Part shown: piece after piece, positions 1 to 64,000 of the stretch
Position numbering within the stretch: the first letter of the stretch is position 1
Layout of the letters: each line of letters begins with the position of its first letter
DNA from: Acrasis kona
Lineage: Eukaryota; Heterolobosea; Eutetramitea; Acrasida; Acrasidae
Assembly (NCBI GenBank): GCA_026419775.2
Contig: JAOPGA020000927.1
Span: 19,485 to 83,484 of the forward strand
Direction of reading: 5' to 3'
Length of the DNA stretch: 64,000 bases
The notes under the pieces: generated by a model
Database searches by the model: none
Told to the model about the DNA's origin: nothing
What the model saw: the letters and a program-made list of their open reading frames with translations, nothing else
Position numbers and translations under genes: made by a program

Positions 1-20
1 TGACACAATCCCAAAAATGG

Positions 21-746
21 ATGGAAAAATGTGACGTGCCGGTTGACAAGAAGAGTCCAAAAACTAAGACAAAAATTTATGGTCACTTTAATGAACTTTT
101 CAAATCATTCACGACAAGAAAATTAATCACCATGACCGGGCTGCACAACCAGAATCAATCTGCCATTGATGGACTCAATGAAACACCCGCATGCGCAATT
201 GTCATGTCGGGTGTCAACGGTTACCACGAAGAGGACTACGGAGACGTGGTGATTTATTCAGGACAGGGAGGAAGTGCAGAGGAGGACCAAACTTTAACGA
301 GATATAATTTGTCATTAGCTGAAAATAATAAACAAAACATTCCTGTGCGTCTAATAAGAAAAGATAGTGTAAAGTCTAAATATGCACCAGTAAGTGGTGT
401 GGGATACCGTTATGACGGTATATACTTCATAACGAAATATTGGTTTGAAAAAGTTGGTAAAAACCAAAGGATTGTCTATAAATTCCGTCTTGCTAGGGCT
501 CCTGGACAGGAATCAATTCCTATTCAAGAAAGTTTTAAAAGTAACGCAGAAGCACAGGTTGACTATGATACTTTGTTGATGCGAAGAAGCCTGAAAAGAG
601 AGAGTCAAACGCCGAAGAAGAAAAAAACTCCAGAGAAGAAGCAGATCCAAACATCAAATATTAAATTCGAGGATGAGAATGAGAAGGATGGGGAAAGTAA
701 AAAAAATGAGACGGAAGATGTTGACGAAGGTATTCCTATTTGGTAG
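21..746 (+). CDS. SRA-YDG domain protein, 5' end probably outside the window
   Basis: The SRA (SET and RING associated) fold of UHRF1- and ORTHRUS-type proteins binds methylated or hemimethylated DNA. Hallmarks are visible in order: GDVVIYSGQGG (about residues 74-84), the VRLIRK strand (about 110-115), and GYRYDGIYFI (about 128-137), which is the YDG signature. The rest is short: a basic and acidic Lys/Glu-rich tail from about residue 195 that looks like a nuclear tail, with no RING, PHD or SET domain. The first ATG is at 21, but the frame stays open to base 1, so an upstream exon or N-terminus may be missing. Chromatin or DNA-modification reader is the family inference; the enzyme it would serve is not in this window. 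Confidence 0.85.
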   Translation: MEKCDVPVDKKSPKTKTKIYGHFNELFKSFTTRKLITMTGLHNQNQSAIDGLNETPACAIVMSGVNGYHEEDYGDVVIYSGQGGSAEEDQTLTRYNLSLAENNKQNIPVRLIRKDSVKSKYAPVSGVGYRYDGIYFITKYWFEKVGKNQRIVYKFRLARAPGQESIPIQESFKSNAEAQVDYDTLLMRRSLKRESQTPKKKKTPEKKQIQTSNIKFEDENEKDGESKKNETEDVDEGIPIW

Positions 747-874
747 CTTTGATCGGGCTAATAAATTTTTATAAAAAGATCTTGATGTTTATTTTCCGTC
801 GTTGAAACCTATCAAACGTCAAAAAAAACGAGAAACGAATCATTTCCACAACAAAGAGCCCAAATTACAGACGA

Positions 875-3800
875 ATGGCACCATTCAAGTGCTTTGTAGT
901 CATTTCGCTTCTATTAGCAACCTTTAGTTATTTAGTGAACGCACAAGTTACAAACTATGCCTTGTCGTTCACACAAGGAAGTTATGTAAAGACACCTTCG
1001 AGCATTGTTAATAGCATTGAGTACCCTGTAACGATCGAGGCCTATGTAAGGCCGTCATCATACATGAACTTTTCTGGTGTGGCCGGGACGCTCAACGCCC
1101 AAGATTACGGGTTTGGCATCTTGCTACTTGACGGAAGTCCCGTGTTTGGAGTTGCAACGTTAGATGGATACCATCAAGTTACCACAAACAACGCTGTTCC
1201 GCTTAATGAATGGACTCATGTTGCAGGAATATATGATGGATATACATTGAGTATCTACGTGAACGCAGTTCTTGTAAATCAGACATTCGTCAACACTCCG
1301 CTACCAATCAAGACCGCATCTAGTTTAAGCTTCAATGTTGGCAATTTCCCAACAGAGTCTGATTTCGGGTTTGAAGGAGCCATAGATGAAGTTCGCGTAT
1401 GGAACAAGAGCATTTCACAACATGACATCATGACATTTTACACAACCCAACTTGATGGTTCTAACCCCAACTTGAACTCATTGAAGGTATACTATAATTT
1501 TAATGAAAAAAACGATACCAGTTATGAAGTTGTCGGTGCGGTAACCTATATTCCAAGTTGCTTCGGAAATACTTGTGTGACACCAACTTCAACCCAAAAC
1601 GCGACACCTACGCCTACTTTAGCCTCAACTACTAACCCGACCTCTACACCTACACAATCATTAGGGTCATCAACCCCAACATTTACATTTTCACCAACCG
1701 AAACACAAGTCCACGGATCCACTCCTACAACAACATTTAATTCGGAAACCATTTATTCCTCGATGACTCCAACATCTACTTTTACGGATACCAACTCTGC
1801 GACGCCGACACATTTACAAACTTTTGAGGCCAGTCAATTACCAACACCAACTCTGACGACATTAGTAACAGAAGAATTAACATTTTCACCAACGACTACA
1901 AGTATTCAAACAACAACTCCAACAACACAACCCACCGAAAATCCATCACAAACAGTCACACAAACTATCACATCTCCACCAACAACAGAGTCCATTACCC
2001 AAACACCAACTGCAACAATGGGAGAATCACCATCTTATACTCAAATGGAGATTTTGACAATGACTCCAACTCAAGTATCAACACCTTCTACTACACTAAC
2101 CTCAACGCCTAGTGAAAGTATAACACCAACGCCCTCTCAAACAACTTTTACACCTAGTGTAGAAATCACAACTACTTATTCGCCTGTTGTGGCCACTCCA
2201 ACATTTACACCAACCACATCATCACTCCCTACAGAAACACCAACAAGTACTCAAGTTGAATCTACTTCAACACCTACTGTAGCGGTCACTGATTCATTAG
2301 TACATACATCAACTCCTACAAACACTCCAACGCTAGATGTATCTAGTACAACTCCGACTCCTTCGTCAACTCGAGTTGATGTCGCTCGATCAAGTACATA
2401 TACACAGAGTGCTACTGCAACACCAACACTTGTTGATTTCAACACAGAGTCTTTAACTCCGACAGCGACTTCAAGTCACGCTAATGTGGTGACGAGTTCT
2501 GCACCAACACAAACGTTTGGAGCAACTCTTACGCCAACTAGCGTGGAAACAAATGTGCCTACTGTGAGTAGTTTCACATTAACTCCGAGTCAAACACCTA
2601 CGTTAACGACTGGAGTTGATGCTCCTACACCTAGTGCTAGTGGTAGTGTAACTCCTACGTTGATTTCGAGTCCAACGTTATCTCAAACTGAATCGTTAAC
2701 GTCGATTCCTACTCAAAGTATGACTGATACACCAACACAGGTTACAACACCTACTCCTTCGTTAACACCAACAAACACACCAACAATAGTTGTTACAAAG
2801 GCTACTGTGCCAACTCCAACACCTTCATTAACTGCAACAGATGCATTGTCGCCCACGTCTACTCCAACACTAACTAATACATTCACATCTACCCTAACAA
2901 CTACTCCAAGTGCCACCAACACAAGCACGCCAACTGCTACAGTACCAGTTATCGTGGACGCTTCATCTGATACATCAACCCCAACTGCCAATCCAACACT
3001 AGCACAGACTCCAACTTCCACGCCTACCTTGACTCCCACACCAACTTCAACTGAGACATCCACGCAGACAATAACAGCTACTCCAACACAAGCAACAACT
3101 CATATTACCACATCTACTCCAACACCAACACATTCAGCGACTTCTACTTCAACACCAACGCAGACGACAACAACATTACAGACGCCAACATCAACTCCTA
3201 CACCAACTGTGATACCCACTCAGATACCTGCTCTAACAGCTACCCCAACTCCAACCAATACTACACCCACTTTAGCAACTGTAGCAACTAATACTAGTAC
3301 AACAACTTCTACTGCAACTGTGACAGATGCACCAACAAGTACACCTACTCCAACACCAACCGCTCTTGTTACAAATACAACCGCACCTACTCCTACTGCG
3401 ACTGAAACATCAACAACAGCACCAACAGTTGTTGTTACAAACGGCACTGCGCCAACGCCAACACCTACGCCAACTCATGAATTGGATATTAACACAACTA
3501 CACCAACTGCAACGCCTGATCATACGGAGGTAACTACAAATACGACTACGCTGACATTAACGCCAACTCCTACACTAACTGCTACGCCTACGTTGACACC
3601 TACAGATACATCAAGTCATGTAGCTACTACAAATACAACTGTACCAACGCCTACAATCACTCCTTCATTGACACCAAATATTACACCGACTCCAACTGAC
3701 ACAACAACGGTTGATGTTACAAATACAACCGCACCTACTCCTACTGCAACAGAGACACATACTCCAACAGTAATTGTTGCAAACACTACTGCGCCAACAC

Positions 3801-6800
3801 TAACTCCCAACCCGACTGTTGAAGTAACCAATAGTATTGTACCCACCCCAGCACCCACTCCAACAACTGTAGCAACTAATACTAGTGCACCAACTTCTAG
3901 TTTAACTGTGACAGATACACTCACAAGTACACCTTCTCCAACTCCAACACCAACCATTGTTGCTACAAACACAACTGCGCCAACGCCTACTGCAACTGAA
4001 ACACCAACACCAACGGTTGTTACAAATACAACTGCACCTACTCCCACATCAACTGCTACTGAACATGCTACTAATACAACTGCACCAACTACAACACCTA
4101 CTGTTACAGAAACAAGTACACCAACTGCCACTCCAACAACTATTACAAATACAACTTCTCCAATACCTACACCCACTCCAACTGTAGAAGTCACCGATAC
4201 AATTGCACCCACGCCCACTCCAACGCCTACTATTAGCTTAACCAGTACAAGTGCACCTACTGCTACATCAACTGTAACTGAGACTTCAACACCGATGGAG
4301 ACAAATACCACTGCGCCAACTCCAACACCTACTTCAACTGTTGAAGTGACCAATACCACTATACCGACTGTAACTCCAACTCCTACACCAACTAATGAAT
4401 TGGTTACGAATACAACTACATCAACTGCTACACCGACGTTGACACCAACTGATGCCTCAACCCACGTAGCTACAAATACAAGTGCACCCACTCCAACTCC
4501 TACTGTTGTTGTTACCAACACAAGCTCACCAACTGCTACACCTACTCATACGGAGGCAACTACGAATACGACTACACCGACATTGACGCCGACTTCTACA
4601 CCAACCGTAGTAGTCACTAATACAAGTTCACCTACACCAACTGTAGTTGTAACAAATACATTGTCGCCCACGTCTACTTCAACACTAACTGATACACCCA
4701 CAACTACTCCAATACCTACTCCAAGTGCCACCAACACAAGCATGCCAACTGCTACAGTACCAGTTATCGTGGACTCTACTTCTAATACATCAACTCCAAC
4801 ACAAACACCAACACAGACTCCATCTCCCACGTCTACCTTGACCCCCACTCCAACTGACATACCTACGTTGACACAAACACCCAATCCAACGCAAACACCA
4901 ACACAGACTCCGATTCAAACCCAAACATCAACTCCAACTTCAACGCCAACACAGATACCAACTCCTACTGAGACACCCACTCAGACACTAACTCCTACTT
5001 TAAATACTACGCCTACACCAACTCTAACTCTAACTCCTATGCCTACTCAAACACCCGCTCCCACAGAAACGCCAACACAAACGTCTACACAAACACAAAC
5101 AGCTATTCCAACTCAAACACCTACAGCAACTCCTACTATAACGCCAACTCAGACTCAAACACCAACTCCAACTTTTACTGAGACACTCACCCAAACACCT
5201 ACCCTAACAGTTACTCCCACAACAACTCCAACTGAAACACCCACCCAAACACCTACTCAAACATCAACTTTAAATCCCACACTAACCGCTACGCCTACGT
5301 TGACACCTACAGATACCCCAAGTCATGTAGCTACCAATATGAGTGCACCAACTCCTACTGTTGTTGTTACCAACACAAGTACACCAACTGCTACACCTAC
5401 TCTTATGGAGGTATCTACGAATACGACTACACCTACATCGACGTCAACTCCTATATCAACTGTAGTTGTAACAAATACATCGTCTACTTCTACCCTAACT
5501 CCTACTCCAACTGCTACGAATACAAGTTCGCCAACATCTACAACGACAGTCGCAGAATCTTCTTATACATCAACTCCTACTTCAACATCATCTTCTACCC
5601 CAACAGGGACACCAACACAAACACCAACCTCTACGACCATCGTGATCCCTACACAGAGTACAAGTACAGATGTATCAACTCCAATACCTACACCTACACC
5701 GAGTTCAAGTTCAGATACATCAACTCCAACACATGTATCTAGTTCGACTGTTGCATCAAGTACATTTACACCAGTCGTGTCATCAACAGAGACATTGGGA
5801 CAAACTGAGACTCCAACATCTTCTCATAGAGATACAGAGACGTCGACGCCTACACCAACAAGTGGGATAACAAACACCGTTGAGATGACTTTGACACCAA
5901 CTGTAACCCAAACGGCAACTCTTGTACAAACGCCTACGTCTACGCCAACTGATGTAGTCACTAATATACCAACACATGTACCAACTACTTTTAATCCAAC
6001 TCCTACTAGTGAAATTACAGTAGAATCGATCCCTACATCAAGTCCATCAGTTACAAGTAGTTATACTCCGACATTAACTGATACGGCAACACCTACTAGT
6101 GGTTTAACAGTGTTAACTACGGAAACATCAACTCCTACAGCCACCCAAACCATATATGATACAGCCACCCAAACATCTCTAACGCCAGCCACTGTAATAC
6201 CAACTACAACAGAGTTGTCAACTGCTACTCAAATAATAAGTGATACAGTCACACCCACTGCAACACCCACCATAAGTAGCACTCCAACTGCAACAATCAC
6301 AGAAGTAACTTCTACTACGACTTTTACTGCAACATCATCAGATACACCAACTGCTACACTCACTACTAGCACACAAACTCTGACAGAAACACAATCTTCA
6401 ACATTGACTTCTACACCCATTTCAACTCCAACATCAACTACACCTATTTCTACAACTGCTACATCAACTGTAACATTAACTACTTCAGCTTCAACGCCGA
6501 CATACAGTAGTTCATCCACTCAAACTTCGACATACACACCCACTCCATCACAGCAATCTACATACAGCGCCACTCCTACTCATGTTAACGTCGCTACTAA
6601 CACAGCTACGCCTACTTTGACTCGCACTGATACTCAAACAGTTACTCCTACAGATTCAATCACCCCTACATTGACGTCCACTCCTACATCAAGTCCATCA
6701 CAAACATCTACAACTACATGTACTCCAACTCCATCGTCAACTACAACGCCCACTGATACATCGACGCCCACATACACTTCATCTCCACAAACCTCTACTC

Positions 6801-9800
6801 CTACGTTAATTCAAGTAAATACTGATACAAATACATCGACGCCTACTATGACACCAAGTTCAACATCTACGCCAACAATTACTCCCACAACAACAGTTGA
6901 TGTTACAAATACAACTAGTGCAGCTCCAACTTTAACAAATGTACAAACACCTACTGCAACGTTAATCAACAATTCGAAAACTCCTACTCCCACACCTACA
7001 ATTACTCCATCACAAACCTCAACTCCAACAGCTACAAATGCAGCTACTGCTACTTTAACGGCTACACAAACACCAACAATTATCACCACCAACGCAACTA
7101 CTTCTGCCTCACCAACTATAACAAACACACAAACACAAACTCCAACTCCATCAACAATTATAACAAATTCAACTACATCCAGTTCCACTCCAACTCCAAC
7201 GTCTACTAATTCGAACACACCATCATCTACTCCCACTCCAACACCTACAACTAGATGTAAAATCGCAGCGACATTACGATTTGCATTCGATGATCACACA
7301 TATGGAGTATCTCTGAATGGAATCAACGTACTAAACGCAACTAACGCCAATTACAATCAAATTCAAGACCTAAACATCACTACCAGTCCAAATGACATTT
7401 TATCAATATTTGGTAATAATGATATTGATACTGGTATATTAGTTGCCCAATTAACAGTCACAACCAATACCAGTTCCATATTGACATTGACTGGTAGTGA
7501 GTGGTACTGTACCAACTCTGCAAGCGCTGATAAGAATAATAACTTTTCGAGCTTTACACCGAGCGTGATACTTGGTAAGAACGAATATTCTAGTATATCG
7601 AGTAATGCTATGAGAATTACTTATCAGTCGAATTATATTGGTGACTACATGTGTAAGACTAGATTGAATTTTGGATGTGTGTCGACATCAGCTAGTGTTT
7701 CTACTCCTACTGGTTCAGTGGTTGGAACGTCCACACCGACTGCTACGCCAGTGGTGACTGTTACAAACACAGTGCTACCAACATTGACACAAACACCTAC
7801 ATCGACACCAACATTAACACCTACTCCTACTTCAACGTTGAAACCGACCGTAACACCAACGGCATCTCCAACATCTACTCCAACTCAAACACCCACATCA
7901 ACACCCACCGCGACTTTAACTCAAACACCTATTCAAACACCAACATTAATATCAACTAATTCTCCGACATTAACGCCTACTCCAACTATTACACCAACAC
8001 TCACTTCAACGCAGATACCCACACCTAGTTTAACACCAACGGAGACACCAACATTAACTTCAACACCAACTGTTACAAATATTCCAATAAGTACATTTAC
8101 TACAACGATTACGTCAACTCCAACAATGACTCCAACCACAACATCATCCCCCACTCCAACTCCTACATATAGCGTCATCACACCTACACAAATACCAACA
8201 GCAATTACTACATACTTCTTAACACTCACACCAACACCTACCCCCACACCCACCACAACTCCAACGAATATACCTACCCCCACACCTACCTCTACTCCAA
8301 TCATACTCCCATCATATGGTGTTCAATTCAATGGAATCAATTCAACCGTTATAGCACCACCCTCTCCTTACATCAACAACTTGACTTTTACAATGACGAT
8401 CGAATCGTGGATCAATCCAAATGCATTACCAACCAATTCTCCCCTCTACTCACCTATCGCTGGTAACTACTTATCCGATTCAAGCAGTGGAATTCAATTA
8501 TGTATCTTCAACGGTCATTTATCTCTTTTATTATTTGTGGATGGAGGTATTCTTCAATCAGTTGCTGCTACATCATACATACCTCTCGATACATGGTCAC
8601 ATGTAGCAGGTACCTACAACGGAGACACACTTTCTCTTTTCGTCAATGGAACGCTATCAAATACAGCCACTGTTACTACGCCTGCTCCTCAAAAGAGAAA
8701 CGTAGATACTGGTTCATTACATTCCCTAAGTAATACGCCTACGGCTCCATTTAACATAGGATACATGAATAGAGGTGGCGATAGATACTTTAGTGGAGAA
8801 TTAGATAACATTAGAGTTTGGAATCGAGAATTATCGGTAGATGATTTGAAATTATCGATGAGTAGCGGTCATGTACCATCTGGGTTGAATGAGGGATTAA
8901 TGGCTTCATTTGACTTTGATGAAATGTCGTTAAGGGATGGATCGGTTTATCAAAATGATGCAGTTGGGAATCAAATTAATTTTGTACAAGTTGATTGTGT
9001 GGTGATGGGTAATTGTAAGGCGAGTGATTCTATTCCGACTGCTACTCCTGTTGTTGGTCAGGAATCTACTGGAGCACCGACGATGGAGAGTACGTATGGA
9101 CCTGTATTGAGTGATCCTACATCAACACCGATAATGGCGCCGACATTTACGCCATCATTGACTCCTACTAGTGTTGCTTCGACAGAAATATTTACTGATA
9201 CACAAGTTTCGACTCCGATGTTGACAACTACTGCTACTCAGACATTTACTCCAGTGTACACACCGACGCCCACGGTATCGAATGTATTGTCATTAACTAG
9301 TACATTAACGAATACTCCATTACCTACAACATCTACACCAATTACTTCACAAACACCTACTGTATCACCAACAATGACCATCGCAGATACACCTACACCT
9401 AGTGTTGAATCATTGTCGACATCAACTCCAACACCAACTGCTACCGTCACAACGACTAGTACATCAACTACTATAACACCTAGTTTATTACCAACTCCAA
9501 CTATTGCATCAACTACTCAACAACCAACTACTTCTACTCCTACATCAACTCCAACTTTAACATCTACACCATCACAGATATTTACTCCTACCACAACTTT
9601 AACGACAACTCCTACTTTAGCGCCTACTTCAGAATCGACATCCACTCCCACTCCTACGCCCACTCTCACGCGTACTCCAACACCGACACCCACTCCCACA
9701 CCCAGTCCTACTCCAATACCTGTTTCAAATGCTACATCGGTATCTGTACCGACACCAACACCTACATTATCACCAACAACCACTCCAGCACCAACACCTG

Positions 9801-12800
9801 CTGATGCTACTAATTCAACTCTAATACCTATATCCACACCAACAACACCAATTACAACAAATAGAGATACATCTACATTGACTCCAACATCATCTTCCAC
9901 TGTTACCAATACTCCTACATCAACTGTGGTATCAACTAATACATCTACCCCAACACAGATTCTAACCTCAAATCAAACGCCTACTCCTTCAGCTATTCCA
10001 ACGTCTACACCCACTCAAACATCGACACTTGCTTCAAATATAACATCAACTCCTGTCTCGACACAGACAACTACTTCAACGTCCACTCCAACATCAACTG
10101 ATACACTCTCTCCAATAACGACTAATACAACTACACTTGCTTCTAGTCCTACTAGTACAAGCACTTCTACTTCAACACCCATACCTACTGTTACAAATAG
10201 TACAAGCACTCCTACTTCAGTACCCTCTCCTACACCAATACTGACTTCGACCACTAGTCAAACGCCCACACCAACGTCAGAGCATGTTTCTAATGCAACA
10301 TCAACTTTGACACCAACAATAGAAACTAATACAACTGCACCTATATCATCTTCAACACCTACTTCAACAATGGGAACTAATACAAATACACCTACTGCAA
10401 CTCCAACTGATGCAATTACATCTACACCAACTCCAGTTGATTTGCAAACCAATGCAAGTACCCCTACTTCTACACCAACAATTACAAGTACATCAGCGGT
10501 TGCAAATACAAGTACACCTACTTCAACTCCCACAGCAACGTTGGTAACAACACCAACTGTAACAAATACGAGTGTACCAACATCAACTCCAATTACATCC
10601 GCAACTACAACCAATACAATCACTCCAACACCAACTGAAGTATCAACCAACTCATCGACGCCTACACCTTCACCTACTCCAACAGTAGATATTACTAAAA
10701 CATCATCACCTACTCCTACTCCGGTTGCAGTGGTTACCAACACAAGTACAATCACACCTACCCCCACACCAATTGTCGCACAAACTAATACAAGTACTCC
10801 TACTTCAGTACCAACCGTAACAACTACATTAACAAATACTAGTACTCCTACATCAACTCCCACTCCATCTGCAGTCGTTACAAATACATCCACACCTTCA
10901 CCTACTCCAACTGTAGGTATAACAAGTACGACGTCACCTACTCCCACACCTACAAGTGTTATAGAAGTTACTAACACGACTACACCAACAGCTACACCAA
11001 CACCAACTGTAACAAATACGAGTACACCAATTCCAACTCCAATTACATCCGCAACCACAACCAATACACTAACACCCACTTCTCCACCTACTACCACATT
11101 AGATGTCACAAACACATCATCACCTACTCCTACTCCGGTTGCAGTGGTCACAAACACAAGTACAATAACACCTACCACCACACCAATTGTCGTACAAACT
11201 AATACAAGTACACCAACACCTACCCCCACACCAACTGGCATACAAACTAATACAAGTACTCCTACTTCAATACCAACCGTAACAACTACATTAACAAATA
11301 CTAGTACTCCCACATCAACTCCCACTCCATCTGCAATCGCTACTAACACATCCGCATCTTCACCTACCCCAACTGTAGGTATCACGAATACGACATCACC
11401 CACACCCACACCCACTGTTATAGAAGTTACTAACACGACTACACCAACGGCAACTCCTACACATACAGAAATAACTACAAACTCATCGACTCCAACACCA
11501 TCATCATTTGTTACCAACACAACTTTATCAACACCAACTTCCACACATGTTGCTACAAATACATCAACATCTACTCCAACACCAACACCTACTCCAACAA
11601 ACGTATCAAATACAAGTAGTATACCCACTGCTACACCTACTATTACACTAAACACAACAGTACCAGTTCCTACTCCAACGTTAATCACCACCAATACAAC
11701 TACACCAACTGCAACACCAACACCCGCTCTTATACCCACAAACACAAGTGCACCAACAATAACAAACACTCCAACACCATTACCAACCACACTCACTCCC
11801 ACACCCTCATTTACACCAAAAGTAATCATTGATTCCGATTTCAATTACATCTGTATCAACTCCACCATTCACTTATCTCTCTCGGTTATAAACAGCGGTA
11901 ACACCCTAGCCATAGTTTTATTAGAAACAAATTATCTAAATAGCTCAGCAACGATAGTTCCAGCAACTAATCAATCCGTTATAGTATTGGATAAAGTATC
12001 GATCGGTATATTTAATATATCGATCGATGATGGAAATTCAATTCCGAAGATTTATCGATTATTAATTGCTTATCAGTCGATTGATTATAGTGTTATTGTG
12101 AACGTAATGAATGGAACGTTACCTCCAGTTGATTGTAGAGTTTATTCTAATCAAACAAATACTCCTACACCGACTCCTTTGGTTATTGGTACTTTACTAC
12201 CAATTGGAACATCTGTGGTTACAAATAGACCTACGCCTACACCTGTGGTTGTAGTTACAAACACAAGTAGACCAACTTCAACTCCTACACCAAGTGATAC
12301 TCCCATACCTACACCTCCACCAGTTGTTGTGGTTACAAACACAAGTAGACCAACTGCAGCACCTACACCAAGTGTTACTCCCACACCAACACCTGTAGTT
12401 GTAGTTACAAATACAAGTAGACCAACTTCAACTCCTACGCCAACGCCAATTCTTATCAAACCATCAACTTTTACTCCAACACCCACACCAACTACAATTC
12501 ATTCATGTTTCAACACATCTTCACAATCACCTCAAGTTTGTTCTTCACACGGCACTTGTACCTCTCAAGATTTCTGTATCTGTAACGAACAATACACTGG
12601 TCAATTATGTAACATTCCAATATGTTACTCCATAAGTGCAACCGATCCAACCGTATGTTCGTCACAAGGTACTTGTCAATTACCAAATCAATGCCAATGC
12701 AATTCGACCGAAATTTATGGTCAAGAATGCGAAAATTATTTGAGTCGATTATGGAACTTTAATAATGCCGGTAATGGTCTCGTCGGTAAATTTTACAATC

Positions 12801-15800
12801 GAGATGAAAATTTAATTTTTGAAAAATTTGTAAAAATCAAAGTGAATTGTAATGATGTATTGGGCGTCGATTCTAGATTTGGGGTCACCTCTCCTAACTG
12901 TTACTACACCAGAATTTCAAAATTCGATTCTCAATTCGAATTAATTTTCGGATCGAATGCAACGTTGGGAATTGGATCTATCGTTCAATTTATCAAATCG
13001 AATCAAAACGCTAGCGTCACGATATTACCGCCAATAAGTGCTACTCAACCGTACGTTCAAGTCGTATCGCCGACCAACGACATCATTGGCGTTTGCACGG
13101 GTACGATCGTCACGTTAGATGGTTCTGGATCGAATTCCATCGATGGTAGATCTTTGAAATTTAAATGGACCATCAATGACACTAATTTGAATAATGGTCA
13201 ACTTGGAGATTTGACAAGCTCCACTTTGAGTTTCAACTCGAATCAAACTGTAATAGGTGTCAGTTATGCATTCACGTTGACCGTGACCAACTTTTTGAAT
13301 GCATCTTCTAGCGTTACAAAAGTTCTTACAAAAGTAAATTCTGCAGTTCCGGTCATTATTGTAAGTGGCACGTTGAATAGAACATGGGCTCGAACTCAAC
13401 CAAATACGATTCAAGTCGGTGCTTCGGTTTGTACAGGAGAAGCGGTAACTTACCTTTGGTCAATCCAATCATCACCAGTCGCTAGTTTCTCGTTCAGTCA
13501 ACCACCCACTAGTAACTTTATTTACTTTAACAAGTTGACCTTACCTCAAATACAAGGAACGTATGTATTTAGAATAACGGTTACTACATTATCTGGGTTG
13601 AGTGCAAGTCAAGATATTACAGTAGCGGTCGAATTGTCCAAATTAACGGCTGCGATCGTTGGAGGTAATGCTCCCATTACAACGTTGGCTGGAGCGTTGA
13701 AATTAGTTTCTGGTTCGACCGATCCGGATCAGATTACAACGGAACAGTCGACTTTTGCATGGACTTGTTCATCTGGAGACGACGGCATCAGTACGTGTCC
13801 AGTTGGGTTGACTGAATTTTTATCAACTTCGAATTCTGCATCATTGACCTATCCTGGTGCCGTTCCAACTGGTAAATACACCTTTGGGTTGACTTACTCC
13901 ATTGGATCTAGATCCTCTTCTACATCAGTTACAATCACTGTAGTTCCCGCTGACTTCCCGTTAGCTACCATCAATACCATCGTGCCATCTACGATAAACT
14001 CTGCTGATAAGTTGATCATCATTGGTGGTATCAAATCAACTAGTACTCAATCCAAACTCATTTGGAGCGTAATGAATACTGATACCAAAACTGTATTTTT
14101 AGATTTTGTAACAGTCGGTTCTTCGCTTGTGATTTATCCTAATGCATTAACTCAGGGACGTAATTATGCATTTACATTAACTGCTACAAATGAATATGGT
14201 TCAACTAGTGCATCAGCAACTACTTTTGTAAACTCCGCTCCAATTCCTGGTTCTTGTACTTTGAGTCCACCTACGGGAATAAGCGGCAGCGTGTTTACTG
14301 TAAAATGTACGAAATGGATAAGCACATCTGATATGAACTACAAGTATGAAGTTGACACTGGAGATGGAACAGGTTACACTACTTTTGTAAACTACAATCA
14401 AGCATCGAGCGCAAATTTGAAACTACCATCTGGTAACTACAATAACGATAATGGAGTGTTGATAAGAATTACTGGTATGGACACTTACAAAAGCTTTGCA
14501 TCTACAGTGATTTCAGCTAGCATTACGCCTGGCTCCAAAACTTGATTTAGCCTTCCATCTCACCAGCGGCTTTGGCCAGCAAATTGGATCTGAGTGGACA
14601 AACGCCTGAAGAAGCTGGTCAGAGCATTTTGAGCGTCATTTCTACATTACCGCTCGCTAGTGCTGCTTTTGATTGTAGATCAAAAACAAACGCTTGTAAT
14701 TCAAATGGAGATTGTGTAGCTTCGACTGGTTCTTGTAACTGTCACACTGGTTATTATGGAACTGATTGTTTATTAACTGGCGAGACATTAGCAGTGATGC
14801 AAAATACAATTAAAACAGCTTATGGTAATTATTTAGCTAGCGTGAACTGCGATGCGGCTAGAGCAGCTGGATTCAATGTTCCTAGCGATTGCGTCAGCGC
14901 TCCGTTGGATGCCGATACCATGGACATGCAAGTCGGTGTCACTAGCGGAGTGATGAGTGACCCGAGCAGTGCATCTGGATCTACAATTGTTAGTGTTTTA
15001 TCGACGCTAAATAGCTACTTGAAGTCATCGAGCGTTGGTATCGTAGATTTTAACAAGTATGGTGTTATATTGGGAGGTGTCACTAGTTATATCAACAGTA
15101 GAGCTTATTCTAGAGTAGCTAGTACTGCTCGTAGTTTAAATAACGAACAAAAGGAAATTGCAAATGTAGCTAGTTCAACTATGACGTTTATATCATCTAG
15201 ATTAATTAGCGATAGTTTACCAGGTGAAGCACCAATTTCATTAGCTATGCAGGGCACAACCATTGTAGCTCAAAGTCAATCATCATCTGGATTAAACAGT
15301 CAACTCAATTACACTATACCCAACGGAGGTCTCAACAGCAGCGCTGCTATTTCTCTCAATGGAGATTTAGCCAAAGACAGTACCGTAGTAGACTCCATTA
15401 CAAATACTTCAAGATCAATTTCAACAACCGATACTTTGAGCGTAAACATAGCCTTGTATGCATTCAATCCATTCTCCTATGTATCGGATTCTTCGGTCAA
15501 CTTGACCAGTAGTGTACTCAGCATGAGCGTATTGACCAACAACGGAAGTAACATTCGAGTGTATAACACTACCAAACCAATCACGTTGACTATCCCAGGT
15601 ACCTTCAACGTATCGCTCTACAGCACAAATACTAGCTCGCTCAAAAACGGTAGCTGGGTACCTACACCCGTATGTGCCTACTGGGATATTTTTACAAACT
15701 CTTGGCAAACTGATGGTGTCAAACTCATAAGCTTTAGTCAGAATGCTGTTGTATGTCAAGCTAATCACTTGACTGATTTTAGCGTGCAACAACTACTGGT

Positions 15801-17574
15801 TCAAATCCAAACCAACACTCTAATACCGGTAGCGTCACTTGATTTCCTTTCCCTCGTGAAAAATAGTTACAGCATTCCGTTAGTGATTTGTATCATTGTT
15901 GGATTGAGCTACGTAGCGTGTTTAGCTGCTAGTATAGCTCTCGATTACAAAGTTGATCGGAAGTTTACAAAAGATGTATTGGATAATAGAGACAGCTACG
16001 GTTTATGGAGAAGATCGCTAGAAGCTATTCGTACTCATCACTTGTGGTTAAGTGCCATCTTCTTATCAAGTACAGAAATTAATTATACAAGACCTCAGCG
16101 TGTTACGGTGCTATTTAGCTATATTCTAGCTACCATCATGTTTAATTCCATCTTGTATGCTAGCCACGATATAGCCAACCAGAACATGGTGTCAAATGCC
16201 ATAGCTTCCGCTCTACTTGGTTTAGTTGTACCTAATTGCCTCGGATGGCTGTTCAGACACATTTCGCTACATCGTCAACAAAGCGCACCTATTACAACTA
16301 CGAATTCACCAGCTCACTTCGAACAAGATGCTGATTTTGAAATGGCAGAATATGGTGATTACGTAGAGCGCTCTGCAGAAGAAATTGAAATTGGAATTCC
16401 CGCTAAAACAAGTCCAGCTGTAGTATCCCCAGCTACTTTGAAACCAAACATTTCAATCATTGATAATCAACAAGCTGCTACTACACCACCAGCTACTACG
16501 GATCCTACTGTAGCTGTTTCCTCTCCAAAGATTTCAATCTTGGAGAGTAGAATAGAAGCTAGAATCAAAGCTAGAGCACATCGACGTTTAATTCGTCAAA
16601 ATCAAATTAAGGAATTAGAAAATCTGATGAAATCTTATGGCATTGGATTGCGTCTAAAACATGCCATTGAGAGCTTTAATGATTTATTGGATAGTTGGAC
16701 CGATGTGATTGAATTGAAATTAAATTCATTAAATCCCATCAAGAATGGAATTTCGCTGGGTATGATTTTGTATTCCATTTCTGCCATTTTGATATATTTT
16801 GTGTTATGTGCATGCATCATGGTGAATGTGAATTTGGGAATTAGTTGGGCATGGCCAAATTACTTAACTACCTTGTTCATGTTGTTATCTGCGATTTATT
16901 TGATTGTCATCATCGAAGTGATGTATTTCGAACACAAGAGAGAATTTTGGAATTTGCATTTCGAATGGCAAATTAATAAATGGGTCGTTGTGGTTTATGC
17001 ATTGATGATCGTAACGGTGGTATTGGCCATTGTTGCTTTGATTGCTGGTTCTTTTGGTGCCAAAGTCTATGAATCAATGAATTCTCTTGGGCACGTTCTA
17101 TGCACTGTCGGTTCTTGTTTGATTTTATTATTTTTGATGATTTTCAAATTAATTATTTACATTAAAATGAAACCTAATTTGGATGACTCTAATTCAAAGA
17201 GAATTGTGTTTGTTAACAAATTCGAAATGCCTTTCTGGTGCACTTTTGTTGTTTATGCATTGTGTCTAATATTTATGATTTGTACGATTGCGGTCACTAT
17301 TTCATTAGGTTATACCAAATTTACATCAAACGATATTTCTAATGCATGGTTGTTGAGTAATTTAATTGCAATTGGTTTCGATGTTATTGTTTTCAGAACG
17401 ATTGGCGTGTTTGCTTTTGGGTTCTTTGCACCAAAATTAAGTGCACTGATCAGAGGTATTGTCTTTACTCAAACAAGAAAAGTTGTAAAACAACAGCCAA
17501 CCACATCAAAACCAGTCATTGAGAAACCGGTACAAGAGACGAACAAGACCAAAGATGCTAACAAGAGTACGTAA
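875..17574 (+). CDS. Giant mucin-like polycystin-1-related surface receptor (LamG, EGF, REJ-like, GPS, multi-TM)
   Basis: I join 875..14506 and 14551..17574 through a 44-nt intron, giving about 5,551 residues. The first frame stops at 14545 and the second opens at 14551; splicing at 14506/14551 keeps phase 0. Domains in order: signal peptide (1-23); LamG/concanavalin-like domain (about 27-215); Thr/Pro/Ser tract; a Cys-containing globular island (about 2128-2268); more tract; a second LamG (about 2481-2705); long tract; a small island (about 3650-3755); two EGF-like units (about 3878-3954); a REJ/PKD-like region with [11 protein letters not shown] (about 4055-4544); another EGF-like unit (about 4586-4615); a GPS autoproteolysis motif with NHLTDF (about 4918-4958); then about nine hydrophobic helices from about 4984. 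The segment around [12 protein letters not shown] matches the post-GPS region of the polycystin-1 family. I see no PLAT domain between TM1 and TM2. Role by family: cleaved adhesion or mechanosensory receptor. The intron donor is GTGATT, weaker than the usual GTAAGT, so a frameshift or sequence error at about 14.5 kb is the alternative. Confidence 0.82.
1575..12500 (+). repeat. Low-complexity Thr/Pro/Ser coding tracts of the giant receptor
   Basis: Four tracts (about 1575-7255, 7690-8310, 9030-11820, 12150-12500) are built of ACN, CCN and TCN codons, giving TPTPT runs broken by repeats of the type VVVTNTSxPTPTPT. The NTS/NTT triplets are N-glycosylation sequons inside an O-glycosylation-type mucin stalk. 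The plus strand here is strongly C-rich and G-poor. Long minus-strand Val/Gly-rich ORFs are by-products of this composition. The three globular islands between tracts lack the bias. Confidence 0.9.
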
Positions 17575-17614
17575 AAATAAAAGTTCACTTTGAGAAATTC
17601 TTTATTTTTGACAA

Positions 17615-19085
17615 TTAAACAATAGATTCATAATAAGCTTCAAATCCTCCGTCGAGATGTTCTCTCTTGCTTGAGAAAACAACGTGTGCGCTTTTGGCAT
17701 TAACAATCAGTTCCTCTTTGTTCTTCCTTCCATATAAAACTCTTAACAAGGCACCATCGACATGCTCATACACTTTGATGGTGTCCCACTGCTTGTTGGT
17801 GTTTACATTAAATGTCAATCTAATCCTATTCTTTGTGGATTGAATGTACCAGTTTTGAACAAATCCGCTCTTATATCCATTGATTCCAAACTTTCCAACA
17901 TCTTGATTCATGTTCTTTACATCATTTACTTGACCAAACATGATTCTGTCGGGGGCATTTTCGTTAGTAGATCCTCCGATAGATGATTGATAAAGTTCAT
18001 CCAACTTTTTAAAGTAACCTGCAAAGCTCAAGATTTTCATGTTCCATAAAAAGTCCATCCGTTCGTATGTTCTGTAAGCTCCTCCAATAATGTTTCCTTG
18101 ATTATCAAGTTCTAAATCGTATTCCATTTGTGTTCCTTCGACTGTGGTATTGACGGCATTCCATTCTGGTTCAATTTCTGTTGCCCAAGCAATGTCCATT
18201 AGGACGTGTACATTTTTTGTGGAGTTGTGAATAGACTCCCCAAGAATGGTATAATTGAATGTTGAGACGGGTTGATTCCAAACTTCGTACGAACGATCTG
18301 TATCTGCCATGAACGAACGTTTGTGTATTCCGATTTCGTTGGCAATGGCAACGTGGAAGGCACCGGCATTAGTATCTCTACATGCTGTTGTGTTTTCCTT
18401 TGCTTTTTGAGATCCTTGAATGTCAAAGTTGCAACGAGTACCCAAGTATGAAGTTTCTGCTTCGTCCATATAGAGTGCAACATAATAAGTTAGTAGAGCT
18501 TTAACGTCGCTGGAGCCGAAAGGAATGATTAAACCATCGCTATTTTTTACTTCAGTTGGAGAAGGTTGTTTGTAATAAGCAGCAGCTGGAGCCCAACCGT
18601 GACATAAACCTAAAAAGTTTAGAAGTGGTTGTAAAACAACTAACCTTCCCACTCTGAGTCATTTGGGCCGGTTCTCTTCCATTCACTCTTCACCTAAAGT
18701 TGTATAAAAATGATTGATTGGTTAGGAGAATTACTGTTGGGTAATCATAGCGACCTTGGTAGATATCGAACTTCTCAGCTGGCGACAGAGTACTTAGCTC
18801 CTCAAGACTTAATTTGTGTAATTCTTCTTTGTCATGTAATTTGTAATTGAAACTTTTAGATTCATTAGTGGGATTTGAAAGCCATCTCCATGCAATCCCA
18901 GCCTTGTTGCTCGGCCAATATGAATCCGACCAAGGTTGTAATTTCACCTCACCCTCACTTGGAAGCTCGCTGGTCTTATATTGATATTTTCCGAAGTTCT
19001 TTGGGTTGTTGCTCTCGTCAAATAACTCCGCATTGATGGAAAGTATCGCAACAGCAAGATAAACAAGAAGAGTGAGGGCCTTCAT
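17615..19085 (-). CDS. Secreted transglutaminase-elicitor family protein with Pep-13-like core
   Basis: Exons on the minus strand are 19085..18735, 18693..18645 and 18609..17615, with introns of 41 and 35 nt, giving 464 residues. The first ATG gives a signal peptide (MKALTLLVYLAVAILSINA). Across the second junction the protein reads EGLCHGWAPAA, with Cys136 as the likely nucleophile of this papain-like transglutaminase family. VWNQPV follows in the third exon; this is the core of Pep-13, the surface peptide of oomycete GP42 transglutaminases that plants recognise. Several NxT/NxS sequons fit secretion. Known family members crosslink wall or surface proteins through Gln-Lys isopeptide bonds. 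It ends about 40 bp from the tail-to-tail giant receptor gene. Lateral origin from an oomycete-like or bacterial source is possible, but the introns are of the local type. Confidence 0.85.
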
Positions 19086-19244
19086 CAATTCCTTCAATTA
19101 CAATTGAATTTTACTACTAATTATTTATAGAATATAACTGATTCGGTACGCTTTGATGGTATGTTGTGAGAATTACGATAAAGATATATCTCTCGATTCA
19201 GAGAGTAACATTTTAAAAGCTCTGGATGGTGTAGGGTTCATGAG

Positions 19245-19908
19245 TTGAGCATCATTGGTGTCAATAACACATGGGGTGAATTGGTGCCCTTGTTCAATGA
19301 TTCACTCATTGTTGGAGGTTTAAAGGTGAATCTGTCACGAGAAAGTGATTTTATTAGGCAGCTACCAAAGGTATCAAAACAAAGTGACCCTGGCATGTCA
19401 CATCAGATGATACAGAAAATTCAATCCCATGGTTGGAGCCAAACTGTTCAAAAGTTCGCATTCATCCAATGGATACATTGGAATACCAGCCAAAATGTCG
19501 GGCTCCTGTGATAGTTTTGTGAAGTCATCGGAACTTGTGACCATCGGTAATGCAGTCAAGTTTGAAAAAATAACAACCTTGTCTACCGTTAGAGAAGAGA
19601 TTGAAAAAAGCAGAATTATAATTCAGGTCAATAACCAAATGCAGTTCGTATTGGTCGTTTTTTGTTTAGAGTTTGAAGAAAACATTAGCCATCATCTTGT
19701 AAACGATAGACTCACTCTGAATGCTGGTCGATGGTTTTTTGGTAAAGACGAAATGGAAAATTATGATTGTTCTGTCTCTTATCGATCACTTCCAGAAATG
19801 ACTGCTGATGACATGGATGATGAAATTGAACACAAGTGTCAAGATGTGGATAAAAAATATTTAATGATTGAGATACCAGAGCGCATGGAAGTGATTCTTG
19901 TGCTGTAA
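19245..19908 (+). pseudogene. Unrecognised, probably broken coding remnant
   Basis: Two overlapping frames carry 88 codons (19245-19511) and 159 codons (19429-19908). The second contains a plausible alpha/beta stretch ending in an acidic MTADDMDDEIEHK segment. I recognise no domain. No clean splice pair joins the frames and upstream in-frame stops are frequent, which fits a decayed gene rather than an intact one. A short real ORF at 19429-19908 cannot be excluded. Confidence 0.25.
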
Positions 19909-20177
19909 AGAGTTCGGTCTGAGCACTAAAGTAAGAAGTAAATGACCAGAACGATTATTTCGCATTGTATTAAAAGTGAATTCCGAGTATTTATATGATT
20001 GATCCTCAAATATGTTGTCGAAGATTCAACGACGGGGAAATGGGATGACAAAGTTAAACCAAACCCCAAACCATAGAGAAGTCCTTATGGTTAGATTGAT
20101 AACGACTGTGCAAGTGATGTACGTGTAGCGGTATGTAACTAGTCAAATGAAAAGTTACCAAAGTCTCTAAAAAAAAA

Positions 20178-20194
20178 GGCGGGCGGGTGGGTGG
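20178..20194 (+). other. G-rich run, candidate G-quadruplex
   Basis: After an A-tract, the sequence has five G runs separated by single bases (GG, GGG, GGG, GGG, GG). In otherwise AT-rich DNA this is an outlier. It could fold as a two-tier quadruplex and lies just upstream of the 74-bp tandem repeat. Confidence 0.4.
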
Positions 20195-20210
20195 AAGGAA
20201 CATTTCATGT

Positions 20211-20412
20211 TTGTTTCAAACTACGCGCCCATGTTTCTTTGTATAACGGAAAACCCTCCATCATGTTTGAAAACGGTTGTATATTTGTTTCAAACTACGC
20301 GCCCATGTTTCTTTGTATAATGGAAAACCCTCCATCATATTTGAAAACGGTTGTTGTAGGAATGTTTCTTTGTACAAATGGAAAACCCTCCATCATACTT
20401 TAAAACAATCGT
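20211..20412 (+). repeat. 74-bp tandem repeat, about 2.7 copies
   Basis: Copies start at 20211 and 20285, with a shortened third from about 20359. Each contains TTTCTTTGTATAA-like and GGAAAACCCTCCATCAT segments; the first two copies are nearly identical and the third has diverged and lost its start. The open frame across it is a consequence of the period and is not called as a gene. An ambiguous base (N) lies just after it at 20429. Confidence 0.8.
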
Positions 20413-22141
20413 TGTAGGAATGTTGTATNACGGGTACGGTGTATTAAATCTAATTAATTAAAAAAAACAATACTCGAGTTAAACTCAGTAACCCATTCTT
20501 GAGTAGTTTTCAAATCGATTTGTAAACGACCTGAATGTGCTGTGGGGCAGCACATTCGTACCTGTGACTTTACACACTCTTGGTTACCTGTTCACACACA
20601 CGTGTCCAGGTCAACCACTTACAACCATTTCCGTCAACGAGTAATCAGAGTTCAAAGATCAATTAAATATTGTAAGTTGTGGCTTACAACATATTTATTT
20701 TATTCAACAAGTAAAGTAGATCAAGTAATCAATATATTACCATAGATCGAGTTTCTCCGACAATTACTGTTGGATAGATTGATAGTAATTAATACTTTAC
20801 ATCATCCCACCTCCCGACCTCGTCATATATATTATTTGGGGATAATCGACAAGACTTTTGTATTAGTGAATAAATTTACCTGCATTAGATCGGCTATAGT
20901 AAAAATAGTTGTGAGGCACAAGGTACATGAAATGTTTTTTATTTTTGAGGGTTTCTTTACACGATCTTTTCCAATTTTCTCGTCATGTGGTTGGTCACAT
21001 TGTGAATGTACATAGTTTAAAAGTTCAATATCATCTGCAGTAATATGAACGGGATAGTCTTCACAATTCTTTTGATAAACTATCGTTTGCGTAAAGGTTT
21101 CAGCTTTGCATTTAATACCTTTGTTGGGACATTAACTCCAATGGAACCAAGTAACGACTGAACACTTTGATTTGTATAATAAGCTAGTTCAAGGGTTTGT
21201 AGTAGAGTTTCAGCCTTGGCTAGATTATGTTCAGGTTTTTGAAAGGGTAAAATTTATCGTGCATCAACCAACTGTGGTTATCATCTGGTACATGGACGTC
21301 CAGGAGTGATTTGTAGCATCTTCTTGTACAAATCTTTCGCTGTTCTTACATGTTACTTTGTTCGACTCCAATGTTGATCGATTGAATGGCAATGTGTGAA
21401 ATTGAAACCATTCGTCAACAATAGCGAGTGTTAAAAATGGTTAGTTACGAGTTGCTCAGCCCAGCCGATGATTGGTTTTCTTGATTCGGTGACTTTTGGT
21501 TCCTGAAATTCTGAAGGAGGTCGAGTATGTGTCGTGTGTTGATTGGGCGATCGTGGTGGCGATCGCAAAGTATTGTTGCTTGACTGATTCTACGTTCCGT
21601 AGTTGCTGATATTGGCTGTGGGGACGTCGTTTCTTGCATCAATTGAGTTTAGATTACAGCCTGCGAGTTGGTAATTTAAAATTCTTGACAGCGATAAAAT
21701 AGAGGAAGTGAACTGAAGCAGTTCACATAATGCAGCAACAATGCTCTTGATATTGTCCTATTGATGAGTTAGCAAATTGGTTGTGAGGTGAAATGTACCT
21801 TTTCAATGACATTTTTCGTTTCGATCCTTGAACTACAGTGGTATTCGTCAAAATAATTATTCGTATGTTATCGTTGAGGCTTGTAAATTAAATCGGTTTT
21901 TTCTTGTTGCTGTGTGTCTTTAGATCATTCTCATTTGGTGTTGAGTCCCTTTCATATGCTTGCTATCTGGCGTAATCTGTTATATACTCTCTATTTGTGA
22001 GCCATCCTCTCTTGTACTTTGGGTAAGCAGATAACAATACGAAACAGTATCACAGCGACAGTAGGCGTTATTACCAAATGGTTTCACATACTATGAAGTA
22101 CCAAACTGCGGATTTCGAATCCATGTGCATCCTGTGACAGT
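20413..22141. other. Gene-poor AT-rich stretch with a possible decayed gene on the minus strand
   Basis: No intact gene is visible. On the minus strand, 21235 down to 20832 has protein-like frames, including LAKAETLLQTLELAYYTNQ near 21220-21160 and VHITADDIELLNYVHS near 21050-21000. They are out of frame with each other, and no 35-50 nt intron joins them cleanly; a 71-nt GT-AG span does keep phase, so a real but diverged multi-exon gene remains possible. I recognise no family. Confidence 0.25.
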
Positions 22142-22459
22142 ATGACCTCCCCTTCCAGTTATATTTTATGTCGTGGGAGCGCGCAATGGACATCCATAAC
22201 TGGTTTGATTGCTTTGTTGCAGCGCAAAGGTAACGGTACAGGGTTCGATGATCTGGCAGTTTCTATTGTCAGCAAGCGAATGTGGATTTATTGGAATGGC
22301 ACTCTATCTGATGCAAATATGGATTCTAGATTTTCGATGGCCATTAATGCCGTACCAGATGAGGGTCCATATAGTGGTCGTATTTATTTAGATTTGGTTC
22401 ATGCAATGTGTTGTGATGATAACCGTGCCCGGATGGAAGATAGTTTTATTCTAATGTGA
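22142..22459 (+). CDS. Hypothetical 105-residue ORF
   Basis: A short open frame starts with ATG and ends with TGA just upstream of the Crinkler-like gene. It is hydrophilic, with WIYWNGTLSDANMDSRFSM in the middle, no signal peptide, no membrane helix and no recognised domain. It may be the end of a decayed gene. The 90 bp after it run into the promoter of the next gene. Confidence 0.25.
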   Translation: MTSPSSYILCRGSAQWTSITGLIALLQRKGNGTGFDDLAVSIVSKRMWIYWNGTLSDANMDSRFSMAINAVPDEGPYSGRIYLDLVHAMCCDDNRARMEDSFILM

Positions 22460-22550
22460 GGTTGGTTGGAATTGTTGAAAGTGTCTTCTTACCTTGACTT
22501 TCAAAAGCTTTACAAAAGAAATTGTCAACTGTCGCTTGTGAAATCTAAAC

Positions 22551-25500
22551 ATGACGAAGAAGAGAAAACAATCGGCTGTTGGATCATCGGGATACACACC
22601 AGACAAGAAAACTCAAAAAATTGATGCGGCGAAGCTTTTAAATAATCTAAGCACCAAAAATGAAGAATTAAAGCTAATTATGGACGAGGCTGGTAAATTG
22701 TTTGGGACTCCTAAGAAATTGAAGTTTGCTAAAAAATTAGGAAGATTCCATCGAGTTCAACTACCAGATCATGGGAACACATCACCGTTAGAATTGTTAG
22801 GTTTAATGAACATTAAAACCGACAACAAGAACAAGAACGAGAACGAGAACGAGGACACGTATGAACTATGGCATAGATTCAAGGATAACGGCAAGCCAAT
22901 CATACTGGTCGGTGTAACTGGTTGCGGTAAAACATACAAGTACATGAGGGCAGCAACAGCAGGGTACTTGATCTTTATAACGGCTGCGGACAGAAGCGAT
23001 CTCCTTGATCCATCTTATAAGCACCTGCTTAAATTAGTGGAAAACAATGTCGACAAGGAAAACAGACGCCTCATCTCATGCTTCATCGCTTGTAGATTGG
23101 CTGGCTTGCTGACACAATTGTTCAAATATAACATCTCGCCAACTGACTATTTCTATGGTCAATTTAACAGCAACTCAATTCCCTACTCTAGTTTGTTAGA
23201 AAAGATAACAGATATCAAAAATCCAGAAAAGTTGTGTAAAGAACTCATACAAGTGATCAGACTACACCAACAGTTCAAACAACATGGACTGATTGGTTGC
23301 GCCTTTGATGAGTGCGGCGTAATGGATAAACATGCTATTGGGAAATTCACTTCAAAAACCTCAATCCAGCCTCGTGCAATGTTATACGGTGTATCGGATG
23401 TAGTGAAGGAATTACAAACTTCAGTTAAATTTGATCTAATGGCATATGCTGGAACCACCTTCTCAATGAAAATCATCAAGGCCTTCATGAGCGACGGGGG
23501 CAGAGGATATGAAGTTGACTATTACTTGAAGTTCCCTTTCTTTCTCGAGAAACGCATTATACAAATGTTTTCTAAATTGGTCAATTACAATAATGATAAA
23601 AATCTTTCCAGAATTGCATCAAAATTGATTGGTAGGCCACGTCTAACCATGCTTGCGATCATCAAGTTGGGTGAGATTGATAATGTGGACGGTGAATCTA
23701 CAGATCATGTAATTGAAAGAGCCGTGACTGAGTCCTACAATCAAATAAAAGATTCTTGCGTTGAAAAAATCTTGGAGAGGGCTAATGACAATAAAATGTA
23801 CGATGACCACACCATCAATGGCATTAGAGTAATGATGTACTTTCATTTGTTTCAAAAGAATCCGCAATATATGGTTAAAAACCCACAAGATTGCGAGATT
23901 GATTTGGTTAATGCTGGAATATGTCATACTCGACAAGCGAAAGAAGGGTTTGTCTATTTTATGAGCGAGCCATTATCAATCGATATTGCACTTTCTTTCT
24001 TGGATCGTAACAAGCAGGATTTTCGAGACTGGGGTATTCGTTTGATCCGTAATTCGATAATGGACTGTATTAATAATAATCAGGCAGATGGTAAAGCGGC
24101 AGAAAAGATTATGGCGGCAGAAATGACACGAAAAGATACTTTCAAACATTTTGCACGATCCGGTGTAGTACCACTTAATTTGGTTGAATGCGTAGAATCC
24201 ATTGAGTTCGACACGATTCACGAAATAGAGAAATCCAACGATGATTCGTCATTACAGAAAAAAGAGCTAGAACTATTGGAAAACGGTGATGGCATTTGCA
24301 TTTTGCCAAGTAACAACATGGGTTTTGATATCTTAATCAAAAAGAAAACCTCCGAAAGTGACAAATCGAATGTTTTAGCCCTTTGCATGAAAACTACTAG
24401 CTCTGGTGAAGTGAGCAAGAAGGAAACTACCAAAAATCTGTTGCAACTTGACCACAAATTGCAGTATACGCAAAAAAGGGGAACGAATCATGAGAAAAAG
24501 AGTGAGGCTACCACAAAGGTAGATGAATTTTTCGAAAAAAATGTTAAGCAATATGTACTTTTGGATGTATGTTTACCAAACAGGAACAAAACTGTGAAAG
24601 CAGAACCACACATGGCGAACAATATAATCCATATTAATGAGTCCAACATTCACGAGCTCATCCGTGATCATAAATCCTGCGCCGCTCTCAAGCACATCTG
24701 GACTCGTGCTAGCATCAGCGATCAGAATCGGATTACGGATTACTTTAGTAAACAAGATCTGAATGTAGTACCGGGCAATATGTCTCAGCAGAAATTAGGA
24801 GACGAGGTGAAAATTTCGAGACAAATCGCTCAGTTGACATGTAAGTCACACAAACATTTCATAATGCTAACACTGATATTGTAGTGGGCGATGGAGCGAA
24901 TGAAACAAGTGACGTTGAAGCATTAAAGAGGGAGAATCAATCGTTGCAACAGCAACTACATCTACAAAAGCAATGTAAGTCATACACAACTCAAAAGTAC
25001 TCAACATGTTATTGTAGTGGGTGGATCTATTAGTGGAGTCACCATTACCATCAAGAATGGAGAAGATGACTCGGTCGCATCGGAGTTGATTACGTTGCCC
25101 AAAAATTTTGAAGATTTGAGGAAGTTGATCCAGGACAGGTTTGGTTTTACCAATCCGCCCGTCATTAGCAATGAGAAATATGCTCTAATCAGAGACATCA
25201 ACGTCATCTCACGAGATGCAACCATTTTGGCATTCGCCAATGAAGCAAGTCTTAAGAAGGCCAGTAAACAACCAGGTAAGTCACATGCAACACAAAAAGT
25301 ACTCAACATGTTATTGTAGTGGGTGGTCACGAGCAAGCCAAGGTGGTCAGGGTGTCTGTAAATGATGTAGATGGTGATTTAGTGCCTGTCACACAATCAC
25401 ACACTTTTAAAGAGTTGATTGCCAATGTTGGTGCAAAAGTAAAGTTCGCTGTGACGAAGGTTAAATTTGAAGGAGGAGTAATCAAAGATGAAGATACTTT

Positions 25501-25564
25501 CAAAGTAATGATGAGTACATGGAATGGAAAATTGGTGTTTGTTGAACCAGTCAAGAGGGAGTAA
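22551..25564 (+). CDS. Crinkler/RHS-like P-loop NTPase with nuclease-like domain and C-terminal ubiquitin-like modules
   Basis: Exons 22551..24840, 24885..24974, 25018..25275 and 25320..25564 (introns 44, 43 and 44 nt) give 960 residues. A basic N-terminus (MTKKRKQS) precedes a P-loop NTPase: Walker A GVTGCGKT near residue 121 and a Walker B-like AFDEC near 252. Near residues 590-620, MGFDILI followed by LALCMKTT resembles the D...(E/Q)xK core of PD-(D/E)xK nucleases. This NTPase plus nuclease-like order is that of Crinkler-RHS (CR) proteins of oomycetes, chytrids, trypanosomes and other protists. Exon 2 is a short coiled coil. Exons 3 and 4 each encode an 80-residue beta-grasp-like unit that resembles ubiquitin-like or doublecortin-like folds. 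I see no signal peptide. Function in the cell is unknown; conflict or effector roles are inferred from the family. Confidence 0.68.
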
Positions 25565-25749
25565 TAAAGTATATACCTTTTATGAAATGAAATGTTTTAA
25601 TTCATCAATCTTTATTTGTGATGTTTGAACGAAGTACCCAGCAGAAAAGACATTCAAAATTATAACCAAGATTCCAGGGGGTAATTAGAGTTGAAACAGC
25701 TCTTCGCAAGATTGCAAGGGCAAACTATGGAATTGAGAAATACTTGGAA

Positions 25750-26802
25750 TAAAAAATGTTTGGGATATCAAATAAGTTTATTGTTGGGTTCAATTATAGT
25801 TGCACTTAAAACAATATCGTCCTTCACTCTTCTTGTTGTAAAACCCATATTTGGAGAAATTTTTGGTAAGATTTGTAGGTAAACCGAACGTAGGTCAAGT
25901 TTCGAATAAATCGTCGCTCCTTTCTTTGCAATAACCGAGAATCCGTAATCTGTTGAAGGGACGTCATTGGTGTCGTCGCATGTTTTCTCGTTGATATGAA
26001 TAAAGTCGTGAACGGATTATTCTTGCTTCCGGAAAAAATATTAAAAACCCGTGAATTGAACAATCCCACCGGAATACCTAAATAGTCTTTCTCTGGTTCG
26101 GCAAGATCGTCGTGTTTTTCGATGATTGACTCTGATAGTCATGTTTCGACATCCTTAGCAATGAGTTCTTCATCTCGATCGCTAAGTCTGAACTGTGCTT
26201 TGTAAGAGCCTTTAGCCCTGTCTGAGGGGTCTTCGAAATGTATAGCAATCTCCCCAATAGTGCTATGTCGGTCCTTGGTCTTAAGATTCTCATCGGTAGC
26301 ATGTTGAATCTTTTTCATGAGTTCCGCATGTTGAGGGTGATACTCTATACCGTCGGACTCTTTCTTCTTCTCTTCTTCAATCATGTTGTCTACGTCTTCG
26401 ACAACATACTGGTTGTTTAATTGTTTGAACTCCTCTGCCAGCGCAAATGGAATGTTCAATTGCAGCAAGTTGATAAGATCCCATCCAAAAATGATGGGCC
26501 TCCGCTACTAAACGCTTTATGTTGGAAGTATGTAAGCGTTGTTCCTTCCTCTGTTTAAGAATTCTGTACTGTTCTTCCAGATTCTTTGGCCATTTCTCTC
26601 TTGGGACTGNCGGTAGGTTTTTCTTCTTGAGGTTGCAGTCTGTATCTGTGTGGTTGAAGAATCCACAGTGGTTACAATAATTAGTTCAGTTACTTTATCA
26701 AGGTTCTTAGCAGACAGTGCCTTGAGGATGCCCTTCGTTAAAAGTTTAATATTCTCCTTCTCTGAAAGCTGGTACAATAATAGAAACACTTATCTCAGAC
26801 AT
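25750..26802 (-). pseudogene. Decayed Ty3-like retroelement (gag zinc knuckle to start of reverse transcriptase)
   Basis: Read on the minus strand, several frames line up in gag-pol order but with stops and shifts between them. A CX2CX4HX4C zinc knuckle (CNHCGFFNHTDTDC) lies near 26680-26640. PIIFGWDLINLLQLNIP, like the end of a retropepsin, is near 26490-26440. A pol linker, FRLSDRDEELIAKDVE, is near 26190-26140, and SIIEKH follows after an in-frame stop. YSKLDLRSVYLQI, motif A of reverse transcriptase, lies near 25900-25870. An ambiguous base sits at 26610. Everything after motif A is lost. I could not find long terminal repeats. It is not expected to make a functional protein. Confidence 0.6.
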
Positions 26803-27193
26803 TTTTTATTCTGACAGCAAAATCCTCAAAGTCCATATACCTACCACAGAGGACAAAGAATAAAAAATACTAAAGGAAGAAGACTATTAACATGTGCTCG
26901 GGTTCGCTCAGACAGACAACAAGTCCTTTTTGGTAGCAAAAGATTTAGTTTTAGTAAAGGATTATTTATTTGTTTTTCGGTTTCTTGTTTTAAAAGCGTA
27001 AACTCACGTGCAGTAAGGGCTTTTGAATTATTTATAGACTTGATACGTTGTTTAAATGCATCGGAGCAGCACAGATCATAGCCAAAACAGGCATTTCCGT
27101 ATAAAAATCTAAAGACAACACATTTAGATGTTCACAACCTGCAAAGAACCCATCCCTAGTGCGTACTTCAAACTGATTTCTTGGTTTTATTTG

Positions 27194-28364
27194 TTACATG
27201 TAAACAGTTCCTGCGTATACGAACTGGCCAACTGAGCATTCTCCTTCCTTAATTCTTGCAAAGCCTTTCTCTCCCCAATATGGACCCCACGAGTTGGCTA
27301 CATTCGTTTTTAGTAAAGCAGGAGCAAAAAAACTTACCAATAATAAAGTAGTTACCAGCTTGCTTGTCAACTCCGTAACCAACAATTCTTATTGCGTGTC
27401 CACCGATTAAGCTACCAGTCCTGTGTCTGTACACTCCAGTTTTGTAATAATAAAAGTCCTCATAAACGTCCATATATCCGTGAACGGGACCATTATTAGC
27501 AATTTCGTTCTTGATGTCTTTAAAGTTATCTTGGTCACTGCACATTCTGTAAGTATCGCTCCAGTACCTGTCAGCCTTAGCTACTGGACTCCCATCATCA
27601 CATTTTGATGGACAACTTCCAGCATCACCACTTTCTCCTGCCCTATATGATGAACATGAGTCTACGTAAATACCTTCCTTTTGTGTGTATTGCCAGAAAG
27701 TTTCCTGGTAGCCACCATCACATCCTCCGTTGTCTGCGCAGCCAATCATTGATTGAATGGATAATGGCATTTTAACAATGAAACTATCAGATGCAATGCA
27801 CATTCTATCCTGCATGACTCCAACCCCACTAACAGCCCTACCAAAGATAAATAGCTAGGGGGAATAACTTACTTACCAGCAACCTCCACAAACACCTTGG
27901 TCTATAATAGGTGAAATGCACTCGGGCCATTTTGTTCTTGAATCAAAAGATTTAGGAGGATTAGCATCTGATAGAAGATTCCTCTTTATTGATTGTTGAG
28001 TTGTTTGAATCATAGCAGGCGTGGGAGGTAGTGCACCAATAAACTTCTTTTTTTCGCTAACTGGCTTTATGGAGAACTGATTATGTGAAGCTCTCCAAGT
28101 TTCTATTGAGTTACCATTGACCTCATTTATAATTGTATTGGTTCTGTTGAACGCTTTGAATTTCAAAGAATTACTATTGGTTTGTTTGCAACTCTGTTAT
28201 TGTTTTCCTCTCTCTGTCGTGTTATCACTTACATTGATGCATCCAGAGAAGCAGGCACGCCTCACTGTAATAGTCTCAGAGCCACTAGTAAATTCTACAA
28301 GGTCTTGGGTCTTTACAGCTGTAAGAGCCAGCAAAAGGATTGATATTAAAGCGATCACCTTCAT
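27194..28364 (-). CDS. Cathepsin B-like papain-family cysteine protease (C1A)
   Basis: Minus-strand exons 28364..28233, 28193..27877, 27837..27338 and 27297..27194 (introns 39, 39 and 40 nt) give 350 residues. The first in-frame ATG starts a signal peptide (MKVIALISILLLALTAVKT). The prodomain has the cathepsin B pattern TWRASHNQF. The mature domain shows the catalytic Cys149 in QGVCGGCWAVSG (Gly replaces the usual Ser before it), GCDGGY, His297 in GGHAIRIVGYG and Asn318 in ANSWGPYWGEKGF. The occluding-loop region is Cys-rich but lacks an obvious His-His pair, so carboxydipeptidase activity is uncertain. It likely acts in the lysosome or phagosome or is secreted. It is divergent from the MYND-methyltransferase gene, with about 200 bp between starts. 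Confidence 0.92.
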
Positions 28365-28568
28365 GCCCTTTCCACTCCAGTTGCAACTCAACTAACAGTG
28401 GTTACAACTTTCGTTTACAGTGCAATTTCATGGAATTATTTCTAAAGAAGAACATGCTAAAAACAACAAATAACAAAGCGACAACCAATTTAGTTTTGTT
28501 TTCTGTTATTAAGTTAATAAACCTCAATATCCTCAAACAGCTGACACATCAAAGAAAAGTTTTGTAAA

Positions 28569-29561
28569 ATGACTAAATGCAGTGTATGTGATAATGTTCC
28601 ACTCAAGATTATGCAATGTGGAAGATGTAGAGATGTCGATTATTGCGGTAGGGAATGTCAAATAAAGGACTGGAAGTCACATAAGACCACTTGTGTACCA
28701 AAGAAGGAAGTACCCGCAAGTGTTAAAAGTTTTGAACCGAAGAATACAAGTGAATACAAACTCAAATCATATTGGGATTCCAGATTTAAAGAAGAGGAAC
28801 AGTTCGATTGGCTTGGAAAGGTTTTGTTATTATACACATTTTACACATCTGAATCAAATACAGTACGAGGATATTAGAGAACCCCTCTCCGCAATTTTAA
28901 CAGATAAATCCTTAAAAATAATGGTTCTGGGATGTGGGAACTCGACTTTATCAAACGACCTACATCAAGATGGCTACACTAATGTTATTAGCATGGATTA
29001 CAGTAGTGTAGTCATTGACAAAATGTCTAAAAAGTAAATCATTTTCAATGTTGTACTAAAATTTTTAGGTACCCACATTTAGAATGGGTGGTCATGGACG
29101 TTTGTGACATGAGCGTCATCACAACAGGATCATACGACATTGTCCTGGATAAAGGAGTCATGGACGCACTTGTAACGGACGAAAAGGATCCGTGGAATCC
29201 CAGTCCGTCAGCAATACAGTGCACGCGGAAGGTAAAAAACATTTTAATAAAAATCACATTAATGTCAATCAATTAGATGTGCAAAGAAGTTTGTAGAGTT
29301 TTAAAAAAAGATGGACACTTTATTCAAATTTCCTTCGACCAGCCTCACTTTAGAAGGTAGAACTTTTCGCATTCATCTTGATTAATTCTTTTTAGATTAT
29401 TCATAATACCCGAAAATGAAGATGATGAACAACAAGTAAAGAGTTTAACTGTTCCGAAACAAATTTCGGCTTCTTGTAATTGTATTGGATGGAACTTTGA
29501 ATGGAGGCAACTAACATCAGTTGGGTTTGGATACTTTATGTATGTCATGAAGAAGGAATAA
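28569..29561 (+). CDS. MYND zinc finger fused to a class I SAM methyltransferase (EEF1AKMT4/METTL13-like)
   Basis: Exons 28569..28820, 28864..29033, 29069..29231, 29277..29356 and 29396..29561 (introns 43, 35, 45 and 39 nt) give 276 residues. Residues 4-42 form a MYND finger (CSVC, CGRCRDVDYC, REC, H, C). SYWDSRF then leads into a methyltransferase: motif I MVLGCGNSTLS near residue 120, an acidic loop MDYSSVVIDKM, then SYDIVLDKGVMDAL, the motif typical of the eEF1A-lysine methyltransferase group, then CRVLKKDGHFIQISF. By family it methylates a protein lysine, with the MYND finger probably choosing a partner. The first intron has the donor GTTTTG, less usual than the others. Confidence 0.85.
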
Positions 29562-29961
29562 AGACAATTAGACACAATTATGACGTTGTAGTTTCAACAA
29601 TTTATGCAAATCCAATTCATCCCCTCTTTTTTAGCATACATTGTGGTTATCAGACACTATGGGAACATAATCTGTTAAACATAATACCATGTTATTACAA
29701 CTATTAGAATCTTATTGACACTGGTCTTCGGCTAATATGAATGGTAGCTCTTGTCCACTCCACATCATGAGATACACTGATCCAATCTAAAGATCCTTGA
29801 CATCAATGACACCAATTGATTCCTCATTTCTGGTTAATTAATCAAGATGTAGGTGTGATAAGTAGACACAAATATGATGTTGTAAGAATTATTTGAAAGT
29901 CCAAAAACTATTAAACTGAAGACTGTTTAAAGAAGCCGGCAAAAGAAAAAAAATAAGTATC

Positions 29962-31037
29962 ATGTTAAACTATAGACCACCCCATTTGAGACATAGGATG
30001 CAGCAAGCATCCCAAAGTACACCTGATTCTCCTACTGAAGAATCATTCGAGATATCCAAACCAAAACATCCTTGTAAATTAATAATGTTCGACAAGAACT
30101 ACATAGACCTTCTAAATGAAGTATCCATGGAAAGAACAGGATGTCAACTACAAGAAGATGACCTCAAAAGAATGTTTTTGTAAGTGAATTCAAACATTCA
30201 AATCAAACTCTCATCTTTGGCAGACACTTTCCAATCGCGAAGAATTTTTGTACTAAAAAAGATGCAGCCACCCTTTTGGATCTGTGGAAATATATTACAT
30301 TTGAAGACACCAAAAAGATGCTGTCCAAAAAGTATAGTATGCTGGATATTTCATTCTTACCACAAAACACAACATCAAAGAATATGATTTTAAAAGCGTT
30401 CGATAATTTCACAACAGTAGTAATCAAATGCCCACCTAACCGTGCTTTTGTGGAAAAAGAAGTTCAAATATGGTCCGAGATTATAAAACACACTAACGAC
30501 AACGAACATCACAGACATTTAGCAGGCCCAATCGAACCATTCAGAATCAACTTTAATAATGATTCAGACATTTTTTACACTAGCGGTCCAATAGATGCAA
30601 TTAACATGCCACTTTACCCAAATGCATTATCACACATGCAAGATAACCTGACAGAAGAAATGATCTTGAAACTCGGAGAACAATTAGAATATGCCATTAA
30701 AGCTTTCCACAAAACTGGATATATACATTGTGACATCAAACCATCGAACATCTTGATTAGCTACGATGGAACATTATTCTTGAGCGATTATGCATCAGCT
30801 GTAGAAGTTGGTCAAACTGTCGAGCGATATAGTACCCAGTATGTGCTAGCTGACAGGAACATGAATAATCCAGTTGACCACAACTTTGATTATGAGTCTT
30901 TGGTCCTAACTATTTTGTACAAGGCTAAGTGTTTATTGCTAAAGGAATGTGGATATACACGTTTAGAAGTGATGCAAGCAATCACCAAGTGCACAGACAA
31001 AGTGAAGATTATTTTACTAAGTTTTTTGAATAAGTAA
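29962..31037 (+). CDS. Divergent protein kinase
   Basis: Exons 29962..30179 and 30224..31037 (intron 44 nt) give 343 residues. The N-terminal 110 residues lack a recognisable domain. The kinase fold shows a beta-3 Lys in TVVIKC, a C-helix Glu in EKEVQIW, the catalytic loop YIHCDIKPSNILI (about residue 238-250) and the metal-binding Asp in LSDYASAV, where DFG is replaced by DYA. I see no clear glycine-rich loop. The C-lobe is short, ending soon after the APE-equivalent region, so the protein is smaller than a standard kinase domain. The catalytic Asp, Asn and Lys are kept, so activity is possible. Substrate is unknown. Confidence 0.75.
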
Positions 31038-31549
31038 AATAAATGCTAAATAAATTATCTATTTCACTTATTGACAAAATATCCAAACGCTTATCAAACC
31101 ATTACAGTGGGTCCTATTATGGCATGCTATCCAGATTAGTTGAATTTCCTGGAAATTCCAGCTTGAAGTACTGCTTCGGAGTTGGTTAAAAAGTGGTGCT
31201 TTTGTAGTACTTTCAAAATCACGGGAATAATAGTTGACCCATGCATAATTTATGGGAAGGCCTCACAAGGCAGATCATTGATTCAACCTTTAGAAATCCA
31301 AAGTTCAAGTCTGAGTGCTTCCACATCAAGAATCAGACCAAGAAGCACATAATAATCAGCCACCACATCAGTTGTTCGAAAGTCATCGTGATCGATGTTA
31401 CAGATCAACACCATCACATTACAAGGCAAGAAAACAAATTCGAATGGATGAGGAAAACATTGTAATCCCAAGATTGGAAAATCGGAAATCTAAAATCCAT
31501 CTTTGAACCAGTTCCATTGTTTCTTCATCACCTTCTGCTTCATTCTCCT

Positions 31550-32180
31550 CTGATTCGTCGGCTTCTTTTCGCTGCCATATTCTTGATGGTGACCTTCGTT
31601 TTTAATTTGGTTTCTTTATTAACAACATTTTCTTCAGCGTCGAACTTCGTGTCTAGACTATCAAATTTAGCCTCGAGCTTGGCATCGTCCTCGGCAAGCT
31701 TTTCTTGGGCTAAATACTGTGTGGGATTAGGGTCGTGTAACTAAAGTTTACTTAAACGTGATATATAATTTTCTTTCACGGCTTTGGTTGTTACGCTATC
31801 AGGATCTGTTACTAACTTGTACAATCTTCCTTGAAGTTCCGAACCAAATCTTGTTTAACCAACGCTGAACATTTGTCCACTAAAGGGAAGAGAGACATTT
31901 CTTATTAAATCCTTCGTAGGGTTGTCGGATTTTAAATAAAGTCTTGAAGCATCAGAGTTTTGAAACCAAGCTCTCGTACATGAAGAAAAGTAGAAAGTAT
32001 AGTTAATAAATGTATATTGTTTGACTTTGATTTCTTGTATGCATAATTATGCAAGTAATAGCAAATGTGCTCTAATGAACATCTCTCATTCTGCTGTTGA
32101 CCACCTCCACTTTGAATTCCACCACCCACTACATGTTGAGTACTTTTGTGTTGAATATAAATTACATCGTGAATGTTTAC
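31550..32180 (-). pseudogene. Decayed locus carrying the Crinkler-type intron/exon junction
   Basis: On the minus strand, about 32145-32110 repeats the end of the Crinkler gene introns (ACACAAAAGTACTCAACATG then TAG) directly followed by TGGGTGG, the same exon start, here giving GGGIQSGGGQQQNER. Further along, from about 31840 to 31550, an acidic coiled-coil frame (AEDDAKLEAKFDSLDTKFD) is open except for one in-frame TAG near 31742. The pieces fit a broken relative of the gene at 22.5-25.6 kb. Between 31038 and 31549 and from 32181 to 32455 I see nothing else. Confidence 0.4.
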
Positions 32181-32455
32181 GCCTTCGTCTTCACGACACA
32201 TTTTTAAATGTCAATTGATGGCCTGTATGTTTCAATTCATTGCACTTCACTTGATTATCTGGGATAATCCCAAGTAGGCACTGAATTTAGAAAAGTATTT
32301 CGTGTACACAATATACATGACACCAATACCTTTTCCGGGATTGGCGAGGGTGGCTACGGTCTTCAACTTAAAATTGTAAATCATGCATCTGTACAATTGC
32401 ATGTTCGTTGTTCGTTCTTAAAAAGAGTTCGAAAATTTAGCACATACAGATAAAA

Positions 32456-33835
32456 ATGTCTCAAGACGTGAAAGTACCAATAGATGGCCGTATAGCAACA
32501 TTTATAGCTGTGCACACTGTCGAAGGAGGGCCTGTACTCATCGAAGTAACGGAAGATACCACAGTAGAAAACCTCTATGACGAACTCCACTCAAAAGCTA
32601 CTCTACCAGACTCTGCCGAAGTCTTTTACTTGACAACGCACATTGACCCTAAAGATGACTCAAAGCCCCTACTCTCGCATTACAAACTCCCGCTAGTTCA
32701 AATCATAGTCCCAACTAGTGGTAATTGGCAATCACAGACGTGGTCAACTACAGAGGTTACCAAACATTCATTAAACTTATACGTTAAATCAGATTTAAAG
32801 ACCCATTTGCTCAATCAAGTTCTCGAATTTTCAAAACAAAATGAAATAACAAAATTAAAATTTCCAACATCACTCACCAACGAAGAACGCAAATTCATTC
32901 ACTTCATCGCGGACCAACTAAACATATCCCATCAGAGTTGCGGCACCGAAGAACGTTACGTCCAAATACAAAAAAAGAACAACAAGAAGCAATCAAAAAA
33001 AGGAATGGTGAACCTACTGGACATGACCAAGAAGAGCCACAGAAAAATTCCAAAAGGCATGAGCGTAGTGTTGGATGACTTTTTATATTTGGGATCAGGA
33101 CTAGACGCTGGCGATGCAGAGGAAATTGAAAAGCATAACATTAGGCGCATTTTGAATGTTTCAAAAGAATGGAAGAACAGTACCATCCTCTCACCTGAAG
33201 TCACTTTTAAACATGTTCTGCTTGAGGATATACCCGAACAAATCATTCACGATCAATTTGAAGACGCCATTGAATTCATCAAAGAGGCCGTTAAAAACAA
33301 ACAAAAGATCCTTGTACATTGTACTGTTGGAAAATCAAGATCGGCATCATTTGTATTGGCATACCTAATGAAGGAACATTCATTGAACCTAAAGCAAGCA
33401 CATGAACTTTTAGTAAGTAAGAGAAATATAATTAAACCCAATGATGGTTTCATTAAACAACTCATGCTGTATGAATCAAAGTTATTTGAGAACCAACACA
33501 CTGACATCACTACGGGTCTTAGTACATCCTTATTGTGGGAATTTGACCAACCAAGCAAATATGTAGAGCTGCAAAAGGAGAAGAAGAAGAAACAAACGGT
33601 AGATGTATCACCTATTGTTGAGAATCTATTGACTTTGGATGTACTTTCAACAATTGTGGAAGATCATTTAGGTGGGGAATACATTAATGTTAATGTTCCT
33701 AAATTATTGGCTCTGGTTCGGGAATTTGTTTGTAATAAAAGTGAGTTGGAGGGACAGGAATTGAGAGTTGCTTTAAAGTTAGCGCAAGACAAGGCTAGAT
33801 TGTGGTACTTGGAAAAAATAAATTCTGTTCATTAG
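32456..33835 (+). CDS. R3H domain plus dual-specificity phosphatase
   Basis: A single-exon gene of 459 residues. Residues 1-90 may be ubiquitin-like (beta-rich, LIEVTEDTTVENLYDEL). About 140-185 is an R3H domain, LTNEERKFIHFIADQLN, with the defining Arg-x3-His, which binds single-stranded nucleic acid. About 205-345 is a dual-specificity phosphatase: YLGSG, RRILNVS, a candidate general-acid Asp in LEDIPEQ, and the signature HCTVGKSRS with Cys289 and Arg295. A Lys-rich linker and a helical C-terminus follow. The fusion suggests a phosphatase recruited to RNA or ribonucleoprotein, which is inference. The A-rich leader before the ATG at 32456 fits the start. Confidence 0.88.
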   Translation: MSQDVKVPIDGRIATFIAVHTVEGGPVLIEVTEDTTVENLYDELHSKATLPDSAEVFYLTTHIDPKDDSKPLLSHYKLPLVQIIVPTSGNWQSQTWSTTEVTKHSLNLYVKSDLKTHLLNQVLEFSKQNEITKLKFPTSLTNEERKFIHFIADQLNISHQSCGTEERYVQIQKKNNKKQSKKGMVNLLDMTKKSHRKIPKGMSVVLDDFLYLGSGLDAGDAEEIEKHNIRRILNVSKEWKNSTILSPEVTFKHVLLEDIPEQIIHDQFEDAIEFIKEAVKNKQKILVHCTVGKSRSASFVLAYLMKEHSLNLKQAHELLVSKRNIIKPNDGFIKQLMLYESKLFENQHTDITTGLSTSLLWEFDQPSKYVELQKEKKKKQTVDVSPIVENLLTLDVLSTIVEDHLGGEYINVNVPKLLALVREFVCNKSELEGQELRVALKLAQDKARLWYLEKINSVH

Positions 33836-33884
33836 ATTTTTGTGTTTGTTGACAATAATATTATGTTTTACTGACGATGGCGTT

Positions 33885-34049
33885 CTACAAATCTTTCTGA
33901 TTCTTCTGAGATTGGTTGACGGAAGTTCCTTCATTTAATTCAGTTCTTGTTTGTGTTGCACTGATACCTTGGGTTCCACGGGTTGGGTGTCCCTTAATCT
34001 CATCGTATGATTCTCCTTCTTGTTTCTTTAGTTGAAAGTTGTCGCTCAT
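33885..34049 (-). CDS. Small hydrophilic protein, 54 residues
   Basis: The ATG at 34049 starts a short frame of mostly polar residues (MSDNFQLKKQEGESYDEIKG...), with no hydrophobic core and no Cys, resembling disordered stress-type proteins in composition only. It is tail-to-tail with the R3H phosphatase, 49 bp apart. Transcription is not proven; the call rests on an intact ATG frame and its position. Confidence 0.4.
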   Translation of the reverse strand: MSDNFQLKKQEGESYDEIKGHPTRGTQGISATQTRTELNEGTSVNQSQKNQKDL

Positions 34050-34576
34050 TGTTCTTGTTGTGTTAATATAATTTTTAATGATAGGGATCATAACTGAGCC
34101 TCTTTATACCAACGATCCGTTATATTTAGATGTGGTTAAGAGGTATATTTTGATTTAACCGAGAGACCGTCATATTTTTATCGTATATGATAAACGAATC
34201 AATTACAAACATAAAAATTGTAAAAGAAGACTTTACTGCACTGTACACTTTTTCTTTTTGTTTTTCTTTTCATATTCTTCAGTTGAACTCCGATTAAAAA
34301 TGCGGTCAATACCTGAACCTGATTTTACAGTCACAGGACAGTTACAATATACATTGAAGTTGACACTAGGTAAGGAAGGAACCCTCTTTAAAACTTTATA
34401 GGAGACGTAATCAACCAAATTTCATTTAGAACAAAAAAGTGTTATTTCGTTTAGATTTTTGCAGGTCGTGTCATAGATGACAAGTGTGAGTGTTCGTTGG
34501 ATGAGTGATTGACACCGGAGTTTCGGTGTTAAATCGAAGAATTACCGGACTGTAAATTTGAAACATAACCGCACAG
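34050..34576. other. Intergenic region between divergent small genes
   Basis: It contains the upstream regions of the 33.9-kb and 34.6-kb genes. A 61-codon minus-strand frame near 34233-34418 has no ATG and a Lys-rich end; I do not call it. No RNA gene is seen. Confidence 0.4.
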
Positions 34577-35164
34577 ATGAAGGCAACTGCTATTCTGTTG
34601 TTGTTTGCCTTTGTGCTCGTGGGCGTTTACGCATCATCCTCATTCTCTGATAAAAGAAGACTAACCAGAGGAAGGGCACAAAGAAACCTAAGACCTCAAC
34701 CCACTACCGAGGCTCCTGTTGAAGTCGAATCTGATAACTTTAAATCAAAAATGGTCCTACTATTGGCCGAGATTAAAGGCATCAAAGACAGTATGCAGAG
34801 AATCCAAGTCAAAGAAGGAGACGATGATGAGAAGGTCGCATTGAAGGAGATTGTACTCCATTACCTTGGCTCTAAACTAAAACAATACACCGCTAAACTA
34901 ATGGCCAACCGTGATAGAATCAACAGAGAGGTTCTCCGTGAAAAGTGTACAAAGACTTTCGGCAACAAATTCCAAGAAGAATCAGATAATGCCTTCACTG
35001 ATAAATTCAAGAGCCTTGCCAAAAAGGCAATTGAGAAGGCAAAGAAGATTTGGCAAAACCTTGATAAGTGCGAGTTCTGCAGAAAAGGATGTACATTATT
35101 CGAAGATCACCAACAGACCGAGTGCTCAATGGGATGCGATTTAGTTTGCGCTGGTCAAGCTTAA
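34577..35164 (+). CDS. Secreted helical protein with a Cys-rich tail
   Basis: 195 residues, single exon. The signal peptide MKATAILLLFAFVLVGVYA is clear. An Arg-rich and Pro stretch (about 25-48) is followed by a charged helical region (about 50-150, IKGIKDSMQRIQVKEGDD). The tail has eight Cys (about 116-191), including CEFCRKGC and CSMGCDLVC, which suggests disulfide bonding in the secretory path. I recognise no family. A processed helical secreted factor is inference only. Confidence 0.65.
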   Translation: MKATAILLLFAFVLVGVYASSSFSDKRRLTRGRAQRNLRPQPTTEAPVEVESDNFKSKMVLLLAEIKGIKDSMQRIQVKEGDDDEKVALKEIVLHYLGSKLKQYTAKLMANRDRINREVLREKCTKTFGNKFQEESDNAFTDKFKSLAKKAIEKAKKIWQNLDKCEFCRKGCTLFEDHQQTECSMGCDLVCAGQA

Positions 35165-35310
35165 GTTAATAAACAATCACTTCAAACACTTCCTTTTCGC
35201 AAGTAACCAATCTTCCTTGTTTTCAACTGTTACTTGTAACATCATCACATGACAGACATAAATTATATCGTCCAAATTTGTTATCTAAAAATAACTAAAA
35301 TCTTTACACA

Positions 35311-36920
35311 ATGCACATCAGCATAGCAATCTTTGAGTGCAGGGTAACACTTTTATGCATTAAAAGTTAACTTTTTTTAGAACCTACCGCTACATAACGA
35401 AAAAAAGCCGACAGCATTTGTTGTTTGCAGAGAAAAAGTACTTGAAGCATTCTTTCAATCATCTCACTTTCCATAGAATCTAGGGGAACACTTCTCTACA
35501 AAAACCGTCAAACATGATGTGAACCCAGTATTTGGAACAGTATTCACCCCGAGATGGAGGATCAGCGCAACACAAGCCGTTATCGCATTTGAAGTTTACC
35601 ACAAAAACAAACTATTCAAAAACGATTTAATCGCGTCAACAGAATTTTCTCTAACTTCTGAAAGATTCGAGATCGACCATCCAAAAACAATTACTTTACC
35701 ACTTACGGTACATTCTAAGCATGCATCCGATAATGGCAAGTCAGAGCTAATCATTCAAATCACACCCGGTGATTTTGGATTACAACCACCGCCATACGTT
35801 TGGACCTGGGGTAAAGGTAAATGCATCGGGCACGGGGACTTTACAGATAGAAGCACTCCGGAGATCATATTCGGACTTCAGAAGATCAAAGACGTTTTGG
35901 GATCCGCTCGTTCAAGTTACTTTATTGGCGAAGTCATGGTTTACACATGTGGTTCCACATCAACAAACACAATAACCTCAGACACTTTGAACAAGATCGT
36001 TACCGAAGACACAACAATTGACCAAACCCAACGCAACAAATACGTTCCTCATACTTTAGTGACAGGATCTGCGAATCAGATCGCAGCGGGTGCTAATCAT
36101 GCATTAATTTTGATGGAAAGCAGACATGTTTTGAGCATTGGAGGTAACGACCAGGGACAATTGGGACAAGGAGATACTTTCGAAAGAGTCACTCCCCAGG
36201 TCATTGACTTCTTCTCTAACCTTCATGTGGTCAAGGTCTTTGCAGGTCCTAATGCATCATTTGTGTGTTTGGCAGATGGAAGTGTTTATTACTTTGGATT
36301 GGGTGTGGTGTCGCCGACCAAAATTGATGAGATATCAAACGTTACCAACATGTGTGTTACTGAAACATTAGCAATAGCTCTTACTTGTAATAAATTTTTA
36401 TTTGTTTTGTTTTTTGATAAAATGTAGGCACTGGCGAAGTTAATGTTGGTACGCTTGTCCAAGGTCAGTTTAGTTGGGAGCCTCTGTTAGAGCTAACCGA
36501 CAAGGACGTTGTTGATGTAGAATGTGGAGAGTACGCCTATTACGCCTTGACCAGTATGCTTTTTTGTTTTTCTTGTGTTTAAATTATTGTATAGAGTCCG
36601 GAATGGTATATTGCTGGGGAAAGAATGTTGACGGATGCTTAGGGTTAGGTGAAGATGTGACGGAAGTTCAAGTTCCTACTTTGATCCCTTCATTACGCTC
36701 CGTAACTCAATTGTCAAGCGGTAAAAGTCATGTGTTGGCGCTTTGCGATAATGGACAGCTTTTCTCGTTTGGTAACAATGCATCCGGTCAGTTGGGAACA
36801 GGAGATTTATTCAACAGTGCCTTGCCGTGCTTAATTCCAGCCATGGAGAAGAATAATGTGACCAAAATTTCTTGCGGATACCACCACAGTATTGCCATCT
36901 CTCAAAGTGGAATTCAATAA
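35311..36920 (+). CDS. C2 domain plus RCC1-repeat protein
   Basis: Exons 35311..35343, 35381..35437, 35477..36386, 36428..36553 and 36595..36920 (introns 37, 39, 41 and 41 nt) give 483 residues. The first two tiny exons (11 and 19 codons) complete a C2 domain: IAIFECRNLPLHN, then STKTVKHDVNPVFG, the usual C2 strand pattern. From about residue 140 come RCC1-type blades: YVWTWGKG, LSIGGNDQGQLGQGD, VYCWGKNVDGCLGLGED, LFSFGNNASGQLGTGD. RCC1 folds are beta-propellers used for GTPase exchange or scaffolding; C2 suggests a membrane or Ca2+ link. Choosing the ATG at 35311 removes in-frame stops that would otherwise force a non-ATG start. Confidence 0.85.
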
Positions 36921-37020
36921 TAAATTGTAACCGATTATTCAAATTGACCAATGTTTTCTCTTCTTGTGAAAAAAAATTGAATTGTGGAAAAAAGAAAAAG
37001 TCTACGCCAGAACAGATATA

Positions 37021-37801
37021 ATGCCCGCAAAAGCAGTGACCAAGAATCCAACCAACCCTAAATCAGCAGAGCCATTAGTTGGTGTCCCACGTTATGGACA
37101 GAGAAACAACAAGGGTCTATACGCAGTTGTCAAAAACCCAGAGAAGAGAGCAAAGAAGGTCGTAAAGCCAGCCAAACAACAAGTAGTTAAGACCTTCGGA
37201 AAGAAGAACCCCAAACAAGTTGTTGTTGAAGAGAAATTCGCCAAATACTACCCAGTTGTTAGAAGCTTCGCCACAAAGACCAAGGCAAGCAACCAAACAA
37301 AATTGAGAAAATCAATCACCAACGGAACCGTAGTTATTTTGTTGGCTGGTCGCTTCGCTGGTAAACGCGTTGTTGTCTTGAAGCAACTTCCATCTGGTTT
37401 GTTGTTGGTTACCGGTAAGTATATTTGTTAAATGTTATGTATGTGACATTATGATAGGACCATACAAGGTTAATGGTGTTCCTCTACGTCGTGTCGACCA
37501 ACGTTACGTCATCGCCACCTCCACCAAGGTCGATGTATCCAGCGTTCAAATTCCAGAACAAGTCACCGACAAGCTATGGGCAAAGGACAAGAAGTCTGTC
37601 AAGGACGTCAAGAAGGACGACGAGAAGAAGTTCTTTGAAAAGAAACAACAGAACCCATTACCAGCTGAGTTCGTTCAATATCAACAAACCGTCGACGAGG
37701 CACTCATTAAGGTTATCGGAGGTACAGAATATTTGAAGGAGTTCCTTGGTACTCGTTTCTCATTGTCAAACGGCCAATACCCACACGAGATGAAGTTCTA
37801 A
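37021..37801 (+). CDS. RPL6: 60S ribosomal protein eL6
   Basis: Exons 37021..37414 and 37458..37801 (intron 43 nt) give 245 residues. The basic N-terminus is followed by the eL6 core: [30 protein letters not shown] near residue 95-125, then [17 protein letters not shown] across the splice, and [11 protein letters not shown]. It is a component of the large subunit in the cytosol. The ATG at 37021 is preferred over the longer upstream frame, which has no ATG. Codon use is biased towards C-ending codons, as expected for a highly expressed gene. Confidence 0.96.
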
Positions 37802-37901
37802 AAATATAAAATTTGTTTTTAACCCTTTTGTGGATGTTCTTGTGCACGGATCGTTCTTTTCTTAAGCGATTCTAGGATCCTTTCTTTGTGATTTGTATAA
37901 T

Positions 37902-38492
37902 ATGAATAACACACACGATAGCACCGATCCAACATGGCGCATGCGTAGGGCAGCACTTGTAATGAACAGAATGTGCCAGTCGTCCATCATTGACGAGTCC
38001 GTTCAAAGCAATGTGATACACGCATTGATGAAGAATTATGGCTCCAAGCAAATGAACATGGATATAGAGGATGTTGTTGTTGTTTTGAGCAGAATGTTGG
38101 ATGAAGTTGACGAAATTGAAGAACAAATTTATGAACAATTCGAAAGAAACAAGAAACTAAATGAAGAATACGATACGTTAACAGAGGAGCTGAATGCAAA
38201 CCAGAGGGAATACACTCCATCAATGTATAGCCGTGTGGACAAGAATCAGCTTAGCAATAGAAGAATGATTCCATCTAGGTTGCCGGATCCATGTGATGAC
38301 ATTTCGTGTTCCAAGATTCTATTAATGAATAGGTCCCGCATAAGTTGCTTGAACGAAGAGCCCATAAGAACTTTGAAGGGAGCTAGTCCAATGTCTGTAC
38401 AGTACGGATCACTATCTGAGGTCCCACAAAGAACTAGGAGCCAATCTCAACCTCTCAAGCACATTGCAAAGCCTGAGCCATACCAATGTTAA
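37902..38492 (+). CDS. Hypothetical coiled-coil protein
   Basis: 196 residues from the ATG at 37902. A mixed helical N-terminus leads to a coiled coil (about 60-105, DEVDEIEEQIYEQFERNKKL) and then a Ser/Arg-rich disordered tail with RTRSQSQPL. There is no membrane helix and no recognised domain. It lies 100 bp downstream of eL6 on the same strand with its own AATAAA-like end. Confidence 0.55.
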   Translation: MNNTHDSTDPTWRMRRAALVMNRMCQSSIIDESVQSNVIHALMKNYGSKQMNMDIEDVVVVLSRMLDEVDEIEEQIYEQFERNKKLNEEYDTLTEELNANQREYTPSMYSRVDKNQLSNRRMIPSRLPDPCDDISCSKILLMNRSRISCLNEEPIRTLKGASPMSVQYGSLSEVPQRTRSQSQPLKHIAKPEPYQC

Positions 38493-38648
38493 AAATAAAA
38501 CCGATTTAGTGAAAAATTGAAACGTTCAGGCATAAAATCAATATAGGTCATGTCTCGACTGATTTGATAATTATTCAAACTGGATCGACTTTAATTGTCT
38601 TTATATGATGGTGAATCTTATTAAATACGGATTGACGTCGGAATCTGG

Positions 38649-38957
38649 ATGAAATTAACCACTATGATAACACAAGAACAACAGGACAAAGGTAGTAGTA
38701 CTATGATCGAGCTGAGAATCACCAAACAGAGAAGCATGAGTAATGTGTCTCGTTGTAGAAAAAGGTCACTGTTTGTGATGACGCTTATGAAGAAGACGGA
38801 CCAGGACGCTTTAACCCTACATAACGAGGTAGACAGAGAGTTTATCTACCACCATAACAAATCACCAAACACATCACCTGAAGAGTGTAAAAGGGTTAGG
38901 GATTTCACTGAGGACGTGCAATTGTACAAACTAAACTTCTTTCAAGCAAAAAACTAA
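38649..38957 (+). CDS. Hypothetical 102-residue protein
   Basis: An ATG-started frame, basic in the first half (MIELRITKQRSMSNVSRCRKRS) and acidic in the second. AATAAA follows the stop by about 18 bp, which supports a transcript. There is no recognised domain, and the chance of a random ORF is real. Confidence 0.3.
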   Translation: MKLTTMITQEQQDKGSSTMIELRITKQRSMSNVSRCRKRSLFVMTLMKKTDQDALTLHNEVDREFIYHHNKSPNTSPEECKRVRDFTEDVQLYKLNFFQAKN

Positions 38958-39543
38958 ACGTATTTCGTGTTCAATAATAAAACTACATTAAGTTAGGATT
39001 TAATGTAACATTTATTCAGCTTAGCAGTTGTTGTGACCTTTGTCTACATTATTATCTCTAATTTAATACTAGATATCATCGCTTTGAAGTATCATAATTG
39101 TTTAGTAACTCAGAAGTACCTATCTAAAAAGATGGTTGTTCGATAGGAGAGCACTCTCCGAAGGAGAACAATGCAGAGGTCAACCATAAAAATGGATACA
39201 ATTTTTACAATCCTGTACTGCATTTTTACACAAGACAACAATGTTGAGCTTGTCATTATTCTTGACCGGTCAAAACCGTAACAAAATCGACTGAAGAGCT
39301 GGTCAGCCCGATCCCACCTATAAAAAGAAGAGAGTTCTTACACAACACATCTAAAACACAAGCAGCGTCACAACACGTATCACTTATAAGGCCGAAGGAA
39401 GGAAAATAACCACGACAAACCACATACAAAAAAATTAAGGAATTTAATGTAGCCAGACATCACGTCAGCATTTCCTTTGAATTGATGAAGACTGGTGAAG
39501 AATGTGACGAAGTCTTGTTCATTCATTTCTTCTACTCAGGATT
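38958..39543. other. Intergenic, nothing recognised
   Basis: AT-rich sequence with short frames in all phases. No RNA gene, repeat or domain fragment is seen. Confidence 0.4.
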
Positions 39544-39822
39544 TCAGATAAAAGTGTACAGACAAGTGAAAGACCAGGCTAGAACAAACAAGCATTTTTT
39601 ATAGATCTTTGAACATTTTAGGTTCATTATAGATTTTTCTAACCTTGGTGATGTCGTTGTTTTGATTGATGGATTTTTAAGGGAAATGTTTCCCTCAAGA
39701 TCTTCTTTTATGCAGGGGGGAGTAATCTCTCCCCTAACTTCTTTTGTCCATTTGGTGAAGTAACGGCCCTCTTGGTAGTCGCCTTGATTAGTTTGACTCG
39801 GTGTTGCTTGTAGAAGTGGCAT
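39544..39822 (-). CDS. Hypothetical 92-residue protein with hydrophobic C-terminus
   Basis: From the ATG at 39822 the frame is Gln/Thr/Lys-rich (MPLLQATPSQTNQGDYQEG) and ends in a short hydrophobic segment (CLFVLAWSFTCLYTFI) that could be a tail anchor. There is no homologue I recognise. It is placed alone in a gene-poor stretch. Confidence 0.35.
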   Translation of the reverse strand: MPLLQATPSQTNQGDYQEGRYFTKWTKEVRGEITPPCIKEDLEGNISLKNPSIKTTTSPRLEKSIMNLKCSKIYKKCLFVLAWSFTCLYTFI

Positions 39823-40709
39823 GTTATATGATAGATACACACGAGAGTGGTTCCAATGCTGTGAAGTTTATCGATTTCTCTTTTGAAACCTCTGTTGGTT
39901 TCTTGTAGTATTAAGGTTATGTTGTGTTTTTTTTGTTTGTGTATTATTATTCACCTCAACACCATTATTTATAATTGATAAGACAGACTTATTAATAATA
40001 AGTGACCCCTAAATCTTTAATAATTAGAATCACAAATCACATCATCGTGTTGATGTGGTTTATCAACTGTCGTTCTAATTAGGAGATAAAGGAGGAGGGG
40101 ACAGTTGATGAACTAAATAAAGCTCTACGTTGGTGACTGTTGACTACTAATTGCCTTTTGTGTTGAGACGATCTGCTGGTGATCCTCGCAAAGAGCTTAT
40201 TTCTGTCCTTTAGGACTCCTTCGAGCAAAGGTGTCCGTTCTAAAATTTAATGTGATATTGATTTGTTGGAATTAACGGGTAGCCGCGCTATCATCTTGGA
40301 AACAGGGCCTTATTAGAGAAGCTGTATCCATAACCTTTTTTCAAATGGCTATACATTTTAATCCATGCATAATGTTCGGAGGTTTGGCTAGCTAATGACG
40401 TGTTTAGCGGTAAGGTAATAAAAGACACTAATTTTCAGGATGAAATCTCGACTGCGTCTAAATTCTGTGCAAAGTATTCGAGTAGGGAGTTCTACGCCCT
40501 ACGATTCGGTGTTATGTGTTATGATCCGTAAGGATTATAGACTTCGATTGTTCTGTATCCTGACATGGAGCCCCAGCAGTCCTAAAACTGTTATGTTCAA
40601 ACATAGGTCCTTTTTTGAACATATGGGACATTTATAAACCCGTCACTGTCAGACTGGCAAAAAACCTCAATAAAAGAAAAATATAATTAAAAATAGTGAC
40701 GACAAAAAT
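39823..40709. other. Intergenic, nothing recognised
   Basis: About 0.9 kb without a supported gene. A 65-codon frame at 40440 has no features. The last 100 bp are A-rich and form the leader of the terpene synthase. Confidence 0.4.
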
Positions 40710-41804
40710 ATGACAGCAGAAGAGGACTACACACTCATTTTGGCTGAAGAGGGGACCTATAAGTTGGTTAGAGTGATTGTGAACACCGACACAGACAACG
40801 GCATAGAGAGTAGCGAGAGCTCAGATAGCCTCGTTTTCATGGACAAGATTGATGACCAGTTTTTTGACAAGAAGAGTTTTGCACAAGATAAGGATTTTAA
40901 CGAAAACGTTACCATGCAAGTAAGGGACATCGCAGTCAGTTGTGGGGTTTTAGACCTTAACAACAGGAAACAAATGTTTGCCTTTCACAACTTTTGTCCG
41001 GCAGGACTTCACTTTTATCGCTGCCCATCCGTAGACAAGACTGTATCGGCCCTAAGCTTTCTCAACCTGCTTTGGTTCGTTGATGACCTACTAGACGACA
41101 AGCACCTCACACAAGAAGAATCGAAAGACCTAATCGAGCAAGTCTGCTTCTTTTTTGGAGTAAGCGAACAGACGTCGGAGAGTACAGATAGCAAGTTCAT
41201 TAGCATATCGAGATATGCAAGCGCAGTAAGGGAACGCCTACTTGGTCACGTCAGCCAAGACTGGATGAACAATTTTGCTCAAAGTTACGGAAAGTACGCC
41301 AGAGCAAGCCTGAAGGAGACATCAAATAAGAAGAACTGCTTCAGCGTCGAAGAGTACATGAGGCTTAGAATGTATACTAGTGCCGTCTTTCCATGTCAAG
41401 ATCTATTATCCATGCTCTACGATTTTGAGTATGTACCATGTCCTGATGTGGAGAGAGCGAGGTTCCTCTGCAATCGAATCATTTCCTTCACCAACGACAT
41501 TTTTTCATTTGAAAAGGAATATAATTCCAATAGTGCCAACTTGTTGAAATTAATCATGATTGAACGGGAACAACTCTTGAGTGGTGCTGTTGGTACTTGC
41601 GTCAGTTTGCTCAACCAGGATATTTGCGAACTTTTACAAATAGAAAAGAATTTGGAACAAGAAGAAGGATGGAAGGCTAAATTTATAACCGGACTAAAGA
41701 CAATGATACAAGGAAACGCAATATGGTCGAGCGGAACCAAAAGGTATTGCACACCCACGTCACCATTTGCTGATTTGAGAGAATCATGGGCGAGGCAGAC
41801 ATAA
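40710..41804 (+). CDS. Class I terpene synthase
   Basis: 364 residues, single exon. The Asp-rich metal motif is FVDDLLDD (Asp125, Asp126, Asp129, Asp130). The second metal motif is NDIFSFEKE (Asn262, Ser266, Glu270), an exact NDxxSxxxE. A RY pair follows in WSSGTKRY near the C-terminus, as in microbial and social-amoeba terpene synthases. Length and motif spacing (about 137 residues) fit the family, which ionises a prenyl diphosphate in the cytosol to make a mono-, sesqui- or diterpene. Product cannot be told from sequence alone. The N-terminal 80 residues are acidic and less conserved. The next gene is an NmrA-like NAD(P) protein, but co-function is not shown. Confidence 0.88.
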   Translation: MTAEEDYTLILAEEGTYKLVRVIVNTDTDNGIESSESSDSLVFMDKIDDQFFDKKSFAQDKDFNENVTMQVRDIAVSCGVLDLNNRKQMFAFHNFCPAGLHFYRCPSVDKTVSALSFLNLLWFVDDLLDDKHLTQEESKDLIEQVCFFFGVSEQTSESTDSKFISISRYASAVRERLLGHVSQDWMNNFAQSYGKYARASLKETSNKKNCFSVEEYMRLRMYTSAVFPCQDLLSMLYDFEYVPCPDVERARFLCNRIISFTNDIFSFEKEYNSNSANLLKLIMIEREQLLSGAVGTCVSLLNQDICELLQIEKNLEQEEGWKAKFITGLKTMIQGNAIWSSGTKRYCTPTSPFADLRESWARQT

Positions 41805-42221
41805 GAAGATCATAAACCGGAGAGTAGTAAGTTGCTTACTAGGATTGTACAAATAAAAACTTTTCCTCTTCAAAAGATCAATTCACATTATTCTCATTAG
41901 TTTACCCATCCGTCTTGATTTACAAGCCGTCCTGGCCCGTCCACTTAATGTTTTCTTATAAAGCTGTGGGATACCATACATGCTCCACAATGTTACGTCA
42001 CTACTTTGTCTTCCATATTAACTTAATAAAAGTTGGTGTTGAACCTTTACCACTCTCAATCTTTCTCTCAATGTCAGCTAATGTGTCTCTTTTGTGGTCT
42101 TTCTTTGGGAGTATAGGCTGGTGATGTAGTCCATTAAATTTTGACAAAAGTTGATGGTATTGTAACGATACAATGTATCACGATATAATTATCGCTGGAT
42201 CCGAGACTAAAAATAAAAGCA
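41805..42221. other. Intergenic between terpene synthase and NmrA-like gene
   Basis: It holds the terpene synthase 3' end (AATAAAA near 41851) and the NmrA-like gene's leader. A 69-codon frame inside has no protein-like features. Confidence 0.4.
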
Positions 42222-43091
42222 ATGAAAGCAATCACAGTAATCGCAACAGGATCGCAAGGAAGTAGCGTTGTTAGATTCCTTGCAAAAGATGGGAACTTCG
42301 AGATCAGGGTAGTAGCAAAAGATAACAACTCCTCCCTTGCCAACTCTCTGCCTAGCATAGGAACAAATATTAAACTATTTAGATACGAGAACCTTGATGA
42401 AGCTTTAAAAGATGCATATGGTGCTTTTTTGGTTGCTAACTATTCATTGAATCAAAAGTCCATCGAAGACTCCGGCAGAGAATTAATAGATGCTGCAGTT
42501 AGAAACAAGGTGAAACATGTAATCTGGTCTTCAGACTATGACTCTGGTGCATTGTCCAATGGTGAGATCCGCCTACCTAAATTCGACACCAAGCACGATG
42601 TCGAAGAGTATGCCAAACTGATCAGAGACGGTCCAACATTTACATTTTTACATCCAGCCCTGTACCTCCAAAACTTATATACCTCCCTAAAGCCCGTTCA
42701 AAAAGATGGTAAAGTATTACTGAGTCTGCCAGTACCCGAAACTGCAAAGCTGTCATTCACAGACATTGATGAGTTTGGAGCCGTGGCAGTGGGAATTTTC
42801 AACAACACCGATTCATACAAAGATGCCGACATTATGGTTGTCAATGGTGTCATAACCCCTGTAGAACTTGCATCACTTTTATCCGCCCAAAGTGGCCTTG
42901 AGATTCAATTTAAAGAGGATCAAGAAGCATTCAATAATGAGAAGAAGGAGATTGGTGACATTATTAGATTTTATGAAAAGTTCGTTAGTCGAGATCAAAC
43001 CGCGTCAAGAAAATTATATCCAGAGATGAAGGACATTAACAAATGGATACAGACTTGTGGAGTTAACTGGAAAGAATTAATACAAGGTTAA
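42222..43091 (+). CDS. NmrA-like NAD(P)-binding protein
   Basis: 289 residues, single exon. The N-terminal Rossmann motif is VIATGSQGSSVVRFL, the NmrA/HSCARG form of GATGxQG with Thr-Gly-Ser replacing the common start. AFLVANY, KHVIWSSDYD and FLHPALYLQNLY follow in the order of the family (atypical short-chain reductase fold without a full catalytic Tyr-Lys pair). Such proteins sense the NADPH/NADP ratio or act as reductases. The length is normal. AATAAA lies about 16 bp after the stop. Confidence 0.88.
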   Translation: MKAITVIATGSQGSSVVRFLAKDGNFEIRVVAKDNNSSLANSLPSIGTNIKLFRYENLDEALKDAYGAFLVANYSLNQKSIEDSGRELIDAAVRNKVKHVIWSSDYDSGALSNGEIRLPKFDTKHDVEEYAKLIRDGPTFTFLHPALYLQNLYTSLKPVQKDGKVLLSLPVPETAKLSFTDIDEFGAVAVGIFNNTDSYKDADIMVVNGVITPVELASLLSAQSGLEIQFKEDQEAFNNEKKEIGDIIRFYEKFVSRDQTASRKLYPEMKDINKWIQTCGVNWKELIQG

Positions 43092-43177
43092 GTGAAACAT
43101 GTATTCAATAAAACTTTTTAACCAAAACACTTCTTTTATCAATTCCGAGCGTCTAGACCTACTTTTTACAATACTTC

Positions 43178-44016
43178 ATGGCAAACCGCACGCTGGATGT
43201 AAGGTGGATGAATGAATATATAGAGCCGCAACAGGTGCTTGGTATTTTAACACAGTATTATGGAAATCAAATCGATAGTACAAGACAACCTCAAAGTGCA
43301 ACAAAATCTAGATTACAGACGAGTTCAAGAAAACTAGAAAAGAGTACAGATTTGTATTGGGATCTACGATTTCATGGTGAGAGAAACACTGGAAAAACAT
43401 CAATATCAAAAGCACTATGTCGTCTTGGTAAATACCGGTCATAAATTAAGCGTAACTTCTGATTCAGAGGTATCGAGTACTGACGCAGTATCAGAAACAC
43501 CTGGGCTAATAATACGTGACACCATTATTCCAATCAAGTTTGTTGGTGAGGACAAAACACACAACGTCCACTTACAAATGCACGATGTCGGGGCATACGT
43601 TCAAGCTAGGAGAACATACCTGAAATGTTTGATTAAATTAAATTTCAATGTTACTAATACTATTAGTTAATCCGTCTATAAGGCAGCACTCTGCGCATAT
43701 TGTGGTATTCTCAATGACCGACCCAACTTCACTAACTTCAGCTAAGCAAACAGTATGTTAATTTTTATAAAATTCAAATCAATGATTATAGATTGAGTCC
43801 CTGCAAGCCGAACACAAAATTCCTTCTGAAAGGATATTATGTGTTGGGACCAAAATTGATTTTTTCCACTCACTCCAAGTCACTGAAATGGATATTGAGA
43901 GTCTTGTAGAGGAAAACAAAATCACTCTATGCCTTGTGAACACCACCGATAAATGGGATTCAGAATATGGAGTTCTCAATATAATCAATCAACTTTGCGA
44001 TATGTTAATACAATAA
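43178..44016 (+). CDS. Ras-superfamily small GTPase with N-terminal extension
   Basis: Exons 43178..43427, 43468..43626, 43667..43752 and 43792..44016 (introns 40, 40 and 39 nt) give 239 residues. The P-loop is GERNTGKTS (Gly67-Ser75) after a 60-residue extension. The switch II region reads LQMHDVGAY, where DxxG has become DVGA. AHIVVFSMTDPTSL, then G4 CVGTKID and a weak G5 near VNTTDKW follow in Ras order. Nucleotide binding looks possible through P-loop and TKxD; hydrolysis is less certain with the altered DxxG. No C-terminal prenylation box. It ends 22 bp from the tail of DNA ligase I. Confidence 0.8.
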
Positions 44017-44037
44017 ACCTAGATTTGAAACATTAAT

Positions 44038-46499
44038 TTATTTTCTTTTTTGGTTTTTTTGTACATCTTGGTTTTCGAACATGTCCAACACTTGTTGTGC
44101 ACTTGTCGCTAAATCAGGTTGCTTGTCTTCTCTAACTCTTACAAACCTTGGGAACCTCAAACCAATTCCTTTACCTCCCTGCTCTAAAATGTTTTGTGCT
44201 GCTCTATGGGCAGGAGAGATTGTTAAATCAGCAGCTTTGATTTCCCAAACCTGAGTGGCCTCAAACCATACATCCGCCTTTACACTGTCTCCGTATTCGT
44301 AATAACTTTTAGGGCCTTCAATTAGGTTACCTCTTAATTCACCACTAAGCTTTGCCAACATCTCGTCGCTGAAACCGGATCCAATCTTACATGTCGTCTG
44401 ATAAGCTTCATTGTCTGGATCGTAACAAGCCAGTAAGAATCCTCCAAAGAGACCTGCACGTTTACCTTTACCATAATAAGCACCTATGGGAACCAAATCA
44501 AAACTGTCGCCCACACCAAGCAAGTAATCCTTTTTTAATTTCAACCAGTTCACTGTGCGACGCGCGGGTTCGTATCTACTACCAGGACCGACGGTCTTCT
44601 TGACCATCAAACCTTCACAGTTACCCTTGATACTCTCATTCAAGAACTTTTCAATTTCATCACTGGAACTAGAATCCAAATATGTAGCAAAATAAAATTC
44701 ATGTTGTAACACTTGGAAGGCTTTATTTAGCTCTTGCCTTCGTGTCAACAAATCATTACCAAGCAGACTAACATCATTGAAGAATAAACAATCAAAAGCG
44801 TACAAGCAGACGGCTACTTTGATACTTGCAGTTCCTTCCACATTTTTTCTGGCTCTAGTGCTAAGGATTTGAAAAGGTCTAATGGTACAAGTTTCGCGAT
44901 CATAAGCTACAACTTCACAATCAATAATTGCATTCTTAGTGGTGGACAATGCTGCTTTTTTCACAACCTCAATCAAATCAGGATATTTATTAGTATGGTC
45001 CTCCATGTTTCTGGAGTAGATTTTTACAGTATTATTGAACAAATGGATCTGAGCCCTCTCCCCATCATACTTGTATTCACAACTGAACTGTCCCTCTCCG
45101 AAACGGTCAAACAACTCCGTTACACCCTTTGCGGCCTTTGCTAACATTGGTTTAACAGGAATGCCAGCCTTGAGATGAACATGATTAGTCCACTCAGAGA
45201 TGGGATACTTTAATGCAGTTTGGACCAATTGATCATATACGGGACATTCACTGAAACACACTTTGAGCTGTTCTTCTGCTTCCTTGAGCTTTTGAGTTGA
45301 TGCATTAGGGTCCTTGTGTAATGTGACTGCATGTGAGAGGGAGGCCATGACTGTTTCTTCTCCGAGACCAATCCTTAATTTACCTTCCAAGGAGCGAATA
45401 ATGTATTGAGGTTCGGTTTCTCTTGAGCTTACAAGTAATGTTTTAATTTTTCCTAATTTCTTGGCCATGCTCTTATATAAAGTTAAAAATAGAATGTTGA
45501 TTACAATTTCTTACATTTTTTCCGCTGCTTGTAGCAATCTCTCTAAACTCATGGAATACATTTCTTACGGTAAGGATTTTTGGTTTGAACATTGTTGATT
45601 GTTTGTTTTTGAGTGATTTTGCAATGGTTCCAAGGTCACCTTTCTTTTTCAACATTTCTCTAACATGTTTGACTGTTTTGGCTGATGCCTCCGCTAGGAC
45701 TTTGACAAGAGAGCCTTCTCCTATGCCAAGTTCAATTCCTTCATGTGCGGGTGCAATCTATAGAAAACATTTTTAAGGTTTTAGTTGGGATTGAATGAGC
45801 TTACGCTGTTGATGGAAAGATATAATGCCGGGAGAATGTCCTCTGGTGTAATGGCTAAAACTGTTCTTAAGAAATTACAAAATATTTCGGTGATTCTAAT
45901 TCTTGATTTTGTCTCTGAGACAGAGTCTAGCGTGTTTGAGAGCGCTAAATAGGGTACTGGCTCCCCTTTCTTCCATGTTGCTGCTTTTGAGGGGTCAAAT
46001 TTATGGTAGGCGAAACTAAGATGTGAGTTTCGAAGTAATAAATTATTTACGTTGGGGGTGCGCTTTTTTTCTTTGCGGGAGAAGATGAAGATGTTTGCTT
46101 CTTTACTTCGCCTGCATCTTCAACATCCTCTTCCTCTGCTTCCTCCTCATCGCTCTCCTCGTCGCTTTCATCTTTATTCTTTTCTTCAATTTGTTGTTCC
46201 TCCTCTTGCTCCTCTTCTGCATCCTCCTCCGCGACATCCTCCTCTCTTTTTCTTTTGAGTGGATTTTTCACAACATCGTCAATTGGGAGAGTGTTTGAAA
46301 TGGATGGGGCGGCTTTGATTTGATCGCTCACGGGTTCGTCTTTTTGTTTTGGCTCTTGAGCTGGTTCTGCCTCAACTTTGGTGGGTTCTTCAATTGAATC
46401 GTCAATCACTATTTTTCTCTTTTTATTCGCGCTTGGTTTGATCTCCTCTGCATCGCCCTTCTTCTTGAAAAACGAAGAGAGCTTCGATTGTTTGTTCAT
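44038..46499 (-). CDS. LIG1: ATP-dependent DNA ligase I
   Basis: Minus-strand exons 46499..46051, 46015..45805, 45757..45515 and 45471..44038 (introns 35, 47 and 43 nt) give 778 residues. The N-terminus carries a PIP box, QSKLSSFF (residues 4-11), for PCNA, followed by a charged disordered linker with KRKR. The DNA-binding domain spans about 170-400. The adenylation core has motif I EYKYDGER with Lys435, then YSRNMEDHT, DCEVVAYD, EGLMVK and WLKLKKDY. The OB domain ends with LRFPRFVRVREDK. It seals Okazaki fragments and repair nicks in the nucleus. Length is slightly below the animal enzyme because of a shorter linker. It shares a 438-bp divergent upstream region with coronin. Confidence 0.96.
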
Positions 46500-46937
46500 C
46501 CGTTACTTTTCAAAATTGTAAGGAAATTATTGCAAAGGCTGGAACAACATCACCCTAAAGAACTCCCTCAACGTGTCAATAAAAAAATTGTGGTGTTAAG
46601 TATTTTTTTTTGTTCACAAGAATAAAAGTAACATATTATAAAAAAATAAATTGTTTTATTGCCAAGCCTTGCGTTGAAGGGTCGTCCATCACACTTACTA
46701 ATCAAAGGTTGACCAGTTAATGATGCAAACCTGAACTTTCACCCTTGTAACTTATACTTAACAGCACTATCGCGGTATATGTGATAATACATCTCAGCTA
46801 TCAAAACTACAACTCCAGTTGAATTCTGATCGGAAAAGACCAATTGAATTTGTAATCTTGGTTTACTTGACCGAAGTACAGTTTTGATACGACAGTACAT
46901 CGATCAATTTACTAATTACAACAAACCAGAGTAAGTC
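46500..46937. promoter_or_regulatory. Divergent upstream region of LIG1 and coronin
   Basis: 438 bp between two ATG codons facing away. It has T-tracts and A-tracts near 46600-46660 and no ORF. No clear TATA box or shared motif is seen. Confidence 0.4.
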
Positions 46938-48290
46938 ATGTCCATGATTCGTCAATCCAAGGTTCGTCACGCTTTTGGAACCGCATCCAAGGCCGAATTT
47001 TGCTACACTGATATCAAACCAGCTATTGGAGCATTCGACACCGACAACATCAAAGCTAACACAAAGTTCCTAGCTTTGCCATGGCAATCTGCTGGTGGTC
47101 ACTTGGCGATCCTCAAACAAACCGAATGCGGAAGAATTGGTAACGATGTTTTGTTGCTTTCAGGTCACTCAGGAGCGCTCACCGATGTCGCTTTCCATCC
47201 CTTCAACCAAAACATCGTAGCCACCGGTAGCGTTGACACAACCGTTAAGGTATGGTCTATTCCAGAGGATGCACCAAAAGAGACTATTACTCAAGCTGAA
47301 GTCTCCCTAGATGGGCACTCCAAGAAGATTTCAACAATTTTGTTCCACCCTACAGCAAACCACGTTCTAGCCACCGCTGCCTTTGATTCAAAGCTAGCGC
47401 TATGGGATATTGAGACCGGAAAGGAGCAAATTAGTTTGGGAGAAAGCGTCATCAAGGAAACCATTCAAAGCATGAGCTTTAATAAGAACGGAAGTTTATT
47501 AGCTGCAACTTGCAAGGACAAGAAATTACGTATCATTGATCCAAGAAGTCAAAAAGTAGTTCAAGAGGCCGACGCTCATCAAGGAACCAAGGGATCTAGA
47601 GTGTGCTGGATCACTGGTAACGATAAGATTGTGTCGGTAGGCTTCAGTAAGAACTCTGAGAGACACATTATGATATGGAATCCTGAAGATCTATCATCAC
47701 CCTTGAACAACGTCGAAATTGACGTCGCTAGCAGCTTGCTCATGCCATTCTACGACGAGGGTACCAACATGTTGTACTTGGCTGGTAAGGGAGAAGCCAA
47801 CGTGAGGTTCTTTGAAGTCAACAATGAGAGCCCATACGTACACTTCTTGAGTGATTACAAGAGCACCGAGTCACAACGTGGAATGTGCGCTCTTCCAAAA
47901 CTAGCACTTGATGTTGGAAACTGTGAGGTCGCCAGGTTGTTCAAGTTGGAGAACAAGCAGGTGGTTCCAATTTCATTCAAGATACCAAGACGTGGAGAGC
48001 AATTTGCTTCTGATTTGTTCCCCGACACTCCCTCATTCGAGCCCGCATTGTCTGCTAGTGAGTGGTTTGGTGGTGCTAACAAAGACCCCATCTACACTGC
48101 TGTAAAGCCAGGTGATGTTGCAGTACCTTCATCTGGAAGTTCATTCCAACCCAAGGTTGAGAAGAAGGAAGTTGTAAAGGAAAAAACACAAGCCGAACTA
48201 AAGAAGGAGAACGAAGAGTTGAAACAGCAAGTCCAAGCCCTTCAAAAAGAAGTCGAGCAACTAAAAAGCCAACTCGGCCAGAACGAATAA
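46938..48290 (+). CDS. Coronin
   Basis: 450 residues, single exon. It starts with the coronin basic N-terminus (MSMIRQSKVRHAFG), then a beta-propeller with WD motifs: GHSGALTDVAFHPFN, TGSVDTTVKVWSIP, FDSKLALWDIETG, DKKLRIIDPRSQ. The conserved coronin extension (SESPY-like NNESPYVHFL, QRGMCALPK) follows at about 290-320. A Val/Lys-rich unique region leads to a C-terminal coiled coil (about 415-450, ELKKENEELKQQVQALQKEV) for oligomerisation. It binds F-actin and Arp2/3 at the cell cortex and in phagocytosis. C-ending codon bias suggests high expression. Confidence 0.96.
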   Translation: MSMIRQSKVRHAFGTASKAEFCYTDIKPAIGAFDTDNIKANTKFLALPWQSAGGHLAILKQTECGRIGNDVLLLSGHSGALTDVAFHPFNQNIVATGSVDTTVKVWSIPEDAPKETITQAEVSLDGHSKKISTILFHPTANHVLATAAFDSKLALWDIETGKEQISLGESVIKETIQSMSFNKNGSLLAATCKDKKLRIIDPRSQKVVQEADAHQGTKGSRVCWITGNDKIVSVGFSKNSERHIMIWNPEDLSSPLNNVEIDVASSLLMPFYDEGTNMLYLAGKGEANVRFFEVNNESPYVHFLSDYKSTESQRGMCALPKLALDVGNCEVARLFKLENKQVVPISFKIPRRGEQFASDLFPDTPSFEPALSASEWFGGANKDPIYTAVKPGDVAVPSSGSSFQPKVEKKEVVKEKTQAELKKENEELKQQVQALQKEVEQLKSQLGQNE

Positions 48291-48483
48291 ACTAAATTGT
48301 ACTAACAAGACGTTGTTTTTATTGTGCTTTAGGAGAGACGGATGTTTTAAATGTGGCGAAAGCTACAATCAGTAGTAAAGCAAAACGAATCGTCCATAAC
48401 AAGTGTTCGGCAAATCTGGATAGGATTCGTCGTTGCTATTTAATAGATTGCGACAGGATATGAAATATTATTAGTTGCGAAAA

Positions 48484-49017
48484 ATGTCGAAAGTATTGAA
48501 CATGCACAGACAAGCAGTGGTTGGTGTTGAAGGAGGAAACACATATAGCGTACAAGATCTATTCATCGCTAATGTATTAGGTGACGAGTTACAGATGAAT
48601 AAGTTGCGTGGAGTAACGAATGCACAAGACACTGACTATATTAATATTTTTAATGTTATACAGGAGTGGAAGAAGGAGAGGACGGAGGAGGTAAAAATTC
48701 ATCTTGTTCTCATTGTTTTAGATTCATTGGTAAACAGTGAATCTCACAACAACATTGCAGAGTTAAACAGCCTGCATGAACATTTAAAACTTAGTCATTC
48801 ATTATGTGATGGAGAATACATCAGTTCCTTCATGATGTACATTGAACAGATTGTGGTCGAGGAGTTGATGGACTGCTATGCTAAGCACGATTATTTCTGC
48901 ACAATGAATCCCAGTCCTACAATGCTACCAAGAACAGATGAATCAAATACAATTAAGAGAAAGAAGACATTAGGTGCAAACATAAAATCAAAATTCCAAA
49001 ACCTATTGAGAATATAA
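48484..49017 (+). CDS. Hypothetical helical protein
   Basis: 177 residues from the ATG at 48484. Mostly alpha-helical by composition with a basic tail (IKRKKTLGANIKSKFQNLL). There is no signal peptide, membrane helix or recognised domain. It sits 190 bp after coronin on the same strand. Confidence 0.5.
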   Translation: MSKVLNMHRQAVVGVEGGNTYSVQDLFIANVLGDELQMNKLRGVTNAQDTDYINIFNVIQEWKKERTEEVKIHLVLIVLDSLVNSESHNNIAELNSLHEHLKLSHSLCDGEYISSFMMYIEQIVVEELMDCYAKHDYFCTMNPSPTMLPRTDESNTIKRKKTLGANIKSKFQNLLRI

Positions 49018-49331
49018 AATTCGAGCAAATAGAAACACTACGTTGTATAAAAATTTTCCAGCTTGTATAGTTTGATTCCAAGTTAAATAAAATGTTTGGT
49101 TCTTGATGATTTCACTGTTTGATTGATTTGTTATATTGTAAGAGGTTTATCGCGATCGAATCCTTCAAATATTGACATTGGTGTGGATTGCCAGTACTTG
49201 TCATTTTTAGTATGTTGAGGTGATGTGTTAGTTTCGAATTTATTTATTTTTAGACCAGATTGCAGACCAACTTTGTATATTTCGGTTGTATTCGAACAAT
49301 AACCTAAACAAGTAAATCACAAAACAATACA
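49018..49331. other. Intergenic, nothing recognised
   Basis: 314 bp of AT-rich spacer containing the end of the previous gene and the leader of the next. Confidence 0.4.
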
Positions 49332-49910
49332 ATGTCATACACACTACTCAGCAAGAGCTCTAACAACAGTCTTCTCAATCGTTCAGAGTTTATCGGAGGT
49401 ATATTCAACACAATAATGTCGCCAGCCCTAAGAGATACCGAGATTGACGAAGAGGATTACAAACAGACCCTACAGGGCTGCACTCGCTTATACAACTCCT
49501 TGAACAACAGATACCAATATACCCGAATACTTTGTATCTTTGTCGCTACAATCAGCTTCATGAGCATCATCTTGGGAGCGGGATCAGCTGCGGGGGTTGT
49601 GTGGATGCCTGATTTGCAATCAAAAGTTCTAGGTGTTACTTTCTTGTCTTTGATGTCCATTGTAGGCACCTTTTCTTTATTGATTAGTGGACTAGTTTAC
49701 TTCTTCACACGAAATCACTACATGAGAAAGGCCATCATCAAAAAGATTTCACTCTTCTTAGATAAAGAAAATGAAGAAAAGTACCAAAGACTTTGTGTTG
49801 TAGTTGAATTTAAATACACTGCACTACTTAGTAGTTGGTATAATGGAGCCAAAGTGCAATACCTACCAGTTGTCGAAACTTCAATGTTCTCAGGTGCGTC
49901 ATCACAGTGA
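49332..49910 (+). CDS. Two-transmembrane protein, possibly SLATT-like
   Basis: 192 residues. Helical N-terminus with YKQTLQGCTRLYNSLNNRYQ, then two membrane helices (about 72-98 and 105-130, VLGVTFLSLMSIVGTFSLL), then a charged helical tail with a second amphipathic stretch. The paired helices with a long helix on each side look like SLATT proteins, in which membrane pairs are linked to nucleotide-based conflict systems in bacteria and occur alone in protists. That assignment is tentative; a plain two-TM protein is the safe description. Confidence 0.6.
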   Translation: MSYTLLSKSSNNSLLNRSEFIGGIFNTIMSPALRDTEIDEEDYKQTLQGCTRLYNSLNNRYQYTRILCIFVATISFMSIILGAGSAAGVVWMPDLQSKVLGVTFLSLMSIVGTFSLLISGLVYFFTRNHYMRKAIIKKISLFLDKENEEKYQRLCVVVEFKYTALLSSWYNGAKVQYLPVVETSMFSGASSQ

Positions 49911-50174
49911 GTTTGCTTCATTACCTGGCGTCTTGTCAACATGAAACCTTCCAGTTCTTATCTAGAACGCTTGATATGGTGTGATGCTTATGTACATGAT
50001 TCTTGAAGAATTTTGAGTTAAAGTAAATTGTAATTTTATTAACTTGATTTGTCCTGTCTTGTTTTGATGAATGTTATTATCAACTAGCAATCAGATCATG
50101 ATTCGCGTTCCTCTACCGCAACATTTTACATTCCATGAAACAATTGTTTATGATACAAATAAAACATTTTTTTA

Positions 50175-50635
50175 TTATCTCTTTGTATAGCTCAACTTTT
50201 TCTCTTGGTCAAAGTTCACTACCCCTTGTATCTGTTTGATTGATTGGATGCTCCTTACATCTCTCTTTGTTGTGGACTTTTCACGAAGTATGTAAACATT
50301 GTCCGAACCAGGAACGGATCTTTTAACAATAAAACCGTAATCCTCTGCTATGCTGTTTGCTTTTTCAATGTCAGGCTTTTCCAACTTTAAAATAAAATTA
50401 TCTGTATAGCCTGAACGGTATTTGTGATTCTTATTAAAAACCTCTAATCAGGTTAGATAAAGGCAACGTAATGCATACCTCCATTCCTATCTAAAGACCT
50501 CGCATTGATTACGTAGTTTCTCTCATTTTCTTCTGCTATTTCTTTAAAAGCGCTGCTAAATGCTCTCTTCACTTCGTCATTACCTGATGCAAACATTAGA
50601 ATGGCTAAAATCACGACCGACAAAAGAAGTTTCAT
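50175..50635 (-). CDS. Stand-alone proprotein-convertase (S8) propeptide protein
   Basis: Minus-strand exons 50635..50479 and 50443..50175 (intron 35 nt) give 141 residues. A signal peptide (MKLLLSVVILAILMFASG) is followed by a kexin/furin propeptide pattern: YTDNFILKLEKPDIEKANSI, then EDYGFIVKRSVPGSDNVYIL, then VVNFDQEKKLSYTKR at the very end. In true convertases this last Lys-Arg is the cleavage site before the catalytic domain; here a stop codon follows at once and a poly(A)-like signal lies next to it. No subtilase catalytic motif is present downstream. A secreted inhibitor or chaperone of a convertase is an inference; a truncated gene is the alternative. Confidence 0.7.
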
Positions 50636-50770
50636 GTTGTGTTCTATTTTACAATTTTTGTTTTTAGGACAGAATGCCCAACCAAAATGACATTGTAAAT
50701 TTGGTTGAGCGGTTAGTAATTGCCCGAAAACCCGGTGGACGTTGATGAATAAGACGAAAACAAAACAGAA

Positions 50771-51556
50771 ATGAGGGAGTACAATGAGCAGATTCCGCTA
50801 CATGTATGGTCAGATGTGATTGTTCCATACTATCTCGCTCCCTTGGATGACATTTATTATTCAAAACCGCTTATGACTTTGCTACTTTTAAACAAAAGCA
50901 TGAAGAGCATAGTAAAGTATTACGTTGAGAAACATGCCTATCCAGAAGCATTATATGACTTTCTATTAAGAAATCATGTAGATTTAGCTTGGATGTTCAT
51001 CGAGGCTAATCCAATCCTTGAATCGGGTGAAATACCTCTTGTTCTTTGTTGTAAATTTGGTGAAACAGAAATGGTTGAACATTTACTAAATAAAAAAAAT
51101 TCGGATCCAAGATTTGATAACAATGGTCCTCTTCAGGTCGCCTGCGAAGGTGGATATTATGATATTGTAAATTTGTTACTAAAAGACCTACGTGTAGACC
51201 CTTCTGCTAATAATAACTGTTCAATTCAATACGCCTGCGAGGGTGGTTATGTTGATGTTGTAGAATTACTTCTCAAGGATGAACGAGTAGACCCGTCAGC
51301 TAATGACAATCGTTCAATAGAGTGTGCCTCTGAGAACGGTTACATAGAAGTCGTAAAAGTGCTATTGACAGACATACGTGTTACTTCGAAAAAGAGTAAC
51401 GCGATCCAAATTGCAATAAAGAATGGTCACGAAGAGGTGGCGAGAGTGTTATATAAAGCATTCATATCGAATCTTTCATCGAAAGTCAAAGAATGTGCAA
51501 ATTCTCTGAACGAAACTCTTTGTAATATGCGAGTGGCAATAAAAGATACTGTTTAA
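50771..51556 (+). CDS. Ankyrin-repeat protein
   Basis: 261 residues, single exon. The first 85 residues are F-box-like in composition and position (VWSDVIVPYYLAPLDD..LLLLNKSMKSI) but not certain. About 88-235 has five ankyrin units, the middle ones nearly copied: EGGYYDIVNLLLKD, EGGYVDVVELLLKD, ENGYIEVVKVLLTD, each followed by RVDPSAN-like text. This repeat style is common in amoebae and their giant viruses. It is a protein-binding adaptor by family. Divergent from the propeptide gene with 135 bp between starts. Confidence 0.85.
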   Translation: MREYNEQIPLHVWSDVIVPYYLAPLDDIYYSKPLMTLLLLNKSMKSIVKYYVEKHAYPEALYDFLLRNHVDLAWMFIEANPILESGEIPLVLCCKFGETEMVEHLLNKKNSDPRFDNNGPLQVACEGGYYDIVNLLLKDLRVDPSANNNCSIQYACEGGYVDVVELLLKDERVDPSANDNRSIECASENGYIEVVKVLLTDIRVTSKKSNAIQIAIKNGHEEVARVLYKAFISNLSSKVKECANSLNETLCNMRVAIKDTV

Positions 51557-51651
51557 CAAGAACTTTCTCCACGCTTTCACTTTCCAGACTAAAACTCCAA
51601 AGTTGGAACAAAACTGAAAATTGAATTTAAAAAATCATAATTGTTTTATTT

Positions 51652-54405
51652 TTAAAATGAATCAAAGGTGAACGAGTCTCCTCCATCCATAAACCACTTA
51701 TTGTTGTAGTCGATTATTTTTGTGAGCAAATCAGATGGTAATTGATTTCTTTTTGACTCTTCCAAATCCCTCAAATTTCTTATCAAAAAGCACTCGTACT
51801 GTGGAATCCAATATGATTGAATTCTGTTCTTGATCTTACTGTCAACATCTTGTGTTAGGGATTGTTCAGCACTATTCAACTTCTCAACTACATTGTTGAT
51901 GGAAAGTGGTTCAGATAAGGCCTCAAAATATTTCAACTCAGAATCAGTCACATGCAATTCTTCTCCTTGTCTGATGAGAGATAACATGTTGGCCTCTAAA
52001 CACAAAAACAAATCATAAAGAGAATGCTCATAACAAAACAGAAGTAATTGGGAACAATTTTCGTTATTCATATCACTCAATAACACAAGTTGACATAAAG
52101 ATCGCAATTGACTAAGCATTAGATAATCACTTTTTGTAACAATGTCCATTGCATCTGAGAACTCTATGTGATGCCTATCTCCATACAGATACCTACAAAC
52201 AACCATAAATGATCTTGAAGTGAACATTCCGCTCATGTCAATGTCTTGTTCGTGCGTTTCTCTTAATCCAGAATTGAACATTGTGCTAAAGAATTCAGAT
52301 TTTGACAACAATGCCCTATGAGCTTTAACTTCGCCATCACTACACTTGACAACGGTATCATAATCAGATTCTACGTTGATACAGGAAGATAAAGGAGAGG
52401 TAGTTGGGCAGAAAGTTCGCATCAAATATTGGTATTGTTGCTTGATTGCGTCATCTACAACAAGTAATTTATTGTCGTAGATCGACGTCAAGAACAGTTT
52501 GAATGACGCTGCACCCACTTCTTTTTCAAACAAGATTGTATTAAAGGTTTCTAGTGTTTTCGTCACACTAATATGTTGAAGCAATTTGGGACATCTAGTC
52601 GTCAAAACACACTTTAACACTGCAAACACAACACCGTCGACAAGAAGGAAATCAAAAGTAGAGAATTTGAAGCGGTCAGGAATGCTTTCATTCAAAGCAA
52701 ACGATCCAAAGTTATACTCTGTTACAAAGGTACAATCGTCTTCAATCGAACCAACGGGATTACACTTAATGACTACATCTAACAAGCCATCATGTACTTG
52801 ATGATCGTCGCTGTAATCCTTGTCAGTGACGTCATCTTTAAACTCATCATCATGGGAAAAGTCATAAAGATCATTTCCCTCTATATCATCACTAGCCTCA
52901 TCTTCAATATGGGTATTAGGCCAGTAATAAAGTTTTTTATTTTTATATTTCAGAACAGCTTCTTGTATATCAGAGGAGGTAATCAGAGACCTTTCGTCTC
53001 CTTCGACATCTTGTTTCAACTTTATTACATGTCCAATTACACCATGAATGTACTGTCTGAGTTCAGCCAATGCTTCTGGGTAGATACCATTAGAATGAGA
53101 GTAAGTTCTCACCACACCTCTGTATAGTAACCTACGCAAATCTCGATGGAGAGTACAGTGTTGATCCTCTGGTATGACATGACTGGTGGATTCAGAATCA
53201 GACTCATAGTTGTCTCTATCAAACAACACATCCTCCTCTTGGATATATGATTCGACATGAATATCTAATATATGACTATCTTGGCTAAGAAGAGGATTCT
53301 TAGACTCCTCGTGGAACAAACAATCATCAATTATATTTTTATTTAAGGATACAACATTATGGTTCTCAACAACATACTCATCAACTAAATAATTTGTACA
53401 GTATGGTTCAGGTGAAGAACGATTATCATCATCTGCAAGTTCAATTTCATCTTCAGAGTCATCAGTAGAAGTATAATCAGAGTCATAAACTTCCTCTAAC
53501 CCATCCATCATACTCTGCGACAGATAAGGTTCATCGCAACCCTCTTCAAGAGTGGATAAAACTAATCTAGGAATAGAGAGAAAGAATTGGTTTTTGACCC
53601 TATTATTATACTTATCAGATTGATAAGGAGATAAAGCATCAATCATGATTTGCAGTAAACGTAAGTAGTCGGCATAAAGCTCTCTACTAATCAGGGTGAG
53701 CGCAGTCCCCTCTGATTCTTGTTCACCTTCACTACAAGTTGAACACATGAGACCCTCTAACAGCTTAAGAAATGGACTGATGGACGAGTTTATCAAATCA
53801 AGATTGTTAATAAAATTAGCGTCATGTAAGTCTTTTAAATGTTTTGACTCAAATTGTAAACGAGACATTATTACAACATCCTTTTCAAACTCCAGGTCCT
53901 TTTCGTCTTCTTCATCCGAGTCACTCTCGTCCGAGTCAACTTCCTTGTCAACATATTGACGAAGAGTCCTGTTAAACTCATAAAAGATATCGGGGTGCAT
54001 GGACTTTGCTTGATCCAATTGCCCCACCGGTGCAATGTCTATATTAGTGGAGTCGAGGTAGTCTGTTTGGGATTTTTCCAAATCACTGATTATTTTTATT
54101 TGGTAAATTTCATCAGTATCAGAGGCATACTCCATTTCATAATAAAAGTCATCCCTATCTATGCGGTCGTTATAAGATTCTTCGGCCCTTCTTTCGTAGT
54201 TGGTTTGTACAAGCTTTCTCACTTCATCATATCTATCTCTGACCGGCGTTATCATATTAAGCGCAATCTCTATGCCGTCGGATATTATGGTGTCTTTGGA
54301 GTCAAGGATCTCGTCCACTACGTAACTTCCAAATTGTTCAGGGTCTAATTTGTATCTTTTCCTCGAACCGTTTCCATCAGATATTTCTTCAAAGACCCTC
54401 TTCAT
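51652..54405 (-). CDS. Histone-fold and tandem BTB protein (ABTB2-like)
   Basis: 917 residues, single exon. The first 400 residues are acidic, with runs such as SDESDSDEEDEKDLE. About 415-490 is a histone-fold-like helix set, LRRLLYRGVVRTYS then ALAELRQYIHGVIGHVIKL then ITSSDIQEAVLKYK. A degenerate BTB follows at about 580-650 (FLLVDGVVFAV, LTTRCPKLL) and a clear BTB at about 680-800 (DTVVKCSDGEVKAHRALL, SGLRETHEQDI). Histone fold plus BTB is the plan of ABTB2/BTBD11 proteins, which also have ankyrins between; I see none here. BTB proteins often act as Cullin-3 adaptors. The acidic half may bind basic chromatin proteins, which is inference. Confidence 0.75.
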   Translation of the reverse strand: MKRVFEEISDGNGSRKRYKLDPEQFGSYVVDEILDSKDTIISDGIEIALNMITPVRDRYDEVRKLVQTNYERRAEESYNDRIDRDDFYYEMEYASDTDEIYQIKIISDLEKSQTDYLDSTNIDIAPVGQLDQAKSMHPDIFYEFNRTLRQYVDKEVDSDESDSDEEDEKDLEFEKDVVIMSRLQFESKHLKDLHDANFINNLDLINSSISPFLKLLEGLMCSTCSEGEQESEGTALTLISRELYADYLRLLQIMIDALSPYQSDKYNNRVKNQFFLSIPRLVLSTLEEGCDEPYLSQSMMDGLEEVYDSDYTSTDDSEDEIELADDDNRSSPEPYCTNYLVDEYVVENHNVVSLNKNIIDDCLFHEESKNPLLSQDSHILDIHVESYIQEEDVLFDRDNYESDSESTSHVIPEDQHCTLHRDLRRLLYRGVVRTYSHSNGIYPEALAELRQYIHGVIGHVIKLKQDVEGDERSLITSSDIQEAVLKYKNKKLYYWPNTHIEDEASDDIEGNDLYDFSHDDEFKDDVTDKDYSDDHQVHDGLLDVVIKCNPVGSIEDDCTFVTEYNFGSFALNESIPDRFKFSTFDFLLVDGVVFAVLKCVLTTRCPKLLQHISVTKTLETFNTILFEKEVGAASFKLFLTSIYDNKLLVVDDAIKQQYQYLMRTFCPTTSPLSSCINVESDYDTVVKCSDGEVKAHRALLSKSEFFSTMFNSGLRETHEQDIDMSGMFTSRSFMVVCRYLYGDRHHIEFSDAMDIVTKSDYLMLSQLRSLCQLVLLSDMNNENCSQLLLFCYEHSLYDLFLCLEANMLSLIRQGEELHVTDSELKYFEALSEPLSINNVVEKLNSAEQSLTQDVDSKIKNRIQSYWIPQYECFLIRNLRDLEESKRNQLPSDLLTKIIDYNNKWFMDGGDSFTFDSF

Positions 54406-54630
54406 ATTTATTTGGTTTTGCCAAAAACTTTTTCACCCAACCCAATTTATTGTTGCTTCAAAGCCATGGTTTGTAACTTTTGTCGAGCGTTTTCTGAATA
54501 ATATTTACAAAAATGCATCAGAGTCTTGGTTTTTTAACTAAAATACGCCATCAATTGAACAGAAAAGAACGAAAAAACTTAAAGAATTAAACTCATGATG
54601 ACCACGAGAAATAAATATCAATAAATTAAT

Positions 54631-55449
54631 TTAATCTTTAGGAACTTTATATTCTTTTACATTAGGAATATACACTCCGAGAAAGTCCTTATTTGTTAAC
54701 GTTTTACCTCCATACTTTACTTGTTCTGAACCGAGATTACAATCAAAAATTGGATTTCTAAAAGCTTCCGACAAACTATTGCCTATGCCAAACTTTGGTT
54801 CTTCCAAAACATTAGGAAGTGGTTCACCAAAGCCGTCGGTTATATTCTCTTTGTAGGCATAGATTCTGCATCCAAGTTGTCTTGCCCTACAAATGTCATA
54901 ATCAACCTCTTCGAAATCAAAAATGACTATAGTATCTTTATTTACTTCTTCAACATCAAACAATACATGAAAACCTTTTTCTTCAAGTTTAATAGTAACT
55001 TCATCAGAAATATCACCAATCTGAATGACAGTTTTGGTCACCCGTTTTCTTTTATTTGCATTGGATTCTTGAAAGTCATTGTTAGCAGCCAAAATTCTTT
55101 TACGAAAATTGGTCAATTGATTTTTATCAGATTTCAATTTCTTGTTTTCGGTGAACAGTTTTTTGTTTTCCATCCTCAACCTTACAACATCACCCTCCAG
55201 TTTTTTGTTGTTGCTTTCCGACATTACAACATCATTCCCCAGAGTTTTGTTTTCTGTCCTCAACCTTACAACATCACCCTCCAGTTTTTTGTTGTTGCTT
55301 TCCAAGCGTTTATTTTCTGCTGAAAAGTGTTCAATCTGTGCCTTTGATTCGGATTTTACTTTCTCAAACAATTGTGTTATTTTAATGGCTGTGGTGAGGG
55401 ACTGTGACCTGATGCTCTCATTTATCTCCTTCATGAATTGTTCCGCCAT
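54631..55449 (-). CDS. Coiled-coil protein with internal duplication
   Basis: 272 residues from the ATG at 55449 (the longer frame begins with TTG). Residues about 40-125 form a coiled coil with heptads; SNNKKLEGDVVRLR occurs twice, 28 residues apart. A basic NKRKRVTK segment follows and the last 130 residues form a globular domain (TVIQIGDISDEVTIKLEEKG, TIVIFDFEEVDYDICRARQL) that could be BRCT-like by strand order, though this is weak. Nuclear location is likely from the basic segment. No family is named. Confidence 0.6.
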   Translation of the reverse strand: MAEQFMKEINESIRSQSLTTAIKITQLFEKVKSESKAQIEHFSAENKRLESNNKKLEGDVVRLRTENKTLGNDVVMSESNNKKLEGDVVRLRMENKKLFTENKKLKSDKNQLTNFRKRILAANNDFQESNANKRKRVTKTVIQIGDISDEVTIKLEEKGFHVLFDVEEVNKDTIVIFDFEEVDYDICRARQLGCRIYAYKENITDGFGEPLPNVLEEPKFGIGNSLSEAFRNPIFDCNLGSEQVKYGGKTLTNKDFLGVYIPNVKEYKVPKD

Positions 55450-55974
55450 GTCGTTCAAGTAATAACGTTCACCAAGGTAAAATCTGTTGAGTAAATCTCC
55501 AAACTTGCTATTGTTTAGTCAATATGGTTAGTTATGACTTGAACCCAAACAACAGAGTTGAAGGTTTTTGTTCGTTGACCTAAGATTGAACTTTTTTGGT
55601 AGAACCCATAATTCAAGTCAAATTCTTTCAAGACATAATTACAACAGTCATTTTAACTAAATCTCTCATAACACATTGAGTAGTCACGATCTCATAGAGT
55701 CACGGTAGAATGCAAACAAGCATTGATGTCGTACTTGGTTGTGACAATAATTTAGAAGGCTCTACACGGAGTTGCCTAGAACAACAGGGGAACAACGCTT
55801 ACGCTATTCTGATATTACAAGTAATTTTTTTTTCAATTCAAATCAAAATGTTGGGAATGAAACCAAAACAAAGTAACATCGGGTATACTAACATCACAAA
55901 AGTATGGTGTTCACTTTTTGGCTTTGAAAGGTTTTCTTTTACAATGAAATCAAATCAACTTTGTTTTAAGGTTG
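55450..55974. other. Intergenic leader of the thioredoxin reductase
   Basis: 525 bp. A 99-codon frame at 55710-56009 starts with ATG but overlaps the reductase start in another frame and has no domain. A GT-AG pair near 55940-55970 could form a leader intron; this is not needed for the protein. Confidence 0.35.
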
Positions 55975-57613
55975 ATGCTGGTCAGGTTTCGCAGAAGACA
56001 CATCCTTGAGACGATACGGAAATATCACAAAGGGGATTCCAATGAACAAAGCAGTTTAAAACACCAATACGATTTAGTTTGTATTGGTGGTGGCAGTGGA
56101 GGATTGGCCGCCGCCAAACGTGCCCACTTGGAGCTACAATCGCGCGACATACAACCTAAAATTGCAATTGTCGATTACCGGGAACATCCTAACATTGTTA
56201 ACACATCACCCGATCGTCCCGAGATTAATTGGAGGTGGGGACTTGGTGGTACTTGCACAAATGTAGGATGCATTCCCAAGAAAATTATGCACACAGCGGC
56301 TCTGTATGGTGAATATGTTCAGAATGCATCGGAGTTTGGTTGGAAGGTGCCAAGCACAGTTGAACATGATTGGGAGTCTCTCGTTGAAAATGTTCAAAAT
56401 CACATCAGAAGCATACACTTTGGTTATAGGTCAGACATGATGTTGAACAAGATTGAGCACATCAATGCAAGGGCCAAGTTTCTAGACAAACATACCATAG
56501 AAGTGACTGATGCTAAAGGGAACGTAAAAACAATAACATCAAGACGCTTCATCATTGCTGTTGGTTGCATGCCCAAATATCCTGACATTGAAGGTGCCAA
56601 AGAGTATGCCATTACAAGTGACGAACTTTTTGCTTTAATAAAACCTCCAAATAAAACATTAGTTGTTGGTGCGTCTTACATTGCTTTAGAAAGTGCTGGA
56701 TATCTAAGCGGTTTAAATCAAAAGGTAACTGTTATGATGAGATCCATACCTCTGCGTGGGTTTGATCAGGATTGCGCTCAAAAGATTGTTGAGTTCATGA
56801 AGGAAAGGGGAACAACTTTTAAACAAGGTTGTGTGCCGACTAAAATAAGAAAAAATAAAAATAGTTTTGTAGTTGAATATGTTGACGACAAGAACAGCGT
56901 CCATGTTGAAGAGTATGATACAGTTTTGTTTGCAGTTGGAAGGAAGTGTGTTGCGGATGAGTTGGGTCTGCAGCAACTTGGTGTCAAGTTTGACAATGAC
57001 AAGATTGATGTAAATGAGTTTGAACAAACAAGTGTTCCTCACATTTATGCTGTGGGCGATTGTATAAACGTAAGTTTTTTCCTTCAAAACAAACATTAAA
57101 TTAGCTCAGAGAGGATTAGAATTGACGCCTACAGCCATTCATGCTGGATCACTTTTATCCCGTAGAATATATTCAGAAGAATTGGTCACGAAGAATCACA
57201 AGCACATCATGGACTACACAAATGTACCAACAACAGTATTCACTCCATTAGAGTATGGTTCCTGCGGAATGTCTGAGGAGGATACAATTAAAAAGTACGG
57301 TCAAGATAACATTGAAGTTTACCTCATCGGCTTCACTCCACTTGAACATGAATTCACTCATAAAGATACTAATAAAACATACATGAAAGTTATTTGTGTT
57401 GGTTCAGAAGAAAAAATAATTGGGTTCCATTATTTAGGACCTAATGCAGGCGAGATTACACAAGGTGTTGCTGTTGCTATCCGTCTTGGTGTTACAAAAC
57501 ACGATCTTGATTCCACCGTCGGCATTCATCCTACTGTTGCAGAGGAAATGACTAGACTGAACATTACAAGAAGAAGTGGGTTAGTTGCAGAGAAGAGAGG
57601 ATGCTGAGGATAG
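55975..57613 (+). CDS. TXNRD: Selenoprotein thioredoxin reductase (high-Mr type), UGA = Sec
   Basis: Exons 55975..57069 and 57110..57613 (intron 40 nt) give 532 residues if TGA at 57605-57607 is read as selenocysteine. FAD motif GGGSGG is at 38-43; the redox pair is GGTCTNVGCIPKK (Cys94, Cys99) in the form typical of thioredoxin rather than glutathione reductase; the NAD(P) Rossmann fold starts VVGASYIALESAGYL; AVGDC and LELTPTAIHAG close the FAD domain across the splice; GIHPTVAEEMTRL gives the catalytic His-Glu. The frame then reads Arg-Gly-Cys-TGA-Gly-TAG, exactly the GCUG tail of animal-type TrxR, in which Cys-Sec passes electrons to thioredoxin. A hairpin and a SECIS-like fold follow. 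The Arg-rich N-terminus suggests mitochondrial import. A plain reading would stop at Cys530. Confidence 0.9.
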
Positions 57614-57633
57614 ACCTGTCCTCATGGACAGGT
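57614..57633 (+). promoter_or_regulatory. Hairpin starting six bases after the Sec UGA
   Basis: ACCTGTCC, loop TCAT, GGACAGGT: a perfect 8-bp stem with a 4-base loop. It starts immediately after the TAG stop, with six bases between UGA and stem. That spacing is like the selenocysteine redefinition element of SELENON mRNA, which raises readthrough at UGA. Function here is inferred. Confidence 0.6.
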
Positions 57634-57687
57634 TAATTATCTAAGGTATGAAATTTACATTGTATGCAAGATTGAGTGGATTGGATA

Positions 57688-57731
57688 ATGATGGCGCAAT
57701 GCTCAAACTTTTCGGTTGTGTTGCTGCTTGA
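57688..57731 (+). promoter_or_regulatory. SECIS-like element in the reductase 3' UTR
   Basis: ATGA at 57688-57691 pairs as a quartet with TGA at 57729-57731. Between them GGCGCAATGC can pair with GTGTTGCTGCT (one bulge, some GU). The apical loop starts TCAAAC, giving unpaired AAA at 57705-57707, 13 nt after ATGA and 22 nt before TGA. This is the eukaryotic SECIS plan. Distance from the UGA is about 80 nt. Folding was done by eye. Confidence 0.65.
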
Positions 57732-57841
57732 CGTCTGTGTTTGCTGTTGCATGTAACGATATAAATATTTTTACTTTTGAGAACCTTTTATCCTGTTATC
57801 CTCATGTCTGAAATGTATTTGTTGTAATATCGAGAATAAGA

Positions 57842-59225
57842 ATGTCCAAAGCGCCACTCAGTGCTCAGTCCACAGAGACGCGGTATAAAGAGAAGGAAAA
57901 AGTACTTTATGCAGGATTCAATCAAGATATGAGGTACTTGATATATAAAGCTACTTTTTGATAACATTGGCAGCTGTATAAGTCTCGGCACCGATCAATG
58001 TTTTAAAATATTCCAAGTCCAACCATTCAAATTATGCTTTTCATACCGTAATATACAATATTTTAACGATGTTTGAACTTCAAAAGCCGGTGGGATGAGT
58101 TGCGTTCAAATGTTATACACAACATCTCTTTTGGGGTTGGTAGGTGCCGGTCAACAGGCACAAATGTCTCCTCGAAGACTACAACTTTTTAATACTTCAG
58201 AATCGAAGGTCATATGCGAGTTAAACTTTGTTACAAACATTCTAAACGTCCTAATGAGCAAAAAAAGATTAGTTGTTGTTCTCGAGAAAAAAGTAAATTG
58301 GAGCGGATTTTTCTTGTTAACTTTTAAAAGATTCATTTGTTTGACATTAGCAACATGAAGATTCTATCTACTATTGAAACAGAAAAGAACCCGAAGGGTT
58401 TATGTACACTGGCCAGCAAAATTGTTAAAAGAAAGAATGAGCAAGGTGAAGAGGAAGAGGATGGTAAGTGTTCTTTCTTCCATCAAGACTAATCATTTTT
58501 AGAGGAGCCTTCTTATATAGCATATCCTATTGGACCGGAGTCCAACCAGATTATGGTTTGTAACGCTAAAAATGCAAACAGAGTAGATGTTGCCATCAAA
58601 GCACATAAAGCAGCAAGTAATTATACATTAATGATTTTACTTTTTACTTTTTTAGTCTCTGCTTTACAGTTTAACTCCGATGGATCTCTATTAGCAACAG
58701 CCAGCAACAAAGGAACGGTTATCAGAATTTTCTCCGTACCTGATTTTGAACTTTTATACACTTTGAGGTATGTTGACTTGTTGTGAGTGATCTTACATTT
58801 TTAGACGTGGGTCATACGCAGCAAGTATTTACTCTATTTCATTTAATGCAAGCTCAACAATGGTCTGTGTGAGCAGTGACACCGGAACAATACATATTTA
58901 CAAATTGGAAGGAAGACACAAAAACAAAGGAAACGTTGGTACATTAACAGACACTGTAATGAACATGTGGGATAGCGTAAGAGACTTTGCTCATGCGAAA
59001 ATCAAAGTTTGTTACAGTTTGTAATTTTGACACTAACATAGTTAGAATGTCGGACCCACAAAGTGTGGAATTAATGCAAATGGAGATGCGTTGACTGTGG
59101 TTGGGTATGATGGATTGGTCCATCGGTTCTCGTTAGACTCGGCTAATGGAGGAGAATGCAAGTTAGAACAAACGGAAAACCTCCTTGAAGCAACTGCCAC
59201 TGCAGCACCCAATGAAGAACAATGA
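57842..59225 (+). CDS. ATG18: WIPI/ATG18 PROPPIN autophagy protein
   Basis: Eight exons: 57842..57933, 57974..58047, 58087..58292, 58331..58463, 58503..58616, 58656..58767, 58805..59006, 59046..59225 (seven introns of 37-40 nt), giving 370 residues. The beta-propeller opens with [19 protein letters not shown], then [20 protein letters not shown] and [20 protein letters not shown]. The phosphoinositide-binding LRRG (residues 243-246) is formed across an intron. [20 protein letters not shown] follows. PROPPINs bind PI3P/PI(3,5)P2 on the phagophore and endosome and recruit ATG2. The propeller looks complete; the acidic [10 protein letters not shown] loop is a local insertion. It is the most intron-rich gene here. 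Confidence 0.93.
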
Positions 59226-59833
59226 AGAACTGTAATTTGAAAACAATAAAATCTTTCTTGTCTTAAATAGTTTTGAAATGTGACTTTATAATATCTTGTT
59301 TCTTGAACTGAAGAGGGTCATTATGTAGACTCTTGAGTGATGTCCCAAACAGCACAGTATTTGTAAAGGCTCTTTACAAAAATAACGAAGAAGGGTGAGA
59401 ATCTGATGATGAGTATGTTGGGCTTCGAATAAATCCTTAGAGCACCACACTCGATAGTCTATTAGAGAATCATTACCTATACATTCAGCATATAGATTAA
59501 TCATTCTAATCAGAGTGCACATTCGCGAAATTGTATTAACGAATTTGGTTCATTTTTTATGCTATCCGGTGCGGTGATAATTTTTCAAGAAACGCCTCAA
59601 AATGAGACCTATAGATATAACCACCCTTATAGAAGTAAAAAAACTGTATTTGAAAAATACCTCTATTCTGGAGGTGTTATGTAGCTTTACGGAAAAACAG
59701 AAATCATAGAGTACTATTTTAGTTCATTTATGACAAATCGGTGCAAAGTATGTCAAAATTGTTGACGTGACAACAGTTTTGTTTACCACAAAAAAGCAGG
59801 TACATCGGGGCTCTTGTGGAGTATAAATTCTGC
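59226..59833. other. Intergenic, nothing certain
   Basis: About 0.6 kb. A minus-strand 78-codon frame at 59286-59522 has a protein-like look (LIRMINLYAECIGNDSLIDY) but no ATG in context and no family. The last 80 bp are the leader of the surface-protein gene. Confidence 0.35.
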
Positions 59834-61576
59834 ATGAGTCAGAATTCAAATTCACAACAAACAACAAACTCCAACACGACAATGATGAGTGCGCTTGTAT
59901 TCCTACAAACTATTTTACTCATCCTATTGTATGTGTCCGCTGATGTTTGCAACGACACCCTTTCCTTCGACCCAATAAACGGAAAACCAATCCCCAAGCC
60001 CACCTTTACTGCAGCATACAACTCCACTTTTCAATTTGTTATTGATGCCGCCTACATGAATGACGGCACTACTTGGGTTGTAGATTTTGATAGATGGGGA
60101 GGAAACATCACAAGCCCAACCAACTGTGAAAACCGTCTTGCCAGCACATACAGCAACCTAGATTACCCTGACTACTGGAAGAGTTCAACATATGCCACCA
60201 ACGGCGGTGCTCTCAACAACGCCTCCTACCCTACCTACGGACCCTCAAAGTGGAATGTAAAAGCCCTGTCATGTGGAAAAGTAGAATACTCTCTCAGTTT
60301 GGGCTTTGCCGACATTCAAGGTTGCTCAACATCGAGTGGTTCGAAGAGCGTTCAAATCTCCTATGTAACCAACTCCAACGGAACCTTCCTAACCTACTCC
60401 GGAAACATTTATGCTACCGCAGTCAAACCATTGAGTCCAAACAACCCAAGCAGCATTTACTCCACAAGTTCCTTCTCCTACCCATTTGTGTTCCGCTTCA
60501 ACTCGTACATCAACGCAGTGTTGTCATACCAAGGTGACTCCTTCGTAGCCGCTTTGATTAGCAACGAAATCAACACTTCTGGTACTCTCGTCATCAAGTT
60601 CATCACCTACTTGTCATCCCCAAGTAGCATGAAAGGAAACTTTTTCATGAACCCAGTCATGGTGAGCGGACCAGTCGCCTCCACCATCGGCGAGGACAAG
60701 TACGTCACAAGAACGCTCACTCCCTGCACAGTGTTTGATTCATCAAACCGTTGCGAACAACAATACACCATTTCGAGCAACGTCGTGTCTGCTTCGTACT
60801 CTGGTACCTACACTTTCAGATTCAACATCATTCAGTGCTCTACCGACAACACTTGTCAAGACACCGGTCGCACCCAAACAGGTAGTGTCACCATCGAACA
60901 AAGTGCAAACAGAGTTGTCGACGGTTCCGGCGCCACAACACAGTTCACCTCCCAACTAAGTTTGTACGAAGGCGACTTCTCTACTTTGAGCAGCAGCAGT
61001 ACTACATACAGAGCCGGTAGCGTATTGAGCGTAAAGAACGCACTCGATGTTTCTGCCAGCGACGTTGATGCTCTTCAACTATCCATCGCCAACGCCTACA
61101 TTTGCTATTCTACAACGGGTGCAACACCCGTTTATGACCCTGCTAACGGAAACTACGGTTGCAGTGCACCATCAGTCAGCACTGGTGTCACATCCAGTAG
61201 CATGGTTCAATTAATCAGAAATGGTGTCCCTGCTTCGAGCTCTCCTCTAGAGTCATCGTTTGCAGCAGCAATTGTAAACAGTAAGACCAATGCAGCATTG
61301 CCTTACTACAGTACAGTTGGTTTGTTGTTCACCACTCAAAGACTTGCCGACTACTCCACGAGTTACTACATTCACATCGTGTCTCAAGTAACTGCAGCAG
61401 GAACAACTTCAAGAACTTTACATAAGATTCAAACACCAACTTCCTTCTCTACTAATCAGGTTACAAGATTCTCATTGTTTGAGTCTGTTACCGCACAGAG
61501 CTCTTCTAGTTCTTTGGCTCCAAACACTTTTATGATTGTTGTCATTTCGGCACTTGTAACGATGTTGTTCTTGTAA
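59834..61576 (+). CDS. GPI-type surface glycoprotein
   Basis: 580 residues, single exon, from the ATG at 59834; a later ATG near 59882 gives the cleaner signal peptide (MMSALVFLQTILLILLYVSA). The body is rich in Ser/Thr/Tyr/Asn with paired Cys and about a dozen NxT/NxS sequons, and no repeat. The C-terminus SSSSSLAPNTFMIVVISALVTMLFL (Ser-rich then hydrophobic, no charged tail) is a GPI-anchor signal. No family recognised. C-ending codons and strong AATAAA-type ends suggest high expression. Role: coat or adhesion protein of the cell surface, inferred. Confidence 0.75.
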   Translation: MSQNSNSQQTTNSNTTMMSALVFLQTILLILLYVSADVCNDTLSFDPINGKPIPKPTFTAAYNSTFQFVIDAAYMNDGTTWVVDFDRWGGNITSPTNCENRLASTYSNLDYPDYWKSSTYATNGGALNNASYPTYGPSKWNVKALSCGKVEYSLSLGFADIQGCSTSSGSKSVQISYVTNSNGTFLTYSGNIYATAVKPLSPNNPSSIYSTSSFSYPFVFRFNSYINAVLSYQGDSFVAALISNEINTSGTLVIKFITYLSSPSSMKGNFFMNPVMVSGPVASTIGEDKYVTRTLTPCTVFDSSNRCEQQYTISSNVVSASYSGTYTFRFNIIQCSTDNTCQDTGRTQTGSVTIEQSANRVVDGSGATTQFTSQLSLYEGDFSTLSSSSTTYRAGSVLSVKNALDVSASDVDALQLSIANAYICYSTTGATPVYDPANGNYGCSAPSVSTGVTSSSMVQLIRNGVPASSSPLESSFAAAIVNSKTNAALPYYSTVGLLFTTQRLADYSTSYYIHIVSQVTAAGTTSRTLHKIQTPTSFSTNQVTRFSLFESVTAQSSSSSLAPNTFMIVVISALVTMLFL

Positions 61577-61723
61577 TAAAAAAAGTTGATCTAAAGACTC
61601 CTAGTGAACACTATGTAATAAAAAAATATTGTTTTATGATAATTGCGAGTTTATTTTCGTCTCCACTAGTTGTCGTTTACAAAACAAAGATGAGATTTCC
61701 TACACTATTTTTATTCAAAATTT

Positions 61724-62299
61724 TTATACTCTATCGCGGTTTTCGTTATTCATGGCTACAGCCACTCCACCAGCTATACTTGAGGTACACAAGACACAGC
61801 ACACACATACTCCTGTTAAGAATGGAACAACCCATTCGATAATTAAAAATGTTTGCATTTTTTGGAAATAATAGTTGGAAGACGCCTGCGAATGTGTATT
61901 TCTGCATTCGCTGCTCCAAACCAACACTGACATTGCTATTGCTAATGCGAACAAAGCCAATCCAAGACACGAAAAAGATCCTGACGTTGCCTTGTCGGTA
62001 GTACGTGATACAACTCCTTCATCTTCTTCATTATATGCTTTATAGGCCTTAAAGCATCCACCACAAACTGAGCATAATGCAAAGAAGATGTACACAACAT
62101 CAATAATTCCAAATGATAAAAGTAGTTTAAGAATTGTACTCGCTTTGCACGTATCAAGGTCTGTCTGGTTTGGTGACGCTCCATTTAAATCTCCATAAAG
62201 TACCAAAGCATATATCCCCATTCCTAAACAAACGCCCATCGACAAAAAGGTTGTCAATATATTTAGTATTGCGACTGCAAATATCACCCCTCCTGACAT
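61724..62299 (-). CDS. Four-transmembrane protein
   Basis: 191 residues, single exon. Four helices at about 6-35, 58-84, 105-127 and 147-182, small loops, Cys-rich near the membrane (CSVCGGCF, CVCCVLC), and an acidic cytosolic loop NEEDEGVVSRTTDK. The layout resembles tetraspan proteins of amoebae but lacks the CCG of true tetraspanins. The frame overlaps no other gene; its end faces the GPI protein, about 150 bp apart. Confidence 0.7.
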   Translation of the reverse strand: MSGGVIFAVAILNILTTFLSMGVCLGMGIYALVLYGDLNGASPNQTDLDTCKASTILKLLLSFGIIDVVYIFFALCSVCGGCFKAYKAYNEEDEGVVSRTTDKATSGSFSCLGLALFALAIAMSVLVWSSECRNTHSQASSNYYFQKMQTFLIIEWVVPFLTGVCVCCVLCTSSIAGGVAVAMNNENRDRV

Positions 62300-62555
62300 A
62301 GTGGTTCTTAAACGCAGTTAATGGTAACTGGATAATATTTATTGAACGTGGAAATTTTGAACTGCACGTTGAAAATTTAATATGTCAGTTGTCCAGACAA
62401 CTATTTCGAACTTCATTTACAACGAACTCTAGGTCAACGGGAAATGGAAGTAGGTCAACCTCAGAGAGAGTGTGAACAAGAAGTGCTTGAACAATAAGAG
62501 CTGCTATTCGCCGGCCCAACGGGACGGCTATGGTTATGTAAGAACACAAGGTAAG

Positions 62556-62835
62556 AACATTATGCTTAGTAAAGCACGCCTTTATGCTTAGGACTACAAA
62601 AAGCACGACGTTATACTTCGGAACTAAAAGTACGCCTTTATGCTTAGGACCACAGAAAGCACGCCTTTATGCTTAGGACTACAAAAAGCACGACGTTATA
62701 CTTCGTAACAAAAAAGTACGCCTCATACTTTGGAATAAAAGTACGCCTTTATGCTTAGGACTACAAAAAGCACGACGTTATACTTCGGAATTAAAAGTAC
62801 GCCTTTACGCTTAGCATCATAGAAAGCACACATTT
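62556..62835 (+). repeat. 29-30 bp tandem repeat with two alternating unit types
   Basis: About nine to ten units alternate between AAGCACGCCTTTATGCTTAG and AAGCACGACGTTATACTTCG types, with a shorter third form AAGTACGCCTCATACTTTGG. Copies are 80-100% alike. It ends about 340 bp before the retroelement ORFs and may be its 5' region. The minus-strand ORF at 62385-62606 overlaps it and is not a gene. Confidence 0.85.
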
Positions 62836-63172
62836 TACTTTTTATCAGCCCTGCACTCAGGCCATCAACTGTTAAAAGTATTAAGCTTCATAACACACTT
62901 ACCTTATCACCTCTTGGAAGCTCATGCTGCTAATCCACAAGGCAATGACATCCTGAGATGATTCTCCCCAACATAATAAATAAATGGATAATTTTAAACA
63001 AACCTTAAACTTTATTAACCTGTCTGTATACACTTATACTTTTCAATTAAAAGAACATTAATACACAAAGTACGAGTAAAAACAAACTTGGGCTCGTCGC
63101 ACGGCTACGCCGTCGCTCCTCCATGAGACAAAGATTGCACAACTAGAGGCAACTGCGATCGTTAATGATTGC

Positions 63173-63343
63173 ATGGAGAGAATTATAATGCTGGAGAAGC
63201 GACTGGACCTCTTCGAAGAGAAGAATCAAGTTTACTTTAAGGATCCGGACGCCACAATCGACACATTGATAAACATGGCTATAGTCGAGGGTCTATCCAG
63301 ACTAGAGAGCGTCCTGACGATCCTAAACGTTGTCGTATTATAA
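63173..63343 (+). CDS. Short coiled-coil ORF1 of the retroelement
   Basis: From the ATG at 63173, 56 residues: MERIIMLEKRLDLFEEKNQ forms a coiled coil, then TIDTLINMAIVEGLSRLESV. The same frame is open upstream to about 63077 without an ATG, so the start could be further back. It may be a short gag-like protein. Its stop TAA (63341-63343) overlaps the ATG of the reverse transcriptase frame. Confidence 0.45.
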   Translation: MERIIMLEKRLDLFEEKNQVYFKDPDATIDTLINMAIVEGLSRLESVLTILNVVVL

Positions 63344-64000
63344 TGAATGGTAAACGCTATACCGATTATTTGGAGAGATTCCATTTGCGCAACATGCCCA
63401 CTCTTAGTGATTTACATGATTTTGTTTTAAAAAACAATTTTGCTTGTAAGTTGGATTTATCTGAAGCTTATTGGAGTATCAGAGTTCAGGAAGCCGACAC
63501 GTCCTTTTTAGGGATTCGTTTTGATGGTGTGGATTATGTTTGGTTGGTGGCTCCTATGGGATTAGGAACTAGTGCGTTCGCTTGTCAAGAGGTGACTGCC
63601 ACTGTAGCAGAAGAGGTTGCTGCTGACATTCTCGTATATTACGATGATTTCTTAGTCGGTGGATTGAGTTCGGCTGGTGCCTATACTAAATTAACTCGCT
63701 TGATTCAGAAGTTACGTGATGATAAGCTTCTTGTTAATCGATCAAAGTCCTTGGTCGTGCCTACTCGCCAAATTGATTATTTGCAGTATAGGTTGGATTT
63801 AGAGAGACATCAGATTTTCGTTGGAACCGGTTTATCTCAGCGTATTCGTGATTTATGCTCTGATTTGTTTTCAGTTCCTGCTGACGATCGTATAGATGCG
63901 TTAGAACATTTTGGAAGCACATGGCATGCTGGTGTGCCTAGTCGGTCCTTACGTAGAGAGGTTTGCTCTATTCTGAAGGATATGCGATCTTCTCTTAAAA
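63343..64000 (+). CDS. Reverse transcriptase, DIRS-like, 3' end outside the window
   Basis: Open from 63241; the first ATG is at 63343; 219 codons are visible and the frame continues past 64000. Motifs in order: FHLRNMPTLSDL (pre-palm), ACKLDLSEAYWSIRVQ (motif A), APMGLGTSAF (motif B), ILVYYDDFLVGG (motif C, with the Asp-Asp pair), KSLVVPTRQIDYLQYRLDL (motif D/E). The short fingers region and VPTRQIDYL text point to DIRS or related elements rather than Ty3/gypsy. RNase H and recombinase domains, which would settle it, lie outside. The frame has no internal stop, so the copy may be young. Confidence 0.8.
   Translation, partial: MNGKRYTDYLERFHLRNMPTLSDLHDFVLKNNFACKLDLSEAYWSIRVQEADTSFLGIRFDGVDYVWLVAPMGLGTSAFACQEVTATVAEEVAADILVYYDDFLVGGLSSAGAYTKLTRLIQKLRDDKLLVNRSKSLVVPTRQIDYLQYRLDLERHQIFVGTGLSQRIRDLCSDLFSVPADDRIDALEHFGSTWHAGVPSRSLRREVCSILKDMRSSLK

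Follow-up and report, generated by a model that had tools for sequence, protein, structure and literature searches.

The window, a 64,000-nucleotide stretch of the Acrasis kona genome (G000:C457:19485-83484), carries on its forward strand a two-exon gene for a large thioredoxin reductase (TrxR), in whose frame a TGA stands one codon before the final stop. A perfect hairpin lies directly behind that stop, and a SECIS-like fold follows in the 3' UTR. The assembly searched in this study comprises 37.35 Mb in 1021 contigs; the available part of the genome paper gives a genome size of 44.02 Mb (PMC11589745), and the searched assembly may therefore be incomplete. The features of the TrxR locus are as follows.

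55975..57069, forward strand: TrxR exon 1, encoding an Arg-rich N-terminus, the FAD/NAD domains and the redox motif CTNVGC
57070..57109, forward strand: TrxR intron of 40 nt, GT...AG, the removal of which gives exactly the database protein P0001
57110..57613, forward strand: TrxR exon 2, with the terminus Gly-Cys-UGA-Gly-UAG
57605..57607, forward strand: UGA, the penultimate TrxR codon, which we read as selenocysteine (Sec)
57614..57633, forward strand: hairpin ACCTGTCC-TCAT-GGACAGGT with 8 perfect pairs, a proposed Sec redefinition element
57680..57741, forward strand: SECIS-like element, with ATGA at 57688-57691, AA from 57705 and TGA at 57729-57731

The TrxR gene, its relatives and its paralogue

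An earlier note on this DNA, made from the letters alone, had described an otherwise complete high-Mr TrxR ending in frame with GGA TGC TGA GGA TAG and had predicted that automatic annotation would stop at the Cys. All of this holds. In the spliced coding sequence, for which one intron is needed, the tail reads GGA (57599-57601), TGC (57602-57604), TGA (57605-57607), GGA (57608-57610) and TAG (57611-57613). Translated as far as the TGA, the spliced frame is a 100% match to P0001, a 530-aa entry named thioredoxin reductase (NADPH) from Acrasis kona, the last residue of which is the Cys just before the TGA. The protein matches TIGR01438 (the TGR subfamily) with 607.6 bits against a cut-off of 475.85, and the translation of exon 1 contains the CxxxxC redox centre as CTNVGC. 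Precomputed Pfam domains of P0001 do not include the glutaredoxin domain PF00462, which is present in many other matches, so the enzyme is not a TGR. The eight best solved chains, which we take to be mostly mammalian, are all titled thioredoxin reductase or thioredoxin reductase 1. The Arg-rich N-terminus may be a mitochondrial signal.

The earlier note had also argued that a TGA between Cys and a Gly-stop pair was unlikely to arise by chance. The two strands of the window together contain 2718 TGA triplets, the TrxR's own counted; a single codon separates the TGA from a further stop in 194 cases (7.1%), and in 10 (0.37%) that codon encodes Gly. Homology is the stronger argument. These ten occurrences also give some room to the view that the UGA is an ordinary stop, that the enzyme ends at Gly-Cys, and that the Gly-TAG which follows is vestigial or fortuitous. 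For the reasons set out below we consider this very improbable.

Of 8000 candidates scored in the search with the TrxR protein, 7967 passed the E-value limit; C-termini were counted among the 120 matches listed. Cys is the last residue in 118 of these (P0001 included), 111 of which end in Gly-Cys; the exceptions are P0077, with an unrelated end, and P0090, which ends GCGGGA. None of the 120 terminates in GCCG or GCSG, a count made on protein entries, in which the codon after the Cys is not visible. The annotation fault of P0001 may extend to the many related entries with a terminal Cys.

A second A. kona TrxR gene, beyond what the earlier note had seen, lies on contig C423 and encodes a protein with 53% identity over query residues 87-522. 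Its tail is Ser-Gly-Cys-TGA-Gly-TAA, with GGT TAA as its Gly and stop codons where the window gene has GGA TAG. In a midpoint-rooted tree of 23 rows, the window TrxR groups with Naegleria and Willaertia proteins (support 100/99), and the paralogue with a second Naegleria lovaniensis protein in a separate clade (100/98). Because Acrasis and Naegleria proteins occur in both clades, the duplication would predate the split of these genera, unless the root falls inside either clade. That Cys-TGA-Gly-stop was kept after so old a duplication, despite the different Gly and stop codons, argues against an ordinary stop.

Selenocysteine machinery and SECIS-like elements

The earlier note had named tRNA-Sec, EFsec, SBP2 and SPS2 as the machinery whose presence would support a selenoprotein. 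Candidates for all four were found in the A. kona genome, that for EFsec scoring below the NCBIfam cut-off, and their presence stands against the reading of the UGA as an ordinary stop. For tRNA-Sec there were nine genome matches, three of which, at 62.3 bits, exceed the gathering score of 47. These three copies of equal score (L001-L003, on C279, C779 and C912) differ in their surroundings: L002 and L003 have nearly identical sequence close to the gene on either side, and L001 does not share it. ARAGORN found no tRNA in the window, the tRNA-Sec genes sitting elsewhere in the genome, and no Rfam family reached its gathering score in the window. For SelD, one exon was matched (256.6 bits against a cut-off of 125) at the following locus.

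G000:C835:40000-47500, reverse strand: SelD locus L048, of the Cys type (RCGCK) as read from the translation

The frames upstream of SelD on the same strand look, by eye, like a cysteine desulfurase, which is our assumption. Together the two are perhaps a NifS-SPS fusion. Such fusions have been reported in Naegleria gruberi and Acanthamoeba in the available part of PMC4561486.

SepSecS was found with 346.3 and 347.4 bits. EFsec is spread over several exons on C540; the joined reading carries the Pfam domain euk_SelB_III, and its nearest solved chain is eEFSec (7zjw_E, 9.3e-100), far ahead of EF-Tu, while against NCBIfam selB it scores 176.3 bits, under the cut-off of 242.25. Of the eight L7Ae matches in the genome, one on C545, chosen by eye, was alone compared with solved structures; for this SBP2-like domain, taken by itself, the nearest chain is SBP2 (7zjw_B, 9.5e-22), followed by an L7Ae at 2e-5. 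PSTK is represented by a weak candidate, with selen_PSTK as its best NCBIfam family and 59.1 and 50.6 bits against cut-offs of 290.5 and 382.35.

A third candidate selenoprotein gene provides a comparison for the 3' ends of the two TrxR genes.

G000:C560:2499-2723, reverse strand: SelW-like gene L060, reading Cys-Thr-Ala-TGA (TGA in CxxU), with a SECIS-like fold behind the stop

Four GPx loci were also read in A. kona and have Cys, with no Sec among them.

The SECIS-like fold of the window TrxR begins 80 nt after the UGA. Rfam RF00031 (SECIS_1) matches 57680-57741 with 16.0 bits, less than its gathering score of 35; the 901 bases given yielded this match and one other. The E-value is 6.8 over 4227 families and about 0.0016 for one family named beforehand. 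The 3' ends of the other two genes also match below the gathering score: 291 bases of the paralogue yielded five matches, SECIS_1 among them with 15.2 bits, and 351 bases of the SelW-like gene yielded four, with SECIS_1 at 19.0 bits. Thus SECIS_1 is among the matches downstream of the UGA, in sense orientation, in 3/3 candidate selenoprotein 3' ends, each a short stretch. When the 3-kb locus of the paralogue was searched, SECIS_1 was not listed at E up to 10, and genome-wide at the same limit none of the three genes was listed. Of its 895 first-look candidates the genome-wide search scored 133, and the SECIS-like places of the three genes may not be among these; taken together, the two outcomes indicate that the model alone is insufficient to find these elements.

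We complemented the model with a structural scan for [AG]TGA, 9-13 nt, AA, and TGA around a stable hairpin, which returned -9.0 kcal/mol for the window gene, -11.2 for the paralogue and -11.9 for the SelW-like gene. Among 600 random 300-nt stretches one reached -9 and none reached -11 kcal/mol; among 3000 window stretches without the TrxR 3' end, 23 reached -9 and 16 reached -11 (0.5-0.8%), counts in which a few distinct places may appear often, as the random stretches overlap. A bacterial-type SECIS as the main signal was dropped on three grounds: the intron in the gene, the presence of SBP2-like and SepSecS genes in the genome, and the SECIS core downstream of the TrxR.

The low SECIS scores speak for an ordinary stop, and SECIS-like folds behind the UGA in both TrxR genes speak against it. 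Considering these folds with the Sec machinery and the like tail layout of the paralogue, we conclude from sequence comparison that the penultimate UGA of the A. kona TrxR almost certainly encodes selenocysteine. The interpretation of the earlier note, that this TrxR is a selenoprotein, is thereby supported.

Apart from these genes, the highest-scoring SECIS_1 match in the genome-wide search (22.7 bits, E 0.97) is at L051 (G000:C130:40099-40163, reverse strand). It lies behind a frame of 60 codons, opening after ATG-GTA-CTC-TGA, for which no homologue was found. We do not claim L051 as a selenoprotein, the structural scan having returned nothing there and the frame being without homologues; chance and a tiny new selenoprotein are both offered as explanations.

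The hairpin behind the UGA

Like the second gene, the hairpin lay beyond what the earlier note had seen. In the window it stands directly behind TGA-GGA-TAG, 6 nt after the UGA; in the paralogue a hairpin with the arms ACCTGTCGG and CCGACAGGT stands directly behind TGA-GGT-TAA, again at exactly 6 nt. Perfect pairs number 8 in the former and 9 in the latter, the stem of which RNAfold extends to 14. The 7-bp base is identical in both, the eighth pair is reversed between them (C-G against G-C), and both predicted loops have four bases, the last three being CAT. This comparison is one of two paralogues of one genome, with one two-sided change. The 196 nt from the UGA onward fold with a z of -3.08.

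Throughout the 37.35-Mb assembly, the arm pattern ACCTGTCN{4,24}GACAGGT occurs at three places, two of which are the TrxR genes (backward control, one place); the third (L036) lies inside a 284-codon open frame of another, unrelated protein. A looser pattern, TGA-N6-ACCTG-N{6,36}-CAGGT, occurs at 23 places against 39 in the control, and among the 23 the TGA is preceded by a long open frame only in the two TrxR genes (177 and 493 codons, against 0-38 elsewhere). One of the other sites, L082 (G000:C716:3028-3069), has TGA-N6-ACCTGTTCAA...TTGAACAGGT with a longer perfect stem, of 10 bp, and only 16 open codons upstream. Behind 123 stops of frames of at least 150 codons, taken stop to stop in six frames from the window and loci L001-L051 (not all of them genes), a perfect stem of at least 8 bp starts within 15 nt in three cases: the two TrxR genes and one other, with 9 bp and a 19-nt loop.

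These distributions bear on whether the common hairpin could be chance, or the remnant of a recent duplication or gene conversion. Only two sequences are compared, and perfect hairpins of at least 8 bp start within 15 nt of 28/4000 random window sites, which leaves some scope for such an origin. The proteins are nevertheless 53% identical, Acrasis and Naegleria proteins occur in both separate clades, the stop and Gly codons differ between the paralogues, the eighth pair has changed on both sides, and of the three occurrences of the arms in the assembly two are those of the TrxR genes. We therefore judge a chance or recent common origin improbable.

Two broader descriptions of the hairpin were rejected. 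It is not a general 3'-UTR feature, since its arm pattern occurs at three places, the third within the L036 frame, and it does not accompany every A. kona selenoprotein, since the SelW-like gene is without it: no perfect stem of at least 5 bp starts within 15 nt of that UGA, where RNAfold gives a weaker fold. The hairpin pattern occurs at no place in the prokaryote genomes and at eight places in viral contigs, none of them matching TrxR better than E 0.4, and the TrxR protein found no relative in the viral contigs.

Known systems and a proposed role for the hairpin

The A. kona TrxR resembles animal TXNRD1 and TXNRD2 in its high-Mr architecture, its CxxxxC centre and a penultimate Sec in a Gly-Cys-Sec-Gly tail; it differs in being a protist gene, in belonging to a clade with Naegleria and Willaertia, and in having a hairpin directly behind the UGA. 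Large Sec-TrxRs are also known, by UGA and SECIS, in Acanthamoeba and Naegleria. In the available part of PMC8038987, the Acanthamoeba castellanii TrxR-L entry stops at the UGA, which is followed by Gly and a stop, and a 3' UTR SECIS is predicted; for the large TrxR of Naegleria fowleri, both the UGA and a SECIS are stated. According to the same part, the Acanthamoeba SECIS lies 282-355 nt behind the stop, whereas that of A. kona starts at 67 nt. Unlike these amoebae, A. kona has two large Sec-TrxR genes, with a hairpin in both. Large Sec-TrxRs are thus already known, and what is new is the corrected reading of both A. kona genes and their common hairpin. A literature search for Acrasis kona and selenoprotein found no paper, and the main text of the genome paper (PMC11589745) has no word starting with "selen" or "thioredoxin".

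Two precedents for the hairpin are described in the available part of PMC3628699. The selenocysteine redefinition element of SelN is a stem-loop 6 nt behind its UGA; the spacing is equal, but the SelN element lies in coding sequence and the A. kona hairpin right behind the stop, in the 3' UTR. Human SelS, with a penultimate Sec, has at the start of its 3' UTR a stem-loop, SL1, that promotes Sec insertion in the native context. SL1 lies 9 nt behind the UGA of another protein family and its function has been shown, whereas the A. kona hairpin lies at 6 nt and its function is deduced. Further papers treat redefinition elements (PMC8704476, PMC9599142, PMC12936836); the available parts of these and of PMC3628699 name none in a TrxR, which is not proof of absence in print.

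On account of the SelN and SelS precedents, we lean modestly toward the view that the hairpin acts as a Sec redefinition element, that is, a recoding enhancer. The main rival to this view is that the UGA is Sec and the hairpin is otherwise employed, for example as a protein site controlling the stability or translation of the two TrxR mRNAs. That the 7-bp base is alike in sequence, beyond what pairing needs, would suit a protein site, as would a SelW-like gene without a hairpin. An exact 6-nt spacing in both genes, however, would be unneeded by a UTR site and needed by an element facing the ribosome, and the proximal stem-loop of SelS, where Sec is also penultimate, promotes Sec insertion natively. 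A regulatory site is thus a real possibility of rather less than even probability.

Under the preferred reading of the hairpin as a redefinition element, SBP2 bound to the SECIS would recruit EFsec and Sec-tRNA to the UGA, and the hairpin 6 nt behind it would stall the ribosome, so that Sec insertion beats termination. The resulting Gly-Cys-Sec-Gly tail would pass electrons from the FAD/CTNVGC centre to thioredoxin. More tentatively, and with a confidence somewhat short of even, we propose that heterolobosean TrxRs have a dedicated UGA-redefinition hairpin right behind the stop, kept since before the Acrasis/Naegleria split.

As it stands, the database entry of the A. kona TrxR is without the residue expected to do the chemistry. 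Should the hairpin prove to be a recoding element, it would offer a compact example, open to experiment, of a penultimate UGA assisted by a local element in a lineage distant from animals. If a heterolobosean hairpin has indeed been kept, the penultimate UGA of TrxR would rely on a local element besides the SECIS, and redefinition elements would be older and more widespread than their discovery in animal genes suggests.

Elsewhere in the window, an open frame of 4556 codons at positions 875-14545 shows an extreme abundance of Thr-Pro-Thr repeats and by eye resembles a large surface protein.
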